Positions 1 through 64,000 of a DNA stretch of 64,000 nucleotides are shown here, piece by piece; position 1 is the stretch's first letter; the number at the start of each line of letters is the position of its first letter. The position numbers and the translations under genes are program-made. Source of the DNA: Pseudomonas sihuiensis (GTDB lineage: Bacteria; Pseudomonadota; Gammaproteobacteria; Pseudomonadales; Pseudomonadaceae). The notes below the pieces were generated by a model that was not told where the DNA came from, did no database searches, and saw only the letters and a list, made by a program, of their open reading frames with translations. Location of the stretch: contig NZ_LT629797.1 of assembly GCF_900106015.1 (NCBI RefSeq), positions 4,154,001 through 4,218,000 on the forward strand. The letters are read 5' to 3'.

Positions 1-1608
1 GATGCCTTCGTCTTCGTAGCGCGCACGCAGGCGGTCGAAGATGAACTCCAGCACCTGAGCAGCCAGACCGTCGGTCTTGATCTTGCCGGCGTACTGGGCC
101 ACGGCGAAGTCGACCGTAGTGGCCAGGTCCAGATCCAGGCCCTTCTCGATCAGGATGCGTAGCACGCCGAGGGCGGCGCGACGCAGGGCGTACGGGTCCT
201 TCGAGCCGGTCGGCAGCATGCCGATGCCGAAGATGCCGACCAGGGTGTCGAGCTTGTCGGCCACGGCCACGGCAGCGCCAGTCAGGGTGCTCGGCAGTTC
301 GGCGCCGGCACCGCGCGGCATGTACTGCTCGTTCAGGGCCAGGGCGACGTCCTGCGGCTCACCGTCGTTGAGCGCGTAGTAGTAACCGGCGATGCCCTGC
401 ATCTCGGGGAATTCGCCGACCATCTCGGTGGCCAGGTCGCATTTAGACAGCAGGCCGGCACGGGCGGCGCGCTGGGCGTCGCCACCGACTTCGCGGGCGA
501 TAAAACCGGCGAGCGCCGATACCCGCTGGGCCTTTTCAAATACCGAACCGAGCTGGGCCTGGAACACCACGTTGGCCAGGCGCTGGTTGAAGCCTTCGAG
601 CTTCTGCTTCTTGTCCTGCTTGAAGAAGAACTCGGCGTCGGTCAGGCGCGGGCGCACCACCTTCTCGTTACCCGAGACGATCTGCGCCGGGTCCTTGGAC
701 TCGACGTTGGCCACGGTGATGAAGCGCGGCAGCAGCTTGCCGTTCGCATCGAGCAGGCAGAAGTACTTCTGGTTGTCCTGCATGGTGCTGATCAGCGCCT
801 CCTGCGGCACCTCGAGGAAGCGTTCCTCGAACGAGCAGACCAGCGGCACCGGCCATTCCACCAGGGCGGTGACTTCGTCCAGCAGCGCCGGCGGCACGAT
901 GGCCGTGCCCTGCTCGGCCGCAGCCAGTTCGTCGACGCGGCGGCTGATGAGCTCGCGGCGTTCGGCGAAGTCGGCCAGCACGTAGGCGCTGCGCAGGTCT
1001 TCGGCGTAGTTGGCCGGACTACTGATGCGCACGTCACGGTTGGCGTGGAAGCGGTGGCCACGGGACACGCGACCAGCCTTCTGCGCGAGGATCTCGCAGT
1101 CGACCACGGCGTCGCCGAACAGCATCACCAGCCATTGGGTCGGGCGCACGAATTCGTCGCGGCGGGCGGCCCAGCGCATGCGTTTCGGGATCGGCAGGTC
1201 GTTCAGCGAGTCCTGCACGATGGTCGGCAGCAGGTTGACTGCTGGCTGACCAGGGATGTGCTGGGCGAAGCGCAGTTTCGCCCCGCTGCGGTCGATCTCG
1301 GCGATATCCACGCCGCACTTGCGGGCGAAGCCCAGGGCGGCCTGGGTCGGGTTGCCGTCGGCGTCGAAGGCGGCCTGGATGGGCGGACCGTCGAGGTTCA
1401 TGCTGCGGTCGGCCTGCTGCTCTTCGAGCTGCTCGACCAGCACTGCCAGGCGACGGGGCGCGGCGTACACGCGGCTGGCGGCATAGCCCAGGCCGGCGGC
1501 CTTGAGGCCTTTCTCGATACCGGCGAGGAAGGCCTCACCGAGGCTTTTCAGGGCTTTCGGTGGCAGCTCTTCGGTGCCCAGTTCGACCAGGAAATCTTGT
1601 GCACTCAT
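1..1608 (-). CDS. glyS: glycine--tRNA ligase beta subunit, 3' part outside the window
   Basis: This is the beta chain of the bacterial alpha2-beta2 glycyl-tRNA synthetase, which charges tRNA-Gly in the cytosol. The frame is open from an ATG at 1608 to the window edge, giving 536 residues; the family is usually about 685, so the C-terminal tRNA-binding part lies outside. The N-terminus ([20 protein letters not shown]) is typical of GlyS. The start overlaps the glyQ stop by 4 bp (ATGA), so the two subunits are co-transcribed and probably translationally coupled. No frame break is seen. Identification rests on protein similarity recalled from Pseudomonas and on the glyQ neighbour. Confidence 0.97.
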
Positions 1609-2552
1609 GCTTGCGCCTCCAGCTTGGCCAGTACTTCGTCACGCAGTTCGGGGGTGGCCATGGGGAAGCCGAGCTTGGCGCGCGCCTGCAGGTAGCTCTG
1701 CGCTACCGCACGGGCCAGGGTGCGCACGCGCAGGATGTACTGCTGGCGCGCGGTCACTGAAATAGCGCGGCGGGCGTCGAGCAGGTTGAAGGTGTGCGAG
1801 GCCTTGAGCACCATCTCGTAGGTCGGCAGCGGCAGCTCCAGCTCGATCAGGCGATTGGCTTCGCTCTCGTAGAAATCGAACAGCTCGAACAGCTTCTCGA
1901 CATTGGCGTGCTCGAAGTTGTAGGTGGACTGCTCCACTTCGTTCTGGTGGAACACGTCGCCATAGGTCACGGTGCCGAACGGGCCGTCGGTCCAAATCAG
2001 GTCGTAGACCGAGTCGACGCCCTGCAGGTACATGGCCAGGCGCTCCAGGCCGTAGGTGATCTCGCCGGTCACCGGGTAGCACTCGATGCCACCGACCTGC
2101 TGGAAGTAGGTGAACTGGGTGACTTCCATGCCGTTGAGCCAGATTTCCCAGCCCAGGCCCCAGGCGCCGAGGGTCGGCGATTCCCAGTTGTCTTCGACGA
2201 AGCGGATGTCGTGCACTTCCGGGTCGAGGCCGATGGCCTTCAGCGAACCCAGGTACAGCTCTTGGAAGTTCTCCGGGTTGGGCTTCAAGACCACCTGGAA
2301 CTGGTAGTAGTGCTGCAGGCGGTTGGGGTTTTCGCCATAGCGGCCATCGGTGGGGCGACGCGAAGGCTGCACGTAGGCGGCGTTCCAGGTCTCCGGGCCG
2401 ACGGCGCGCAGGAATGTGGCGGTGTGGAAGGTGCCGGCGCCCACTTCCATGTCGTAGGGTTGCAGCACCACGCAGCCCTGCTCGGCCCAGTAGTTCTGCA
2501 GGGCCAGGATCAGGTCCTGGAAGGTGCGCACGGCAGGCTTGGTCTGGCTCAC
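1605..2552 (-). CDS. glyQ: glycine--tRNA ligase alpha subunit
   Basis: This is the catalytic alpha subunit of glycyl-tRNA synthetase (class II). The 315-residue product, starting [15 protein letters not shown], matches the length and sequence I recall for Pseudomonas GlyQ. I chose the GTG at 2552: the frame stays open upstream to 2642, but the added residues are not family-like. The gene is first in a glyQ-glyS operon with a 4-bp ATGA overlap and is divergent from tag; both promoters must lie in 2553-2724. Confidence 0.97.
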
Positions 2553-2657
2553 GAAAAAATCACCTGTGGAGGCTTGCGAGGGAAAGCCGGGGAGTATATC
2601 GAAACTCGGCGCAGGCCGCAGGGTACGGCACATCGGCATCATTCAAGTCACATTAGA

Positions 2658-2673
2658 CTGTATTTATATCCAG
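2658..2673. promoter_or_regulatory. LexA-like (SOS) box in the glyQ-tag intergenic region
   Basis: The sequence CTGTATTTATATCCAG keeps the CTG-N10-CAG ends of a bacterial SOS box and differs from the E. coli consensus CTGTATATATATACAG at two positions. It lies 52 bp before tag and upstream of a -10-like TATAGT at 2686-2691, so a bound LexA could block the tag promoter. The operator is inferred from sequence alone; AT-rich promoter DNA can mimic it. Confidence 0.5.
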
Positions 2674-2724
2674 TTATTTTGCCGCTATAGTCGTCGCTTC
2701 GACCCCCGACCGAGGCTTACCGCC

Positions 2725-3279
2725 ATGCCCCGCTGCTTCTGGTGTACCGACGATCCACTGTACCAGGCCTATCACGACGAGGAATGGGGCGTGCCGCAGC
2801 GCGATGCCGGCCATCTGTTCGAGATGCTGCTGCTCGAAGGCGCGCAGGCCGGCCTGTCGTGGATCACTGTGCTGAAGAAGCGCGAGCGCTATCGCCAGGT
2901 GTTGCATGGGTTCGATCCCGAGCGTCTGGCGCGCTTGAGCGATGAAGAGATCGAGGTGCTGATGCAGGACCCCGGGATCATCCGCAACCGCCTCAAGCTC
3001 AAGGCCGTGCGGCAGAACGCCCAGGCCTGGCTGAAGCTGGAGGATCCGGTGACCTGGCTCTGGTCGTTCGTCGGCGGCGAACCGAAGATCAACCACTTCA
3101 GCGACCGCAGCCAGATGCTGGCAGTGACGCCTGAAGCCGAGGCGATGAGCAAGGCGTTGCGCAAGGCTGGCTTCAACTTCGTCGGACCGACCATCTGCTA
3201 TGCCTTCATGCAGGCCACGGGTATGGTGATGGACCACACCACCGACTGCGACCGCTATGCGCAACTGAAGGGCTCATGA
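2725..3279 (+). CDS. tag: DNA-3-methyladenine glycosylase I
   Basis: Tag excises 3-methyladenine from alkylated DNA as the first step of base excision repair. The protein is 184 aa, the usual size. It starts MPRCFWCTDDPLYQAYHDEE, carrying the N-terminal Cys pair of the family zinc site, and ends with a DHTTDCDRY segment holding the matching His and Cys ligands. The ATG at 2725 places those motifs at the N-terminus; the frame is open further upstream but that part is not family-like. It overlaps the next gene by 4 bp (ATGA, 3276-3279). A LexA-like box lies upstream. Confidence 0.96.
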   Translation: MPRCFWCTDDPLYQAYHDEEWGVPQRDAGHLFEMLLLEGAQAGLSWITVLKKRERYRQVLHGFDPERLARLSDEEIEVLMQDPGIIRNRLKLKAVRQNAQAWLKLEDPVTWLWSFVGGEPKINHFSDRSQMLAVTPEAEAMSKALRKAGFNFVGPTICYAFMQATGMVMDHTTDCDRYAQLKGS

Positions 3280-3884
3280 CCACCATCACCACGCTGGATG
3301 AATTGCAGGCACTGTACGGCGAAAGCCACGAGCGCTCGCGGCGTAAGGAGTTGCCGCGGCTGATCGAACCCTACCGCGCGCTGATCGAAGCCTCGCCCTT
3401 CGTGGTGCTGGCGAGCGTTGGCCCGGATGGCCTGGATTGCTCGCCGCGTGGTGATGCGCCGGGCTTCGTGCAGGTTCTCGACGACCAGACCCTGCTGCTG
3501 CCGGATCGCCCCGGCAACAATCGCATCGACAGCCTGCGCAATATCGTGCTCAACCCGCAGGTGGCGCTGCTGTTCCTGATTCCGGGCGTCGGCGAGAGCC
3601 TGCGGGTCAACGGCCGTGCCGAAATCTCCCTCGACCCCGAGCTTCTGGAACTGGGCCGTGCCCAGGGCAAGCTGCCGCGCAGCGTGCTGCGCATCCATAT
3701 CGACAGCTGCTACTTCCAGTGCTCCAAAGCGGCGGTGCGTTCCGGTCTGTGGGATGCATCGCGCCAGGTGGTGCGCGCCAGCCTGCCAAGTGCGGGCGAC
3801 ATCTTCCGCTGCATCTATGAGGAATTCGACGTCGAGGCCTACGAGCGCGATCTACAGCAGCGGCTGCGGACGAGCCTTTACTGA
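3276..3884 (+). CDS. pyridoxamine 5'-phosphate oxidase-like FMN-binding protein
   Basis: The 202-residue protein has the split-barrel pattern of the PNPOx-like flavin family: a conserved segment around residues 45-65 (ASVGPDGLDCSPRGDAPGF), then LLLPDRPGNNRIDSLRNI, which resembles the flavin-binding strand-loop of the MSMEG_1061-type group. The substrate is unknown. It overlaps tag by 4 bp, so the two are probably co-expressed. That suggests, but does not show, a link to damage or detoxification. No signal peptide is visible. The general fold is fairly sure; any specific function would be a guess. Confidence 0.8.
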   Translation: MTTITTLDELQALYGESHERSRRKELPRLIEPYRALIEASPFVVLASVGPDGLDCSPRGDAPGFVQVLDDQTLLLPDRPGNNRIDSLRNIVLNPQVALLFLIPGVGESLRVNGRAEISLDPELLELGRAQGKLPRSVLRIHIDSCYFQCSKAAVRSGLWDASRQVVRASLPSAGDIFRCIYEEFDVEAYERDLQQRLRTSLY

Positions 3885-3976
3885 CTGAGCTGGCCCTGGT
3901 CGTTACGCCTTGTCTCACCAACGTTTTTGAACGTCCTGTTAAACTGGGCGCTTTGCAGAAACGCTTGGAGTCTCTC

Positions 3977-4864
3977 GTGGAAAAACTCAAGGGCGCCCTG
4001 GTGGTCGGGTTCCTGCGTCTGTTCGCACTGCTGCCCTGGCGCGCCGTACAGGCCGTGGGCAATGCCATCGGCTGGCTGATGTGGAAGCTGCCGAACGGCT
4101 CGCGTGACGTGGTGCGCATCAACCTGAGCAAGTGCTTCCCGGAGCTGAATCAGGCCGAGCTGGACAAACTGGTCGGGCAAAGCCTCAAGGACATCGGCAA
4201 GACCCTGACCGAAAGTGCCTGCGCCTGGATCTGGCCGGCGCAGAAATCGCTCAAGCTGGTGCGTGAAGTGGAAGGCCTGGACGTGCTGCAGCAGGCGCTG
4301 GCGTCCGGCAAGGGCGTGGTCGGCATCACCAGCCATCTGGGCAACTGGGAAGTGCTCAACCACTTCTACTGCAACCAGTGCAAACCGATCATTTTCTACC
4401 GCCCGCCGAAGCTCAAGGCGGTCGACGAGCTGCTGCAGCAGCAGCGCGTGCAGATGGGCAACCGCGTCGCGCCGTCGACCAAGGAAGGCATCCTCAGTGT
4501 CATCAAGGAAGTACGCCGTGGCGGCGCCGTGGGCATTCCGGCCGACCCGGAGCCGAGCCGTTCGTCGGGTGTGTTCGTGCCCTTCCTCGGTACCACCGCG
4601 CTGACCAGCAAGTTCGTGCCGGGCATGCTCACCGGTGGCAAGGCGGTCGGTGTGTTCCTGCATGCGCTGCGTCTGCCGGATGGCCGCGGCTACAAGGTGA
4701 TCCTCGAGGCGGCCCCCGAAGGGATGTACAGCGAGAACGTCGAAGAAGGCGTGGCGGCGATGAGCGAAGTGGTGTCGCGTTACGTGCGCAACTACCCGAG
4801 CCAGTACATGTGGAGCATGAAGCGCTTCAAGAAACGCCCGGATGGTGAGGCCAAGTGGTACTGA
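3977..4864 (+). CDS. lysophospholipid/lipid A lauroyl-type acyltransferase (LpxL/HtrB family)
   Basis: This inner-membrane-associated acyltransferase probably adds a secondary acyl chain to lipid A. The 295-residue product starts VEKLKGALVVG, with a hydrophobic N-terminal segment. The family H-X4-D/E catalytic motif appears as HLGNWE at residues 120-125. I chose the GTG at 3977 because TTGGAG stands in ribosome-binding position and the length then equals the P. aeruginosa neighbour I recall as a 2-hydroxylauroyl transferase (PA0011). A TTG at 3953 is possible but less likely. It stands alone and ends at a strong terminator. Confidence 0.9.
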   Translation: MEKLKGALVVGFLRLFALLPWRAVQAVGNAIGWLMWKLPNGSRDVVRINLSKCFPELNQAELDKLVGQSLKDIGKTLTESACAWIWPAQKSLKLVREVEGLDVLQQALASGKGVVGITSHLGNWEVLNHFYCNQCKPIIFYRPPKLKAVDELLQQQRVQMGNRVAPSTKEGILSVIKEVRRGGAVGIPADPEPSRSSGVFVPFLGTTALTSKFVPGMLTGGKAVGVFLHALRLPDGRGYKVILEAAPEGMYSENVEEGVAAMSEVVSRYVRNYPSQYMWSMKRFKKRPDGEAKWY

Positions 4865-4893
4865 CGTACTGCCACTGAGCACGATGATGAACG

Positions 4894-4918
4894 AAGGCGC
4901 CTCGATGGCGCCTTTTTT
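4894..4918 (+). terminator. Rho-independent terminator after the lipid A acyltransferase
   Basis: An AAGGCGCC/GGCGCCTT stem with a 5-nt loop is followed by a run of six T. It ends the acyltransferase transcript before the PilZ gene. Confidence 0.9.
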
Positions 4919-4991
4919 CTGTCGAGCGTTGGGAATTGCTTCGATTTTGCGTTATTAAAGGCTGCATCGTCCGCCTACCCCCGGAGCCGTC

Positions 4992-5258
4992 ATGCCGAAC
5001 CAGCGCCAGCAGGTGCGTACCCCGATGAAGTGCCGGATCAAGATCAGCCACCCCAGCTTCGGCGAGCTGTTGGCGCAGACTCGTGACCTGTCCGATAGCG
5101 GTGTCTACGTGAAGCATCCGGACATGGCCAGCTTGTCGGTCGGCACCGAAGTGATCGGCCAGGTGCAGGATTTGCCCTTCCCTGCGCCGGTATTGAAGAT
5201 GGAAGTGATGCGCGTGGATGCTGAAGGGGCCGGCCTGAGGTTTCTCGGCGAGGCCTGA
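4992..5258 (+). CDS. PilZ domain protein
   Basis: A single-domain PilZ protein of 88 aa, the c-di-GMP receptor fold. The N-terminal arginine motif (RQQVR, near residues 5-9) and the downstream DLSDSGVYV segment (D/N-x-S-x-x-G) that together contact c-di-GMP are both present, so binding is plausible. There is no effector domain, so it must act through a partner or compete for the nucleotide. It sits between two terminated or independently started units, as its PA0012 counterpart does in P. aeruginosa (recalled synteny). Confidence 0.92.
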   Translation: MPNQRQQVRTPMKCRIKISHPSFGELLAQTRDLSDSGVYVKHPDMASLSVGTEVIGQVQDLPFPAPVLKMEVMRVDAEGAGLRFLGEA

Positions 5259-5378
5259 ACGGAGCCAGCCAGTTCGGACATTCGCAACGAGCGTTTCGGC
5301 TCAATGGAACATTTTGTTACATCTACACTCTGATCTAGGCCTCACTCCGAGGTGGCGTCCATCAGAGGCGTTTTCGAC

Positions 5379-8015
5379 ATGAGTCGAGCGGTATCCGAAC
5401 TCCCCGTCCAGGGCGCTGATGCGCCTGATCTTCTTCCTCCTTCACAACCCGGCTGGTTGCAACGCAACCGCCAACTGATCGGTCTCGGTCTCTCGCTGCT
5501 GTTGTTCGGCCTGGCGCTGGTCGCCTGCTGGCACCTGGTGCGCGAGATCAACCCGGATCAGGTGCGTGAATCCCTGGCGGCCGTGCCGCCGCAGGCCTTG
5601 CTCGCCGCCTTGCTGGCCACCGTGCTGGGCTTTTTGGTGATGCTCGCCTACGAGTGGTCAGCCAGCCGCTATGCGGGCGTCGACCTGCCGCCGCCGACCC
5701 TGGCACTCGGCGGTTTCTGCGCTTTTGCCATCGGCAATGCGGTGGGCCTGTCGGCGTTGTCCGGTGGTTCGGTGCGCTACCGCCTGTACGGGCGCAATGG
5801 GCTGAGCGCGGGCGATGTGGCGCGTATGAGCCTGTTCGCCAGCCTGTCGCTCGGCGTCAGCCTGCCGATCCTCGCAGCATTGGCGGCGCTGTTCGATCTC
5901 GAGGATGCCTCGGCCGCGCTGCACCTGTCCGAGCCGGTGCTGGCGGCGTTGGCTGTTGCCATACTGGTCGCCGCCACGGCCGTGGTGCTGCTGGTCAGCC
6001 GCAAACGCCTGGCCGAGTGCCCCGCGCCCGGCTGCTGGCAGGTGGATCTGGGACGTTTCAGTCTGCGTCTGCCGGGCCTACGCATGAGCCTGACGCAGTT
6101 GTTGATCAGCAGCCTGGATGTGCTGATTGCCGCCAGCGTGCTTTACCTGTTGTTGCCCGAGGCTCCGCCTTTCTCCTCCTTCGTGCTGGTCTACATGCTG
6201 GCGCTGGCGGCCGGTGTGCTGAGCCATGTACCGGGCGGTGTCGGGGTGTTCGAGGCAGTGCTGTTGGCGGCCTTTTCCTCGCGCATCGACCCGGCCGGTC
6301 TGGTCGCGGCGATGCTGCTCTATCGCCTGCTCTATGTGGTGCTACCGCTGGTGGCGGCCGGGCTCCTGCTGCTGGCTGCCGAGGCGCGCCGCTTGTGGTT
6401 TCCACGGCAGGTGGCGCGCGTGGCCAGCGGCATGGCGGTGCCGCTGCTGGCGCTGCTGGTGTTCTGCGCCGGTATGGTGCTGCTGTTCTCCGGGGTGACC
6501 CCCACTGTGGATGAGCATCTCGAGGCCCTGGGCTTTCTCATGCCACCGCAACTGATCGCTGCCTCGCACCTGGCGGCCAGCCTGGTGGGCACGCTTTGCC
6601 TGTTGCTGGCGCAAGGGCTGCGCCGGCGCCTGTCGGCGGCCTGGGCACTGACCCTGGTGCTGCTTTGCCTGGGTGTGGTGCTGTCATTGCTCAAGGGCTT
6701 CGACTGGCCGGAGGCCCTGGCCCTGGCGGCCATCGCCGGCTTGCTGGCGCTGTTTCGCCGCGAGTTCTACCGGCGCAGCCGGCTGATGGACGTGCCGGCA
6801 TCCGGCCTGGCGCTGGCGGCCACGGCTGGAGTGATCGCCGCCTCGGTGTGGCTGCTGCTGTTCGTCTATCAAGATGTCGCCTACAGCCATCAGCTGTGGT
6901 GGCAGTTCGAGCTGGATGCCAACGCCCCGCGCGGCCTGCGGGCCGCACTGGGCAGCGCCCTGGTGCTGTTGGCCGTCGGCCTGACCTGGCTGTTGCGCGC
7001 CACACCACCGAGCATCAGCCTGCCGGACAGCGAGGCGTTGCTGCGTGCCCGCGCCATCGTTCAAGCCTCGCGCCAGCCGGAGGGCAGCCTGGCCCTGAGT
7101 GGCGACAAGGCGTTGCTGTTCCACCCTGATGGCGAAGCGTTTCTGATGTACGCGCTGCGCGGCCGCAGCCTGGTTGCACTGTTCGATCCTATTGGCCCGG
7201 CGGCGGCACGTGCCGAGCTGATCTGGCAGTTCCGTGACCTGTGTGACCGCCACCATGCGCGGCCGGTGTTCTACCAGGTGCGCGCGGAGAATCTGCCCGG
7301 CTATATCGACATAGGCCTGACCGCGCTGAAGCTCGGCGAAGAGGCGTTGGTGGACCTGAAAACCTTCGATCTGGCCAGCAACGGCAAGGAGATGAAGGCG
7401 CTGCGCTATACCTGGAATCGCGGTCAGCGCGATGGCCTGAGCCTGGAGTTCCATGCCCCCGGCCAGGTGCCGATGGCAGAGCTGCAGGCGATCTCCGATG
7501 CCTGGTTGCAGGGCAAGAACGTACGCGAGAAAGGCTTTTCCCTGGGCCGTTTCAGCCCCGAGTACCTGGCGCACTTTCGCGTCGTGGTGGTGCGTTTCGA
7601 AGGTCGTGCGGTGGCCTTCGCCAACCTGCTGGAATGCAAGACGCGCGCTGTGGCCAGCCTCGACCTGATGCGCGTGCTGCCGGATGCGCCGAAGTCGACC
7701 ATGGAATTTCTCATGCTCGGCCTGATCCAGCAGTTCCAGAGCGAGGGCTATGCGCGCTTCAGCCTCGGCATGGTGCCGCTGGCCGGTCTGCAGACGCGCA
7801 AGGGGGCGCCGCTGCCGCTGCGCCTGGGTGCGCTGGTGTTCGACCGTGGTGAGAACTTCTACAACTTCCAGGGCCTGCGCCGCTTCAAGGACAAGTTCCT
7901 GCCGCAGTGGGAGCCGCGTTACCTGGCCGTGCCGGCCGGGCTCGATCCTTGGGTGGCATTGGCCGACACCGCCACGTTGATCGCTGGCGGCCTGGGTGGA
8001 CTGGTGAGGCGCTGA
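5379..8015 (+). CDS. mprF: bifunctional aminoacyl-phosphatidylglycerol synthase/flippase
   Basis: MprF transfers an amino acid from aminoacyl-tRNA to phosphatidylglycerol and flips the product across the inner membrane, reducing surface negative charge and sensitivity to cationic peptides. The 878-residue product has many hydrophobic helices up to about residue 510 (flippase) and a C-terminal soluble GNAT-like synthase domain (about 540-860). In P. aeruginosa the homologue makes alanyl-PG, so alanine is the likely substrate here too. I chose the ATG at 5379, which has AGAGG upstream; an in-frame GTG at 5352 would add nine residues. The next gene starts 2 nt after the stop, which makes an operon. 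Confidence 0.93.
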   Translation: MSRAVSELPVQGADAPDLLPPSQPGWLQRNRQLIGLGLSLLLFGLALVACWHLVREINPDQVRESLAAVPPQALLAALLATVLGFLVMLAYEWSASRYAGVDLPPPTLALGGFCAFAIGNAVGLSALSGGSVRYRLYGRNGLSAGDVARMSLFASLSLGVSLPILAALAALFDLEDASAALHLSEPVLAALAVAILVAATAVVLLVSRKRLAECPAPGCWQVDLGRFSLRLPGLRMSLTQLLISSLDVLIAASVLYLLLPEAPPFSSFVLVYMLALAAGVLSHVPGGVGVFEAVLLAAFSSRIDPAGLVAAMLLYRLLYVVLPLVAAGLLLLAAEARRLWFPRQVARVASGMAVPLLALLVFCAGMVLLFSGVTPTVDEHLEALGFLMPPQLIAASHLAASLVGTLCLLLAQGLRRRLSAAWALTLVLLCLGVVLSLLKGFDWPEALALAAIAGLLALFRREFYRRSRLMDVPASGLALAATAGVIAASVWLLLFVYQDVAYSHQLWWQFELDANAPRGLRAALGSALVLLAVGLTWLLRATPPSISLPDSEALLRARAIVQASRQPEGSLALSGDKALLFHPDGEAFLMYALRGRSLVALFDPIGPAAARAELIWQFRDLCDRHHARPVFYQVRAENLPGYIDIGLTALKLGEEALVDLKTFDLASNGKEMKALRYTWNRGQRDGLSLEFHAPGQVPMAELQAISDAWLQGKNVREKGFSLGRFSPEYLAHFRVVVVRFEGRAVAFANLLECKTRAVASLDLMRVLPDAPKSTMEFLMLGLIQQFQSEGYARFSLGMVPLAGLQTRKGAPLPLRLGALVFDRGENFYNFQGLRRFKDKFLPQWEPRYLAVPAGLDPWVALADTATLIAGGLGGLVRR

Positions 8016-8016
8016 G

Positions 8017-9267
8017 ATGAGCAGGACGACAAGGAGGCTGGGTGGGTTGTTGCTGGTTGTGGCCCTGGCTGCAGGCGCAGTGGGTTGGTGGTCGATGCGT
8101 GCGGTACCGCATCTGCAGACGGTGCAGATACAGGGCAACTCGGCGCAACTGCTGAGCCAGGGGGACGCGCGTCAGCGTGTGCTGCTGCTCGCGCCTGCCG
8201 ACCAGGCGCTGGACGAAACCACGCTACGCCGCTTTGCCGAAGTCGGCGATCTGCGCCTGCTGCAACTGCCCTTCTCGCCTGGCGACTGCAAGGCGCAACA
8301 GCAACTGATCAGCCTGGCCAGCGAGGAACTGAGCGGCGCCCCGACCCTGGTGGCCGGTATCGGCCCGGCAGCGGCCTCGGCCTGGCGCTGGCTGGCGGCG
8401 CAGCAGAGCGATGAGGCCCAGGCGCTGTCGGTCGGCTTCGACCTGGCCAAGCCCGATTGCGCCGAGCCATTGCCGAACAAGGCCGAGCACGGTCACTGGA
8501 TCGCCCTGTGGAACGACAATCCGGGTGACGACAACGCCCGCTTCCTGCGTGAACAGTCCAACGGTGAGCCGCGTATCGGCGCGCTGAGCACGCCGCTGCC
8601 GACGCTGCTGGCCGATCAGTTGCAGCGCCTGCTCGCCAGTCAGGGCGCGGCTATGCCAGTGATCGAGCATCCTTCGGCGCAGCCGGCCGAAACTCTGACC
8701 CTGTTCTATTCCGGCGATGGCGGTTGGCGTGACCTCGACCGCGCGTCCGCCGAGCACATGGCCGCGGCCGGTTATCCGGTGGTGGGCATCGACACCCTGC
8801 GTTACTACTGGCAGCACAAGAGCCCGGAGCAGAGCGCCGCCGACCTGTCTCGGCTGATGCAGCAGTACCGCGACAAGTGGCATGTGCAGCGCTTCGTGCT
8901 GGCCGGTTATTCCTTCGGCGCCGACGTGCTGCCGGCGATCTACAACCGCTTGCCGGCCATCGATCAGCAGCAGATCGACGCGATGCTGCTGCTGGCCTTC
9001 GCCCGTAGCGGCAGTTTCGAGATCGCCGTCAGTGGCTGGCTCGGCAAGGATGGTGCGGAGGCGCCGACCAGCCCCGAACTGCGCAAGGTGCCGGCGGCCA
9101 AGGTGTATTGCATCTACGGCAGCGAGGAGACGGCCGAGAGCGGCTGCACCGAAGCCGGCGCTCCGGGGGAGCACCTGATGATCAAGGGCGGACACCACTT
9201 CGACGGTGATTACGCTGCGCTGGCGCAGAAGATGCTGGCGGCGATCAAGGCGCGCCAGCCGCGTTAG
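8017..9267 (+). CDS. AcvB/VirJ-family aminoacyl-phosphatidylglycerol hydrolase
   Basis: A 416-residue exported protein with an N-terminal membrane/signal segment (residues 8-28) and a C-terminal alpha/beta-hydrolase domain whose nucleophile elbow GYSFG places Ser at about residue 299. Members of this family next to mprF hydrolyse aminoacyl-PG in the periplasm (P. aeruginosa PA0919; also AcvB/VirJ in Rhizobiales). The start is 2 nt after the mprF stop, so synthesis and turnover of the modified lipid are co-expressed. Late His residues (KGGHHF) fit the catalytic His. The function is from family and context; the exact aminoacyl group is inferred. Confidence 0.88.
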   Translation: MSRTTRRLGGLLLVVALAAGAVGWWSMRAVPHLQTVQIQGNSAQLLSQGDARQRVLLLAPADQALDETTLRRFAEVGDLRLLQLPFSPGDCKAQQQLISLASEELSGAPTLVAGIGPAAASAWRWLAAQQSDEAQALSVGFDLAKPDCAEPLPNKAEHGHWIALWNDNPGDDNARFLREQSNGEPRIGALSTPLPTLLADQLQRLLASQGAAMPVIEHPSAQPAETLTLFYSGDGGWRDLDRASAEHMAAAGYPVVGIDTLRYYWQHKSPEQSAADLSRLMQQYRDKWHVQRFVLAGYSFGADVLPAIYNRLPAIDQQQIDAMLLLAFARSGSFEIAVSGWLGKDGAEAPTSPELRKVPAAKVYCIYGSEETAESGCTEAGAPGEHLMIKGGHHFDGDYAALAQKMLAAIKARQPR

Positions 9268-9289
9268 TCCCGCTGACGCATACCGATTC

Positions 9290-9339
9290 TGTAGGAGCGG
9301 ATTCATCCGCGAAAAATCGCGGCTAAAGCCGCTCCTACA
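9290..9339. repeat. REP-type palindromic repeat (GTAGGAGCGG family)
   Basis: GTAGGAGCGG at 9291 is mirrored by CCGCTCCTAC ending about 9338, with an inner TCCGCGA/TCGCGG pair. It lies between the convergent acvB/virJ-type gene and ehuA and can form a hairpin on both strands, so it may also act as a transcript end. Related copies occur at 14074, 17579, 18751, 24199, 31991, 34168 and 41326. Confidence 0.85.
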
Positions 9340-9370
9340 AGATTGCGCGCAGCAGGGCGTGAACCCATCC

Positions 9371-10191
<821 letters not shown>

Positions 10192-10195
<4 letters not shown>

Positions 10196-10854
10196 CGGGC
10201 AGTGACCTCCAGCCGATCTTCCACGCGCCGCACGCACCAGGCCAGGGCCAGGCTGAGCAGCAGGAAGAAAAGACCGACCATGGTGATGGGCTCGAGGTAG
10301 CGGAAGCTCTCCGAGCCGATGTTCTTGGCTTGCTGCATGATCTCCACCACGGTGATGGCCGACAGCACCGGGGTGTCCTTGAGCATGGCCACCAGGTAGT
10401 TGCCCAGCGCCGGCAGGATCGGCCGCAGTGCCTGCGGCAGGATGATCTGCCGGTAGGCCGACAGCGGCGACATGTTCAATGCCGTCACCGCTTCCCACTG
10501 GCCACGCGGCACGGCATCCAGCCCGGCGCGATACACCTCGGCGGTGTAGCAGGCGTAGTGCAGGGCGATGCCGAGGATGCCCGCCTGCAGCGCGGTGAGA
10601 TTCAGGCCGTAGTTGGGGAACACGTAGAACAGGAAGTACACCTGGATCAGCAGCGGCGTGCTGCGGATGAACTCGATCAGCCCGGCCACCGGCCAGGACA
10701 GCCACAGGTGCTTGCTGCGCCGGGCGATGGCCAGCAGCAGGCCGAGGACGATGGCGATGGCAAAACCGGCGAAGGTGATCAGCAGGGTATTGAGCGAGGC
10801 CTTGAGCAGATCCGGGAGGATGCTCAGGGCGAAATCCCAGTCGAAGAAATTCAT
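10192..10854 (-). CDS. ehuD: ectoine/hydroxyectoine ABC transporter permease
   Basis: A 220-residue inner-membrane permease of the HisM/GlnP type, with several transmembrane helices and the EAA loop (EAVTALNMSPLSAYRQIILP), which contacts the ATPase. It overlaps ehuC by 4 bp on one side and ehuA by 4 bp on the other, so expression is tightly coupled. The choice of EhuD rather than EhuC rests on gene order and overall resemblance, and the substrate on context. Confidence 0.88.
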
Positions 10855-11510
10855 TGCAGGCCTCCGCGCATCCGGCCACGGCTCAGGCGTTTTTCCAGCA
10901 GGCGCATGCCGAGGTTGATCACCTGGGCCATGACGAAATACAGCAGCAGGGTCAGGGCGAAGATCTCCAGCGTCATGAAGGTCGCCTGATCCAGCTGACG
11001 GGCGCGGAAGGCCAGGTCAGACAGGGTGATCAGCGATACCAGCGAGGTGTTCTTCAGTAGTTCGATCAGCAGGTTGGTACCTGGTGGAATCGCCGCCAGC
11101 AGCGCCTGCGGCAGGATGATGCGCAGGAAGCGTTTCGAGGGTCGCATGTTCAGTGCCGTACAGGCCTCGTACTGACCCTTGGCCACCGAGCGTATCGCGC
11201 CGCGCATCACTTCCGCGCCATAGGCACCGATATGCAGGCCGAGGCCGACGACGGCCACGGTGAAGGCGCTCATCTCGACGTTGAATGGCGGCATCGGCAG
11301 CACGAAATACAGCCAGAACAGCTGCACCAGCAGCGAGGTGCCGCGAAAGATTTCGATGTAGGTGATCGCCAGCCAGCGCAGCGGGCCAATTGGCGACAGC
11401 CTGCCCAGGGCAGCGATCACCGCGCTGACGATGGCCAGCAGCGAGCCCCAGAAGGTGACTTGCACGGTGACCCAGGCGCCTTGCAGCAGCAGGGGAAGAA
11501 GATCGGTCAT
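10851..11510 (-). CDS. ehuC: ectoine/hydroxyectoine ABC transporter permease
   Basis: The second 219-residue permease of the importer. It has the polar amino acid permease layout, with an EAA loop (EACTALNMRPSKRFLRIILP) and about five hydrophobic segments. It probably forms the heterodimeric membrane channel with EhuD. It follows ehuB by 64 bp and overlaps ehuD by 4 bp. It is co-directional with the whole ehuBCDA set and is probably expressed from the ehuB promoter. Confidence 0.88.
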   Translation of the reverse strand: MTDLLPLLLQGAWVTVQVTFWGSLLAIVSAVIAALGRLSPIGPLRWLAITYIEIFRGTSLLVQLFWLYFVLPMPPFNVEMSAFTVAVVGLGLHIGAYGAEVMRGAIRSVAKGQYEACTALNMRPSKRFLRIILPQALLAAIPPGTNLLIELLKNTSLVSLITLSDLAFRARQLDQATFMTLEIFALTLLLYFVMAQVINLGMRLLEKRLSRGRMRGGLQ

Positions 11511-11574
11511 GGATGTCTACCGCTCTATGCAGGGAAATACACCACGCACCTGGGTGCGCGGCGTTACCCGTGCA

Positions 11575-12420
11575 TTACTGGCCGCAGAGTTCGGCGGCGG
11601 TCTTGTCGGTGATGTTGGACTGGTCGAAGCCGAAGGGCCCCACCGTGGCCAGGTGCTCTTCGCTGCCCAGCCACTGCTTCAGCTCGGCATTCACCGCATC
11701 GCGCAGCTCCTTGTCTTCCGGGCGGAAGGCCAGGGCGCCGTAACCGGTATGGGCCGGATCGTCCTTGAATTCGGCGATGGCTTCGACGCTGTCGCCGCCC
11801 TTGTCGGCCAGGCCCTTCATGGTCAGCTGGGTGCCGACGGCGGCATCGGCACGCCCGGCGCGCACGGCCTGCAACTGTGCGGTGGTGTCCGGCACCTGGA
11901 GGATCTGGTCGTTGGTGATGCCGGCGCTGCGGGCATAACCCAGGTTCACCGTGCCGGACATGATCGCCACCTTGGCCCCACTCTTGGCGATGTCTTCGTA
12001 GCTGTGCAGGCCCTTCGGGTTACCGGTTTTCACCAGTAGGGTGTCGGGCAGTTGGTAGTGCGGGTCGGTGAACAGCACCTGCTTGCAGCGCTCGGGGGTG
12101 ATGTACATGCCGGCGGCGATCAGGTCGAAGCGGCTGGCGCGAAGGCCGGGGATCAGCGAACCCCATTCGGTGAGCACCGGGTTGATCTTCTCGACGCCCA
12201 TGCGCTCGAAGATCTTCTTGACGATCTCCGGTGACTCGCCGGTAACGCTGCCATCGAGAGCGGTGTAGGCGAAGGGGGTTTCGTTGGCGTAGCCGATGCG
12301 CACACTGCTGCTGTCCTTGACCTTGTCCAGGGTCGAGGCCTGGGCGCCGGCGGCGAGGCCGGTGAGCAGGGTGCAGGCCAGCGCGAGGCGGCCGAAGCGG
12401 GAGGGGATAACGCTACTCAT
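11575..12420 (-). CDS. ehuB: ectoine/hydroxyectoine-binding periplasmic protein
   Basis: This substrate-binding protein captures ectoine and hydroxyectoine for EhuACD. The product is 281 aa and begins with an N-terminal signal peptide ending at AQAS near residue 28. A type-II periplasmic binding fold follows, with a conserved ERCKQVLFTDPHY segment. I chose the ATG at 12420 because AGGAG stands 9 nt upstream; the frame is open further upstream but lacks support. It is the first gene of its operon and is divergent from enuR, whose operator candidate lies between them. Confidence 0.9.
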   Translation of the reverse strand: MSSVIPSRFGRLALACTLLTGLAAGAQASTLDKVKDSSSVRIGYANETPFAYTALDGSVTGESPEIVKKIFERMGVEKINPVLTEWGSLIPGLRASRFDLIAAGMYITPERCKQVLFTDPHYQLPDTLLVKTGNPKGLHSYEDIAKSGAKVAIMSGTVNLGYARSAGITNDQILQVPDTTAQLQAVRAGRADAAVGTQLTMKGLADKGGDSVEAIAEFKDDPAHTGYGALAFRPEDKELRDAVNAELKQWLGSEEHLATVGPFGFDQSNITDKTAAELCGQ

Positions 12421-12593
12421 CTTGGTGTTCTCCTGTTTCTTGTAGTCCGCCAACGGCGGCGTGCTGTGTTAGGAGGCAGGTAAATCAAGAGCGTTGGAGC
12501 GCTGTTCACGCCAGGTGGTAATTCTTCTGAGGTGCCAAGGCACTGTTTTCCACCCTTGGCCCGAGCATACAAAGGCTTTTTTGGCTACGGCAT

Positions 12594-12608
12594 TGCACTA
12601 GGACAATT
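12594..12608. promoter_or_regulatory. candidate EnuR operator between ehuB and enuR
   Basis: TGCACTAGGACAATT lies 55 bp before enuR. The same 15-mer with two changes (TGTACTAGGACGATT) occurs in opposite orientation upstream of eutB at 14286-14300. Shared motifs in both promoters of one catabolic block suggest a common regulator, most simply the adjacent MocR protein. The rest of the 12421-12662 gap holds no gene. Confidence 0.5.
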
Positions 12609-12662
12609 GAATCGTAACGCCTCACGCGGGATGCTTGAACGCAGTCGCCGGAGGAGCCATCG

Positions 12663-14060
12663 ATGCACAACTGGAAGAAGGCCCTGGCTAACGCTCGCCC
12701 GGGCGAATCGAAGTACAAGCTGCTGGTCCAGGCAGTCGCCGCCGATATCGAACAGGGTACCCTGATCGACGGCCAGCGGTTGCCACCGCAACGCCAGGTT
12801 TCGGATGCCCTGGGCATCAGCGTGCAGACCGTGACCAACGCCTACAAGGAGCTGGAGCGCCAGGGCCGCGTGCGTTGCGAGGTGGGCCGTGGCAGTTTCG
12901 TTTCGCGGCGCACCAGCGAGCGGGTGGCCACCAGCATGCTCGATCAAACCGAGCAGGCGCTGATGGACTTTTCCAACGCGCGCATCCTGCACACCGATGC
13001 CCACGATCGCCTGTGGCGACAGACCTGTCTGGAGCTGGCGCAGGAGCCGGATCAGCCGTGGATTCACGCCTTTCGCCCGATAGCCGGCATGCAGCACCAG
13101 CGCGAGTCGGCAGTGCGCTGGCTGGCGCGTCTGGGCATGGATGTCGGTATCGAGGACGTGCTGCTGACCAGCGGCGCTGCCCACGGTATTTTCCTCGCCC
13201 TGGCCACCCTCGCCGGCCCGGATGACGTGGTGCTCTGCGAAGGCCTGACCGACCACGGCGCCATCGGCAGCTCGCAGGTGCTCGGCTTCACCCTCAAGGG
13301 CCTGGAGATGGATCGCTATGGGCTGAACCCCGAGCACTTCGAGGACATGTGCGGCAACGAGCGGATCACCGCGCTGGTCTGTACGCCCAACCTGAACAAC
13401 CCGACCAGCGCACTGATGCCCGACGAGCGCCGCCGCGAGATCGCCGAGATCGCCCGCCGCTATGGCGTGTACATCATCGAAGATGACGTCTACGGCCCGC
13501 TGCTGGCCGGCCAGCAGGCCACGCGGCCGCTCAGCCATTACGCGCCGGAGCTGTCGTTCTACTGCACCAGCATGACCAAATCGGTGCTCACCGGCCTGCG
13601 CATAGGTTATCTGGTGATGCCCAAACGCCTGGCCCTGCGCACCGAGAGCATCCTGCGGGTCAACAGCTGGATGGCGCCGTCGTTGCTCGGAGAGATCGCC
13701 ACGCGCTGGATCGACTCTGGCGAGGCCGAGGACCTGGTGCAGTTGCAGCGGCAACTGCTGGCCAACCGGCAGGCGCTGGTGGAGCAGGAACTGGGCGAGC
13801 ACCTGATCGGCAACCATCCCTATTCGCTCAACAGCTGGTTGCGCGTGCCCGAAGGCTGGGAAACCGATGGCCTGCTGCGCGAGCTGCGTCGGCGCAACGT
13901 TGCGCTGACCTTGCCCGATCCCTTCGTCCCGCCCGGCATGCCTCGGCCGCGCGCGGTGCGCCTGTGCGTCGGCGCCGAATGCAGCGAAGCGAAGATGCGC
14001 CAGGGCGTGCAGATCGTGCGTGACGTCTTCGAGCAGTACCCGAAGGTGCATGATTTTTAG
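12663..14060 (+). CDS. enuR: MocR/GntR-type PLP-dependent regulator of ectoine catabolism
   Basis: The protein (465 aa) joins an N-terminal GntR-type winged helix (about residues 15-80) to a class-I aminotransferase-like domain. The lysine expected to hold PLP is seen in TSMTKS, at about residue 306. EnuR proteins repress ectoine genes until an ectoine breakdown product (N-acetyl-diaminobutyrate or diaminobutyrate) binds the PLP domain. It sits exactly between the divergent uptake operon and the catabolic genes, as in known clusters. The PLP domain is regulatory; no aminotransferase role is implied. Confidence 0.9.
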   Translation: MHNWKKALANARPGESKYKLLVQAVAADIEQGTLIDGQRLPPQRQVSDALGISVQTVTNAYKELERQGRVRCEVGRGSFVSRRTSERVATSMLDQTEQALMDFSNARILHTDAHDRLWRQTCLELAQEPDQPWIHAFRPIAGMQHQRESAVRWLARLGMDVGIEDVLLTSGAAHGIFLALATLAGPDDVVLCEGLTDHGAIGSSQVLGFTLKGLEMDRYGLNPEHFEDMCGNERITALVCTPNLNNPTSALMPDERRREIAEIARRYGVYIIEDDVYGPLLAGQQATRPLSHYAPELSFYCTSMTKSVLTGLRIGYLVMPKRLALRTESILRVNSWMAPSLLGEIATRWIDSGEAEDLVQLQRQLLANRQALVEQELGEHLIGNHPYSLNSWLRVPEGWETDGLLRELRRRNVALTLPDPFVPPGMPRPRAVRLCVGAECSEAKMRQGVQIVRDVFEQYPKVHDF

Positions 14061-14073
14061 CGCTGTTGAAGAG

Positions 14074-14190
14074 TTTCGCGGCTGAAGCCGCTCCTACAAC
14101 ACTTCCAACGGTACAAGGATTTAGCCCCCTCTCCCGCTTGCGGGAGAGGGTTGGGGAGAGGGGCTCGTGTGGCCCGGATGAAATCCGGGA
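14074..14190. repeat. run of three different palindromic repeats before eutB
   Basis: Three repeat types follow enuR back to back. They are a half REP (TCGCGGCTGAAGCCGCTCCT), a CCCTCTCCCGCTTGCGGGAG-type hairpin at 14127-14150 whose arms recur in GGGGAGAGGGGC to 14163, and a CCCGGATGAAATCCGGG element at 14173-14189. They probably end enuR transcripts. No gene is seen in 14061-14359. Confidence 0.8.
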
Positions 14191-14285
14191 GCGGTTTGCA
14201 CCAATGCTTCCGGGTTGCATCGGTGCGCACGGCGCACCCTATGCAAACGCACCGATTGTTTACCTCTTGAAGTACCCGAATAAAA

Positions 14286-14300
14286 AATCGTCCTAGTACA
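14286..14300. promoter_or_regulatory. candidate EnuR operator upstream of eutB
   Basis: AATCGTCCTAGTACA is the reverse complement of TGTACTAGGACGATT and matches the motif at 12594-12608 at 13 of 15 positions. It lies 59 bp before the eutB start, a position suited to repressor control of the catabolic promoter. Confidence 0.5.
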
Positions 14301-14359
14301 TTCAGCCGCTCAATTTCCCGCTCATACACTCGGCCGCACACCTTCACGGAACGTGCGCC

Positions 14360-15331
14360 ATGTCTTCCATCCCCTTCGATGACCTGCTCCAGGCTCGCCA
14401 GCGTATCGCCGGACTAGTGCGTCAGACGCCGCTGGAGCACTCACCGAGCCTGAGTCGCCTGGCCGGTGTGCCGGTGTGGTTGAAGCTGGAGTCGCAGCAG
14501 GCCACCGGCAGCTTCAAGCTGCGCGGTGCGAGCAACGCGGTGGCGCAGCTGGATGCCGAGCAGAAAGGCCTTGGCGTGGTCACTGCCTCCACCGGTAACC
14601 ATGGCCGTGCGCTTGCCTTCGCCGCCTCGCAGCAGGGCGTGAAGGCCATCGTCTGCCTCTCCGAGCTGGTGCCGCAGAACAAGGTGCGCGCCATTCGTGA
14701 GTTGGGCGCCGAGGTGGTGATCAGCGGCCGCAGCCAGGACGATGCCCAGCGCGAAGCCCTGCGCATTGCTCGCGAGCAGGGCGCCGCGTTCATCCCGCCC
14801 TTCGACCACCCGCACGTGATCGCCGGCCAGGGCAGCCTGGGCCTGGAGATTCTCGAGCAGTGCCCGGATGTCTGCGAAGTGTTGGTGCCGCTGTCGGGCG
14901 GCGGCCTGTTCGCCGGCGTGGCGCTGGCGATCAAGGCGGCCAGCCCGGCCATTCGTACCCACGGCATCAGCATGCAACTGGGCGCCGCCATGCACGCCAG
15001 CCTCGAGGCTGGTGAGCCGGTCGAGGTGGAAGAGCTGCCGACCCTGGCCGATTCCCTCGGTGGCGGTATCGGCCTGGACAACCGCTTCACCTATTCCATC
15101 ACTCGCGAGCTGTGCGACCAGGTTCACCTGCTCGACGAGGCCGCCATCGCCCGTGGCATTCGCCATGCCTACCGCGAGGAGCGGCTGGTGGTCGAGGGCG
15201 CTGCCGCCGTCGGTATCGCTGCCCTGCTCGACGGGCTGGTCGAGCCGCGTGGCCCGGTGGTGGTGGTGATCAGCGGCCGCAACATTGATATCGACCAGCA
15301 CCTGCGCGTGCTCAACGGCGCCGACGCCTGA
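14360..15331 (+). CDS. eutB: hydroxyectoine utilisation dehydratase EutB (threonine dehydratase-like)
   Basis: This is a PLP enzyme of the fold-type II serine/threonine dehydratase group (323 aa), with the PLP lysine in SFKLRGA (K53) and a glycine-rich phosphate loop SGGGLF near residue 180. EutB is thought to work with EutA and EutC in converting hydroxyectoine to ectoine. Here it is directly followed by eutC (9-nt gap), eutD and eutE. No eutA lies upstream, where it is expected. It is a catabolic threonine dehydratase homologue by sequence; the ectoine role comes from context. Confidence 0.88.
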   Translation: MSSIPFDDLLQARQRIAGLVRQTPLEHSPSLSRLAGVPVWLKLESQQATGSFKLRGASNAVAQLDAEQKGLGVVTASTGNHGRALAFAASQQGVKAIVCLSELVPQNKVRAIRELGAEVVISGRSQDDAQREALRIAREQGAAFIPPFDHPHVIAGQGSLGLEILEQCPDVCEVLVPLSGGGLFAGVALAIKAASPAIRTHGISMQLGAAMHASLEAGEPVEVEELPTLADSLGGGIGLDNRFTYSITRELCDQVHLLDEAAIARGIRHAYREERLVVEGAAAVGIAALLDGLVEPRGPVVVVISGRNIDIDQHLRVLNGADA

Positions 15332-15340
15332 GGAGCCTCC

Positions 15341-16318
15341 ATGAGCAAGACCCTGATACTCAACCAGGCCGATTTGCGCGGGTGCGTCGGCCTCGACACC
15401 GACAGCCTCGAGGTGGTGGAAAACGCCTTTCGCCTGCTCGCCACGGCCGCGGTGGCGATGCCGCCGATCCTGCGTCTGGACGTGCCCGAGCATAACGGCG
15501 AGGTGGACGTGAAGACCGCTTACCTGCCCGGTGTGGCGCATTTCGCCATCAAGGTCAGCCCCGGGTTCTTCGACAACCCCAAGCTTGGCCTGCCCAGCCT
15601 CAACGGCCTGATGATGCTGTTCTCGGCACAGACCGGCCTGGCCGATGCGCTGCTGCTGGATAACGGCTACCTCACCGCGGTGCGTACTGCTGCCGCTGGC
15701 GCCATCGCCGCCAAATGGCTGGCCCGCGAGGACGCCAAGGTGGTCGCCGTCCTCGGTGCCGGCGAGCAGGCGCGCTTGCAGCTGCAGGCCCTGCGCCTGG
15801 TGCGTGAGGTGCGCGAGGTGCGTATCTGGGCGCGTGATCCCGCCAAGGCCCAGGCCATGGCTGCCGAACTGGACGATGCGCGCGCGGTGGACAGCGTCGA
15901 CGCCGCGCTGGATGGCGCCGATATCGCCATCACCACCACGCCGAGTCGCGAGCCGCTGATCCAGCCGCAGCATCTGCGTCCGGGCCTGCATATCACCGCC
16001 ATGGGCTCGGATGCCGAGCACAAGAACGAGATCGCCCCGGCCGTGCTGGCGCGGGTCGATGCCTATGTCGCCGACCGCCTGAGCCAGACCCGCGTGCTCG
16101 GTGAGCTCAATCACGCCATCGCCGCCGGCCTGGTTGCTGCGGATGCTGATTTCGCCGAACTCGGCCAGGTCATCGCCGGGCAGCGGCCGGGGCGTACCTC
16201 GGCCGAGCAGATCACCCTGTGCGACCTCACCGGTACCGGCGCCCAGGACACCGCCATCGCCAGCCTCGCCTACCAGCGCGCTGTCGCGGCCGGCAAAGGC
16301 CTCAGTTTCGACTCCTGA
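15341..16318 (+). CDS. eutC: ectoine utilisation protein EutC (ornithine cyclodeaminase/mu-crystallin family)
   Basis: A 325-residue NAD(P)-dependent enzyme of the ornithine cyclodeaminase/mu-crystallin fold. The Rossmann motif VLGAGEQARLQLQAL occurs near residue 137, preceded by the conserved TAVRTAAAGA segment. EutC is proposed to act with EutA and EutB in hydroxyectoine breakdown. It starts 9 nt after eutB, with GGAG as ribosome-binding site, and 58 bp separate it from eutD. An alanine-dehydrogenase or cyclodeaminase activity on another imino acid cannot be excluded. Confidence 0.88.
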   Translation: MSKTLILNQADLRGCVGLDTDSLEVVENAFRLLATAAVAMPPILRLDVPEHNGEVDVKTAYLPGVAHFAIKVSPGFFDNPKLGLPSLNGLMMLFSAQTGLADALLLDNGYLTAVRTAAAGAIAAKWLAREDAKVVAVLGAGEQARLQLQALRLVREVREVRIWARDPAKAQAMAAELDDARAVDSVDAALDGADIAITTTPSREPLIQPQHLRPGLHITAMGSDAEHKNEIAPAVLARVDAYVADRLSQTRVLGELNHAIAAGLVAADADFAELGQVIAGQRPGRTSAEQITLCDLTGTGAQDTAIASLAYQRAVAAGKGLSFDS

Positions 16319-16376
16319 AAACCTGCGGGCGCGGCACGCCGCGCCTGAATAACCGTTCCATCACGAGGGCAACGCA

Positions 16377-17567
16377 ATGTCCGAAATCGTCGTCAACCTC
16401 CCCTTCAGCCGGGAGGAATATGCCCAGCGCCTGGCCAAGACGCGCAGCGCCATGCAGGCCAGGGGCATCGAGCTACTGATCGTCACCGATCCGTCGAACA
16501 TGGCCTGGCTCACCGGCTATGACGGCTGGTCGTTCTACGTGCATCAGTGCGTGCTGCTGGCGCTGGACGGCGAGCCAGTCTGGTATGGCCGTGGCCAGGA
16601 TGCCAACGGCGCCAAGCGCACGGTGTTCATGCAGCAGAGCAACATCGTCGGTTACCCCGACCACTACGTGCAGTCCACCGAGCGCCACCCGATGGACTAC
16701 CTGTCCAAGGAGGTCATCGCCGCACGTGGCTGGGACAAGCTCAGCATCGGCGTCGAGCTGGACAACTACTACTTCAGCGCCGCTGCCTACGCCTCGCTGC
16801 AGCGCAACCTGCCCAGCGCGCGCTTCGTCGACTCCACTGCGCTGGTCAACTGGCAGCGGGCGATCAAGTCGCCTACCGAAATCGGCTACATGCGCGTCGC
16901 GGCGAAGATCGTCGAGAAGATGCACGCGGCGATCTTCGACAAGATCGAACCGGGCCTGCGCAAGAACGAGCTGGTCGCCGAGATCTACCGCACCGGCATC
17001 CTCGGTGCCGACGGCCACGGCGGCGACTACCCGGCCATCGTGCCGCTGTTGCCCACCGGCGCCGATGCCAGCGCACCGCACCTGACCTGGGACGACTCGC
17101 CGATGATCAGCGGTGCCGGCACCTTCTTCGAGATCGCCGGCTGCTACAAGCGCTACCACTGCCCGCTGTCGCGCACTATTTACCTGGGCAAGCCGCCTCA
17201 GCATTTCCTCGATGGCGAGAAAGCCGTGGTCGAAGGCATCGCCGCCGGCCTGGAGGCTGCAAAACCGGGCAATACCACCGGCGATATCGCCCGTGCTTTC
17301 TTCAAGGTGCTGGAGAAGTTCGGCATCCACAAGGACAGCCGCTGCGGCTACCCCATCGGTATCAGTTATCCGCCGGACTGGGGCGAGCGCACCATGAGCC
17401 TGCGTCCGAGCGACGAGAGCGTGCTGCAGCCAGGGATGACCTTCCACTTCATGCCCGGCCTGTGGCTGGACGACTGGGGCCTGGAGATCACCGAATCGAT
17501 CCTGATCACCGACAGCGGCGTGGAAACCCTCTGCGACGTACCGCGCAAGCTGTTCGTGAAGGATTGA
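16377..17567 (+). CDS. doeA: ectoine hydrolase (EutD/DoeA)
   Basis: EutD/DoeA opens the ectoine ring to N-acetyl-diaminobutyrate in the cytosol. The 396-residue protein has the M24 'pita-bread' layout: a creatinase-like N-terminal domain (about 1-165), then the peptidase-like domain with GHGGDYPA near residue 210 and an EITES segment near the C-terminus. Both gene length and position before eutE match known ectoine clusters. The start ATG at 16377 follows GAGGG. A REP repeat separates it from eutE. It is the best single marker that this block degrades ectoine. Confidence 0.93.
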   Translation: MSEIVVNLPFSREEYAQRLAKTRSAMQARGIELLIVTDPSNMAWLTGYDGWSFYVHQCVLLALDGEPVWYGRGQDANGAKRTVFMQQSNIVGYPDHYVQSTERHPMDYLSKEVIAARGWDKLSIGVELDNYYFSAAAYASLQRNLPSARFVDSTALVNWQRAIKSPTEIGYMRVAAKIVEKMHAAIFDKIEPGLRKNELVAEIYRTGILGADGHGGDYPAIVPLLPTGADASAPHLTWDDSPMISGAGTFFEIAGCYKRYHCPLSRTIYLGKPPQHFLDGEKAVVEGIAAGLEAAKPGNTTGDIARAFFKVLEKFGIHKDSRCGYPIGISYPPDWGERTMSLRPSDESVLQPGMTFHFMPGLWLDDWGLEITESILITDSGVETLCDVPRKLFVKD

Positions 17568-17578
17568 TGCCGCTTGAT

Positions 17579-17641
17579 TGTAGGAGCCGGCTTGCCGGCG
17601 ATCCGCATCAACAACGCATCGCTGGCAAGCCAGCTCCTACG
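17579..17641. repeat. REP-type inverted repeat between eutD and eutE
   Basis: TGTAGGAGCCGGCTTGCCGG is mirrored by a CTGGCAAGCCAGCTCCTACG arm. The element sits inside an otherwise continuous operon and could attenuate or stabilise the transcript. It is related to the elements at 9290 and 34168. Confidence 0.85.
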
Positions 17642-17686
17642 AAAAGCGGCGCTATCGAGACATCCACTTATGCCGGGCTTTGCACC

Positions 17687-18688
17687 ATGACCCAACTGCG
17701 CGACAACCCCATCAGCCCCACGGTCGATTTCGACCGTGACGGCGTACAACACGGCTTCCTCAAGCTGCCCTATTCCCGCGACGACTCGGCCTGGGGCGCG
17801 GTGATGATCCCGGTTACCGTGGTGAAGCACGGCAGCGGCCCCACCGCGCTGCTTACCGGCGGCAACCACGGTGACGAGTACGAAGGCCCGCTGGCACTGA
17901 GCAAGCTGGCCCAGCGCCTGCGCGCCGAGGACGTCACTGGCCGAGTGATCATCGTGCCGTTCATGAACACCCCGGCGGTGCAGGCTGGCACCCGCACCTC
18001 GCCCATCGACAAGGGCAACCTCAACCGCAGCTTCCCCGGCAAGCCGGACGGCACGGTGACGCAGAAGATCGCCGATTACTTCCAGCGCACGCTGCTGCCG
18101 CTGGCCGACGTGGTGCTGGACATCCACTCCGGCGGCAAGACCCTGGACTTCCTGCCGTTCGCCGCCTGCCACATGTTGCCGGATGCGGCCCAGGACGCTG
18201 CCTGCGCCGCCGGCATGCGCGCCTTCGCCGCGCCCTACTGCATGCGCATGCTGGAACTGGACGCAGTGGGCATGTACGACACCGCCGCCGAGGAGCTGGG
18301 CAAGGTGTTCGTCACCACCGAACTGGGTGGCGGCGGTAGCAGCACGGCGAAAAGCCTGGCCATCGCCGAGCGCGGGGTGCGCAACCTGCTGATCCACTTC
18401 GGCTTGCTGCAGGGTGAAATCGAAGCCGGTGAATCGGTGATGCTGGATATGCTCGACGGCGACTGCTTCGTCGCCAGCGAGGATGACGGCCTGCTGGAGA
18501 TGTGCCGTGACCTCGGCGAGCACGTCGAGAAAGGCGAGGTAATCGCCCGCGTGCACAGCGCCCGTCGCACCGGCGAGCCGGCCCGGGAATACCGCGCCAA
18601 ACGCAGCGGCCTGCTCGCTGCGCGGCATTTTCCGGGGTTGGTGAAAGGTGGTGATACCCTCGCGGTCATCGCCGAGGTGGTGAGTTGA
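17687..18688 (+). CDS. doeB: N-acetyl-L-2,4-diaminobutyrate deacetylase (EutE/DoeB)
   Basis: This Zn-dependent deacetylase of the AstE/AspA family removes acetate from N-acetyl-diaminobutyrate formed by EutD, giving L-2,4-diaminobutyrate. The protein is 333 aa. Predicted zinc ligands are His61 and Glu64 (GNHGDE) and His147 (DIHSGG). I chose the ATG at 17687 because the conserved N-terminus (MTQLRDNPIS) begins there; the same frame is open far upstream only as a shadow of eutD. The asnC-type regulator follows after a 125-bp gap that contains a REP. Confidence 0.93.
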   Translation: MTQLRDNPISPTVDFDRDGVQHGFLKLPYSRDDSAWGAVMIPVTVVKHGSGPTALLTGGNHGDEYEGPLALSKLAQRLRAEDVTGRVIIVPFMNTPAVQAGTRTSPIDKGNLNRSFPGKPDGTVTQKIADYFQRTLLPLADVVLDIHSGGKTLDFLPFAACHMLPDAAQDAACAAGMRAFAAPYCMRMLELDAVGMYDTAAEELGKVFVTTELGGGGSSTAKSLAIAERGVRNLLIHFGLLQGEIEAGESVMLDMLDGDCFVASEDDGLLEMCRDLGEHVEKGEVIARVHSARRTGEPAREYRAKRSGLLAARHFPGLVKGGDTLAVIAEVVS

Positions 18689-18750
18689 GAAACCCAACCT
18701 GCAGCCGCTGTGAGAGCGCCTGGCCATGCTCATGAACGCCGGTAAGGCAA

Positions 18751-18780
18751 AAACTTCGCGAGCAAGCTCGCTCCTACAGG
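18751..18780. repeat. REP half-element before the AsnC regulator
   Basis: CTTCGCGAGCAAGCTCGCTC followed by CTACAGG is a single palindromic unit of the GTAGGAG family, 34 bp before the regulator start. Confidence 0.75.
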
Positions 18781-18813
18781 CCTCGCATCGTTCCCAAGAT
18801 AGGCGTACTGCCG

Positions 18814-19290
18814 ATGCACAAGCTCGACCGCTATGACCTGAAGATCCTGCGCATCCTCGAAGGCGACGGGCGGATCACCAAGTCGGCCCTGGCCGAGGCG
18901 ATCAACCTGTCGGTGACGCCTGCCTGGGAGCGGGTGCGCAAGCTGGAAAGCGCCGGGCTGATTAAGGGCTACCGCGCGCAGATCGATTGGGCAGCGCTGT
19001 TTCGCAGCCAACAGGTGCTGGTGGAAATCACCCTGGCCCGCCACACCGCGCAGGACATGCGCCGCTTCGAGCAGCGCCTGAGCGAGGCGCCGGAGGTGGG
19101 CTTCTGCTACGCCACCGGTGGCGGCGTCGATTACATCGCGATGATCCGCGCCCGCGACATCGACCACTACCAGCGCTTCATCGACCAACTGCTGCTGGAA
19201 GACCTCGGCATCGAGCGCTACTTCACTTACATCGTCACCAAGACCATCAAGGCGGACACGGCAGGTGCGCCCGCAGAACTGGACGACTAA
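18814..19290 (+). CDS. AsnC/Lrp-family regulator of ectoine catabolism (DoeX type)
   Basis: A 158-residue Lrp/AsnC protein with an N-terminal helix-turn-helix (about residues 5-50, starting MHKLDRYDLKILRIL) and a C-terminal RAM/AsnC ligand domain. Such a regulator (DoeX or AsnC) lies next to doeA-doeB in many ectoine clusters and responds to ectoine metabolites or diaminobutyrate. It is co-directional with eutBCDE, and its own REP-bearing upstream gap suggests partly separate expression. The gene symbol is left empty because only the family, not the target, is visible. Confidence 0.88.
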   Translation: MHKLDRYDLKILRILEGDGRITKSALAEAINLSVTPAWERVRKLESAGLIKGYRAQIDWAALFRSQQVLVEITLARHTAQDMRRFEQRLSEAPEVGFCYATGGGVDYIAMIRARDIDHYQRFIDQLLLEDLGIERYFTYIVTKTIKADTAGAPAELDD

Positions 19291-19736
19291 GGTACGCCGC
19301 CATGAGATGTCGGGCATCTGGTGGGTTAGCCGCCTGCCGAGGTGACCGAGCGTTTCACCCCATTGGCTGCGGCGTAACCCACCATCGGAGCGCTACGTTT
19401 CATCGCCTGTGGTTACGCGCCGCGATAGTGGGCATCTTCGATTCACGTTCAGCGTCGCTAACCCACTCTACAGTCAGTGGCTCGACCGAGGGCAGCAGCT
19501 CTTCGTCTTCACCGCCGTCAGGCCATCGCCGTGGCTACTCACGCCGTCGGTATGGGTCGCTCCGTGGCCTTAACGGCCTGTAGGGGCGGCTCAGACGGAG
19601 GGGTGCAATTGGGCGCGATTGGTCGGGAATACGAAGGCTTCAGCGGCAAACCGTTCGTCGACTCGTCTCGCTTGAAAATGAACCAAAGACTTTTCCAGGC
19701 AGTCCGTCTCCGGGACGGGCAGGAGGTCCGTTTCCG
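19291..19736. other. non-coding stretch with an inverted repeat and a hairpin leader
   Basis: 446 bp with no convincing gene. At 19319-19384 TGGTGGGTTA pairs with TAACCCACCA 46 nt later, the form of a dispersed repeat. An open frame at 19477-19800 has no family resemblance and only a weak start. At 19703-19717 CCGTC-TCCGG-GACGG can fold as a hairpin just before the AGGAGG of the next gene. Confidence 0.6.
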
Positions 19737-20303
19737 ATGCAATGCCTTGATTCGGAAGGGCTTCCGCGCAAAGGCCAATCACCAGGGTCACTGGGTTTGA
19801 ATAAATTCTTCATGTCACTTTGCCTGGGAGGCGCTCTTTTACTGGGAATTTGTACCCAAGCCTCCGCCACCTTTCGCATTCACACCATTCCAGCCACTGC
19901 GCCAGCGGCCGCGCCCAAACCGGCCAGCGAAGTGATCGACCGCGCCCTCGGTGCACTGGGCACGCCTTACCGCTGGGGTGGTACCAGCCTGCGCCACGGC
20001 TTCGATTGCAGCGGCCTGGTGCAATATGCCTTCAAGACTCAGGACGACCTCGACCTGCCGCGTACCTCGCGCGCACTGTCACGCCTGGATGCACCGTCGG
20101 TGAAGCGCAGCGATCTGCAGCCCGGCGATCTGCTGTTCTTCCGCATTCGCAGCCGCTCGGTGGATCACGTGGCCATCTACATCGGTGAGGGCCGCTTCGT
20201 CCACGCGCCGCGGCGCGGCACCAAGGTGCGTATCGACCGCCTCAACAATTCGTACTGGCAGCGTCATTTCCAACTGGCCAAGCGGGTGGTGCCGGAGGCC
20301 TGA
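19737..20303 (+). CDS. NlpC/P60 (C40) cell-wall hydrolase
   Basis: A secreted peptidoglycan endopeptidase of the NlpC/P60 family. With the start at 19737 (AGGAGG 10 nt upstream) it is 188 aa. Signal-like residues 22-44 are followed by the catalytic domain, with Cys91 in GFDCSGLVQY, His144 in VDHVAIYIG and a third polar residue at His156. An in-frame ATG at 19812 (163 aa) gives a more normal signal peptide, so the start is unsure. It has no evident link to ectoine metabolism and splits the cluster between the AsnC regulator and doeC. Confidence 0.88.
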   Translation: MQCLDSEGLPRKGQSPGSLGLNKFFMSLCLGGALLLGICTQASATFRIHTIPATAPAAAPKPASEVIDRALGALGTPYRWGGTSLRHGFDCSGLVQYAFKTQDDLDLPRTSRALSRLDAPSVKRSDLQPGDLLFFRIRSRSVDHVAIYIGEGRFVHAPRRGTKVRIDRLNNSYWQRHFQLAKRVVPEA

Positions 20304-20416
20304 GTCAGCGACGGCGCGACCTTTCATCCGAGCGGCCTGGCCATCTGCGGCAAAACCTATCCCGTGGGTCAACAACGCGCTAGAATGCGCGCCGCTCGTG
20401 GCCATGTCGGCTGCGG

Positions 20417-20451
20417 CAGTGGGTTCCCTCACCCCACTTCATGAAAAAGGA
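20417..20451 (+). ncRNA. likely preQ1-I riboswitch controlling yhhQ
   Basis: AGTGGG (20418-20423) pairs with CCCACT (20433-20438), closing a small loop TTCCCTCAC. An A-rich tail TGAAAAAGGA follows, and its GGA can pair with the loop TCC as the pseudoknot. This is the H-type layout of the compact preQ1-I aptamer. The tail contains the yhhQ ribosome-binding site (AAGGA, 20446-20450), so ligand binding would hide it. The downstream gene transports queuosine precursors, which fits. Confidence 0.72.
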
Positions 20452-20458
20452 CATCGAT

Positions 20459-21109
20459 ATGACCCTGATTCCTGCGTCGGTCAGTCGGCCCGTGCTGGCC
20501 GGCCTGATCGCCTTCCATATCCTCATCATCATCGCCAGCAACTACCTGGTGCAGCTGCCGATCACCCTGTTCGGCTGGCATACCACCTGGGGTGCGTTCA
20601 GCTTCCCGTTCATCTTCCTGGCCACCGACCTGACCGTGCGTCTGATCGGCAAGCATGCCGCACGGGTGGTGATCGCCCGGGTGATGCTACCTGCGCTGGT
20701 CGCCTCCTACGTGGTGTCGGTGCTGTTCCACGAAGGTGCATTTGGCGGCCTGTTGGCGCTGGGCGAATTCAACCTGTTTGTCTTCCGTATCGCCGTGGCC
20801 AGTTTCCTGGCCTACGCCTTCGGCCAGTTGCTCGATATCCAGGTGTTCGACCGTTTGCGGCAGATGCGCCAGTGGTGGGTCGCGCCGACGGCCTCGACCA
20901 TCCTCGGCAACCTGCTCGATACCTTCCTGTTCTTCTCGGTGGCCTTCTGGCGCAGCGACGATCCGTTCATGGCGGCCAACTGGGTGGAGATCGCCACGGT
21001 GGACTACGTGATCAAGCTGGCCATCAGCCTGATCCTCTTCGTGCCGCTGTACGGCATGCTGCTCAGTGCCATCGTGCGGGCGTTGCCGCAGCGTACCGCC
21101 ACGGCCTGA
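20459..21109 (+). CDS. yhhQ: queuosine precursor transporter YhhQ
   Basis: An inner-membrane protein (216 aa, about six hydrophobic helices) of the COG1738/YhhQ family, which imports preQ0/preQ1 for queuosine tRNA modification. The conserved FPFIFLATDL segment occurs near residue 47. I chose the ATG at 20459, which has AAGGA 8 nt upstream; an in-frame ATG at 20441 lies inside the predicted aptamer and is unlikely. It stands alone between an NlpC/P60 gene and a repeat, inserted within the ectoine block. Confidence 0.92.
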   Translation: MTLIPASVSRPVLAGLIAFHILIIIASNYLVQLPITLFGWHTTWGAFSFPFIFLATDLTVRLIGKHAARVVIARVMLPALVASYVVSVLFHEGAFGGLLALGEFNLFVFRIAVASFLAYAFGQLLDIQVFDRLRQMRQWWVAPTASTILGNLLDTFLFFSVAFWRSDDPFMAANWVEIATVDYVIKLAISLILFVPLYGMLLSAIVRALPQRTATA

Positions 21110-21118
21110 GCTGAATCC

Positions 21119-21177
21119 GTAGCCCGGATGCAATCCGGGAATGTTCTGTGCCCTGCCCCGGATTTCATCCGGGCTAC
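21119..21177. repeat. dispersed inverted repeat (GTAGCCCGGATGCAATCCGG family)
   Basis: GTAGCCCGGATGCAATCCGG faces a CCGGATTTCATCCGGGCTAC arm. Other copies occur at 24688, 34091 and 41462. It is the only obvious transcript-ending structure after yhhQ. The rest of 21110-21309 holds no gene. Confidence 0.88.
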
Positions 21178-21309
21178 GCCACACGAGAATTCTCCTATTG
21201 CCCCGCCACCTTCAGAAAAAACTGAGGTGACGCCGGGGGCGCTTGGAAAAAACGCCAAGCCACCCTTCCCTAGCATGTCTCCCATGCCCATCGGCCCGGA
21301 GACATTGCC

Positions 21310-22773
21310 ATGCCCTTCGACCATCCCCTGCTGTTCAAATCGCTGTGCTACGTCGACGGTCACTGGCTGCACAGTGACGACGGCGCCAGCATCGCCGTGC
21401 ACAACCCGGCCGACCAGAGCGTGATCGGCCATGTGCCGATGCTTGGCCAGACGCAGATCATCGCCGCGGTGGACGCCGCCCAGCGCGCCTTCGCCGACTG
21501 GCGCGAGCAGAGCCTGGAAACCCGCGCGGCGTTGCTGCGGCGCTGGGCCGAGCTGATCCTGCAGCATCAGGAAGACCTGGCGCGCATCCTCAGCCAGGAA
21601 CAGGGCAAGCCGTTGGCCGAAGCCCGTGGCGAGATCCGCTACGCCGCCAGCTTCATTCCCTGGTTCGCCGAAGAGGCGCGCCGGCTCTACGGCCAGACCA
21701 TTCCCAGCCATATCCCCGGTGCCCAGCTCGGTACGCTGAAGGAGCCGGTCGGCGTTTGCGCGCTGCTCACACCCTGGAATTTCCCCAGTGCGATGATCAC
21801 CCGCAAGGCCGCCGCTGCCCTGGCCGCCGGCTGCACCGTGGTGGTCAAACCGGCGCACGAGACGCCCTATTCCGCCTTTGCCCTGGCCCAATTGGCCGAG
21901 GAAGCCGGGCTGCCCGCCGGCGTGTTCAACGTGGTGCTGGGCGAACCGCAGATGGCTATGGAAACCCTGGTCAAGGACACGCGGGTGCGTTCGGTGAGCT
22001 TCACCGGCTCGACCCGCGTCGGCAAGCTGGTGCTGCAGGCCGCTGCCGAAGATGTGAAGAAGGTGGCGCTGGAGCTGGGCGGCAACGCGCCGTTGATCGT
22101 CTGCGCTGACGCCGACCTGGATCACGCCGTGCAGGTGGCGCTGGACGCCAAGTTCCAGACCTCCGGCCAGGACTGCTGCGCTGCCAACCGTATCCTGGTC
22201 GAGCGCCCTGTTTATGAAGAATTTCTACAGCGCTTCGCCAAGGCCGTGCGCGACCTGCACGTCGGCCCGGGCCATGACGCGCGCAATCAGATCGGCCCGC
22301 TGATGCACCAGGCCGCGCTGGACGTGACGGCCGCCCGGGTCGCCGATGCCATCGAACAGGGCGCGCGCCTGCTGGCCGGTGGCGAGCCGCATGCGCTGGG
22401 CGGCTGGTTCTGGCAGCCGACGCTGTTGGCCGACGTTACCGACAGCATGCGCATCTACCGCGAGGAGAACTTCGCCCCCATCGCCGGCGTGCGCGCCTTC
22501 GACAACCTGGACGAGGCTGTGACCATGGCCAACGACACCGAATACGGTCTGGCCGCCTACATTTGTTCCAACCGCGTGGACGTCGTCCACCCGCTGATCC
22601 GCCGCCTCGACCACGCCATGGTCGCGGTCAACGGCACCAAGTTCACCGGCCACCCGATCCCATTCGGTGGCATGAAAGCCTCAGGCCTCGGCCGTGAGGG
22701 CGGCACGGAAGGCTTCGAGCCCTTCGTCGAGACCAAATACTTCTGCATTCATCATCAGGGCCAGCGCTACTGA
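21310..22773 (+). CDS. doeC: aldehyde dehydrogenase, ectoine branch (DoeC type; GabD-like)
   Basis: A 487-residue NAD(P)-dependent aldehyde dehydrogenase with the family PWNFP motif (155-159), Glu255 in ELGG and catalytic Cys289 in GQDCC. By sequence it is close to succinate-semialdehyde dehydrogenase. Next to a diaminobutyrate transaminase it most likely oxidises aspartate semialdehyde to aspartate, the last step of ectoine breakdown. It is followed by doeD after 20 bp. The substrate is inferred from context; a GabD role is the main alternative. Confidence 0.85.
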   Translation: MPFDHPLLFKSLCYVDGHWLHSDDGASIAVHNPADQSVIGHVPMLGQTQIIAAVDAAQRAFADWREQSLETRAALLRRWAELILQHQEDLARILSQEQGKPLAEARGEIRYAASFIPWFAEEARRLYGQTIPSHIPGAQLGTLKEPVGVCALLTPWNFPSAMITRKAAAALAAGCTVVVKPAHETPYSAFALAQLAEEAGLPAGVFNVVLGEPQMAMETLVKDTRVRSVSFTGSTRVGKLVLQAAAEDVKKVALELGGNAPLIVCADADLDHAVQVALDAKFQTSGQDCCAANRILVERPVYEEFLQRFAKAVRDLHVGPGHDARNQIGPLMHQAALDVTAARVADAIEQGARLLAGGEPHALGGWFWQPTLLADVTDSMRIYREENFAPIAGVRAFDNLDEAVTMANDTEYGLAAYICSNRVDVVHPLIRRLDHAMVAVNGTKFTGHPIPFGGMKASGLGREGGTEGFEPFVETKYFCIHHQGQRY

Positions 22774-22793
22774 GCCAAACCGGAGGATTTTTC

Positions 22794-24170
22794 ATGAGCC
22801 ATTACGACGAGTTGTTCGCCCAGGACCGTGCCCACTTCATGCACCCGTCCACCCACGCCCACGATCACGCCAGCGGCGCGCTCAAGGGCCGTATCATCAC
22901 CGGCGCCTCGGGTATCCGTATTCGTGACCATGAAGGCCGCGAGCTGCTCGACGCCTTCGCCGGGCTGTACTGCGTGAACATCGGTTACGGTCGCACCGAG
23001 GTGGCCGAGGCGATCTACAAGCAGGCCAAGGAGCTGGCCTACTACCACACCTACGTGGGCCACTCGACCGAGGCGATCATCGAGCTGTCGGCGCGCATCA
23101 TCGACTGGGCGCCCAAGGGCATGAAGAAGGTCTATTACGGTCTGTCCGGCTCCGACGCCAACGAGACCCAGATCAAGCTGGTGCGTTACTACAACAACGT
23201 GCTCGGCCGCCCAGCGAAGAAGAAGATCATCTCCCGCCAGCGCGGCTACCACGGCTCGGGCATCATGACCGGCAGCCTCACCGGCCTGGCCAGCTTCCAC
23301 CAGCACTTCGACCTGCCCCACGCGGACATCAAGCACGCCGCCTGCCCGCACTTCTACAAGGCGCCGGCCGGCATGGACGAGGCAGCCTTCGTCCGCCACT
23401 GCGCCGAGGATCTGGAGCGTCTGATCCTGGCCGAGGGGCCGGAGACCGTGGCCGCCTTTATCGGCGAGCCGGTGATGGGCACCGGCGGCATCATCGTCCC
23501 GCCCACCGGTTACTGGGAGGCGATCCAGGCGGTGCTGGCCAAGTACGACATCCTGCTGATCGCCGACGAAGTGGTCTGCGCCTTCGGTCGTCTGGGCACG
23601 CCGATGGGCAGCCAGATGTTCGGCATGCAGCCGGACCTGATCACCACCGCCAAGGGACTGACCAGCGCCTATGCGCCGCTTTCAGCGGTGATCGTCGGCG
23701 AGAAGGTGTGGAACGTGATCGATGAGGCCTCCAGCCGTGACGGAGCCATGGGCCATGGTTGGACCTACTCCGGTCACCCGATCTGCGCTGCCGCCGCACT
23801 GGCCAACCTGGATATTCTCGAAAAGGAAAATATCTCTGCCAACGCCGCCGACGTCGGCGCCTACCTCAACCAGCAACTGCGCCAGACCTTCGAAGGCCAC
23901 CCGCTGGTGGGCGAGGTACGCGGCGTCGGCATGCTCGCCGCGTTGGAGTTCATGGCCGACAAGGAGGCGCGCACGCCATTCGACCCGGCGCTCAAGGTCG
24001 GCCAGCGGGTTTCCGCTGCCTGCCTGGAGCGCGGCATGATCGCCCGCGCCATGCCGCACGGCGACATCCTCGGCTTCGCCCCGCCGCTGGTGCTGACCAA
24101 GGCTGAGGCGGACGAGATAGTGGGGATTGCCAAGGCGGCGGTGGATGCGGTGGCCAGCGAGGTGCTTTGA
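22794..24170 (+). CDS. doeD: diaminobutyrate-type class III aminotransferase (DoeD)
   Basis: A PLP-dependent class III aminotransferase of 458 aa. It shows the cofactor Asp258 in IADEV, the PLP lysine K287 in TTAKGLTSAY and the conserved GLSGSDANET segment (116-125). In the ectoine pathway DoeD transfers the amino group of L-2,4-diaminobutyrate, producing the semialdehyde that DoeC oxidises. It forms a two-gene unit with doeC, separated from eutE by 2.6 kb. Omega-amino acid:pyruvate transaminase is a possible alternative by sequence alone. Confidence 0.85.
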   Translation: MSHYDELFAQDRAHFMHPSTHAHDHASGALKGRIITGASGIRIRDHEGRELLDAFAGLYCVNIGYGRTEVAEAIYKQAKELAYYHTYVGHSTEAIIELSARIIDWAPKGMKKVYYGLSGSDANETQIKLVRYYNNVLGRPAKKKIISRQRGYHGSGIMTGSLTGLASFHQHFDLPHADIKHAACPHFYKAPAGMDEAAFVRHCAEDLERLILAEGPETVAAFIGEPVMGTGGIIVPPTGYWEAIQAVLAKYDILLIADEVVCAFGRLGTPMGSQMFGMQPDLITTAKGLTSAYAPLSAVIVGEKVWNVIDEASSRDGAMGHGWTYSGHPICAAAALANLDILEKENISANAADVGAYLNQQLRQTFEGHPLVGEVRGVGMLAALEFMADKEARTPFDPALKVGQRVSAACLERGMIARAMPHGDILGFAPPLVLTKAEADEIVGIAKAAVDAVASEVL

Positions 24171-24198
24171 GCTCGCTAGAGCAGTAGGTTGCCGTCCT

Positions 24199-24360
24199 GT
24201 GGGAGGGGCTTCAGCCGCGACGGCTTGAGCCCTGAGCCGGGATCGGCGACCTCCAGGGATGCCCAGAAGCTCGCCGCTGAAGTGCCTCCCACAGTCCGCG
24301 GCGGGCTTTTCGATCAGCGGGGTAGTACTGAGCTTGTGGGAGGGGCTTTAGCCGCGATTG
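24199..24360. repeat. cluster of GTGGGAGGGGCTT repeats
   Basis: Two direct copies of TGTGGGAGGGGCTTCAGCCG / TGTGGGAGGGGCTTTAGCCG start at about 24199 and 24334. A reverse arm (CTGAAGTGCCTCCCACAG) ends near 24293. They fill the convergent gap between doeD and the TPR gene, running into the TPR stop region, and probably act as a two-way terminator. Confidence 0.75.
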
Positions 24361-24674
24361 CTCTCTGGCTTGTCCAGCTTGCGCAGAAACACGCTCATTT
24401 CCTTCTCGGCCTGCTTGTCACCCTTGGCCTGGGCGGCTTTGAGGCCCTGCTGCCAGGCCTGGCGTGCTGCCTCGGTGTTGCCTTCGGCTTGCAGTGCCTT
24501 GCCCAGCAGTTTCCAGGCAGCGGAATAGCCGGGGTCGAATTCGACGCAACGTTGCAGGTGCTCGGCAGCCTGGGCGGCGTTACCACCATCCAGGTGGGCC
24601 TTGCCCAGGCCGAAGCGCAGCAGGGCGTTGTCCATGCCCTTGGCCAGCATCTTTTCCAGCGCTTCGGCGCTCAT
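24348..24674 (-). CDS. small TPR-repeat protein
   Basis: A 108-residue cytosolic protein composed mainly of tetratricopeptide helices (for example LRFGLGKAHLDGGNAAQAAE and AAWKLLGKALQAEGNTEAAR). It probably acts as a protein-interaction scaffold; the partner is unknown. I chose the ATG at 24674, which has GGAGAAGG upstream; the longer frame to 24728 runs through a repeat. The gene order TPR protein-trkA matches what I recall from P. aeruginosa (PA0015-PA0016), although here it follows the ectoine block. Confidence 0.85.
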   Translation of the reverse strand: MSAEALEKMLAKGMDNALLRFGLGKAHLDGGNAAQAAEHLQRCVEFDPGYSAAWKLLGKALQAEGNTEAARQAWQQGLKAAQAKGDKQAEKEMSVFLRKLDKPESNRG

Positions 24675-24687
24675 GAGCCTTCTCCGT

Positions 24688-24751
24688 GTAGCCTGGATGC
24701 AATCCGGGTGAGGCCCGGCGCGATTCATCCCCGGATTGCATCCGGGCTACG
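24688..24751. repeat. dispersed inverted repeat (GTAGCCYGGATGCAATCCGG family)
   Basis: GTAGCCTGGATGCAATCCGG is mirrored by a CCGGATTGCATCCGGGCTAC arm, in the 84-bp gap between trkA and the TPR gene. Confidence 0.88.
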
Positions 24752-24758
24752 GTTTTAT

Positions 24759-26132
24759 TCAGAAGAACGTCAGACCGGCCTGGAACAGGCGCTCGACGTC
24801 GCGGATGTACTTCTTGTCGACCAGGAACAGGATCACGTGGTCACCAGACTCGATCACCGTGTCGTCGTGGGCGATCAGCACCTGTTCGTCGCGGATGATG
24901 GCGCCGATGGTGGTGCTCGGTGGCAGGGCGATGTCTTCGATGGCACGGCCGATCACCTTGCTCGATTTGGCATCGCCATGGGCGATCACCTCCAGCGCCT
25001 CGGCTGCGCCGCGGCGCAGGCTATGCACGCTTTCGATATCGCCGCGGCGCACGTGGGTCAGCAGGGTGCCGATGGTGGCCAGCTGCGGGCTGATGGCGAT
25101 GTCGATCTCGCCGCCCTGCACCAGGTCGACATAGGCCGGGTTGTTGATGATGGTCATCACCTTGCGCGCACCCAGGCGCTTGGCCAGCAGCGAGGACATG
25201 ATGTTGGCCTCGTCGTCGTTGGTCAGGGCGAGGAAGATGTCGGCATCGTTGATGTTCTCTTCCACCAGCAGGTCGCGATCCGAGGCACTGCCCTGCAGCA
25301 CGATGGTGCTGTCGAGGTTCTCCGACAGATAGCGGCAGCGCGCCGGGTTCATCTCGATGATCTTCACCTGGTAGCGACTTTCGATGGCCTCGGCCAGACG
25401 CTCGCCGATATTGCCGCCACCGGCGATCACCACGCGCTTGTAGCTGTCCTCGAGACGACGCATCTCGCTCATCACCGCACGAATGTGCGCCTTGGCAGCG
25501 ATGAAGAACACTTCGTCATCGGCCTCGATCACGGTGTCGCCCTTGGGCATGATCGGCCGGTTGCGGCGGAAGATCGCCGCGACGCGGGTATCGACGTTGG
25601 GCATGTGCTGGCGCAACTGGCGCAGTTGCTGGCCCACCAGCGGGCCGCCGTAGTAGGCCTTGACCGCCACCAGTTGCGCCTTGCCTTCGGCGAAGTCGAT
25701 CACCTGCAGGGCGCCGGGGTATTCGATCAGGCGCTTGATGTAGTTGGTCACCACCTGCTCGGGGCTGATCAGCACATCGACCGGAATCGCTTCGTTGTCG
25801 AACAGCGCCTCGCGGGTCAGGTAGGCCGCCTCGCGCACCCGGGCGATCTTGGTCGGCGTGTGGAACAGGGTGTAGGCCACCTGACAGGCCATCATGTTGA
25901 CTTCGTCGCTATTGGTCACCGCCACCAGCATGTCGGCATCATCGGCGCCAGCCTGGCGCAGCACGGTGGGGAAGGAGCCCTTGCCCTGCACGGTGCGGAT
26001 GTCCAGGCGGTCGCCGAGGTCGCGCAGGCGGTCGCCATCGGTGTCGACCACGGTGATGTCGTTGGCCTCGCTGGCGAGGTGTTCGGCCAGGGTGCCGCCC
26101 ACCTGGCCGGCGCCGAGAATGATGATTTTCAC
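24759..26132 (-). CDS. trkA: Trk system potassium uptake regulatory protein TrkA
   Basis: TrkA is the cytosolic NAD-binding gating subunit of the Trk potassium importer. It is 457 aa with two RCK modules: a first Rossmann motif [13 protein letters not shown] at the N-terminus and a second [15 protein letters not shown] near residue 235, each followed by a TrkA-C part. The start ATG at 26132 lies 11 bp after the rsmB stop, so it is probably in one operon with rsmB, fmt and def. This arrangement is shared with other pseudomonads. Confidence 0.96.
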
Positions 26133-26143
26133 TGATCGCTCCG

Positions 26144-27457
26144 TTAGCTGTGGCTGGTCACAGCGGTCTTTATCAGCTTGGCATAGTAGAAGCCGTCGTG
26201 GCCGTCCAGCTGTGGCAGCAACTGGCGACCGTGGGCTGGCTGCAGGCCGAACTCGCCAGTGATGGCGACTTCCTGCGCGTCGGGGGTGCGGGCGAGGAAG
26301 GCGGCGATGGTCTCGCTATTTTCCGTTGGCAGCACCGAGCAGGTGGCGTAGAGCAGGATGCCGCCGGGTGCCAGGGTCGGCCACAGCGCATCGAGCAGCT
26401 CGCCCTGTAGCTGGGCCAGGGCGGGAATGTCTTCAGGTTTGCGAGTCAGCTTTATGTCCGGATGACGGCGGATCACCCCGGTGGCCGAGCACGGCGCGTC
26501 GAGCAGGATGCGCTGGAATGGCCGGCCGTCCCACCAGGCGCCGGTATCGCGGCCGTCGGCGGCGATCAGCGTGGCTTCCAGATGCAGACGCTCGAGGTTC
26601 TCGCGTACGCGCGCCAGGCGCTTGGCTTCCAGATCCACGGCGACCACTTCGCTGAGTCCCGGCTCGACTTCCAGCAGGTGACAGGTCTTGCCGCCCGGCG
26701 CGGCGCAGGCGTCCAGCACACGTTGGCCAGGCGCCAGCTCGAGCAGGTCGGCGGCCAGTTGCGCGGCTTCGTCCTGGACGCTGACGCGGCCTTCCTTGAA
26801 GCCGGGCAAGGTGGTCACGTCGCAGGGCTGCAACAGACGCACGCCGTCGCGGCTATGGGTGCAGGGTTCGGCTTCGATGCCAGCCTCGCGCAGCTCGTTG
26901 AGGTAGGCGTCGCGGCTGCCGTGGCGGCGATTGACGCGCAGGATCAGCGGCGGATGGGCGTTGTTGGCGGCGCAGATGGCCTGCCAGTGCTGCGGCCAAT
27001 GCGCCTTGAGCGCCTTCTGCAGCCAACGTGGGTGCGCGCTGTGCAGCACCGGATCGCGATCGAGTTCGGCGAAAATCGCTTCATGCTCGCGCTGAGCGCG
27101 GCGCAGCACGGCGTTGAGCAGGCCCTTGGCCCAGGGCTTCTTTAGCGCTCCAGCGCAACCGACCGTTTCGCCGATGGCGGCGTGCTCGGGGATGCGGCTG
27201 TGCAGCAGTTGGTAGAGGCCGATCAGCAGCAACGCTTCCACGTCCTTGTCGGCAGCCTTGAAGGGTTTTTCCAGCAGCTTCTCGGCCAGCAGTTGCAGAC
27301 GTGGTTGCCAGCGTGCGGCGCCGAAGGCCAGATCCTGCGCCAGGGCGCGGTCGTGGTGCTCGACCTTGTCCAGCTGTGGTGGCAGGCTGCTGCCCAGCGA
27401 AGCCTTGCCGGACAGCACGGCGGTCAGGGCGCGGGCGGCGGCCAGGCGTGGGTTCAT
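26144..27457 (-). CDS. rsmB: 16S rRNA (cytosine(967)-C(5))-methyltransferase
   Basis: RsmB (Sun/Fmu) methylates C967 of 16S rRNA using SAM. The 437-residue protein has an N-terminal NusB-like domain (about 1-135) and a RsmB/NOP methyltransferase domain. That domain shows the SAM loop ACAAPGGKT (about 250) and two conserved cysteines, in DAPCSATG and ATCSV. It overlaps fmt by 4 bp (ATGA) and precedes trkA by 11 bp, so it is part of def-fmt-rsmB-trkA. Confidence 0.96.
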
Positions 27458-28398
27458 TGACCGAGTACCAGGCCGGGGGCGAACTGCTCGCGGCGGCTGT
27501 TATACAGATCACTGAAGGCCAGCGGCTTGCCGCCGGGCAACTGCAGACGGGTCAGGCGCAGCGCGCCTTCGCCGCAGGCCACGGTCAGACCGCTCTTGTC
27601 AGCGGCGAGAATGCTGCCCGGCGCGCCCTTGCCTTCTCCAATCTCAGCGGCATGCACTTTCAGCGCATCGCCGCTCAGCGTGGTGTGGCAGATCGGCCAG
27701 GGATGGAAAGCGCGCACCAGGCGCTCCAATTCCACGGCCGGGCGGCTGAAGTCCAGAAACGCTTCTTCTTTATTCAGCTTGTGCGCGTAGTTGGCCAGGG
27801 CATCGTCCTGCACTTCACCCTTCAGCGTGCCGGCAGCCAGGCCGTCGATGGCCTGCAGCACCGCCTGCGGACCAAGCTGGGCGAGGCGGTCATGCAGGCT
27901 GCCGCCGGTATCGTCAGCACTAATCGGCGTGCTCACCTTGAGCAGCATCGGTCCGGTGTCCAGGCCCGCTTCCATTTGCATCACGGTGACCCCACTCTCG
28001 GCATCGCCGGCCTGCACCGCGCGCTGGATCGGCGCTGCGCCACGCCAGCGTGGCAGCAAGGAGGCGTGACTGTTGATGCAGCCCAGGCGCGGGGTGTCGA
28101 GCACCACCTGCGGCAGGATCAGGCCGTAGGCGACCACCACCATCAGGTCCGGCTTGAGCGCCGCCAGCTCGGCCTGGGCCTCTTCATTGCGCAGGCTGGC
28201 CGGTTGGTAGACGGCAATACCGTGCTCCAGAGCAAGCTGCTTGACCGGGCTCGGCATCAGCTTCTGACCACGGCCGGCCGGGCGATCCGGCTGGGTGTAG
28301 ACCGCAATGATCTGGTGCGGGCTGGCCAGCAGGGCCTTGAGATGTTCGGCGGCGAATTCCGGGGTGCCGGCAAAGACGATACGCAATGAGTCAGGCAT
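27454..28398 (-). CDS. fmt: methionyl-tRNA formyltransferase
   Basis: Fmt formylates initiator Met-tRNA with 10-formyl-tetrahydrofolate. The protein is 314 aa with an N-terminal formyltransferase fold. The conserved [15 protein letters not shown] segment (around residue 110) contains the folate-site residues, and a C-terminal OB domain follows. The start is at ATG 28398 and the stop overlaps rsmB. It pairs functionally with def, which lies upstream beyond a hairpin. Confidence 0.97.
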
Positions 28399-28410
28399 GG
28401 AGGCTCGCTA

Positions 28411-28438
28411 AAAGAAAAGGCTTGCCGTAGCAAGCCTT
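28411..28438 (-). terminator. hairpin between def and fmt, minus-strand terminator or attenuator
   Basis: AAGGCTTGC/GCAAGCCTT with a 4-nt loop is followed on the minus strand by TTCTTTTA. It sits inside the def-fmt gap (28399-28450) and may reduce read-through from def into fmt. Confidence 0.7.
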
Positions 28439-28450
28439 CAAGATGGGGCG

Positions 28451-28957
28451 TCAGGCGCGCTGGCGATGCTGTTTTTCCAGCTTCTTCTTGATGCGGTCGC
28501 GCTTGAGGTTGGACAGGTAATCGACGAACAGCTTGCCGTTGAGGTGATCGCACTCGTGCTGGATGCACACGGCGAGCAAGCCTTCGGCGATCAGCTCGTA
28601 GGGCTGGCCATCGCGGTCCAGTGCCTTGATCTTGACCTTCTGTGGGCGGTCGACGTTCTCGTAGAAGCCGGGCACCGACAGGCAGCCTTCCTGGTACTGG
28701 TCCATCTCGTCGGTCAGCGACTCGAACTCGGGGTTGATGAACACCCGCGGTTCGGACTTGTCCTCGGACAGGTCCATGACCACCACGCGCTTGTGCACGT
28801 TGACCTGCGTCGCGGCCAGGCCGATACCCGGAGCGTCATACATGGTCTCGAACATGTCGTCGACCAGCTGACGGATCGAGTCGTCCACGACGTCCACCGG
28901 TTTGGCGATGGTACGCAGGCGTGGATCAGGAAATTCAAGGATATTCAGGATCGCCAT
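28451..28957 (-). CDS. def: peptide deformylase
   Basis: Def removes the formyl group from nascent proteins, using a metal at the active site. All three family motifs are present in the 168-residue protein: GIGLAATQ (44-51), EGCLS with Cys92, and QHECDH with His134, Glu135 and His138. It starts with ATG at 28957 and is divergent from the LysM gene. It is the first gene of the def-fmt-rsmB-trkA group. Confidence 0.97.
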
Positions 28958-29110
28958 ATGCGTTTGTGATGCACTTGTGGAATAAAGTCAAAATCCGCTG
29001 CTAAGATGATGAACAGCATTGAAAAACGGCTTCACGCCGCGTATTCAGCGGGTTTGGCACGCGGCGCTAGGGCGCTTCACGTGAAGGCACATAATAAAGG
29101 GATTCACCGT

Positions 29111-30148
29111 ATGAGGAAATCACTACTCGCCCTGCTCTTTGCAGCTGGCGGACTGGCCCTGACCAGCTTGGCTCAGGCCGAAGTGCAACTCAAGGACGGT
29201 CACCCGGACCGCTACACAGTGGTCAAGGGCGATACCCTCTGGGACATTTCCGGCAAGTTCCTGCGCCAGCCGTGGAAATGGCCGGAGATCTGGCACGCCA
29301 ACCCACAGGTCGCCAACCCGCACCTGATCTATCCCGGCGATACCCTCAACCTGGTCTACGTTGACGGTCAGCCGCGCCTGATGCTCAACCGCGGTGAGTC
29401 GCGCGGTACCATCAAGCTGTCGCCGCAGGTGCGCAGCACGCCAATGGCCGAAGCGATCCCGACTATCCCGCTGGAGGCGATCAACAGCTTCCTGCTGAGC
29501 AACCGTATCGTCGACACGCCGGAAGAATTCAACGGCAAGCCTTACGTCGTCGCCGGCAACGCCGAGCGCGTGGTCAGCGGCGCTGGCGATCGTGTCTACG
29601 CCCGTGGCGAGTTCGACGAACAGAACCCGATCTACGGCATCTTCCGTCAGGGCAAGACCTACGTGGACCCTGAGACTCAGGAATTCCTCGGTATCAACGC
29701 CGATGATGTCGGTTCTGGCGAGATCGTGGCCGAAGAAGGTGATGTCGGTACCCTGCTGCTGAAGCGCTCGACTCAGGAAGTACGCCTGGGAGATCGCCTG
29801 TTCCCCACCGAGGAGCGTGCGATCAACTCCACCTTCATGCCCAGCGAACCGATAACCGACATCGACGGCTTGATCCTCGATGTGCCGCGCGGCGTCAGCC
29901 AGATCGGCCAGTTCGACGTTGTCACCCTGAACAAGGGGCTGCGCGATGGCCTGGAAATCGGCAACGTGCTGGCGGTGTTCAAGACCGGCGAGACCGTACG
30001 TGACCGCGTTACCGGCGAAAACGTGAAGATCCCGGACGAGCGCTCCGGCTTGCTGATGGTGTTCCGCACCTATGACAAGCTCAGCTACGGTCTGGTACTG
30101 CAGGCCAGCCGTCAACTGGCGGTGATGGACAAGGTCCGCAACCCGTAA
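29111..30148 (+). CDS. LysM domain protein
   Basis: A secreted, peptidoglycan-binding protein of 345 aa. A signal peptide ends at AQAE near residue 23. One LysM domain follows (about 34-83, starting RYTVVKGDTLWDIS) and then a large uncharacterised C-terminal domain. I chose the ATG at 29111, which has AAGGGA at correct distance; the frame extends to 29006 but those residues do not form a signal peptide. It is conserved next to def and dprA in Pseudomonas (PA0020 type). A strong terminator follows the gene. Confidence 0.9.
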   Translation: MRKSLLALLFAAGGLALTSLAQAEVQLKDGHPDRYTVVKGDTLWDISGKFLRQPWKWPEIWHANPQVANPHLIYPGDTLNLVYVDGQPRLMLNRGESRGTIKLSPQVRSTPMAEAIPTIPLEAINSFLLSNRIVDTPEEFNGKPYVVAGNAERVVSGAGDRVYARGEFDEQNPIYGIFRQGKTYVDPETQEFLGINADDVGSGEIVAEEGDVGTLLLKRSTQEVRLGDRLFPTEERAINSTFMPSEPITDIDGLILDVPRGVSQIGQFDVVTLNKGLRDGLEIGNVLAVFKTGETVRDRVTGENVKIPDERSGLLMVFRTYDKLSYGLVLQASRQLAVMDKVRNP

Positions 30149-30154
30149 TGCCCA

Positions 30155-30185
30155 ACGAGCCCCGCACTAGCGGGGCTCGTGCTTT
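30155..30185 (+). terminator. terminator after the LysM gene
   Basis: ACGAGCCCCGC/GCGGGGCTCGT is an 11-bp perfect stem with an ACTA loop, followed by GCTTTCT. It lies before dprA. Confidence 0.88.
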
Positions 30186-30229
30186 CTGGCCGCCAGGATG
30201 GCGGTGCGACTTATCAGGGAAGAATCGCC

Positions 30230-31345
30230 ATGCCTGCATCCTCCTCGCTTTCCCCCGCCGTTTCTCCTGCCGAGCTCGAAGCCCGCTTGCGTCTGCATCT
30301 ATTGCCAGAGCTGGGGCCGCGGCGCTTTCGCAAACTCCTGAGCGCTTTCGATAGCGCCTCGGCTGCGCTCAGTGCGCCGGCCAGCGCCTGGCGTGCGTTG
30401 GGGTTGCCGGCTGCCTGCGCCGAGCCCCGGCGCAGTGCGGATATCCGCGAGCGAGCGGCTGCTGCCCTGCACTGGCTGGATCAGCCTGATCAGCATGTGG
30501 TGATGTGGGACGATCCAGCCTATCCGGCTCTGCTCGGCGAGCTGGCGGATGCGCCGCCGCTGTTGTTCGTGGCGGGCGATCCGGGTGTGCTGGAGGCGCC
30601 GCAACTGGCCATGGTCGGCAGTCGACGCGCCTCGCAGCCCGGCCTGGATAACGCGCGGGCCTTTGCCCGTAGCCTGGCGGGCGGTGGTTTCGTCATCACC
30701 AGCGGTCTGGCATTGGGGATCGATGGCGCCGCGCATCAGGGGGCGCTGGAGGGCGGCGGCAAAACGGTGGCCGTGCTGGGCACTGGCTTGCAGTGCCTGT
30801 ACCCGCGGCGGCATGTGGGGCTGGCGGCGCAGATCATCGAGCAAGGTGGCGCGCTGGTCTCAGAATTGCCTCTGGACTGTCCACCGCAGGCCAGTAATTT
30901 CCCGAGGCGCAACAGGATCATCAGTGGGTTGTCGCTGGGTGTACTGGTGGTCGAGGCCAGCCCTTCCAGTGGCTCACTGATCACCGCGCGCCTGGCCGCC
31001 GAGCAGGGGCGCGAGGTCTACGCCATTCCTGGCTCCATCCACCATCCCGGAGCGCGAGGCTGCCATCAACTGATTCGGGATGGCGCCACCCTGGTGGAAA
31101 GCATCGAGCATATCCTCGAAGCCCTGCATGGCTGGCAGACTCCAACCGCCGAACCTGTATCGGTGCCGCTTGCTAGCGTCGAGCATCCATTGCTGGTTTT
31201 GCTGCATGCCGCGCCGCACAGCACCGAGGCGCTGGTGCAGGCCAGCGGTTGGCCGCTGTCACAGGTGCTGGGAGCTTTGACCGAGTTGGAGCTCGATGGT
31301 CTGGTGTGTAACGAGGCCGGGCGTTGGCTGGCGCGCAATCGTTAA
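30230..31345 (+). CDS. dprA: DNA-processing protein DprA
   Basis: DprA binds incoming single-stranded DNA and loads RecA during natural transformation. The 371-residue protein has an N-terminal helical (SAM-like) part, a Rossmann core with the MVGSRRASQPG motif (about residue 125), and a C-terminal winged helix. I chose the ATG at 30230, with AGGGA upstream; the longer frame begins inside the LysM terminator. It stands before tsaC, as in many gammaproteobacteria. Competence in this strain cannot be inferred from this gene alone. Confidence 0.94.
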   Translation: MPASSSLSPAVSPAELEARLRLHLLPELGPRRFRKLLSAFDSASAALSAPASAWRALGLPAACAEPRRSADIRERAAAALHWLDQPDQHVVMWDDPAYPALLGELADAPPLLFVAGDPGVLEAPQLAMVGSRRASQPGLDNARAFARSLAGGGFVITSGLALGIDGAAHQGALEGGGKTVAVLGTGLQCLYPRRHVGLAAQIIEQGGALVSELPLDCPPQASNFPRRNRIISGLSLGVLVVEASPSSGSLITARLAAEQGREVYAIPGSIHHPGARGCHQLIRDGATLVESIEHILEALHGWQTPTAEPVSVPLASVEHPLLVLLHAAPHSTEALVQASGWPLSQVLGALTELELDGLVCNEAGRWLARNR

Positions 31346-31421
31346 CAGGCTGTTAAGGCCCGTGGCAGGCAACCATTGGCTTGGATAGACTGCCGCCCAT
31401 TGATTCCGCGGGAGACAGTCG

Positions 31422-31979
31422 ATGGCCAGCAACTGGCAGATACAGCAAACGGCGCGAGTGGTGCGTGAGGGGGGCGTGATCGCCTATCCGACCGAGGCGG
31501 TCTGGGGCCTGGGCTGCGATCCCTGGAATGAAGAGGCGGTGTATCGCCTGCTGGCGCTCAAGGAGCGGCCGATGCACAAGGGGCTGATCGTGGTGGCCGA
31601 CGACATCGAACAGTTCGACTTCCTGCTCGATGATCTGCCTGAGGTCTGGCAGGAGCGCCTGGCCGGCAGCTGGCCAGGTCCGAACACCTGGCTGGTGCCG
31701 CATCAGAATCGTCTGCCCGAGTGGGTCACAGGTCAGCACGATACCGTTGCCCTGCGCGTCAGTGACCATCCGCTGGTGCGTGCGCTGTGCCGCTACACCG
31801 GGCCGCTGATCTCCACCTCGGCCAACCCGGCGGGGCGCCCTTCAGCGCGTTCGCGTCTGCGCGTCGAGCAGTACTTCCCGGATGAACTGGACAAGGTGCT
31901 CGGCGGCGCCTTGGGTGGACGCAAGAATCCCAGTCTGATTCGTGACCTGCGTACGGGCGATGTAATTCGCCCGTCCTGA
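31422..31979 (+). CDS. tsaC: threonylcarbamoyl-AMP synthase
   Basis: TsaC (YrdC/Sua5 group) makes threonylcarbamoyl-AMP for the t6A37 modification of ANN-decoding tRNAs. The protein is 185 aa, the short TsaC form without a Sua5 extension. It shows the conserved [14 protein letters not shown] segment near residue 21 and STSANPAG near residue 132. The start ATG follows a GGGAGA ribosome-binding site. A palindromic repeat follows the stop. Confidence 0.95.
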
Positions 31980-31990
31980 CTGGCCAATGC

Positions 31991-32038
31991 TCGCGGCTAA
32001 AGCCCCTCCCACGATCGTGGGAGGGGCTTTAGCCGCGA
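31991..32038. repeat. 48-bp perfect palindrome between tsaC and qor
   Basis: TCGCGGCTAAAGCCCCTCCC is followed without a spacer (through ACGATCGT) by its exact reverse complement: 24 bp on each side. It lies in a convergent gap and probably terminates both transcripts. It is related to the GTGGGAGGGGC repeats at 24199. Confidence 0.9.
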
Positions 32039-32043
32039 CTGTT

Positions 32044-33021
32044 TTACGGCATCAAAATGGTCGAGCCGGTGGTCTGCCTTGAGCTCAGCGCATCCTGTGC
32101 GGCGGCGGCGTCCTTGAGCGCGTAGCGGTTGCTGATTTCCACCTGCAGCTTGCCGCTGGCGATCATGCCGAACAGGTCGTCGGCCATGGCCTGCAGGCGT
32201 TGCGCGCTGGTGGCGTAGCCGGCCAGGGTCGGGCGGGTGACGTACAGCGAGCCCTTCTGCGCGAGGATGCCCAGGTTGACGCCGGTTACCGCGCCCGAGG
32301 CATTGCCAAAGCTGACCAGCAGGCCGCGCGGTGCCACGCAGTCCAGCGAGGTTTCCCAGGTGTCCTTGCCGACGCCGTCGTAGACCACCGGGCACTTGGC
32401 GCCGTCGGTCAGTTCCAGTACGCGCTGCACGACGTTTTCATGGCTGTAGTCGATGGTCGCCCAGGCACCCTGTTCCTTGGCCCGCGCCGCTTTCTCGGCC
32501 GAGCTGACGGTGCCGATCAACTTCACACCCAGCGCTCTGGCCCATTGGCAGGCAAAGGAGCCGACACCGCCGGCCGCAGCGTGGAACAGGATGGTCTCGC
32601 CACCCTTGAGCTCATAGGTCTGGCGCAACAGGTACTGCACGGTCAGACCCTTGAGCATCACCGCAGCGGCCTGCTCGAAGCTGATGTTGTCCGGCAGTTT
32701 CACCAACTTGTCGGCGGGCAGCACGTGCAGTTCGCTGTAGGCGCCGAGCGGGCCGGTGGCGTAGGCGACGCGGTCACCGACTTTGAGGCCTTCGACCTCG
32801 CTGCCAATCGCCTCGACCACGCCGGCACCTTCGGTGCCCAGGCTCGACGGCAGCGCGGGCGGCTGATAGAGGCCGCTGCGGAAGTAGGTGTCGATGAAGT
32901 TCAGGCCGATGGCCCGGTTGGCCACGCGCACCTCGCGCGGGCCAGGTGCTGCCGGCTGGTAGTCACGGTACTGCAGCACGTCGCTGCCGCCGTGCTGGCT
33001 GAACTCGATACGCTTGGCCAT
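32044..33021 (-). CDS. qor: NADPH:quinone oxidoreductase
   Basis: A zinc-free medium-chain dehydrogenase of the quinone oxidoreductase type (325 aa). It shows the GroES-like N-terminal domain with GLNFIDTYFRSGLY (about residue 40) and a Rossmann motif HAAAGGVGSFACQWA near residue 145. It reduces quinones with NADPH. I chose the ATG at 33021, which has AAGGA upstream; the frame continues upstream through hemF antisense only. It is convergent with tsaC and divergent from hemF. Confidence 0.93.
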   Translation of the reverse strand: MAKRIEFSQHGGSDVLQYRDYQPAAPGPREVRVANRAIGLNFIDTYFRSGLYQPPALPSSLGTEGAGVVEAIGSEVEGLKVGDRVAYATGPLGAYSELHVLPADKLVKLPDNISFEQAAAVMLKGLTVQYLLRQTYELKGGETILFHAAAGGVGSFACQWARALGVKLIGTVSSAEKAARAKEQGAWATIDYSHENVVQRVLELTDGAKCPVVYDGVGKDTWETSLDCVAPRGLLVSFGNASGAVTGVNLGILAQKGSLYVTRPTLAGYATSAQRLQAMADDLFGMIASGKLQVEISNRYALKDAAAAQDALSSRQTTGSTILMP

Positions 33022-33039
33022 CTCGGATTCCTTGTCTGA

Positions 33040-34086
<1,047 letters not shown>

Positions 34087-34090
34087 TCCT

Positions 34091-34148
34091 GTAGCCCGGA
34101 TGCAATCCGGGACAGTTTATAGGCCGCCCCGGATTTCATCCGGGCTAC
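34091..34148. repeat. dispersed inverted repeat (GTAGCCCGGATGCAATCCGG family)
   Basis: GTAGCCCGGATGCAATCCGG is mirrored by a CCGGATTTCATCCGGGCTAC arm. It begins 5 bp after hemF. Confidence 0.88.
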
Positions 34149-34167
34149 GAACTGGCGCCATTTTCCC

Positions 34168-34228
34168 GTAGGAGACCGCTTGCGGGTGATCTGGCCCAGA
34201 GCGAATCGCCAGCAAGCTGGCTCCTACA
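34168..34228. repeat. REP-type inverted repeat before aroE
   Basis: GTAGGAGACCGCTTGCGGGT is mirrored imperfectly by GCCAGCAAGCTGGCTCCTAC. It lies between hemF and aroE and ends 15 bp before the aroE start. Confidence 0.8.
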
Positions 34229-34243
34229 CAAACAGGACTTTCC

Positions 34244-35065
34244 ATGGACCGCTACTGCGTCTTCGGCAACCCCATCGGCCACAGCAAATCGCCGCTGATC
34301 CACCGTCTGTTCGCCGAGCAAACCGGCCAGGCGCTGACCTACGATGCACGCCTGGCGCCGCTGGATGACTTCGTTGGCGATGCCCGCGCCTTCTTCGCCG
34401 AAGGCCAAGGTGGCAACGTCACCGTACCGTTCAAGGAAGAGGCCTTTCGCCTGGCCGACGAGCTGACCGAGCGTGCGCGTCGCGCCGGCGCGGTGAATAC
34501 CCTGAAGAAACTGGCCGACGGCCGCCTGCTGGGCGACAACACCGACGGTGCCGGCCTGACTCGTGATCTGCAGGACAACGCTGGCTTCAGCCTGGCCGGC
34601 AAGCGCATCCTCGTGCTGGGTGCCGGCGGTGCCGTGCGCGGTGTGCTCGAACCCTTCCTGGCGCAGAAGCCGGCCGTGCTGGTGATCGCCAACCGTACCG
34701 TGGCCAAGGCCGAACAACTGGTGCGTGAATTCGCCGATCTCGGTCCGCTGGTCGCCGCTGGCTTCGACTGGATCGATGCGCCGGTGGACCTGATCGTCAA
34801 CGGTACTTCCGCCAGCCTCGGTGGTGAGCTGCCGCCGATCGCGCCGAGCCTGATCCAGCCTGGTCATACCGTCTGCTACGACATGATGTACGGCCGTGAG
34901 GCGACCGCCTTCAACCGCTGGGCAGCCGAGCAGGGCGCGGCGCGCTGCCTGGACGGGCTGGGCATGCTGGTCGAGCAGGCGGCCGAGGCGTTCGAGCTGT
35001 GGCGTGGCGTGCGTCCGGACACCGCGCCGGTGCTGGCTGAGCTGCGCCGTCAACTGGCGGGCTGA
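34244..35065 (+). CDS. aroE: shikimate dehydrogenase
   Basis: AroE reduces 3-dehydroshikimate with NADPH in chorismate synthesis. The 273-residue protein has the shikimate-binding NPIGHSKSP segment (residues 9-17), catalytic Lys64 in TVPFKEE and Asp101 in GDNTDGAG. An NADP-binding GAGGAVRGV loop follows near residue 126. A REP ends 15 bp before the start, leaving little room for a promoter, so it may depend on hemF read-through. Confidence 0.96.
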
Positions 35066-35124
35066 ACCTCAGCGTTCCCTGCGCCGCCAGGTGGGGTGCG
35101 CCGCGCGCACCGCCCGTATCTCAC

Positions 35125-36696
35125 TCAATCCTCGAACAACACCGGGCAGCGCTCGGCGCCTTCGAGCTTGAGAATTTCCTCCACCACTGGCGGCCGTGCC
35201 TGACGCATTACCAGGCTGCGTTTCAGCGCCTGCAGGCGGCGTGCCTCCTGATGCAGCATCTCCACGCCGGCATAGTCGATGAAGTTGATGTGCCGCGCGT
35301 CGATCACCAGGCGCTGCCCGCGGCTGCGCTGCAGCAACTGCTGAATGTACTGGCAGGCGCCGAAGAAGATCGAGCCCTCGATGCGCAGCACCTCGTCTTC
35401 GCCGTCCTGCCATAGGCGCACGCGCGGCTGCGAGGTGCGCTTGAGGTAGAAGAACAACGAGGCCAACACGCCGGCGTAGATCGCCGTCTGCAGCTCCAGC
35501 ACCAGGGTGGCGGCGAAGGTCAGCAGCATCACCATGAACTCGGAGCGGCTGACTCGACGTAGTGCACGGATCGCCGGCAGATCCACCAGGCCCCAGCAGA
35601 TCAGCAGGATGCCGGCCGCCATCACCGGCAGCGGGATATGCGTCAGCAGCGCTGCGCCGAACACCGCGAACAGCGCCACCAGCAGCGCCGAGAACACCCC
35701 GGCCAACGGCGTACGCGCGCCAGCCTGCAGGTTCAGCGCCGAGCGGGTGAAGGAGCCGGCCGACAGCGAGGCGGAGAACCACGGCCCGAGCATGTTCGAC
35801 AGGCCCTGGGCGCGCACCTCCTGGTTGGCGTCGAGGAACTGGTGCGATTTCACCGCCAGCGCACGAGCGATGGACAGGCTGGTGACCAGCCCGAGCATGC
35901 CGCAGGCCACCGCTGCCGGTAGCAGGCGCAGCACGTCGTCGAGGTCGAAACTCAGCGCAGTCAGCGGTGGCAGGCCGCTGGTGAATGGTGCGACCAGGGC
36001 AATGTCAGCGGTGAAGCGCGCAGGCAGCAACCAGGCCAGCAGGCTGCCGCAGACCAGGCCGATCAGCAACGCAGGTGCCTTGGGCCAGAGCTTGCGCACG
36101 GCTACGCTGAGCAGCAGGGTGAAGGCCGCCAGGGCCAGACTCGGCCAGTGCGCCTCGGGCAGGTGCTGGCCGATCTGCAGCAGGCTGGTCAGGGCCGTGG
36201 GTTGGTTGGCGACCTCGACGCCGAGCAGATTGGGCATCTGCCCGATGGCGATCACCAGCGCCGCGCCGAGGGTGAAGCCGAGCACCACCGACTGCGAGAC
36301 GAAGTTCACCAGGGCGCCGAAGCGCAGCATACCTAGCAGCCACTGGAACAGCCCGGCGAGAAAGGTCAGCAGCAGGATCAGGGCGATGAATTCGTCGCTG
36401 CCGATGCGCGCCATGGGGCTGACGCTGGTGAACAGGACGATGGAGATCGCGGCGGTCGGCCCGCAGATCAGGTGCCAGGACGAGCCCCACAGACAGGCGA
36501 TGATCACCGGCACGATGGCGGCGTACAGGCCGTATTCGGCGGGCAGGCCGGCAATCAGCGCGTAGGCCAGCGATTGCGGCAGGGCCAGGATGGCGCCGGT
36601 CAGGCCCACCAGCAGATCGTTGCCGAGGGTCTTGCGGCTGATGCCAGGCAACCAGCGGAGAAACGGCAGCAGGGTCTGTCGGTCAGGTAGGCGCAT
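35125..36696 (-). CDS. SulP-family anion (sulfate) transporter
   Basis: A 523-residue SulP carrier with about ten or more hydrophobic helices. The conserved SLAYALIAGLPAEYGLY segment lies near residue 43, and a C-terminal STAS domain starts around residue 415 (DARHINFIDYAGVEMLH). It follows choX by 58 bp and betC in the same direction. It may therefore handle the sulfate freed from choline-O-sulfate or take up the ester, though direction and substrate are inferred. It is convergent with aroE. Confidence 0.9.
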   Translation of the reverse strand: MRLPDRQTLLPFLRWLPGISRKTLGNDLLVGLTGAILALPQSLAYALIAGLPAEYGLYAAIVPVIIACLWGSSWHLICGPTAAISIVLFTSVSPMARIGSDEFIALILLLTFLAGLFQWLLGMLRFGALVNFVSQSVVLGFTLGAALVIAIGQMPNLLGVEVANQPTALTSLLQIGQHLPEAHWPSLALAAFTLLLSVAVRKLWPKAPALLIGLVCGSLLAWLLPARFTADIALVAPFTSGLPPLTALSFDLDDVLRLLPAAVACGMLGLVTSLSIARALAVKSHQFLDANQEVRAQGLSNMLGPWFSASLSAGSFTRSALNLQAGARTPLAGVFSALLVALFAVFGAALLTHIPLPVMAAGILLICWGLVDLPAIRALRRVSRSEFMVMLLTFAATLVLELQTAIYAGVLASLFFYLKRTSQPRVRLWQDGEDEVLRIEGSIFFGACQYIQQLLQRSRGQRLVIDARHINFIDYAGVEMLHQEARRLQALKRSLVMRQARPPVVEEILKLEGAERCPVLFED

Positions 36697-36754
36697 GATT
36701 CGGGTCGAGGGTGGGCCGCAGGCGACTCCACCCTACTCACTTGCCGCGGTTAAT

Positions 36755-37675
36755 TCAAAGCCGCGCCTTCACAGCGGCCAGACCGTCGCCACCGTCGCGG
36801 GTAGTGACGCCCTGCAGCCAGCCATCGAGTACCTGCGGGTTGGCCTGGAGCCAGGCCTTGATCGCGGCGTCGTTGCTGGCCTGTTTGCTCAGCACCTGAT
36901 CCATGATGCTGTTCTCCATCTCCTGGGTGAAAGTCAGGTTGCTCAGCAGCTTGCCGACGTTGGGGCACTGCGCGGCGTAGCCCTTGCGCGCCAGGGTGTT
37001 GACCTGGCCGCTGTCGCCGAAATACTTCTCGCCGCCTTTCAGGTACTTCATGTCGTACTGCACGTTCATCGGGTGTGGCGTCCAGCCGAGGAACACCACG
37101 AACTGGTCGCGTTTCACCGCGCGGCCGACCTGCACCAGCATCGCCTGTTCGCTGGACTCCACCAGCGTCCAGTCGCCCAGGCCGAATTCGTCGGCGGCGA
37201 TCATCTGCCTGATCGACTCGTTGGCGGGTGAGCCGGAGGCGATGCCGTAGAGTTTCTTGCCGAACTTGTCGGCGTGCTTGTCGAGGTCGGCGAAGGTCTT
37301 CACCCCGGCCTCATAGGCATAGGTTGGTACGGCCAGTGTGTACTCGGTGCCTTCGAGGTTCTGCGCCAGCTTGTCCACTTCGCCGCTGGCGGCGAACTTG
37401 TCGTAATTGCTCTGCTGCGCCGGCATCCAGTTGCCGAGGAATACATCGACCTGGCCCTTCTGCAGGCCGGCGAAGATGATCGGCACGGCCAGGGTCTGGG
37501 TTTGCGCCTTGTAGCCCAGGCCGTCGAGCAGGAAGCTGGCGATGCCGTTGGTCACGGCGATGTCGCTCCAGCCCGGGTCACCCAGCTTGACCGTGGCACA
37601 GGCGGCGTCCTCGGCCCAGACGTCGCCGGCGCTGGTGAGCGCTGCCGCGAGTAACAGCACACTGAATCGGTTCAT
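36755..37675 (-). CDS. choline-type ABC substrate-binding protein (ChoX family)
   Basis: A 306-residue periplasmic protein with a signal peptide (cleavage near VWAEDA, about residue 21) and an OpuAC-type quaternary-amine binding fold. Conserved stretches include DPGWSDIAVTN and VVFLGWTPHPMN. It follows betC by 49 bp. No ABC permease or ATPase is linked. In Pseudomonas several such binding proteins share one core transporter (CbcWV), so this may be an accessory receptor for choline or its sulfate ester. Confidence 0.88.
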   Translation of the reverse strand: MNRFSVLLLAAALTSAGDVWAEDAACATVKLGDPGWSDIAVTNGIASFLLDGLGYKAQTQTLAVPIIFAGLQKGQVDVFLGNWMPAQQSNYDKFAASGEVDKLAQNLEGTEYTLAVPTYAYEAGVKTFADLDKHADKFGKKLYGIASGSPANESIRQMIAADEFGLGDWTLVESSEQAMLVQVGRAVKRDQFVVFLGWTPHPMNVQYDMKYLKGGEKYFGDSGQVNTLARKGYAAQCPNVGKLLSNLTFTQEMENSIMDQVLSKQASNDAAIKAWLQANPQVLDGWLQGVTTRDGGDGLAAVKARL

Positions 37676-37724
37676 GGCGTCTCTCCTTTTTTCTTCTGGT
37701 TTGGGGGCGGCAGTGGGAAAAGGT

Positions 37725-39233
37725 TCATACCTGGGGAAAACGGGCGCGGCGTTCCAGGTCGTCGAGATCGATATGGTTGCGCATGTACTGTTGGCTGGCG
37801 TCGACCCAGGGCTGGTGATCCCAACTGGTCAGCTTGCCCTGGCTCAGTGCTTCGGCCACCAGGCGGCGACGGCGCTGGCTGGCCAGGGTGGCGGCGTGGA
37901 TGGCCGGAATATCCCAGCGCTCGCGGGCCTCGGCCAGGAAGCCGGCGAGGATGCCCTTGTGCTCGCCGCACTCGGCCAGGTTCTGACGCTCGAGCGGGTC
38001 ATTGTCCAGGTTGAATAGCAGCAGCGGGTCCTGTTCGGAATAGACGAACTTCCATGGCCCGCGGCGAATCATCATCAGCGGGCTGACCGTGCCTTCGGCC
38101 ATGTATTCGCCGAGTACTTCGTCGTGGCCACCCTTGCCTTGCAGGTGCGGTAGCAGCGAGTGACCCTCCAGCTCCAGGCCCTGCTCGACCTGGCCGCCGG
38201 CCAGTTCCACCAGCGTTGGCAGCAGATCGAGAGTGGAGACCGACTGGCTGACCCGGCGCGCGGCGAAGCACTGCGGTGCATGCACCAGCAACGGCACGCG
38301 GGCGGACATTTCGAACCAGTGCATCTTGTACCAGAGGCCGCGCTCGCCAAGCATGTCGCCGTGGTCACCGGAGAAGACGATCAGGGTGTCCTCGGCCAGG
38401 CCGCATTCTTCAAGTGTCTTCAGCAGCTTGCCGATGTTGTCGTCGATATAGCTGCAGGCGCCGAAGTAGGCGCGGCGGGCGTCGCGGATCTTGTCCTCGG
38501 GCAGCGGTTTGTCCCACAGGTCGATGACCTTGAGCAGACGCTGCGAGTGCGGGTCCTGTTCGGTCTGCTCGATGTGCTGGCGCGGCATGGGAATGTCCAC
38601 GCCCTCGTAGCGATCCCAGTATTCGCGGGGGATGGTGTAGGGGTCATGCGGGTGGGTCATCGACACGGTCAGGCAGAACGGCTGATCCGGGGTCATGCGC
38701 ACGTGGTCGTAGAGGTACTGGCGGGCCTTGAACACCACCTCCTCGTCGAAATCCAGCTGGTTGCTGCGCACGCAGGGGCCGGCCTGCAGCACCGAGGACA
38801 TGTTGTGGTACCAACTGGCGCGCACGTCCGGCTCGTCCCAGTTCACCGCCCAGCCGTAGTCGGCGGGATAGATGTCGCTGGTCAGGCGCTCCTCGTAACC
38901 GTGCAACTGGTCCGGGCCGCAGAAGTGCATCTTGCCCGATAGCGCAGTGCGGTAGCCGAGGCGGCGCAGGTAATGGGCGTAAGTCGGCACATCGGCGGGG
39001 AAATCGGCGGCATTGTCATAGGCGCCGATCTTCGATGGCAGCCGCCCGCTGACCAGGGTGAAGCGCGACGGCGCGCAGAGCGGGCTGTTGCAGTAGGCCG
39101 AGTCGAACACCACGGCCTGCTCGGCCAGCTTCATCAGGTTGGGCATCTGCACCGGCGAGGCGGCGTCGTGCAGCGGCAGGATCGGCGCGGCCATCTGGTC
39201 GGCCATGATGAAGAGGATATTCGGGCGCTTCAT
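37725..39233 (-). CDS. betC: choline-sulfatase
   Basis: BetC hydrolyses choline-O-sulfate to choline and sulfate in the cytosol. The 502-residue sulfatase carries the formylglycine motif CAPSR with Cys53 and a metal-binding FIMADQM segment at the N-terminus; metal-site residues follow in VFSGDHGD, near residue 290. No signal peptide is visible, as expected. It is first in a betC-choX-sulP operon and is divergent from its probable LysR regulator. An S-class marker (CxPSR with Cys) is intact. Confidence 0.94.
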   Translation of the reverse strand: MKRPNILFIMADQMAAPILPLHDAASPVQMPNLMKLAEQAVVFDSAYCNSPLCAPSRFTLVSGRLPSKIGAYDNAADFPADVPTYAHYLRRLGYRTALSGKMHFCGPDQLHGYEERLTSDIYPADYGWAVNWDEPDVRASWYHNMSSVLQAGPCVRSNQLDFDEEVVFKARQYLYDHVRMTPDQPFCLTVSMTHPHDPYTIPREYWDRYEGVDIPMPRQHIEQTEQDPHSQRLLKVIDLWDKPLPEDKIRDARRAYFGACSYIDDNIGKLLKTLEECGLAEDTLIVFSGDHGDMLGERGLWYKMHWFEMSARVPLLVHAPQCFAARRVSQSVSTLDLLPTLVELAGGQVEQGLELEGHSLLPHLQGKGGHDEVLGEYMAEGTVSPLMMIRRGPWKFVYSEQDPLLLFNLDNDPLERQNLAECGEHKGILAGFLAEARERWDIPAIHAATLASQRRRRLVAEALSQGKLTSWDHQPWVDASQQYMRNHIDLDDLERRARFPQV

Positions 39234-39346
39234 GGTGGCGGCTATTCCATACTATTGGTTTATGCGACAGTGCTGGCTCCATGATTCCGGTAGAACGGCA
39301 GCAGGGTAAACCCGGCTGTGAAACATGCCTCGGATAAGCAGAGCTT

Positions 39347-40267
39347 ATGTTTAAAGCCATCGATGGGCTGTCGCTCGACGCGCTGCGGGTGTTCGAGTCG
39401 GCCGCGCGCCAGCTCAGTTTCACCGCCGCCGCCAGTGAATTGGGCAGCAGCCAGCCGGCGATCAGCCAGCAGATCAAGCGTCTGGAGCAGCAACTGGCCA
39501 CGCGCCTGTTCGATCGCGTCTATCGGGGCATCGTGCTGACCGAGGCCGGCGAGCTGTTGTTGGCGCATGTGCAGGAAGGGCTGGCCAGCCTCGATGCCGG
39601 GCTCGTCGCCGTCACCGCGCGCCAGCAGCATGAAGTGCTGCAGGTGGCCACCGACTTCGCCTTCGCCGCCTACTGGTTGATGCCGCGCCTGCAGCGCTTC
39701 AACCGCCTGTACCCGGAGGTGGACGTCAGCCTGATCACCAGCGAGCGCGACCCGGCCACGGTACCCAGCGACATCGACGTGGCGATCCGTTTTGGCGACG
39801 GTCGTTTCAAGCATGGCGAAGCGCACCTGCTGTTCCGCGAAGAGGTGTTTCCGGTGTGCAGCCCGCGTCTGCTCGGCGAACGTCAGCTACCGCTGCCGAC
39901 GGAGGTTCTGACCGAGCTGCCGCTGTTGCACCTGCGCCCCGAGCACCGCTCGCGCTGGTTCGACTGGGAGGGATTGTTCCGCGCCCTCGGCATCGCCAGC
40001 CTGCCGACACCCGGCGCGTTGCGTTTCGACAACTACACCCTGCTGATCCAGGCGGCGATTGCCGGGCAGGGCGTGGCCATCGGCTGGCGCCACCTGGTGG
40101 ATGAACTTCTGGCTCAGGGGCTGCTCTGTCGTCTGGGTGAGGCCGAGGCGCATTCGGCGCGTGGCTATTACCTGGTGCTACCCGAGCGCAAGCGTCGCCA
40201 GCGCCTGACCGCGCGTTTCGTCGACTGGTTGCAGGCCGAGCTGGATTCGCCAGCAGCAACCGTTTGA
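39347..40267 (+). CDS. LysR-type regulator of choline-sulfate use
   Basis: A 306-residue LysR protein (winged helix at about residues 7-65, with the SQPAISQQIKRLEQQL segment) and a substrate-binding domain like that of GcvA-type regulators. It is divergent from betC, the usual place for the choline-sulfate regulator (PA0032 type). At 39334-39348 an inverted repeat ATAAGC-AGA-GCTTAT runs into the start codon at 39347, a possible autoregulatory site. The inducer is probably choline-O-sulfate or choline, by context only. Confidence 0.88.
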   Translation: MFKAIDGLSLDALRVFESAARQLSFTAAASELGSSQPAISQQIKRLEQQLATRLFDRVYRGIVLTEAGELLLAHVQEGLASLDAGLVAVTARQQHEVLQVATDFAFAAYWLMPRLQRFNRLYPEVDVSLITSERDPATVPSDIDVAIRFGDGRFKHGEAHLLFREEVFPVCSPRLLGERQLPLPTEVLTELPLLHLRPEHRSRWFDWEGLFRALGIASLPTPGALRFDNYTLLIQAAIAGQGVAIGWRHLVDELLAQGLLCRLGEAEAHSARGYYLVLPERKRRQRLTARFVDWLQAELDSPAATV

Positions 40268-40379
40268 TCGGGCCATACTGCAATAGCCAAGCGTGATCCT
40301 TATACTGATCGCCGCCGCTCTAGCCGGTCGTTTTCCACGTCTGCCAGCGGCCCCCACACTCCAACCGGTGAAGTGAACC

Positions 40380-41282
40380 GTGAAACTCCGTCATTCGATT
40401 TTGGGCCTGCTGCTGTGCGGCAGCCTTGTTGTTTCGAACCTCCAGGCCGCGCCTGCCCAGCCGAAGCAGGAGCTGGCCGCCGGTAGTGCCTTGCTGATCG
40501 ATCTGAAGACCGGCCAGGAGCTCTATTCCAGCAACCCGGACCTGCGCCTGCCGGTCGCCTCGGTCACCAAGCTGATGACCGCCATGGTGGTGCTCGACGC
40601 CAAGCTGCCGCTGGACGAGATGCTGCCCATCACCATCCGCGACACCCAGGAAATGCAGGGTGTGTTCTCCCGCGTGCGCATCGGCAGTGAAATCACGCGC
40701 CGCGAAATGCTGCACCTGGCGCTGATGTCCTCGGAGAATCGCGCTGCCGCCAGTCTTGCGCACCATTACCCAGGTGGTCACGCCGCCTTCGTCGCAGCCA
40801 TGAACGCCAAGGCCAAGGCGCTGGGCATGCACAGCAGCCACTTCGTCGAACCCACCGGCCTGTCCGAACTGAACGTCGCCACGGCCCGTGACCTGGCGCT
40901 GATGGTCAAGGCGGCCAACCAGTATCCGCTGATCCACCAGTTCAGCACCGACTCCGAAGCCACCGTGGCTTTCCGCAAGCCCAACTACACCCTGGGTTTT
41001 CGCAACACCAACGCCCTGGTGCGCAAGCCCGACTGGAACATCAACCTGAGCAAGACCGGCTTCACCAATGCCGCCGGTCGCTGCCTGGTGATGGCCACCA
41101 CCATCGCCAACCGTCCGGTGGCCTTCGTGGTACTCGGTGCATTCGGCAAGTACACCCACATGGCCGACGCCAACCGCCTCAAGCGCTGGATGGAGACTGG
41201 CAAGGTCACCCCGGTGCCGGCTGCGGCGCTCAGCTACAAGCAGCAGAAGCTGGCCGAGTGGAGCCTGCAGGCCGCGCAGTAA
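40380..41282 (+). CDS. pbpG: D-alanyl-D-alanine endopeptidase
   Basis: A low-molecular-weight penicillin-binding protein (S11 family, PBP7/8 type) that cleaves peptidoglycan cross-links in the periplasm. The 300-residue protein has a signal peptide (cleavage near LQAAPA) and the three active-site motifs: SVTK (61-64), SEN (118-120) and KTG (225-227). It starts with GTG at 40380. It stands alone and is followed by repeats and a strong terminator. Confidence 0.94.
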
Positions 41283-41325
41283 GACGCTGTGCACGCCCTG
41301 CAGGGCCAGCACGAGACGCAAAAGT

Positions 41326-41406
41326 GTAGGAGCCCCGCCTCGGGGGCGAAGCCTCGGACTTCTGCGTCGCCAGCCCCGTAGCATTCGCCGCGGGCGCGGC
41401 TCCTAC
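41326..41406. repeat. degenerate REP-type repeat after pbpG
   Basis: GTAGGAGCCCCGCCTCGGGG at 41326 is mirrored loosely by GCGGGCGCGGCTCCTACG. It contains a CCGCCTCGGGGGCG inner hairpin and ends just before the terminator. Confidence 0.65.
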
Positions 41407-41420
41407 GCCGGCCATCGGAA

Positions 41421-41448
41421 AAAGGGCGACTCGATGAGTCGCCCTTTT
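41421..41448. terminator. terminator after pbpG
   Basis: AAAGGGCGACTC/GAGTCGCCCTTT, a 12-bp stem with a 3-nt loop and T run on the plus strand. It is symmetrical enough to work for the convergent LysR gene as well. Confidence 0.9.
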
Positions 41449-41461
41449 CGTTATGCCTGCC

Positions 41462-41521
41462 GTAGCCCGGATGCAATCCGGGGAACCCGCAGCTCAGGCC
41501 CCGGATTGCATCCGGGCTACG
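41462..41521. repeat. dispersed inverted repeat (GTAGCCCGGATGCAATCCGG family)
   Basis: GTAGCCCGGATGCAATCCGG is mirrored by a CCGGATTGCATCCGGGCTAC arm, 28 bp before the end of the LysR gene. Confidence 0.88.
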
Positions 41522-41548
41522 GTCGATTTTCCTCAGTCGTGGTGTGCT

Positions 41549-42442
41549 TCAGCTCGGACAGCCCAGCCGCTCGCTGAGAAAATCGAGAAAGCAGGTGATG
41601 CGCGACGCCAGCGCGGTGTTGCGGTAGTACACCGCGTTGATCGGCTGGCGCACCTCCACGCGTTGCTCGGCCAGCACCTCCACCAGTGCGCCGCTGGTGC
41701 GGGTGGCATCGGTCATGAAGTCCGACAGGCACACCAGGCCTTGGCCGGCCAGGGCCAGTTCGAGAATGGTGTCGCCACTGGAGGCGCGCAGGCTCGGTGT
41801 GATGCGCCAGCGCTCGCCGAGGGCGTGGCGTAGCGGCCATTCGTTGAGGCTGTCCGGCTCGGTGAAGCCGATCAGGCTGTGCCCGGTCAGATCCTCGGTA
41901 AGTGTCGGCGTGCCATGGCGGCGCAGGTAATCGGGGCTGGCCAGCACGCGGCGGCGGCTGTGACACAGTGGTCGGGCGTGCAGGCTGGAGTCCGGCAGGT
42001 TGCCGATGCGGATGGCCAGGTCGGTGCGGCGTTCCAGCAGATCGATGATGCGGTCGTCGCTGTTCAGTTCCAGCTCGATCTGCGGATAAAGCGCGCGAAA
42101 TTCGCCGATCAGCGGCACGATCACGTGCAGCATGAAAGGCGAGGCGGTGTTGATGCGCAAACGCCCGGCCGGTGCCTGGCGGCGCAGGGTCATCTGTTCC
42201 TCCGCTTCCTCGACGCTGGCGAGGATACGCCGCGCCTGGGCCAGGAACACCTCGCCCTCCTCGGTCAATTCCAGACGCCGCGTGGTGCGGCGTAGCAAGG
42301 TGACGGCGAGTTTTTCCTCCAGCCGGCTGAGGGCACGGCTGACGCCGGACGCGGTTTGCTCGAGCTGCTCGGCTGCGGCGCTGATCGAGCCGCAGTCGAC
42401 CACGCTGACGAAGGCGAGCATTTCTTCCAGGCTGGTCTTCAT
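41549..42442 (-). CDS. LysR-family regulator divergent from dkgB
   Basis: A 297-residue LysR protein with an N-terminal winged helix (MLAFVSVVDCGSISAAAEQL, about residues 8-27, followed by QTASGVSRALSRLEEKL) and a C-terminal effector domain. It is divergent from the aldo/keto reductase gene, an arrangement like E. coli yafC-dkgB. It therefore probably controls that gene. The effector is unknown. No ligand-site residues can be assigned with confidence. Confidence 0.88.
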   Translation of the reverse strand: MKTSLEEMLAFVSVVDCGSISAAAEQLEQTASGVSRALSRLEEKLAVTLLRRTTRRLELTEEGEVFLAQARRILASVEEAEEQMTLRRQAPAGRLRINTASPFMLHVIVPLIGEFRALYPQIELELNSDDRIIDLLERRTDLAIRIGNLPDSSLHARPLCHSRRRVLASPDYLRRHGTPTLTEDLTGHSLIGFTEPDSLNEWPLRHALGERWRITPSLRASSGDTILELALAGQGLVCLSDFMTDATRTSGALVEVLAEQRVEVRQPINAVYYRNTALASRITCFLDFLSERLGCPS

Positions 42443-42649
42443 TGTTGATCTTCAGTCAAAAGTGTTTGCTGGCTTGTTAGGTTTTTTCGCATGAGTCTGG
42501 CGCGGATACTGCTCCCCAGCAAGCCTGCCTGCTGCCCGCCCTTTGCCTTCGGCCTGCAACTTTTATCCGCTGAGTCAGGCCGAACCATTCAGTTCCAGCG
42601 TCGGTCTGCTGATCGGCCATCCATTCACGACCTGATGAGGACATTCGTC

Positions 42650-43453
42650 ATGAAATTCATTCCCCCCTTCGGTCTTGGCACCTTCCGCCTCAAGGACCAG
42701 GTGGCCATCGACTCGGTGCATACCGGCCTGGAGCTGGGTTACCGGCATATCGACACGGCGCAGATCTACGGTAACGAGGCCGCGGTCGGCCAGGCCATCG
42801 CCGCCAGCAACGTGGCGCGTGACGAGCTGTTCGTCACCACCAAGATCTGGACCGAGAACCTCGGCAGCGGTCGGGTGATCGCCAGTTTGCAGGAAAGTCT
42901 GCAGCGCCTGGGCCTGGAGCGGGTCGATCTGACACTGATCCACTGGCCGTCGCCGAACGATGAGATTCCCGTGGCGCAGTATCTGGGCGAGCTGCTGGAA
43001 GCCAAGCGCCAGGGGCTGACCGCAGCGATTGGCGTGTCCAACTTCACCATCGCCCATTTGCGCCAGGCCATCGAGGCCGTGGGGGTGGACGAAATCGCCA
43101 CCAATCAGGTGGAAATCCATCCGCTGTTGCAGAACCGCAAATTGGTGGAATTCGCCCGTCAGCAGGGCATCCATCTGACTGCTTACATGCCGCTGGCCTA
43201 CGGCAAGGTGCTGGCCGAGCCGGTGATCCAGCGCATCGCCGCTAGCCATGGCGTCAGCCCGGCGCAGGTGGCCCTGACCTGGTCGCTGCAGCAGGGTTAT
43301 GCGGTGATTCCGTCGTCGACCAAACGCGACAATCTGGCCGCCAACCTGGTCGCCGCCGAGCTGCGTTTGAGCACCGAGGACATGGCTGCAATCAAGGCTC
43401 TGGAGCGTGGCGAGCGCGTCGCCAACCCGGGCTTCGCGCCGCACTGGGATTGA
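42650..43453 (+). CDS. dkgB: aldo/keto reductase, 2,5-didehydrogluconate reductase DkgB type
   Basis: A 267-residue NADPH-dependent aldo/keto reductase. It shows the family [14 protein letters not shown] segment (Asp and Tyr of the catalytic tetrad, near residues 35-41), the LIHWPSP segment with the tetrad His, and IPSSTKRDN as cofactor loop. I chose the ATG at 42650, with GAGGA upstream; the frame is open to 42491 but not family-like. Its last 62 bp are overlapped on the other strand by the extended SDR frame. Methylglyoxal reduction is a plausible activity. Confidence 0.9.
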
Positions 43454-44240
43454 GTTCTGCGAGTGTAGCAGGGGCGTTAGGCGCGATCCTGGGCTCTATC
43501 GGCCCGCCGGCGATATCGATCAGCGCGCCAGTGGTGTAGCTGGCCTTGTCATCGAGCAGCCAGACGATGGCTTCGGCGACTTCCTCGGCACGCCCGGCGC
43601 GGCCCAACGGTGTCGCCTTGCCCAGGCGCTCGGCACGGTCCGGCTGGCCGCCGCTGGCGTGAATCTCGGTATCGATCAGCCCCGGGCGCACGGCGTTGAC
43701 CCGCACGCCTTCGCCGCCCAACTCCTTGGCCAGGCCGCGGGTCAGCACGTCCATCGCGCCTTTGGCGCCGGCGTAGTCGACGTACTCGAAGGGCGCGCCA
43801 AGACTGGCGGCCACCGACGACACCAGCACCATCGAACCACCCTCGCCGCCGCGGCTGCGGGCCATGCGTCGGGCGCCCTCGCGTGCGGTGAGGTAGCTGC
43901 CCAGCACATTGACGTCGAACATCCGTTGCAAGCGCTCGCCGCTCATCTCCAGCAGCGGCATGGGCGGGGCGACGATGCCGGCATTGACCACCAGACCGTG
44001 CAGCGAGCCGAGCCTGTCCATGGCCTCGAACAGGCGCTGTACATCCTCCTCATTGGCCACATCGCCAGGCAGGGCGACGGCTTTGCCGCCCATGGCCTCG
44101 ATCTGCGCCACCACCTCATCGGCGGCGGCACGGTCGTTGCGGTAGTTGACCCCGACCGTCCAGCCGCTAGCGGCGGCCAGCAAGGCAGTAGCGCGACCGA
44201 TGCCGCGGCTGGCACCAGTGATCAGTAGATTCTTGCTCAT
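43392..44240 (-). CDS. short-chain dehydrogenase/reductase with a probably frameshifted C-terminus
   Basis: A classical SDR with the cofactor motif TGASRGIG (residues 8-15), NAG near residue 91 and the catalytic YAGAK segment near residue 155. Family members end with a DIAGGR-stop sequence. Here the frame reads DIAGGP and runs another 35 residues into the antisense of dkgB. Removing one base from the GGCCC at 43501-43505 would restore AGGR-stop with the end at 43496, giving 247 aa. The core enzyme should be intact; the tail is an artefact or a recent mutation. The substrate is unknown. Confidence 0.85.
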
Positions 44241-44521
44241 GGCGGGGCTCCTCGTCTTGCTTGCCTTCAGGTTGCCGAATTTGCGGCGGGCTCGCTAGCG
44301 CGGGTTTCTTCCGATGAATGGTACATGCCGGTCATTCGCGTCTATTCCGGGCGTTGTAGGTATCCAACGGGTACGTTGCACAACGCTTGCTGAACCAGTA
44401 GCTGACTGGAAAAGTAGGAAGAATGAAAGCGTGATATAAGATTTGTTTCTTATTCTATTGGGGTATATCTGGTCGCGGCACAGATGTTGCGATAGGAAAA
44501 CTCACGCAAACAGGAGGTGCG

Positions 44522-46252
44522 ATGGAGCACAACATATCTCTCATCACCATGTTGGCCGGTGGCTTTGGTCTGGCTCTGATCTTCGGTTTTATCGCGGAGA
44601 AGCTGAAGCTGCCGGCGTTGGTGGGTTATCTCTTGGCGGGCATCGCGCTAGGCCCGGCGACCCCCGGCATGGTTGCGGACATGGAACTGGCGCCGCAGTT
44701 GCTGGAGATCGGCGTGATGTTGCTGATGTTCGGCGTCGGCCTGCACTTCTCCCTGAAAGACCTGTTGGCCGTGAAGAAAATCGCCCTACCGGGCGCGGTG
44801 GTGCAGATGAGCATGGCCACCGTGCTCGGGCTTGGTGTGGCCAGCTGGTGGGGCTGGACCTTCGGTGAAAGTCTCCTGCTGGGGTTGTCGCTGTCCTGCG
44901 CCAGCACTGTGGTGCTGCTCAAGGCGCTGGATACGCGCGGCATCACCGACTCGATGAATGGCCGTATCGCCGTAGGCTGGCTGGTGGTGGAAGACCTGGC
45001 CACCGTACTGGTGCTGGTGCTGTTGCCGCCCCTGGCCGGCATGCTCGGCGGCAAGGTGATCGGTGCCGATGCCGGTACGCCGCTCTGGCAGGTGCTGGGT
45101 ATGACCCTGCTGCAGGTAGCCGGCTTTATTGCGCTGATGCTGGTAGTCGGGCGCCGCGTGCTGCCCTGGCTGCTGCTGCAGATCGCCAAGACCGGTTCTC
45201 GCGAGCTGTTCACGCTCTCCGTCGTCGCCGCTGCTATCGGCATCGCCTATGGTGCAGCGGTGCTGTTCCATGTGTCTTTCGCGCTTGGCGCGTTCTTCGC
45301 CGGTACGGTGATGCGCGAGTCAGACCTCTCGCACCGTGCGGCCGAGGAGTCGCTGCCGCTGCGCGATGCCTTCTCGGTACTGTTCTTCGTCTCGGTGGGC
45401 ATGTTGTTCGAGCCGGCCGTGCTGGTCGAAGAGCCGCTGCGCGTTCTAGCCGTGGTGGCCATCATCATCGTCGGTAAGGGCCTGGCGGCGGCGCTACTGG
45501 TTCTGGCTTTCCGCTACCCGCTGAGCACGGCGCTGACCGTGGCGGCGAGCCTGGCGCAGATCGGCGAGTTCTCCTTCATCCTCGCGGGACTGGGCAAGGA
45601 CCTTGGTCTGCTCTCGGCCGAGGGCATGAGCCTGGTGCTGGCTGGCGCGCTGATTTCCATCGCTCTCAATCCACTGGTGTTCGCCTGCATCAAACCGATC
45701 AAAGAGCTGGCGCTGCGGCGTTCTGCCCTGGCGCGACGCCTCGAATTTCGTGAAGACCCGCTGGCAGTGCTGCCGGCCAGTACCGAGCGCAAGTACCTCG
45801 AGGGGCAAGTGGTGGTGGTTGGCTACGGCCGGGTAGGTCGACGCATCGCCAAGGCTCTGCTGGAGCGCGGCATTCCCTTCGTCGTGGTCGAGCAGAATCG
45901 CGAGCGCGTCGAGCAGATCCGCGGCCAGGGCATCGCGGCGGTCAGCGGTGATTCGGCCGAGCCGGGCACGCTGATCCAGGCGCATATCGCCAAGGCGTCG
46001 ATGCTGGTGATCGCCACGCCCGATCCGTTGAACGTGCAGCGCATGGTCGAAACCGCGCGGGCGCTGAACCCGCAGGTGGAAGTCGTGATCCGCACCCACA
46101 GCGCCGATGCGGTGGAAATCTTCCGCCGCGAAGGTTTTGGCGAGGTGTTCTTCGACGAGGAAGAACTGGCGCGCGGGATGAAGGACCACGTCCTTTCCAA
46201 GTTCGCCCCGGCTCAGGCAAATGTGGGGCAGAGTCCGACACACAGCCATTGA
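44522..46252 (+). CDS. Kef/YbaL-type cation:proton antiporter
   Basis: A 576-residue CPA2 antiporter with about 12 hydrophobic helices (residues 8-385) followed by a cytosolic TrkA-N (RCK) domain whose Rossmann motif VVVGYGRVGRRIAKAL lies near residue 422. It is closest in layout to YbaL/KefB-type proteins and probably exports potassium or exchanges Na/K for protons. The start ATG follows an AGGAGG ribosome-binding site. The 281-bp upstream gap holds an AT-rich promoter region (44400-44480) and no other gene. The ion is not certain. Confidence 0.9.
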   Translation: MEHNISLITMLAGGFGLALIFGFIAEKLKLPALVGYLLAGIALGPATPGMVADMELAPQLLEIGVMLLMFGVGLHFSLKDLLAVKKIALPGAVVQMSMATVLGLGVASWWGWTFGESLLLGLSLSCASTVVLLKALDTRGITDSMNGRIAVGWLVVEDLATVLVLVLLPPLAGMLGGKVIGADAGTPLWQVLGMTLLQVAGFIALMLVVGRRVLPWLLLQIAKTGSRELFTLSVVAAAIGIAYGAAVLFHVSFALGAFFAGTVMRESDLSHRAAEESLPLRDAFSVLFFVSVGMLFEPAVLVEEPLRVLAVVAIIIVGKGLAAALLVLAFRYPLSTALTVAASLAQIGEFSFILAGLGKDLGLLSAEGMSLVLAGALISIALNPLVFACIKPIKELALRRSALARRLEFREDPLAVLPASTERKYLEGQVVVVGYGRVGRRIAKALLERGIPFVVVEQNRERVEQIRGQGIAAVSGDSAEPGTLIQAHIAKASMLVIATPDPLNVQRMVETARALNPQVEVVIRTHSADAVEIFRREGFGEVFFDEEELARGMKDHVLSKFAPAQANVGQSPTHSH

Positions 46253-46434
46253 GACCGCGATGAGCGAGCTGCTGCTGGAGCGATCCAGCAGCGGCTGCTT
46301 CATATCCGTAGGTGTGGCAACTATCGTCTGAACAGTCGGCATCGGGCATGACGGACGAGCGCTCGGGCGCTACCATGCGCGCCCCTTTTCGTTCCGCTGC
46401 CATCGCCCGGCCCCCGCCGGCTTGCCGAGACTCC

Positions 46435-47871
46435 ATGAAACCCGCACGCCTACGCGCTGACCTGCTGGCCGGCCTGACCTCGTCCTTCGCCCTGGTGCCC
46501 GAGTGCATCGCCTTTGCCCTGGTGGCCCAGGTCAACCCGCTGATGGGCCTGTACGGCGCCTTCATCATCTGCACTCTCACCGCCCTGTTCGGTGGCCGGC
46601 CCGGCATGATCTCCGGCGCCGCCGGCTCGATGGCGGTAGTGATCGTCGCCCTGGTGGTGCAGCACGGCGTGCAGTACCTGCTGGCCACGGTGCTGCTCGG
46701 CGGCCTGATCATGCTGGCGTTCGGCCTGTTGCGCCTGGGCAAGCTGATCCGCATGGTGCCGCATCCGGTGATGCTGGGCTTCGTCAACGGCCTGGCGATC
46801 ATCATCGCCCTGGCTCAGCTCGAGCACTTTCAGCACGACGGCCACTGGCTGCAAGGCAAGGAGCTGTACCTGATGCTCGGCCTGGTGGCGCTGACCATGG
46901 TCATCGTCTACCTGCTGCCGCGGCTGACCCGCGCCGTGCCGCCGGCGCTGGTGGCGATTCTCGGCATCGGTGCGCTGGTCTATCTGCTGGATCTACCCAC
47001 TCACACCCTCGGCGACATGGCGCAGATTGCCGGCGGCCTGCCGAGCCTGGTGCTGCCGGACATTCCCTGGACGCTGGACACTCTGATCATCATCGCCCCC
47101 TACGCCGTGCTGATGGCCCTGGTCGGTCTGCTGGAAACCCTGCTGACGCTGAACCTGACCGACGAGATCACCGCCACCCGCGGCCACCCGGATCGTGAGT
47201 GTGTAGCCCTTGGCGTGGCCAACATGACTTCCGGCCTGTTCGGCGGCATGGGCGGCTGCGCGATGATCGGCCAGACCGTGATCAACCTCAGTTCGGGCGG
47301 GCGCGGGCGCCTGTCCGGGGTGGTCGCCGGGACGATGATCCTGCTCTTCGTGCTGTTCCTCTCGCCACTGATCGAGCGTATCCCGCTGGCGGCGCTGGTC
47401 GGCGTGATGTTCGTGGTGGCGCAGCAGACCTTCGCCTGGGGTTCGCTGCGCGTGGCCGGCAAGGTGCCGGCCAACGATGTGCTGGTGATCGTCGCGGTGA
47501 CCGCCATCACCGTCGCCACCGACCTGGCCACCGCCGTGCTCTGCGGCATCGTCATCGCCGCGCTCAATTTCGCCTGGCAGCACGCCCGCGAGCTGTATGC
47601 CGACAGCGATATGCAGACCGATGGCAGCAAGCTCTACCGTGCCCACGGCACGCTGTTCTTCGCCTCCTGCACCACCTTCCTCGCGCAGTTCGAGCCGGCC
47701 GATGACCCGCAGCAGGTCACCCTGGACTGCCGCCACCTGAGCTTCGTCGACTACTCGGCCATCGCCGCGCTGAAGACTCTGCGTGAGCGCTACGAGCGCG
47801 CCGGCAAGCACTTGCGTGTGGTGCACCTGTCCGAGCGTTGCAAGCAGTTGCTCAAGCGTGCTGGCGAGTAG
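46435..47871 (+). CDS. SulP-family anion transporter with STAS domain
   Basis: A 478-residue SulP carrier, the second in the window. The transmembrane part (about 1-390) contains the conserved SFALVPECIAFALVAQVNP segment near residue 16. A C-terminal STAS domain (DCRHLSFVDYSAIAALK) lies near residue 425. The substrate may be sulfate, bicarbonate or another anion. I chose the ATG at 46435; the frame is open from 46312 but its residues are not part of the family. It is followed by a terminator shared with trpA. Confidence 0.9.
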   Translation: MKPARLRADLLAGLTSSFALVPECIAFALVAQVNPLMGLYGAFIICTLTALFGGRPGMISGAAGSMAVVIVALVVQHGVQYLLATVLLGGLIMLAFGLLRLGKLIRMVPHPVMLGFVNGLAIIIALAQLEHFQHDGHWLQGKELYLMLGLVALTMVIVYLLPRLTRAVPPALVAILGIGALVYLLDLPTHTLGDMAQIAGGLPSLVLPDIPWTLDTLIIIAPYAVLMALVGLLETLLTLNLTDEITATRGHPDRECVALGVANMTSGLFGGMGGCAMIGQTVINLSSGGRGRLSGVVAGTMILLFVLFLSPLIERIPLAALVGVMFVVAQQTFAWGSLRVAGKVPANDVLVIVAVTAITVATDLATAVLCGIVIAALNFAWQHARELYADSDMQTDGSKLYRAHGTLFFASCTTFLAQFEPADDPQQVTLDCRHLSFVDYSAIAALKTLRERYERAGKHLRVVHLSERCKQLLKRAGE

Positions 47872-47888
47872 ACGGCTGATGCCGTAAC

Positions 47889-47928
47889 GAAAAAACCGCT
47901 GCCCTGTCGCCAGGAGCAGCGGTTTTTC
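47889..47928. terminator. bidirectional terminator between the SulP gene and trpA
   Basis: GAAAAAACCGCTGC pairs with GCAGCGGTTTTTC around a short inner loop. It has A and T runs on both sides, so it can end transcripts from either strand. Confidence 0.9.
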
Positions 47929-47944
47929 TTTGCATCGAGGACGA

Positions 47945-48754
47945 TCAGCGGCGCGCGCCACGCACCCCTTCAGCCAGTTCGCGGCACAGGCCGAGTACGC
48001 CGTCGATGGCCTGCTGCGGGCTTTTCGCCTCGGCGATCTTGTCGATCAGCGCCGAGCCGACCACCGCGCCCTCGGCGCGCTTGGCCACTTCGGCGGCGTG
48101 CTCCGGGGTGCGGATGCCGAAGCCGATGCACAGCGGCAGGTCGGTGTGGCGACGCAGGCGCGCCACTGCCTCTTCGACATGATCCATGGTCGCCGCACCG
48201 GCGCCAGTGACACCCGCCACCGACACGTAATAGACGAAGCCGGAGCTGCCGGCCAGTACGGTGGGCAGGCGGTCGTCGTCGGTGGTCGGCGTGGTCAGGC
48301 GAATGAAGTCCAGGCCCGCGCTTTGCGCTGGCTCGCACAGCTCGTCGTTGTGCTCCGGCGGCAGGTCGACCACGATCAGGCCGTCGACGCCGGCCTCTTT
48401 GGCATCAGCGATGAAGCGTTCGACGCCGTAGACGAAGATCGGGTTGTAGTAGCCCATCAGCACCAGCGGCGTGCTCTGGTTGCCTTCGCGAAATTCACGA
48501 ACCATCTGCAGCGTCTGCTGCATGCCCTGCTTGCCGGCCAGTGCGCGGATGTTGGCGAGCTGAATGGCCGGGCCATCAGCCATCGGGTCGGTGAAGGGCA
48601 TGCCCAGCTCGATCACGTCGGCGCCAGCGTCCGGCAGGCCCTTGAGGATACTCAGCGAGGTGGCGTAGTCGGGGTCACCGGCGGTGATGAAGGTCACCAG
48701 CGCGGCGCGGTTTTCCGCTTTCAGTTCGGCGAAACGGTTCTGCAGGCGGCTCAT
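47945..48754 (-). CDS. trpA: tryptophan synthase alpha subunit
   Basis: TrpA cleaves indole-3-glycerol phosphate to indole, passed by a tunnel to TrpB. The 269-residue protein keeps the catalytic Glu49 and Asp60 ([14 protein letters not shown]). It overlaps trpB by 4 bp (ATGA), and the pair forms the trpBA operon divergent from trpI, as known in pseudomonads. Confidence 0.97.
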
Positions 48755-49965
48755 GCGTGCTTCTCCTGGTTGTCCTGCATGTGGTGCATCACGGTCTGCA
48801 TGTCCTTGTCGCCACGACCGGACAGGTTGATCACCATCAGGTGATCCTTGGGCAGCTTGGGTGCGCGCTTGAAGGCTTCGGCCAGCGCGTGGGCGCTTTC
48901 CAAGGCCGGGATGATGCCCTCCAGGCGGCAGCAGTGGTGGAAGGCTTCGAGGGCTTCGTCATCGCTGATCGGCACGTACTCGACGCGCTTGATCTCGTGC
49001 AACCAGGCGTGTTCCGGGCCGACGCCGGGGTAGTCGAGGCCGGCGGAAATCGAGTGGGCATCGGTGATCTGGCCGTCCTCGTCCTGCAGCAGGAAGGTGC
49101 GGTTGCCGTGCAGCACGCCCGGTGCGCCACCGGCCATGCTCGCCGCATGCTTGCCGGTATCGATGCCATGGCCAGCTGCCTCGACGCCGACGATCTGCAC
49201 GCCTTCGTCATCGAGGAAGGGGTGGAACAGGCCGATGGCGTTGGAGCCACCGCCGATGCAGGCGACCAGCGAGTCGGGCAGGCGCCCTTCCTTCCCCAGG
49301 ATCTGCTCGCGCACTTCGTTGCCGATCACCGACTGGAAGTCGCGCACCATGGCTGGGTACGGATGCGGACCGGCGGCGGTACCGATCAGGTAGAAGGTGT
49401 TGTGGACGTTGGTCACCCAGTCGCGCAGGGCTTCGTTCATGGCGTCCTTGAGGGTGCCGGTGCCGGCCGTGACCGGGATCACCTCGGCGCCGAGCAGCTT
49501 CATGCGAAAGACGTTGGCCTGCTGGCGGTCGATGTCGGTGGTGCCCATGTACACCACGCACTGCATGCCGAAACGTGCAGCCACGGTGGCGGTGGCCACG
49601 CCATGCATGCCAGCGCCGGTCTCGGCGATGATGCGCTGTTTGCCCATGCGCTTGGCCAGGAGGATCTGGCCGATGCAGTTGTTGATCTTGTGCGCGCCGG
49701 TGTGGTTCAGGTCTTCGCGCTTGAGGTAGATCTTCGCTCCGCCGAAGTGCTCGGAGAGGCGCTCGGCGTAGTACAGCGGGCTGGCACGGCCGATGTAGTC
49801 GCGCTGGAAGTAGGCGAGTTCTTCGAGGAAGACTGGATCGTTCTTGGCCTTCTCATACTCGGCCGCCAGCGAGTTGATCAGCGGCATCAGGGTTTCGGCG
49901 ACGAACTGACCGCCGAAGCGGCCGAACAGGCCGCGAGCGTCGGGGCCGGTGCGAAATGAGGTCAT
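48751..49965 (-). CDS. trpB: tryptophan synthase beta subunit
   Basis: TrpB condenses indole with serine using PLP. The 404-residue protein has the PLP lysine K93 in HTGAHKINN, Glu115 in AETGAGMHG and the PLP phosphate loop CIGGGSNA. I chose the ATG at 49965, which has GGAG 7 nt upstream; an upstream in-frame start at 49998 adds unlike residues. It is the first gene of trpBA, whose promoter lies in the 130-bp trpB-trpI gap. Confidence 0.97.
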
Positions 49966-50066
49966 GATCGAGCTCCTGTCTGGGTCCTCTGCCCACAAGC
50001 GGACAGGAGGATTGGCAATGGCGCCATTCTACCCCTGGCGGGCAGGCTGAAAAGCGATTAGATTGC

Positions 50067-50080
50067 CCTGACATGTCAGG
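50067..50080. promoter_or_regulatory. perfect 14-bp palindrome in the trpB-trpI gap
   Basis: CCTGACATGTCAGG lies 15 bp before the trpI start. A second palindrome, AATGGCGCCATT, occurs at 50017-50028. In pseudomonads TrpI binds this intergenic region with indoleglycerol phosphate to activate trpBA and repress itself. Either palindrome could be part of that control; I cannot match them to a known site by eye. Confidence 0.45.
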
Positions 50081-50095
50081 AAAAGTCACAAGTCA

Positions 50096-50983
50096 ATGAG
50101 CCGAGAACTGCCCCCGCTGAATGCCCTGCGCGCCTTTGAGGCCGCCGCTCGTCTGCAGAGTGTCAGCCGTGCGGGCGAGGAGCTGCATGTTACCCATGGT
50201 GCGATCAGCCGGCAGATTCGTGCATTGGAAGAACAGCTTGGGGTCAGCCTGTTCGACAAGGATGGTCGCGGCGTGAAACTCACCGATGCCGGCATGCGCC
50301 TGCGTGATGCGGCAAGCGATGCCTTCGAGCGCCTGCGTGGCGTCTGTGCCGAGCTGCGCCAGCGCCAGGACGATGCACCCTTCGTCCTCGGTTGCCCCGG
50401 CAGCCTGCTGGCACGCTGGTTTATCCCGCGTCTGGATCGCCTCAATCGCGAGTTACCGGAACTGCGCCTGCAGTTATCCGCCAGTGAGGGCGAACTGGAC
50501 CCGCGTCGCCCTGGAGTGGATGCCACCCTGTGCTTCGCCAGCCCGCCCTGGCCGGTGGACATGCAGGTGTACGAGCTGGGCGTAGAGCGCATCGGCCCGG
50601 TGCTGAGCCCACGCTACGCCAGTTATGGGCAGCTCGGTTCGGCGCCGGCGGCCGCCTTGCTGGATGAGCCGCTGCTACATACCGCGTCGCGCCCCCAAGC
50701 CTGGCCGCAATGGGCCCTTGCGCAAGGGCTCGACTCGCACAAGCTGCAGCATGGGCAGGGCTTCGAACATCTCTACTATCTGCTGGAGGCCGCCGCGGCG
50801 GGCCTCGGTGTGGCTATAGCTCCGCAGATGCTGGTAGCCGACGACCTGGCCGATGGTCGCCTGGTCGCGCCTTGGGGCTTCGTCGAAACGTCGGCGCGCC
50901 TGGCGTTGTGGGTGCCTGGTCGCGCGCGGGACGGCCGCGCTCAGCAACTGGCGCGCTGGCTGGAGCGCGAGCTACGGGTTTAG
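50096..50983 (+). CDS. trpI: LysR-type activator of trpBA
   Basis: A 295-residue LysR regulator. Its winged helix (starting [20 protein letters not shown]) and gene position, divergent from trpBA, identify it as TrpI, which activates trpBA with indoleglycerol phosphate as inducer. The effector domain is complete. No SD is obvious before the ATG at 50096. The short intergenic gap with palindromes fits joint regulation of both genes. Confidence 0.95.
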
Positions 50984-51049
50984 GTCATTTCGGGGGCGCG
51001 CTCTGGCTGCTGGTCTAGGCTGGTAGTAAAGCCACCGTGGAGCAATGAC

Positions 51050-51265
51050 ATGTCCAACCACCACACCTACAAGAAGATCGAGATCGTCGGCTCGTCCCGC
51101 ACCAGCATCGAGGAGGCCATCGAGAACGCCTTGGCCGAATGCGCCAAGAGCGTGCGCAACATGGACTGGTTCGAGGTCGTCGACACCCGTGGCCATATCG
51201 AGAATGGCAAGGTGGGTCACTACCAGGTCACGCTCAAGATTGGCTTTCGCTTGAGTGGTAGCTGA
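51050..51265 (+). CDS. dodecin
   Basis: A 71-residue flavin-binding dodecin, which assembles as a hollow dodecamer storing or buffering flavins. The sequence shows the family start YKKIEIVGSSRTSIEEAIEN and the central MDWFEVVDTRGHI segment that contains the flavin-stacking Trp (about residue 40). GGAG precedes the ATG. Its last 32 bp overlap the convergent epimerase gene. It is a stand-alone gene downstream of trpI. Confidence 0.93.
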   Translation: MSNHHTYKKIEIVGSSRTSIEEAIENALAECAKSVRNMDWFEVVDTRGHIENGKVGHYQVTLKIGFRLSGS

Positions 51266-52211
51266 TGCCCTGGGCGGCGAGGAAGGCGTAGAAGGCTTCG
51301 CGGCTTGAATAGCGCGGTTGGTAGCCGAATTCCTCCTTCAGGCGCTGGTTGGCCAGCACAGGTCGGTAGCGCAGAAAATCCAGCTGCTCCGGGCCGTACT
51401 GGCTCAGCCCCAGTGGTTTGAGCAGGCGCAGCGCGCCGCTGAGCAGCGGCGCCGGTAGCGGCCGGTAGGGTTTGCCGAGGATCTCGGCGATTTCCTTGAG
51501 GCCCAACGCGCCATCGCCGGCCAGGTTGTAGATGCCTTCGCGGTTCTTTTCCAGGCCCTGGCGGATGATGCCGACCACGTCCTGCTCCCAGATGAACACG
51601 AAACGGCTGCTGTGGCCGAGCACGCCCAGCACCGTGCGCTTCTTGAACAGGTCGCTGATCGGGTTGTTCAGGCGCTTGCCAAGGATGGTGCCGGGGCGCA
51701 GCACCAGTTGACGCAGCTGCGGATGTTCCTTGCGGTAGCGCGCCAACAGTTGTTCGATTTCCAGTTTGTGCTTGGCGTAGGCGAAATGTGGGTGGCCACG
51801 TAGCGGCTGATCTTCGTCGATCCATTCGGCATTGTCCGCGGCGTAGCCGTAAGCTGCACCGGAGCTGGTGAGCACCAGTTGGCGCACACCGTTGGCGAGT
51901 GCGCTATCGACCAGGCATTGGGTACCACCGACTTCGATGGCGTGCAGGTGGGCTTCGGTCATATCGCGTGGTGGGCGGATCACCGTGGCCAGATGGACGA
52001 TGGCATCCGGTTTCCAGCCGCTGATGCAGGCACGCACCTGCGCCGGGCGGCCCATGTCCAGTAGCACTGGCTCGACGTTGGCTTTCAGCCCTTGGCTGGC
52101 GAGGGGGCGGATGTCTGCGGCGATCAGTGTCCATTCAGGGTGCTGGATGGCCAGTTCGTCGAGCAGCTGATGGCCGATGAAGCCGGCAGCACCGGTGATC
52201 AGAACGCGCAT
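51234..52211 (-). CDS. NAD-dependent epimerase/dehydratase family protein
   Basis: An extended short-chain dehydrogenase (325 aa) with the NAD-binding GAAGFIG motif (residues 7-13) and a YAKHK catalytic segment near residue 145. Such proteins act on nucleotide sugars or related alcohols; the closest type is the broad NAD-dependent epimerase/dehydratase group and no substrate can be named. Its 3' end overlaps dodecin by 32 bp in antisense. Confidence 0.85.
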   Translation of the reverse strand: MRVLITGAAGFIGHQLLDELAIQHPEWTLIAADIRPLASQGLKANVEPVLLDMGRPAQVRACISGWKPDAIVHLATVIRPPRDMTEAHLHAIEVGGTQCLVDSALANGVRQLVLTSSGAAYGYAADNAEWIDEDQPLRGHPHFAYAKHKLEIEQLLARYRKEHPQLRQLVLRPGTILGKRLNNPISDLFKKRTVLGVLGHSSRFVFIWEQDVVGIIRQGLEKNREGIYNLAGDGALGLKEIAEILGKPYRPLPAPLLSGALRLLKPLGLSQYGPEQLDFLRYRPVLANQRLKEEFGYQPRYSSREAFYAFLAAQGISYHSSESQS

Positions 52212-52499
52212 GATTGCCTCCCGGCGGATACTGATGTCCGCCCTGGTCCGTTCAAATACCGGAAGAGCGCCGGTGCGACGGACGTGGCCCGTTGAGACGC
52301 AGGCCTTGTGATTATGGTTTTTACCGACGCCAGGCTAGGCAGACGACCGCCAGCTGACAATGGCAGAAGTCGCCAGCGGCCGTGGCGATTTACGCCAGGC
52401 GCACGGAGGCTGTGGTGCCGCGCACAGCCACGAGGGTTGCGGCTGGCCACAGAGGCGTGGATCAGGCAAGCTGGCCGCGCTTATTCAGGGAGGATAGTC

Positions 52500-53084
52500 A
52501 TGTTCAGGATGATGCTGGTGTTGTTCGTCGCGCTGTCGCTCGGCGGCTGCATCGACAACGAACCGCCACTTGCCGAGGAGCGCCGCCTGCTGCTCAGCGG
52601 TGAGGATTTCGCCGCTTACGAGGCGCCGGACGAAGGGCACTACGAGAAGCTGGTGACCTACGCTGCGCGCAGCATCGACCTCAGTTTTGAGAGCGAGGGC
52701 AGCGACTGGTTCTATCTCTACAGCGGTGTCTCTCTCTATCCGCGCGCCGCTGATGCGCTGATGACCAGTTATGCCGAGACGTTCGGCGCCTCGTTCGGCC
52801 TGCGTGACAGCGGGCTGGTGCAGCAGGATCTGCCGCTGGAAACCAAGCTGGCCAGTCGCGCCAGCCTCAAGCTGCTTACCCAGGACGGCGAGCCGGTGGG
52901 CAACCTGTTCTATGCCACGGTCGGCAACAAGTCGATGTTCACCATCTTCACCGGGGTGTATTTCGAGCAGCCCGAGGACTTCGAGGCGTTCATCGCGCCC
53001 AAGCTGCTGGCGTTGCGTGAATACCAGCACACCGATCCGTTGCTGAGCTGGGCGGGCGACAAGCTGGGGTTGGGTGCCGATTGA
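52500..53084 (+). CDS. predicted lipoprotein of unknown function
   Basis: A 194-residue protein with a lipoprotein signal peptide (MFRMMLVLFVALSLGGC, Cys17 as lipid anchor) and no recognised domain. I chose the ATG at 52500, which has AGGGAGGA in ribosome-binding position; the longer frame from 52308 lacks a signal peptide. I do not recognise a family. The 288-bp gap upstream (52212-52499) shows no other gene or clear repeat. It is convergent with the SpmA-SpmB-type gene. Confidence 0.8.
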   Translation: MFRMMLVLFVALSLGGCIDNEPPLAEERRLLLSGEDFAAYEAPDEGHYEKLVTYAARSIDLSFESEGSDWFYLYSGVSLYPRAADALMTSYAETFGASFGLRDSGLVQQDLPLETKLASRASLKLLTQDGEPVGNLFYATVGNKSMFTIFTGVYFEQPEDFEAFIAPKLLALREYQHTDPLLSWAGDKLGLGAD

Positions 53085-53105
53085 GCCGCCCCAGCGCGAA
53101 GATGA

Positions 53106-54335
53106 TCAGCCGAAGAACCAGTAGGTGACGGTGATCGCTGCGATCACTCCCGCCAGCTCCGCCAGCAGAGCGCAGCCGACGGCGTGGCGAGCACGTTGGA
53201 TACCCACTGCGCCGAAGTAAACCGCCAGCACGTAGAAAGTGGTTTCCGTGCTGCCCTGGACGGTTGCCGCGGCTAACGCTGGGAAGCTGTCCACGCCATG
53301 GGTCTGCATGGTCTCGATCAGCATGGCGCGCGCTGCACTGCCGGAGAACGGCTTGACCAGGGCGGTGGGCAGTGCATCGACGAAACGGGTGTCCCAGCCG
53401 AAGGTTTCCACCATCCAGCGGATGCCGTCGAGGCCGAACTCCAGGGCGCCGGAAGCCCGCAGCACGCCGATTGCGCAGAGCATCGCCACCAGATACGGCA
53501 GCAGGCTCTTGGCGATATCGAAGCCTTCGCGCGCGCCTTCGATGAACTGCTCGTAGACCTTGACCTTGCGCAGTGCGCCGACCACCAGGAAGGCCAGAAT
53601 CACGCCGAACAGGGTCAGGTTGCCGAGCAACGATGACAGCGCCGCCAGAGCGGTGGCGCTGAGGCCGGCGAGCAGGGCCATGAAGCCACCGAGCAGCAGC
53701 GCCCCTGGGATCAGGTAGGCCAGTACCACCGGATCCCACAGGCGCAGGCGCTGCATCAGCGCTACCGAGATCAGGCCGACAAGGGTCGAGGCACTGGTTG
53801 CCAGCAGGATGGGCAGGAACACCAGAGTCGGGTCGGCTGCACCCTGCTGGACGCGATACATGAAGATAGAGACCGGTAGTAGCGTCAGCGACGAGGCATT
53901 GAGCACCAGAAAGAGAATCTGCGCGTTGCTCGCGGTGAGCTTGTCCGGGTTCAGCTCCTGCAGACTGCGCATGGCCTTGAGGCCAATGGGCGTGGCGGCA
54001 TTGTCCAGACCCAGGCCGTTGGCGGCGAAGTTCATGGTGATCAGCCCGAGCGCCGGATGGCCGCGCGGCACTTCCGGCATCAGGCGCGCGAACAGTGGGC
54101 CCAGCACGCGCGCCAGGGCATCCACCAGGCCGGCTTGCTCGGCGATGCGCAGCAGGCCGAGCCACAGGGTCATGGTGCCGAACAGCAGCACCATCACTTC
54201 CACCGACAGCTTGGCCATGGCGAACAGGCTCTCGACCATGGCGCCGAACACCGCCGGGTCATCGCCGATTAGCCAGCGGGAGAAGCCCGCGACTGCTGCC
54301 ACCAGAAAAAAACTCAGCCACAGGCCATTGAGCAT
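53106..54335 (-). CDS. SpmA-SpmB-type fused nucleoside-recognition membrane protein
   Basis: A 409-residue inner-membrane protein that joins two 'nucleoside recognition' (gate) domains, found as separate SpmA and SpmB proteins in spore-formers. The first carries the conserved MNFAANGLGLDNAATPIG segment near residue 100. The second carries VKPFSGSAARAMLIE and a QGSTETTFYVLAVYFG segment near residue 370. Pseudomonads do not sporulate, so the role is unknown, probably transport. I chose the ATG at 54335; the frame is open to 54389. Confidence 0.85.
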   Translation of the reverse strand: MLNGLWLSFFLVAAVAGFSRWLIGDDPAVFGAMVESLFAMAKLSVEVMVLLFGTMTLWLGLLRIAEQAGLVDALARVLGPLFARLMPEVPRGHPALGLITMNFAANGLGLDNAATPIGLKAMRSLQELNPDKLTASNAQILFLVLNASSLTLLPVSIFMYRVQQGAADPTLVFLPILLATSASTLVGLISVALMQRLRLWDPVVLAYLIPGALLLGGFMALLAGLSATALAALSSLLGNLTLFGVILAFLVVGALRKVKVYEQFIEGAREGFDIAKSLLPYLVAMLCAIGVLRASGALEFGLDGIRWMVETFGWDTRFVDALPTALVKPFSGSAARAMLIETMQTHGVDSFPALAAATVQGSTETTFYVLAVYFGAVGIQRARHAVGCALLAELAGVIAAITVTYWFFG

Positions 54336-54466
54336 GCCGTACCCCCTCGTCGTTCTGGCGGGGGATGATAACGCGTCGCCCGATTCCATGGGACGTCCGG
54401 CAAACTGCCGTTACGCGGTTGTTCGGCGGTCAGTTCGCTCCCAGCCTCGATAAGCGGGCACCATGC

Positions 54467-54928
54467 CTAGTACCAGTTGGGATCACTGCGCAGCTGTTCC
54501 ATCAGCATCTGCTGGACCTCCTCGTCCGGGTCGCCCAACCAGCGCAGGCTGGCGTGTTCACTGGGCGCGCGATCCTCGGGCAGGCCGTCGGGTACCTGCA
54601 CGTACAGCGCGTAGGCTTCGTCGTCTTCCCATTCGAAGGCGACATAGGCGCGCTGGCCGAAACATCTGTGCGCTTCGCAGACCTGGCCGACCAGGTAGCG
54701 ATCACTATCGGCTTCCACTGCCTGCATGGGGGTAGAAAGGCCGCTGAGATTGATCAGCCAGTCCGGCAGGCGCTCTTCATCCTTTACCAGGTCCTGCCAG
54801 GCTTGGCGGTACTCGGTGTTGCTGGTGAGCAACTCGCCTGGATGGAAACTGGTGTCGCGGTCGGCGGCCTGAGCCGCCAGGGCGCCGCCCATCAGCAGGG
54901 CGGCGGCAATGGCGTGAATCGACTGCAT
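54467..54928 (-). CDS. Ivy-type lysozyme inhibitor
   Basis: A 153-residue secreted protein with a signal peptide (cleavage near AAQA-AD, about residue 22). The cysteine-bounded loop CEAHRC at residues 84-89 resembles the inhibitory CKPHDC loop of Ivy (inhibitor of vertebrate lysozyme), followed by a typical YVAF strand. It would protect periplasmic peptidoglycan against C-type lysozyme. The loop keeps the central His but not the exact residues of the classical loop, so inhibition is likely but unproven. Confidence 0.8.
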   Translation of the reverse strand: MQSIHAIAAALLMGGALAAQAADRDTSFHPGELLTSNTEYRQAWQDLVKDEERLPDWLINLSGLSTPMQAVEADSDRYLVGQVCEAHRCFGQRAYVAFEWEDDEAYALYVQVPDGLPEDRAPSEHASLRWLGDPDEEVQQMLMEQLRSDPNWY

Positions 54929-54938
54929 CTATCTCTCC

Positions 54939-55103
54939 CTAAAGACGCGGGCGGCGGCCCATGACGAACGAGACGATGAACAGCACCAGGAACACCACGA
55001 ATAGGATCTTGGCGATACCAGCAGCGGTGCCGGCGATACCACCGAAGCCCAGTACTGCGGCGATGATGGCGATGATCAGGAAAGTGACTGCCCAACTAAG
55101 CAT
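54939..55103 (-). CDS. DUF1328 (YtjA-type) small membrane protein
   Basis: A 54-residue protein with two hydrophobic helices, matching the DUF1328 family ([20 protein letters not shown] and a second helix, ending in RRPRL). I chose the ATG at 55103, preceded by GGAGAAA. The function is unknown; homologues are often stress-induced. It lies 10 bp upstream of the Ivy-type gene and 19 bp after a second tiny gene, so the three probably share a transcript. Confidence 0.88.
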
Positions 55104-55122
55104 GATGTTTCTCCTCGATGGA

Positions 55123-55320
55123 TCAGTGGGTAATGGCCCAGGCAGGCCAGGGGTCTTGCGCGTTGCTCGGGTCCAGAGGCTGGGGCGCAGCGCCCGTGGG
55201 CAGCTCCAGCTCGGCGGTATTGCGGCTCGCGCACAGGGTCTGGCCAATCAGTACAACGCTGGCGAGCGTCAGGCTGAGCAGAAGCAGCAAGGTGGCGAGC
55301 ACCAGAGCAACTATCCACAT
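55123..55320 (-). CDS. small single-helix membrane protein
   Basis: A 65-residue protein with one N-terminal transmembrane helix (about residues 2-27) and a short polar tail. The ATG at 55320 has AGGAG 7 nt upstream, which supports a real gene. I do not recognise a family. It is first in a run of three co-directional minus-strand genes with the DUF1328 and Ivy-type genes, a set that looks like a small envelope-stress unit. The function is unknown. Confidence 0.65.
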
Positions 55321-55682
55321 GGCGATTCTCCTGTTGCGTTGGAGGCGGATGGCGCGCTATCCGTCTCTTCCTTGTTCTGTATTGCAACCGGTGCATGACC
55401 GGTCACTCACTGGGAACGTTGCATCACCCGTGCCAGACTTTTTATTTTTATAAAAGCCTTGTAAATCATTGGTTTGCGTTTTTATAAAGTCTTAGGAGGC
55501 AGGCATACTGCCCGAACGAGGTTTGCCCGGTCGTGCGTTTTGCCCGACCCCGCATGGGCTGTGACGTTTTACGCCCCGCCAGAGTGGTCGCTCGTCGACT
55601 GCACAGTCGGTATACTCGCTGCGCCCGTGTGCCATGCGGGTTCCGCGCCCAGAACAACAACCGCGCCGCGAGTCTCGAACCG

Positions 55683-56087
55683 ATGAACGACTACGAACAG
55701 GAAGACCCGATTCCCCAGGGTGACCTCGCCCTGCAGATCACTGCGTTGCCGCGCGAGACCAATGGTTTCGGTGATATCTACGGTGGCTGGCTGGTATCGC
55801 AGATGGATCTCGCCGGCACCGCGATGGCGAGCAAGGTCGCAGGTGGCCGCGTGGCGACCGTTGCCATCGATCGCATGGCCTTTCTGGTACCGGTATCGGT
55901 GGGCGCCCAGCTCTCGTTCTACACCCAGGCACTGGAGATCGGCCGCAGTTCGATTCAGATGATGGTCGAGGTGTGGAGCGACGATCCGCTGTCCAACGAG
56001 TGGCGCAAGGTCACCGAAGCGGTATTCGTGTTCGTCGCCATCGACGGCAGTGGTCGCACTCGTCCGGTCCCGCCGCGACGCGGTTGA
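55683..56087 (+). CDS. acyl-CoA thioesterase (hotdog fold, YciA type)
   Basis: A 134-residue hotdog-fold protein. The conserved TNGFGDIYGGWLVSQMDLAG segment (about 27-46) includes the catalytic Asp/His-type region of YciA-like acyl-CoA thioesterases. It should hydrolyse acyl-CoA in the cytosol. I chose the ATG at 55683; the frame is open upstream to 55533 without family residues. It is followed by a strong terminator shared with the convergent TRAP gene. Confidence 0.9.
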   Translation: MNDYEQEDPIPQGDLALQITALPRETNGFGDIYGGWLVSQMDLAGTAMASKVAGGRVATVAIDRMAFLVPVSVGAQLSFYTQALEIGRSSIQMMVEVWSDDPLSNEWRKVTEAVFVFVAIDGSGRTRPVPPRRG

Positions 56088-56121
56088 CGTTCACCCAGCG
56101 CAAACGCGAACTGCAGTAACG

Positions 56122-56148
56122 AAAACGCCGGCTAGAAGCCGGCGTTTT
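56122..56148. terminator. bidirectional terminator after the thioesterase gene
   Basis: AAAACGCCGGCT/AGCCGGCGTTTT with a 3-nt loop. It lies between convergent genes and has A and T runs on both strands. Confidence 0.92.
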
Positions 56149-56162
56149 GTTTTGCTGAGCGA

Positions 56163-57263
56163 TCAGCCGCGGATGTTGTAGATATCCTTCTCGTTGCTTT
56201 CCGCGTATTCGTACAGGCGCTTGAGGTAGGCCTTCTGGTGTTCCCACACCTTGGTTGCTGCCGGGTCGGCCGCTGCGCTGGCATCGACCACCTCGGCCGC
56301 CACTTCCTTCAGGCGGGCCAGGACTTCGTCCGGCAGGCGGCGAACTTCCACGCCGTCGGCCTTGAGTTGCTCCATGGCCTCCATGTTCTTGGCGTTGTAA
56401 TCGTCGAGCATGTCGCCGTTGACGTCACGAGCAGCAGCGCGAACGATGGCTTGCAGGTCCGGCGGCAGGGTTTCCCAGGCCTTGATGTTGACGTCCAGCT
56501 CGAACAGAACGCTCGGCTCCTGCCAGCCCGGGGTGTAGTAGTACTTGGCTGCTTTGTGCAGGCCGAGAGCCAGATCGTTGTATGGGCCGATCCACTCGGT
56601 GGCGTCGATGGCGCCAGTCTGCATGGCAGTGAAGATTTCACCGGCGGGCATGTTGACCACGGTGCCGCCCATCTTGGTCAGCACTTCGCCGCCCAGGCCC
56701 GGGGTACGCATCTTCAGGCCCTTGAAGTCGTCGACCGAGTTCATTTCCTTGTTGAACCAGCCAGCGGTCTGCACGCCGGTGTTGCCGCAGGCCATCGGCA
56801 GCACGCCGAAGGGTTTGTAGACCTCTTCCCACAGCTGCTGACCACCACCGCGGTGCAGCCAGGCGTTCATTTCCTGGGCGTTGGGGCCGAATGGCGAGGC
56901 GCAGAAGAACTGCGCAGCCGGGACCTTGCCTTTCCAGTAATACGGTGCGCCGTGACCCATCTCGGCGGTACCACGGGAGACTGCATCGAACACTTCCAGT
57001 GCCGGTACCAGTTCACCTGCTGCGTACACCTTGACCTTCAGGCGGCCGTTACTCATTTCCTCGACCAGCTTGGCGAAGCGCTCGGCCCCCACGCCGACGC
57101 CCGGAAAGTTCTTCGGCCAGGAGGTGACCATCTTCCAGTTGAAGGTTTGGGAACTCGAACCCTCTTGGGGTGCTGCGGCGCTCTTGGCATCTTCTTTACA
57201 GCCAGCCAGTGCGGTTGCTGCAAGGCCTACGCCCGCTGCGGCGAGTATGTCGCGACGTTTCAT
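56163..57263 (-). CDS. TRAP transporter solute-binding protein (DctP/TakP type)
   Basis: A 366-residue periplasmic receptor of a TRAP transporter. The N-terminus MKRRDILAAAGVGLAATALA combines a twin-arginine motif with a lipobox LAGC (Cys22), so it is probably exported by Tat and lipid-anchored. The DctP fold follows, with conserved VTSWPKNFPG and FNKEMNSVDDFKGLKMR segments. It resembles receptors for alpha-keto acids or lactate. It is divergent from the membrane subunit genes, an unusual split of the receptor from dctQM. Confidence 0.9.
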   Translation of the reverse strand: MKRRDILAAAGVGLAATALAGCKEDAKSAAAPQEGSSSQTFNWKMVTSWPKNFPGVGVGAERFAKLVEEMSNGRLKVKVYAAGELVPALEVFDAVSRGTAEMGHGAPYYWKGKVPAAQFFCASPFGPNAQEMNAWLHRGGGQQLWEEVYKPFGVLPMACGNTGVQTAGWFNKEMNSVDDFKGLKMRTPGLGGEVLTKMGGTVVNMPAGEIFTAMQTGAIDATEWIGPYNDLALGLHKAAKYYYTPGWQEPSVLFELDVNIKAWETLPPDLQAIVRAAARDVNGDMLDDYNAKNMEAMEQLKADGVEVRRLPDEVLARLKEVAAEVVDASAAADPAATKVWEHQKAYLKRLYEYAESNEKDIYNIRG

Positions 57264-57361
57264 GCAATGCTCCTTCTTGTTGTATTGGTCTTACCACGGG
57301 ATCGCCGAAGGTAGACCGGGCGTGAATAACATAGGGGGTCGTGACCTACAAGCCTAGCTAA

Positions 57362-57377
57362 TACGACTAAAGTTGTA
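57362..57377. promoter_or_regulatory. candidate operator between the TRAP receptor and permease genes
   Basis: TACGACT-AA-AGTTGTA is an inverted repeat of 7-bp arms with one mismatch, in the middle of the 244-bp divergent gap. It resembles the short two-arm sites bound by NarL/LuxR-type regulators. No such regulator gene lies nearby. The rest of the gap holds no gene. Confidence 0.4.
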
Positions 57378-57507
57378 CGGGCATTGCTGCATTACCAGTA
57401 GCCTGCCTAGAATCGCCGGCCTGCGGCTCACAAGGACGCGGGCGGCGTGACGTGCAGCCAACCGGCTTGCTGTCCTGTCTCCTACTCATAACGATAAAGG
57501 ACTCACT

Positions 57508-58053
57508 ATGTCCGACAAGCCTTCATTTCCCCTAGCTCTTGCATATCTGATCGATGCGCTCAACAGCTGGTTCGGCAAGGCCTGCGCCTGGCTGACGGTA
57601 TTCTTGGTGATCGGTACCACCATCGTCGTGGTACTGCGTTACGGTTTCGGTATCGGCGCGACAGCCCTGCAGGAGGCGGTGCTTTACGCTCACGCACTGG
57701 TGTTCATGGGCGCAGCGTCCTGGGTGCTGCAGCGCAACGGTCACGTGCGCGTGGATATCTTCTACCAGAAGTTCAGCGGCCGCCGTCAGGCGCTGGTGGA
57801 GATTTTCGGTAACCTGCTGTTCCTGCTGCCGGTCGCGCTGTTTCTCGGTTGGGCCAGCTGGGACTACGTCAGCAATGCCTGGTCGACCTTCGAAGCCTCC
57901 AGCGAGTCTGGCGGGCTGAAATTCGTCTACCTGCAGAAAAGCATCATCCTGGTACTGGTCATCAGCCTGGTACTGCAAGGTATTTCCAATCTGATCAAGG
58001 CGCTCTACGTCTTCAGCGGTCGCCTGCCGGCTCCGGAGGTGAAACATGGCTGA
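57508..58053 (+). CDS. TRAP transporter small permease subunit
   Basis: The DctQ-type subunit, a 181-residue inner-membrane protein with four hydrophobic helices, which bridges the solute receptor and the large channel. AAAGGA precedes the ATG. The next gene overlaps it by 8 bp, so both are translated together. It lacks specificity information; the substrate follows from the receptor encoded on the other side of the gap. Confidence 0.92.
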   Translation: MSDKPSFPLALAYLIDALNSWFGKACAWLTVFLVIGTTIVVVLRYGFGIGATALQEAVLYAHALVFMGAASWVLQRNGHVRVDIFYQKFSGRRQALVEIFGNLLFLLPVALFLGWASWDYVSNAWSTFEASSESGGLKFVYLQKSIILVLVISLVLQGISNLIKALYVFSGRLPAPEVKHG

Positions 58054-59422
58054 GTTGATGGCGATTCTGCTGTTCGTCAGTATTTGCGTGGCCTTGATGG
58101 CCGGCTTCCCGGTGGCGTTCACCCTGGCCGGCGTTTCCCTGCTGTTCGCCGCTATCGGCGTCGTCACGGGCACCTTCGACCCCGGTTACCTCAGCGCCCT
58201 GCCGAACCGTCTGTTCGGCATCATGAACAACCAGACCATGCTCGCCGTGCCGCTGTTCGTGTTCATGGGGGTGATGCTGGAACGTTCACGGGTGGCCGAG
58301 GACTTGCTCGAGTCCATGTCGCGCCTGTTCGGCACCCTGCGTGGCGGCCTGGCGATTTCCGTGTGCGTGGTCGGCGCTCTGCTGGCTGCTTCTACCGGTA
58401 TCGTCGGTGCCACCGTGGTGACCATGGGCCTGCTGGCACTGCCGACCATGCTGCGCCGCGGTTACGACCCGGCCATTTCCACCGGGACACTGGCTGCTAC
58501 CGGCACCTTGGGGCAGATCATTCCACCCTCGATCGTGCTGGTGCTGCTGGGTGACGTGATGTCCAGCGCCTATCAGCAGGCACAGTTGAAGATGGGCATC
58601 TTCTCGCCGAAGACCGTATCGGTCGGCGACCTGTTCGTCGGCGCGCTGATTCCTGGGCTGCTGCTGGTTGGCCTGTACATCGTCTACATCATCGCAGTCG
58701 CCATCCTCCAGCCGAAGAAACTGCCGGCGCTGCCGCAGGAGGAACTGGGTCCGATCGAGTGGGGCAAGCTGGGCAAGGCGCTGATTCCGCCGCTGATCCT
58801 GATCGGCGCGGTGCTGGGCTCGATCCTCGCCGGTTATGCCACGCCGACCGAGGCTGCTGCATTGGGTGCCGTGGGCGCCATGTTGCTGGCTTTCAGCAAG
58901 GGCAAGCTGAACTTTGGCCAGCTCAAGGAAGTGGCCTACGGCACCACCGAAATCAGTGCCATGGTCTTCATGATCCTGATCGGTGCTTCGCTGTTCTCGC
59001 TGGTGTTCCGTGGCTTCGGCGGTGAGGCATTGATCGAGGACGTGTTCGCCCAGTTGCCAGGCGGCGTGCTGGGTGCGTTCTTCCTGGTGATGCTGGTGAT
59101 CTTCCTGCTCGGCTTCATTCTCGACTTCATCGAGATCACCTTCGTGGTGGTACCGATCGTCGGGCCGGTGCTGCTGGCCATGGGCCTCGATCCGATCTGG
59201 CTCGGCGTGATGATCGCACTGAACCTGCAGACGTCCTTCCTCACTCCGCCATTCGGCTTCGCGCTGTTCTATCTGCGTGGCGTGACGCCGGCGAGCATTC
59301 CCACCAGCACCATCTACAAGGGTGTCGTGCCGTTCATCCTGATCCAGATTCTGCTGCTGGTAATCGCCTACATCTTCCCCGGGCTGATCACCTGGCTGCC
59401 GGAGCAGGTCTACGGCAAATAA
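58046..59422 (+). CDS. TRAP transporter large permease subunit
   Basis: The DctM-type channel subunit (458 aa, about 12 hydrophobic helices) that drives solute import with the sodium gradient. The conserved segments GATVVTMGLLALPTMLRRGY and GTLGQIIPPSIVLVLLGDV are present near residues 118-170. It belongs to the group that accompanies TakP-like receptors for carboxylic or keto acids. It overlaps the small subunit gene by 8 bp and is followed by a terminator. Confidence 0.93.
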   Translation: MAELMAILLFVSICVALMAGFPVAFTLAGVSLLFAAIGVVTGTFDPGYLSALPNRLFGIMNNQTMLAVPLFVFMGVMLERSRVAEDLLESMSRLFGTLRGGLAISVCVVGALLAASTGIVGATVVTMGLLALPTMLRRGYDPAISTGTLAATGTLGQIIPPSIVLVLLGDVMSSAYQQAQLKMGIFSPKTVSVGDLFVGALIPGLLLVGLYIVYIIAVAILQPKKLPALPQEELGPIEWGKLGKALIPPLILIGAVLGSILAGYATPTEAAALGAVGAMLLAFSKGKLNFGQLKEVAYGTTEISAMVFMILIGASLFSLVFRGFGGEALIEDVFAQLPGGVLGAFFLVMLVIFLLGFILDFIEITFVVVPIVGPVLLAMGLDPIWLGVMIALNLQTSFLTPPFGFALFYLRGVTPASIPTSTIYKGVVPFILIQILLLVIAYIFPGLITWLPEQVYGK

Positions 59423-59440
59423 GTATCGCTGGCTGGTTTG

Positions 59441-59478
59441 GCAAAACGCCCGTCCTTGTGATGGGCGTTTTGCTTTTT
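59441..59478 (+). terminator. terminator after the TRAP permease genes
   Basis: GCAAAACGCCC/GGGCGTTTTGC, an 11-bp stem, is followed by a T run (CTTTTT). Confidence 0.92.
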
Positions 59479-59521
59479 GCGTTGTCACACTATCTGTCAT
59501 CTATCTCAGCGAGAGGTCGTC

Positions 59522-60424
59522 ATGAGCACCGCCCAAGTCGAACGCGTGGAACTGGATCAACTGGTCTGCTGGCGCATTCGTGCCGCCGACAGCGAATTGC
59601 TGGTGGCCCAGCAGGGTGCGCAGATTCTCAGTTACCAGCAGGGCGAGCAGCCGCCGCTGATCTGGCTAAGCCCGGATGCGGCCTACCAACGTGGCCAAAG
59701 CGTGCGTGGTGGTGTGCCGGTGTGCTGGCCCTGGTTCGGTGACCTGCGGCGCAATCCGCAGGCCGTGCAGGCGCACTACCATCAGGAGCAGGCGCCGGCC
59801 CACGGCCTGGTGCGAGCGCTGGACTGGGAGCTGCTGGGCATCGACGAGGAGGACGACACTGTCACTCTGCGCTTTGCCTATGACACGCGTAATCAGCCGC
59901 TGGACGGCTGGCCCAGGGACGTCGGCCTGACCTTCGTCGTGCGTCTGGCGCAGGATCTCAGCATGAGCCTGGAAACCCACAATCGCGGTGACACGCCCCT
60001 GACCCTGAGCCAGGCGCTGCACAGCTACTTCGCCGTCAGCGACGTGCGCCAGGTCAGCGTCGAGGGGCTGCAGGCCTGTCGTTACCTCGACACCCTGTTG
60101 GACTGGCAGGAGCTGCGTCAGCAGGACGAACTGGGATTCAGCGCCGAGACGGATCGCATCTACCTCGATACCCCCGCGCGGCTGAGTATCGTCGACCCCG
60201 GCTGGGGGCGGCGCATCCATCTGGATGCCCGTGGTTCACGTTCGGCCGTGCTGTGGAATCCGTGGGTCGACAAGGCCAAGCGCCTCTCGCAATTTCCCGA
60301 CGACGCCTGGCAGAACATGCTCTGCATCGAGACGGCCAATGTGCTTGAGGATGTCCTGCAACTGAAAGCCGACGAGCGGCATCGTCTGGAGCTGCGCCTG
60401 TCCAGCGAGCCTCTGCTGAACTGA
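59522..60424 (+). CDS. D-hexose-6-phosphate mutarotase (YeaD type)
   Basis: A 300-residue aldose-1-epimerase-like protein of the YeaD group, which interconverts anomers of glucose-6-phosphate and related sugars. It contains the conserved GGVPVCWPWFG segment near residue 62, HGLVRALDW near residue 96 with the catalytic-type His, and a Glu in CIETANV near the C-terminus. The ATG at 59522 is preceded by GAGAGG; the frame is open to 59477. It is a separate gene next to the T6SS promoter region. Confidence 0.92.
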   Translation: MSTAQVERVELDQLVCWRIRAADSELLVAQQGAQILSYQQGEQPPLIWLSPDAAYQRGQSVRGGVPVCWPWFGDLRRNPQAVQAHYHQEQAPAHGLVRALDWELLGIDEEDDTVTLRFAYDTRNQPLDGWPRDVGLTFVVRLAQDLSMSLETHNRGDTPLTLSQALHSYFAVSDVRQVSVEGLQACRYLDTLLDWQELRQQDELGFSAETDRIYLDTPARLSIVDPGWGRRIHLDARGSRSAVLWNPWVDKAKRLSQFPDDAWQNMLCIETANVLEDVLQLKADERHRLELRLSSEPLLN

Positions 60425-60858
60425 CAGGCGCTGAGCTGGCTGGCTGTCCTGGCATAAAGCCAGCTCTCTGGACAGTGGCTGGCATCACAAAAAATAATAT
60501 CAATGCGCCAGTAAGTGTGATGCGCCACTAATTTGCTAGTAAGTAATTTCTTACAACTATCCAAGGGCTTATCTGAAACGCAAAACATCGATAACAACTT
60601 GTCCTAAGTGCGAGACAAATAGTCGGCTCTAGCGTTCCGGTAATAATTTGAAAGATGTCGACGAATGTTAGGTGTTTCACACTTTGGGCGGTTGCTCACC
60701 TCGGGTCATGGGGCTAGGATGCCCGACCTATAAGGATCTTGCGCAATTTGTTGCACAAACAACTGCGCAAAAAGTTGCGCACTGCGATGTTTTCTCTAAG
60801 CCATAGCGGCGATATGAGATTTCGCGGAAGTTGCCCACTTTAATAGTCGAGTCATGGA
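60425..60858 (+). promoter_or_regulatory. long regulatory region and leader before the T6SS operon
   Basis: 434 bp with no gene and an AT content above its surroundings. It has three TTGCGCA half-sites in inverted order (60739-60746, 60764-60770, 60775-60781). It also has three GGA motifs of possible RsmA type at 60734, 60826 and 60856, the last one touching the tssA start codon. In P. aeruginosa the first T6SS operon is held off by RsmA at its leader, so the same control is likely here. No clear -35/-10 pair could be fixed. Confidence 0.6.
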
Positions 60859-62421
60859 ATGACGTACTCCAGCAAGCTCACCGCTCATTATCTCAATCTG
60901 GCCAAATCCCCTATTAATGAAGGGAACTTCGCCGGTGAAGACGTGCGTTATTCCAGCGAATACGAAATGCTGGAAACCGAGCTGGGCAAGGCCTCGTCGC
61001 TGCATGAAACCGGCGCTATCGACTGGCAGAAGGTACGCGAGGGCAGCGAGAACCTGCTGACCACCCAGTCCAAGGATTTGCGGGCCGCCACCTGGCTGAC
61101 CTGGGGCCTTTTCCAGCGCGAATCCTTCGCCGGCCTGCAGGCCGGTCTGAACCTGCTGCACTACCTTTGCGAGCACCATTGGCACGAGTTGCACCCGCGC
61201 AAGGCGCGTACCCGCACTGCCGCCATCAACTGGCTGTTGCCGCGCCTGGAGCAGGCGCTGGCCGAACACGTGCCGATCAGCGAACAGCTGCCGCTGTTTC
61301 GCCGCCTGGCCGAACACCTGCACGGTCTGGAAGCCGCCCTGTCGAGCCACCTCGGCGAGGACTCGCCGCTGCTGCTGCCGCTGTGCCGCCGCCTCGACGA
61401 GCAGATCAAGCGCGCCAGCCAGGGCCAGGCCGAGCCGGGCACAGTCGGCGCTGCCATCGCCCAGGTCAAGCAAGTCGCTACCCAGATCATCACCGGCAGC
61501 GGCCCCATCGAAAGCGAGAAGGATGCGCACAAGGCCCTGCGCAGCCAGCAGGATGCCGCTCGCCCGCTGTGCGCCTGGTGGCTGAAGAACAAGGCCACCG
61601 ACCTCAAGCCGCTGCGCCTGGCGCGCACCCTGCTGTGGCTGCCCATCGAGTCGCTGCCCGAGCGTAACGCCGAACAGATCACCGCCCTGCGCGGCCTGCC
61701 AGCCGACAAGCTGGCGTCCTACAAGGAGCGCTTCGCCCAGGGCGCCTATGCCGATTTGCTCGCTGACCTCGAAGCCAGCATCGCCCGTGCGCCGTTCTGG
61801 CTCGACGGCCAGCGCTTGGTCTGGGAATGCCTGCAGGAGCTCAAGGCCGAACAGGCCATGCGCGAGGTGGAAATCCAGTTCGCCCTGTTCCTGCAGCGTG
61901 TTCCCGGTCTGGACGAGCTGCGTTTTCACGACGGCGTGCCCTTCGCCGACGCCGAAACCCGTGCCTGGATCGGCGCCCACGTGCTGCCGCACCTGCAGGC
62001 GCCGGAAGTGGAGAAGAAGCCAGTTGCCAGCGAGCAGGGTGCCACACCGCCCTGGGAGGAAGCCCTGCAGCAGGTGCTACCCGGGCTGCGCAAGGACGGC
62101 CTGAAAGCCGCCGTGCAACAGCTCAAGCAAGGCATGTCGCGTGCCCGTGGCGGCCGCGAGCGTTTCTTCTGGCAACTGACCCTGGCCCGCCTGTGCTTCG
62201 CCGCGAAGAAGTACGACCTGGCCAAGACCCAACTCGAATCGCTCGACCAGACGCTGCAAGCCTCCGGTCTCGGCGAGTGGGAACCCGATCTCGCCCTGGA
62301 TGTGCTGCGTTTGCTGCACAACTGCTGCGAGCTCCTGCCGCAGAACCATGCAGTGCGCGACAGCAAGGACGAGATCTATCGCAGGTTGTGCCACCTCGAC
62401 CTCGAGGTGGTGCTGGAGTAA
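60859..62421 (+). CDS. tssA: type VI secretion system protein TssA
   Basis: TssA primes and caps sheath growth at the T6SS baseplate. The 520-residue protein has an N-terminal ImpA-type domain (LETELGKASSLHETGAIDWQ near residue 38, LTTQSKDLRAATWLTWGLF near residue 66) and a long C-terminal region of the TssA1 type. The ATG at 60859 lacks a clear SD, with GGA directly before it, which fits translational control. It is the first gene of a tssABC operon like HSI-I of P. aeruginosa. Confidence 0.92.
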   Translation: MTYSSKLTAHYLNLAKSPINEGNFAGEDVRYSSEYEMLETELGKASSLHETGAIDWQKVREGSENLLTTQSKDLRAATWLTWGLFQRESFAGLQAGLNLLHYLCEHHWHELHPRKARTRTAAINWLLPRLEQALAEHVPISEQLPLFRRLAEHLHGLEAALSSHLGEDSPLLLPLCRRLDEQIKRASQGQAEPGTVGAAIAQVKQVATQIITGSGPIESEKDAHKALRSQQDAARPLCAWWLKNKATDLKPLRLARTLLWLPIESLPERNAEQITALRGLPADKLASYKERFAQGAYADLLADLEASIARAPFWLDGQRLVWECLQELKAEQAMREVEIQFALFLQRVPGLDELRFHDGVPFADAETRAWIGAHVLPHLQAPEVEKKPVASEQGATPPWEEALQQVLPGLRKDGLKAAVQQLKQGMSRARGGRERFFWQLTLARLCFAAKKYDLAKTQLESLDQTLQASGLGEWEPDLALDVLRLLHNCCELLPQNHAVRDSKDEIYRRLCHLDLEVVLE

Positions 62422-62476
62422 GGCGCCAACACGCCCAATCAAGGCCTCCGGGCCATCAACGCAAAGGAGAACACCC

Positions 62477-62983
62477 ATGGCCAAAGAAGGCTCGGTAGCC
62501 CCCAAGGAACGCATCAACGTCACTTTCAAACCCGCCACCGGCGGTGCCCAGGAAGAAATCGAACTGCCCCTGAAACTCATGGTGCTCGGCGATTTCACCC
62601 AGCGTGCCGACGATCGCAAGATCGAAGACCGCAAGCCCATCAGCATCGACAAGAACAGCTTCGACGAAGTGCTGGCCAAGCAGGAACTGAACCTGACCTT
62701 CGCCGTACCGAATCGTCTGCAGGACGAGCAGGAAGGCGACGAGCTGGCCGTACAGCTGAAGATCAACTCCATGAAGGACTTCAACCCGGCCAACCTGGTC
62801 GACCAGGTGCCGGAACTGAAGAAACTGATGGAGCTGCGCGACGCTCTGGTCGCCCTGAAGGGCCCGCTGGGCAACGCCCCGGCCTTCCGCAAAGCCATCG
62901 AGAGCGTGCTCTCTGACGACGACTCGCGCGACCGCGTGCTCGGCGAACTGGGCCTGGCCGCCCAAGGCAAGCTCGATTCCTGA
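62477..62983 (+). CDS. tssB: type VI secretion sheath small subunit TssB
   Basis: TssB (VipA) forms the contractile sheath with TssC. The 168-residue protein shows the ERINVTFKPATG start and the conserved LPLKLMVLGDFT segment near residue 30. I chose the ATG at 62477, with AAGGAG upstream; the longer frame belongs to the end of tssA. It lies 55 bp after tssA and 25 bp before tssC. Confidence 0.97.
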   Translation: MAKEGSVAPKERINVTFKPATGGAQEEIELPLKLMVLGDFTQRADDRKIEDRKPISIDKNSFDEVLAKQELNLTFAVPNRLQDEQEGDELAVQLKINSMKDFNPANLVDQVPELKKLMELRDALVALKGPLGNAPAFRKAIESVLSDDDSRDRVLGELGLAAQGKLDS

Positions 62984-63008
62984 TTCTCACTGACAAGGAC
63001 GCATATTC

Positions 63009-64000
63009 ATGAGCACGACTAGCGCAGCAGTAGAAGGTGGCCGTAGCGCCGCCGACCTCGGCATCCTCGACCGCATCATCGCGGAAACCAAGCTGACTCC
63101 GGACGACGAAGCCTACGACATCGCCAAGCGTGGCGTGTCGGCCTTCATCGAAGAGCTGCTCAAGCCGCAGAACGAAAACGAGCCGGTGAAGAAGGCCATG
63201 GTCGACCGCATGATCGCGGAGATCGACGCCAAGCTCAGCCGGCAGATGGACGAAATCCTCCACCACGAGCAGTTCCAGGCCCTGGAATCCTCCTGGCGCG
63301 GCCTCAAGCTGCTGGTGGATCGCACCAACTTCCGCGAGAACATCAAGCTGGAGATCCTCAACGCCTCCAAGCAGGATCTGCTCGATGACTTCGAAGACAG
63401 CCCGGAAATCGTTCAGTCCGGCCTGTACAAGCACATCTACACCGCCGAGTACGGCCAGTTCGGTGGCCAGCCGGTCGGCGCCCTGATCGCCAACTACTTC
63501 TTCGATCCGAGCGCTCCTGACGTCAAGACCCTGCAGTACGTCGCCTCGGTGGCCTGCATGTCCCACGCCCCGTTCATCGCCGCCGCCGGCCCGAAATTCT
63601 TCGGCCTGGAGACCTTCACCGGCCTGCCGGATCTGAAGGATCTGAAAGACCACTTCGAAGGCCCGCAATTCACCAAGTGGCAGAGCTTCCGCGAGCAGGA
63701 AGATGCCCGCTACGTCGGCCTGACCGTACCGCGCTTCCTGCTGCGCAACCCGTACGACCCGGAAGACAACCCGGTGAAGACCTTCGTCTACAAGGAAAAC
63801 GTGGCCAACAGCCACGAGCACTACCTGTGGGGCAACACCGCCTATGCCTTCGCCAGCCGGCTGACCGACAGCTTCGCCAAGTTCCGCTGGTGCCCGAACA
63901 TCATCGGCCCGCAGAGCGGTGGCGCGGTGGAAGACCTGCCGCTGCACCACTTCGAAAGCATGGGCGAGATCGAGACCAAGATCCCCACCGAGGTGCTGGT
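63009..64000 (+). CDS. tssC: type VI secretion sheath large subunit TssC, 3' part outside the window
   Basis: TssC (VipB) is the main sheath protein. 330 residues are visible out of the usual ~500; the frame runs off the window. The conserved LESSWRGLKLLVDRTNFREN segment (near residue 95) and YGQFGGQPVGALIANYFFD near residue 150 confirm the family. AAGGAC precedes the ATG. Genes such as hcp and tssE are expected beyond the edge. Confidence 0.96.
   Translation, partial: MSTTSAAVEGGRSAADLGILDRIIAETKLTPDDEAYDIAKRGVSAFIEELLKPQNENEPVKKAMVDRMIAEIDAKLSRQMDEILHHEQFQALESSWRGLKLLVDRTNFRENIKLEILNASKQDLLDDFEDSPEIVQSGLYKHIYTAEYGQFGGQPVGALIANYFFDPSAPDVKTLQYVASVACMSHAPFIAAAGPKFFGLETFTGLPDLKDLKDHFEGPQFTKWQSFREQEDARYVGLTVPRFLLRNPYDPEDNPVKTFVYKENVANSHEHYLWGNTAYAFASRLTDSFAKFRWCPNIIGPQSGGAVEDLPLHHFESMGEIETKIPTEVL

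Follow-up and report, generated by a model that had tools for sequence, protein, structure and literature searches.

A probable class I type III preQ1 riboswitch in the yhhQ leader of Pseudomonas sihuiensis, with two lineage-specific additions

The short leader of yhhQ in Pseudomonas sihuiensis raises the question whether this gene is controlled by an RNA structure that senses a queuosine precursor, as an earlier note on this DNA had proposed. The gene lies on the forward strand of the 64-kb stretch analysed here (the window) at 20459..21109 and encodes, read from the ATG at 20459, a 7-cyano-7-deazaguanine / 7-aminomethyl-7-deazaguanine transporter of 216 aa. A profile search with the 222-aa frame beginning at 20441 identified the product as YhhQ (NF008406, 338.7 bits, cut-off 252; also TIGR00697 and PF02592), which confirms that an importer of queuosine precursors is encoded. 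Directly 3' of yhhQ, at 21120-21176, we observed an inverted pair of the 20-mer TAGCCCGGATGNAATCCGGG, which has 212 exact copies in the genome, many of them as facing pairs, and which we take to be a REP-type palindrome.

From position 20418 the leader reads AGTGGG, TTCCCTCAC, CCCACT, a linker and AAAAAGGA, followed by the ATG at 20459. The arms AGTGGG (20418-20423) and CCCACT (20433-20438) form the hairpin P1 (20418..20438, on the forward strand like all features below) around the loop TTCCCTCAC (20424-20432). The last loop base, C20432, is the presumed ligand-reading base, its position being matched to the crystal numbering of the E. coli homologue (PMC10622847; this and the other papers are cited here from excerpts). 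P1 is followed by L3 (20439..20448), which consists of a variable linker (20439-20443) and an A-tract (20444-20448), and by the Shine-Dalgarno (SD) sequence AAGGA (20447..20451), in which the GG at 20449-20450 is followed by A20451 and which stands 8 nt from the ATG. The 6-bp stem, the C- and T-rich loop, the A-rich tail and the SD described in the earlier note are all present in the window sequence. Taken together with the comparisons below, we consider it very probable that positions 20418-20450 are a class I type III preQ1 riboswitch that switches off yhhQ translation.

Riboswitches of this subtype are known upstream of yhhQ in gamma-proteobacteria (PMC10622847), and the subtype was defined from 293 sequences, nearly all from Pseudomonadota (review PMC11625349). 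With the E. coli yhhQ type III switch (PDB 8fza; PMC10622847) our leader shares a letter-identical core of 15 nt, GGGUUCCCUCACCCC, as well as the A-tract, the AAGG of the SD and the same gene downstream. The E. coli leader differs in its outer P1 pairs (ATT/AAT, as against AGT/ACT in P. sihuiensis), in the sequence of the L3 linker, which has 8 nt there, and in having no hairpin flush upstream that is comparable to the hairpin P0 described below. Its linker, GGTTAATC, agrees with that given in PMC10622847 for the RNA that was crystallised. In the numbering of that paper C14 is the specificity base, C9-G30, C10-G29 and U11-A28 are the partners of P2, and A27 lies at the ligand. Mapped onto the P. 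sihuiensis leader, C9-C10-U11 correspond to 20427-20429, A13 to 20431, C14 to 20432 and A27-A28-G29-G30 to 20447-20450, so that the presumed P2 would join A20448-G20449-G20450 to U20429-C20428-C20427.

Several sequence characteristics of type III are found in this leader. P1 is capped by three G-C pairs (20421-20423 with 20433-20435), which are GC in 53/53 aligned rows, an invariance that is in part due to selection because these rows, unlike the 104 YhhQ-selected loci described below, were found with or filtered by the core. The short pyrimidine-rich loop UUCCCUNA is followed by the specificity C (together 20424-20432), as in E. coli, and the variable linker by conserved adenines, of which type III has 4-5 (here AAAAA, 20444-20448), with a spacing of 6-12 nt between the CCCC of the core and the A-tract in 89 distinct leaders. 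The position upstream of yhhQ in a gamma-proteobacterium likewise agrees. Type III switches are further characterised by a stoichiometry of about 1:1 with preQ1 and by a repression of translation that depends on this ligand. Types I and II of preQ1-I (RF00522; B. subtilis queC, T. tengcongensis) share the H-type pseudoknot, the cytosine specificity base and the A-rich L3 (PMC11625349), but differ in their larger, purine-containing loops and in acting through partial SD occlusion or transcription termination, and RF00522 is unmatched here. The preQ1 classes II and III also combine preQ1 sensing with translation control (PMC11625349), yet they form larger HLout pseudoknots, and no Rfam family reached its gathering score in the window. 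Different bacteria have yhhQ under various preQ1 riboswitch classes (PMC5372724).

The earlier note had proposed a search with RF00522 as a check on its riboswitch and had counted a missing match, together with a missing ligand response, against it. No match to RF00522 (gathering score 39 bits) was obtained in the window, the leader or the genome, nor did any of 4227 Rfam families reach its gathering score in the 64-kb window. However, the E. coli yhhQ locus is equally blank, with nothing at E<=10 from the 4227 families of Rfam release 15, and B. subtilis is the only one of 14 control genomes, E. coli among them, that RF00522 matches. The silence of Rfam therefore says nothing against a type III switch; the expected family match failed to appear, while the refutation attached to it does not follow. 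As RF00522 is absent both here and in the E. coli type III locus, we file the leader under type III and not as an RF00522 match. A match of the leader to the osmY sRNA (11.5 bits, cut-off 46.9, E 3.7) was discarded as noise.

Within the genome the switch appears to be a single copy. A search of the window for TGGGTTCCCTNACCCCA-N(2-24)-AAAAAGG gave a single match, and 0/100 shuffles contained the motif; across the 5.48-Mb genome the core GGGTTCCCTNACCCC is found in exact form only upstream of yhhQ. When up to two mismatches were allowed, 19 places were found (the exact one and 18 with two mismatches) against 23 for the reversed-pattern control, so that only the exact match stands out. The whole-genome pattern search gave no further exact core that would indicate a second gene with the switch in P. 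sihuiensis. The stability of P1 is ordinary (z +0.67), 141/200 shuffles folding at least as well, and chance is ruled out through conservation rather than through folding energy. As a side observation, the sequence GGGTTCCCTCGCTCC occurs five times in the genome (L157, L160, L162, L164 and G000:C1:5247378) and also in L010; it is apparently a repeat unrelated to the switch.

In order to follow the leader through its relatives, loci were selected by YhhQ, namely those of 24 of the 149 sampled genomes of the genus (YhhQ at E<=1e-20) and of the best 80 of 344 relatives, the other 264 being more distant and left out. In all 104 loci of this set (24 + best 80 of 344; 94 distinct leaders) the core is followed within 60 nt by AAAAAGG, and AAAAAGG itself, which includes the start of the SD, is invariant among them; the two collections overlap, and 104 is not a number of independent species. 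On the evidence of sequence, the family, gene, mechanism and start codon of the earlier note all stand. Only 24 of the 149 sampled genus genomes have YhhQ at E<=1e-20, and each of the 24 bears the switch. A pattern-only set of 37 loci was made up of 30 of the 33 core places in the order and of 7/7 core-plus-tract places in the class, with two places shared by both parts, that of the window itself and another in G220, and with several genomes recurring in the 149-genome sample. The A-tract is present at 35 of these 37 loci, all 35 upstream of YhhQ, and the two loci without it do not lie upstream of YhhQ. The core is present in at least 32/293 genomes of the order, and the core-plus-tract pattern in at least 7/369 genomes of the class (the window's own counted), exact patterns making both counts lower bounds. 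Totals of distinct leaders (94, 89 and 93) differ throughout since stretches of different length were compared.

P1 shows compensatory changes. The covariation alignment contained 53 of 55 distinct core rows, L108 and L109 with their long L3 inserts having been dropped, and gave a P1 covariation score of 0.317 against a shuffled mean of 0.069 (0/500 shuffles as high), with both sides changed in 39 cells against 9.8 in shuffles (0/500). The three inner pairs are invariant in the 53 rows, all of them selected to contain the core. Moving outward, the next pair is U-A in 39 rows, A-U in 6, C-G in 3, U-G in 1 and other in 4, and the following one A-U in 28, G-C in 11, U-A in 11, C-G in 2 and other in 1. 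The sixth pair is formed in only 18/53 rows, which means that P1 often has 5 bp. Measures that count pairs or pair types showed no excess over shuffles (314 and 211 of 500), because few P1 pairs are free to vary. The sequence, its conservation, the covariation of P1 and the gene context are established directly for this leader. Among the variants, L088, L137, L141 and L142 have an extra C between the loop and the 3' strand of P1, giving a 10-nt loop; they are out of register, were scored as unpaired at one P1 pair and may have a binding pocket of altered register. L108 and L109, from the same order, have a type III switch upstream of yhhQ with a long insert in the L3 linker that looks capable of forming a hairpin.

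One detail of the earlier note has to be shifted. It had paired the GGA of the SD with the loop, one register off the crystal structure, in which CCU (here 20427-20429) pairs with AGG (20448-20450) (PMC10622847). A pairing of GGA with UCC is further disfavoured by the base after GG, which is A in 68, T in 16 and C in 5 of 89 distinct leaders. A single sentence in the excerpted text of PMC10622847 does have 5'-GGA-3' forming P2. The P2 partners (U11-A28, C10-G29, C9-G30) are complementary and invariant, and without variation covariation cannot address P2.

The start codon of yhhQ is likely the ATG at 20459. A second ATG at 20441..20443 lies inside L3 in the same reading frame and is probably not the start. 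Of 89 distinct leaders, 15 have ATG and 20 have ACG directly before AAAAAGG, the remainder having other triplets, so that ATG is not conserved there and 20441 is disfavoured as a start. The distance from GG to the first downstream ATG or GTG is 7-8 nt in 79/89 distinct leaders (8 nt in the window), which is in line with the earlier note's preference for the downstream codon. The upstream ATG is in frame in 14 of the 15 cases, so that it could conceivably serve as an occasional start within the clade.

We propose the following mechanism. Without ligand, P1 would be formed, the A-tract and SD would be exposed and yhhQ would be translated from the ATG at 20459. Upon binding of preQ1, its Watson-Crick face would pair with C20432, the tail would fold back so that A20447 contacts the ligand, and A20448-G20450 would pair with U20429-C20427. 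This P2 pairing would bury the AAGG of the SD and block the ribosome, and once preQ1 is sufficient, import via YhhQ would be cut by the switch. The ligand contacts, the P2 register and the repression are carried over from the E. coli homologue, for which a preQ1 KD of 58 nM and a 6.1-fold repression of a reporter with an EC50 of 291 nM have been reported (PMC10622847), and we infer by this analogy that they are at work in the P. sihuiensis strain. The P. sihuiensis genome also encodes QueF and QueC, and the cell can therefore probably make preQ1 itself without import.

Other readings of the leader were weighed against this mechanism. The fold could be the same while the lineage responds chiefly to preQ0 or to some other 7-deazapurine, a thought that gains some appeal from E. 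coli YhhQ, which transports preQ0 and reportedly prefers it over preQ1 (PMC10622847, PMC5372724). The E. coli type III RNA with its identical core prefers preQ1 by ~130-138-fold (PMC10622847, PMC11625349), and every conserved loop position is the same in P. sihuiensis and E. coli, which makes a different ligand very improbable. We give slightly less credence still to a leader that does not sense a metabolite and is chiefly targeted by a protein or small RNA, or is merely a structure for mRNA stability or standby. An extra hairpin kept beside P1 and the reported membership of E. coli YhhQ in the PurR regulon (PMC5372724) would fit such a leader, but the ligand-binding E. coli RNA has the same loop, specificity base, A-tract and SD, and these elements are also conserved in lineages without that hairpin. 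That P1 is simply a chance hairpin upstream of yhhQ, as its stability no better than that of shuffles might suggest, is the least probable of all and is refuted by conservation: the motif occurs in 0/100 shuffles and in 104/104 relatives (24 + best 80 of 344), and P1 covaries. The preQ1-responsive type III switch remains by far our preferred reading, and the leader is largely an ordinary member of this known subtype to which two lineage-specific elements, P0 and a promoter 13-mer, have been added.

P0 is a GC-rich hairpin at 20391..20417 (20391-20395 with 20413-20417 and 20400-20403 with 20409-20412) that abuts P1 with zero spacer. It is present in both the MFE and the centroid structure of the window's leader, and an alternative pairing appears when a shorter piece is folded. 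The whole-leader fold has a z of -0.96 and 31/200 shuffles are as stable, which makes stability alone weak evidence for P0. In Pseudomonadaceae a GC-rich hairpin often precedes P1, its arms differing between species yet pairing, for example GCTTTC/GAAAGC in L019 and GCTGTTC/GAACGGC in L023. When the 3' halves were exchanged among 27 diverged Pseudomonadaceae representatives (drawn from 112 loci with 71 distinct pieces), the mean rose from -9.07 to -7.57 kcal/mol (sd 0.42), and 5/10000 permutations were as low; a variant of the same test gave 3/10000. Both runs draw on one set of leaders, crudely cut into halves, one with 26 representatives and the other with 27. In the run with 27 the constraint on 3'-end pairing had no effect, and what is scored there is the best hairpin anywhere in the 26 nt preceding P1, whether it abuts P1 or not. 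No effect was seen in 26 representatives of other lineages (6233/10000).

The hairpin is not universal even within the family. A z<=-1 was reached by 15/27 Pseudomonadaceae representatives against 5/26 of the others, leaving 12 of the 27 short of it, and no hairpin was found in leaders such as L014, L021 and L074. With the -10 box a mere 15 nt before GGG, L021 and L072 have no room for P0; the box of L074, 7 nt before GGG, is probably mis-assigned. P0 may act as a stem that stabilises the 5' end, or may extend P1 coaxially. A repressor operator is less likely, as the arms pair while their sequence differs.

Upstream of P0, and reaching into it, we found the -10-like box TAGAAT (20381..20386) of the presumed yhhQ promoter, followed by a GC-rich discriminator GCGCGCC (20387..20393), together the 13-mer TAGAATGCGCGCC (20381-20393). 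A consensus scan of the yhhQ leader gave no full sigma-70 promoter and no good -35. The box is found in 93/93 distinct leaders of the YhhQ-selected loci (24 + best 80 of 344), with that of L074 probably mis-assigned, and a GC-rich discriminator (>=6 of 7) in 91/93, GCGCGCC itself being present in 74/93. The 13-mer has 11 copies in the genome (reversed control 0), of which nine lie 226-549 nt before a 16S gene, spread over four rRNA operons, one before a tRNA Glu/Gly cluster and one before yhhQ. The looser pattern TANANTGCGCGCC has 23 genome sites (reversed control 3), namely the 11 copies of TAGAATGCGCGCC, one site at a tRNA Val/Asp cluster and 11 at what appear to be protein genes. Ten of these 11 were tested with NCBIfam: TcdA and SmpB scored above cut-off, a pseudouridine synthase resembling RluE and a U32 protein resembling TrhP fell short of the equivalog cut-off, and the other six were GcvT, an acyltransferase, a response regulator and three proteins that matched nothing at 1e-30. 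Across four further Pseudomonas genomes TANANTGCGCGCC occurs at 68 places (reversed control 7), and the 30 loci examined of these were a mix of 16S, tRNA, one yhhQ and ordinary genes. The exact 13-mer thus points to stable RNA, and the looser class is mixed.

In the literature searched, as far as the excerpts reach, we found no description of this leader switch in Pseudomonas, of its upstream hairpin P0 or of its promoter; P0 and the promoter 13-mer are accordingly additions for which no earlier description was found. The sole mention of 'Pseudomonas' in the excerpts of PMC10622847 is a reference title, and those of a 2026 paper on the related Ectopseudomonas guguanensis have PreQ1 only as a biosynthetic pathway and mention riboswitches only as guanidine-I.

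According to our analysis, the likely start codon of yhhQ is settled, and a switch is identified in a lineage that a standard Rfam search leaves unannotated; Rfam release 15 likewise missed the E. coli representative of a riboswitch subtype whose structure is solved. GC-rich discriminators mark promoters controlled by ppGpp/DksA. We tentatively posit, as a possibility more doubtful than not, that Pseudomonadaceae have a two-layer leader in which a stable-RNA-type promoter couples the importer mRNA to tRNA synthesis, P0 stacked on P1 tunes the switch or protects the mRNA, and preQ1 trims translation. The importer mRNA would then follow tRNA synthesis under stringent or growth-rate control, and the import of tRNA-modification precursors would be matched to tRNA output. 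If the promoter element and P0 are functional, they would provide a testable link between the production of tRNA and the supply of the precursors for its modification.
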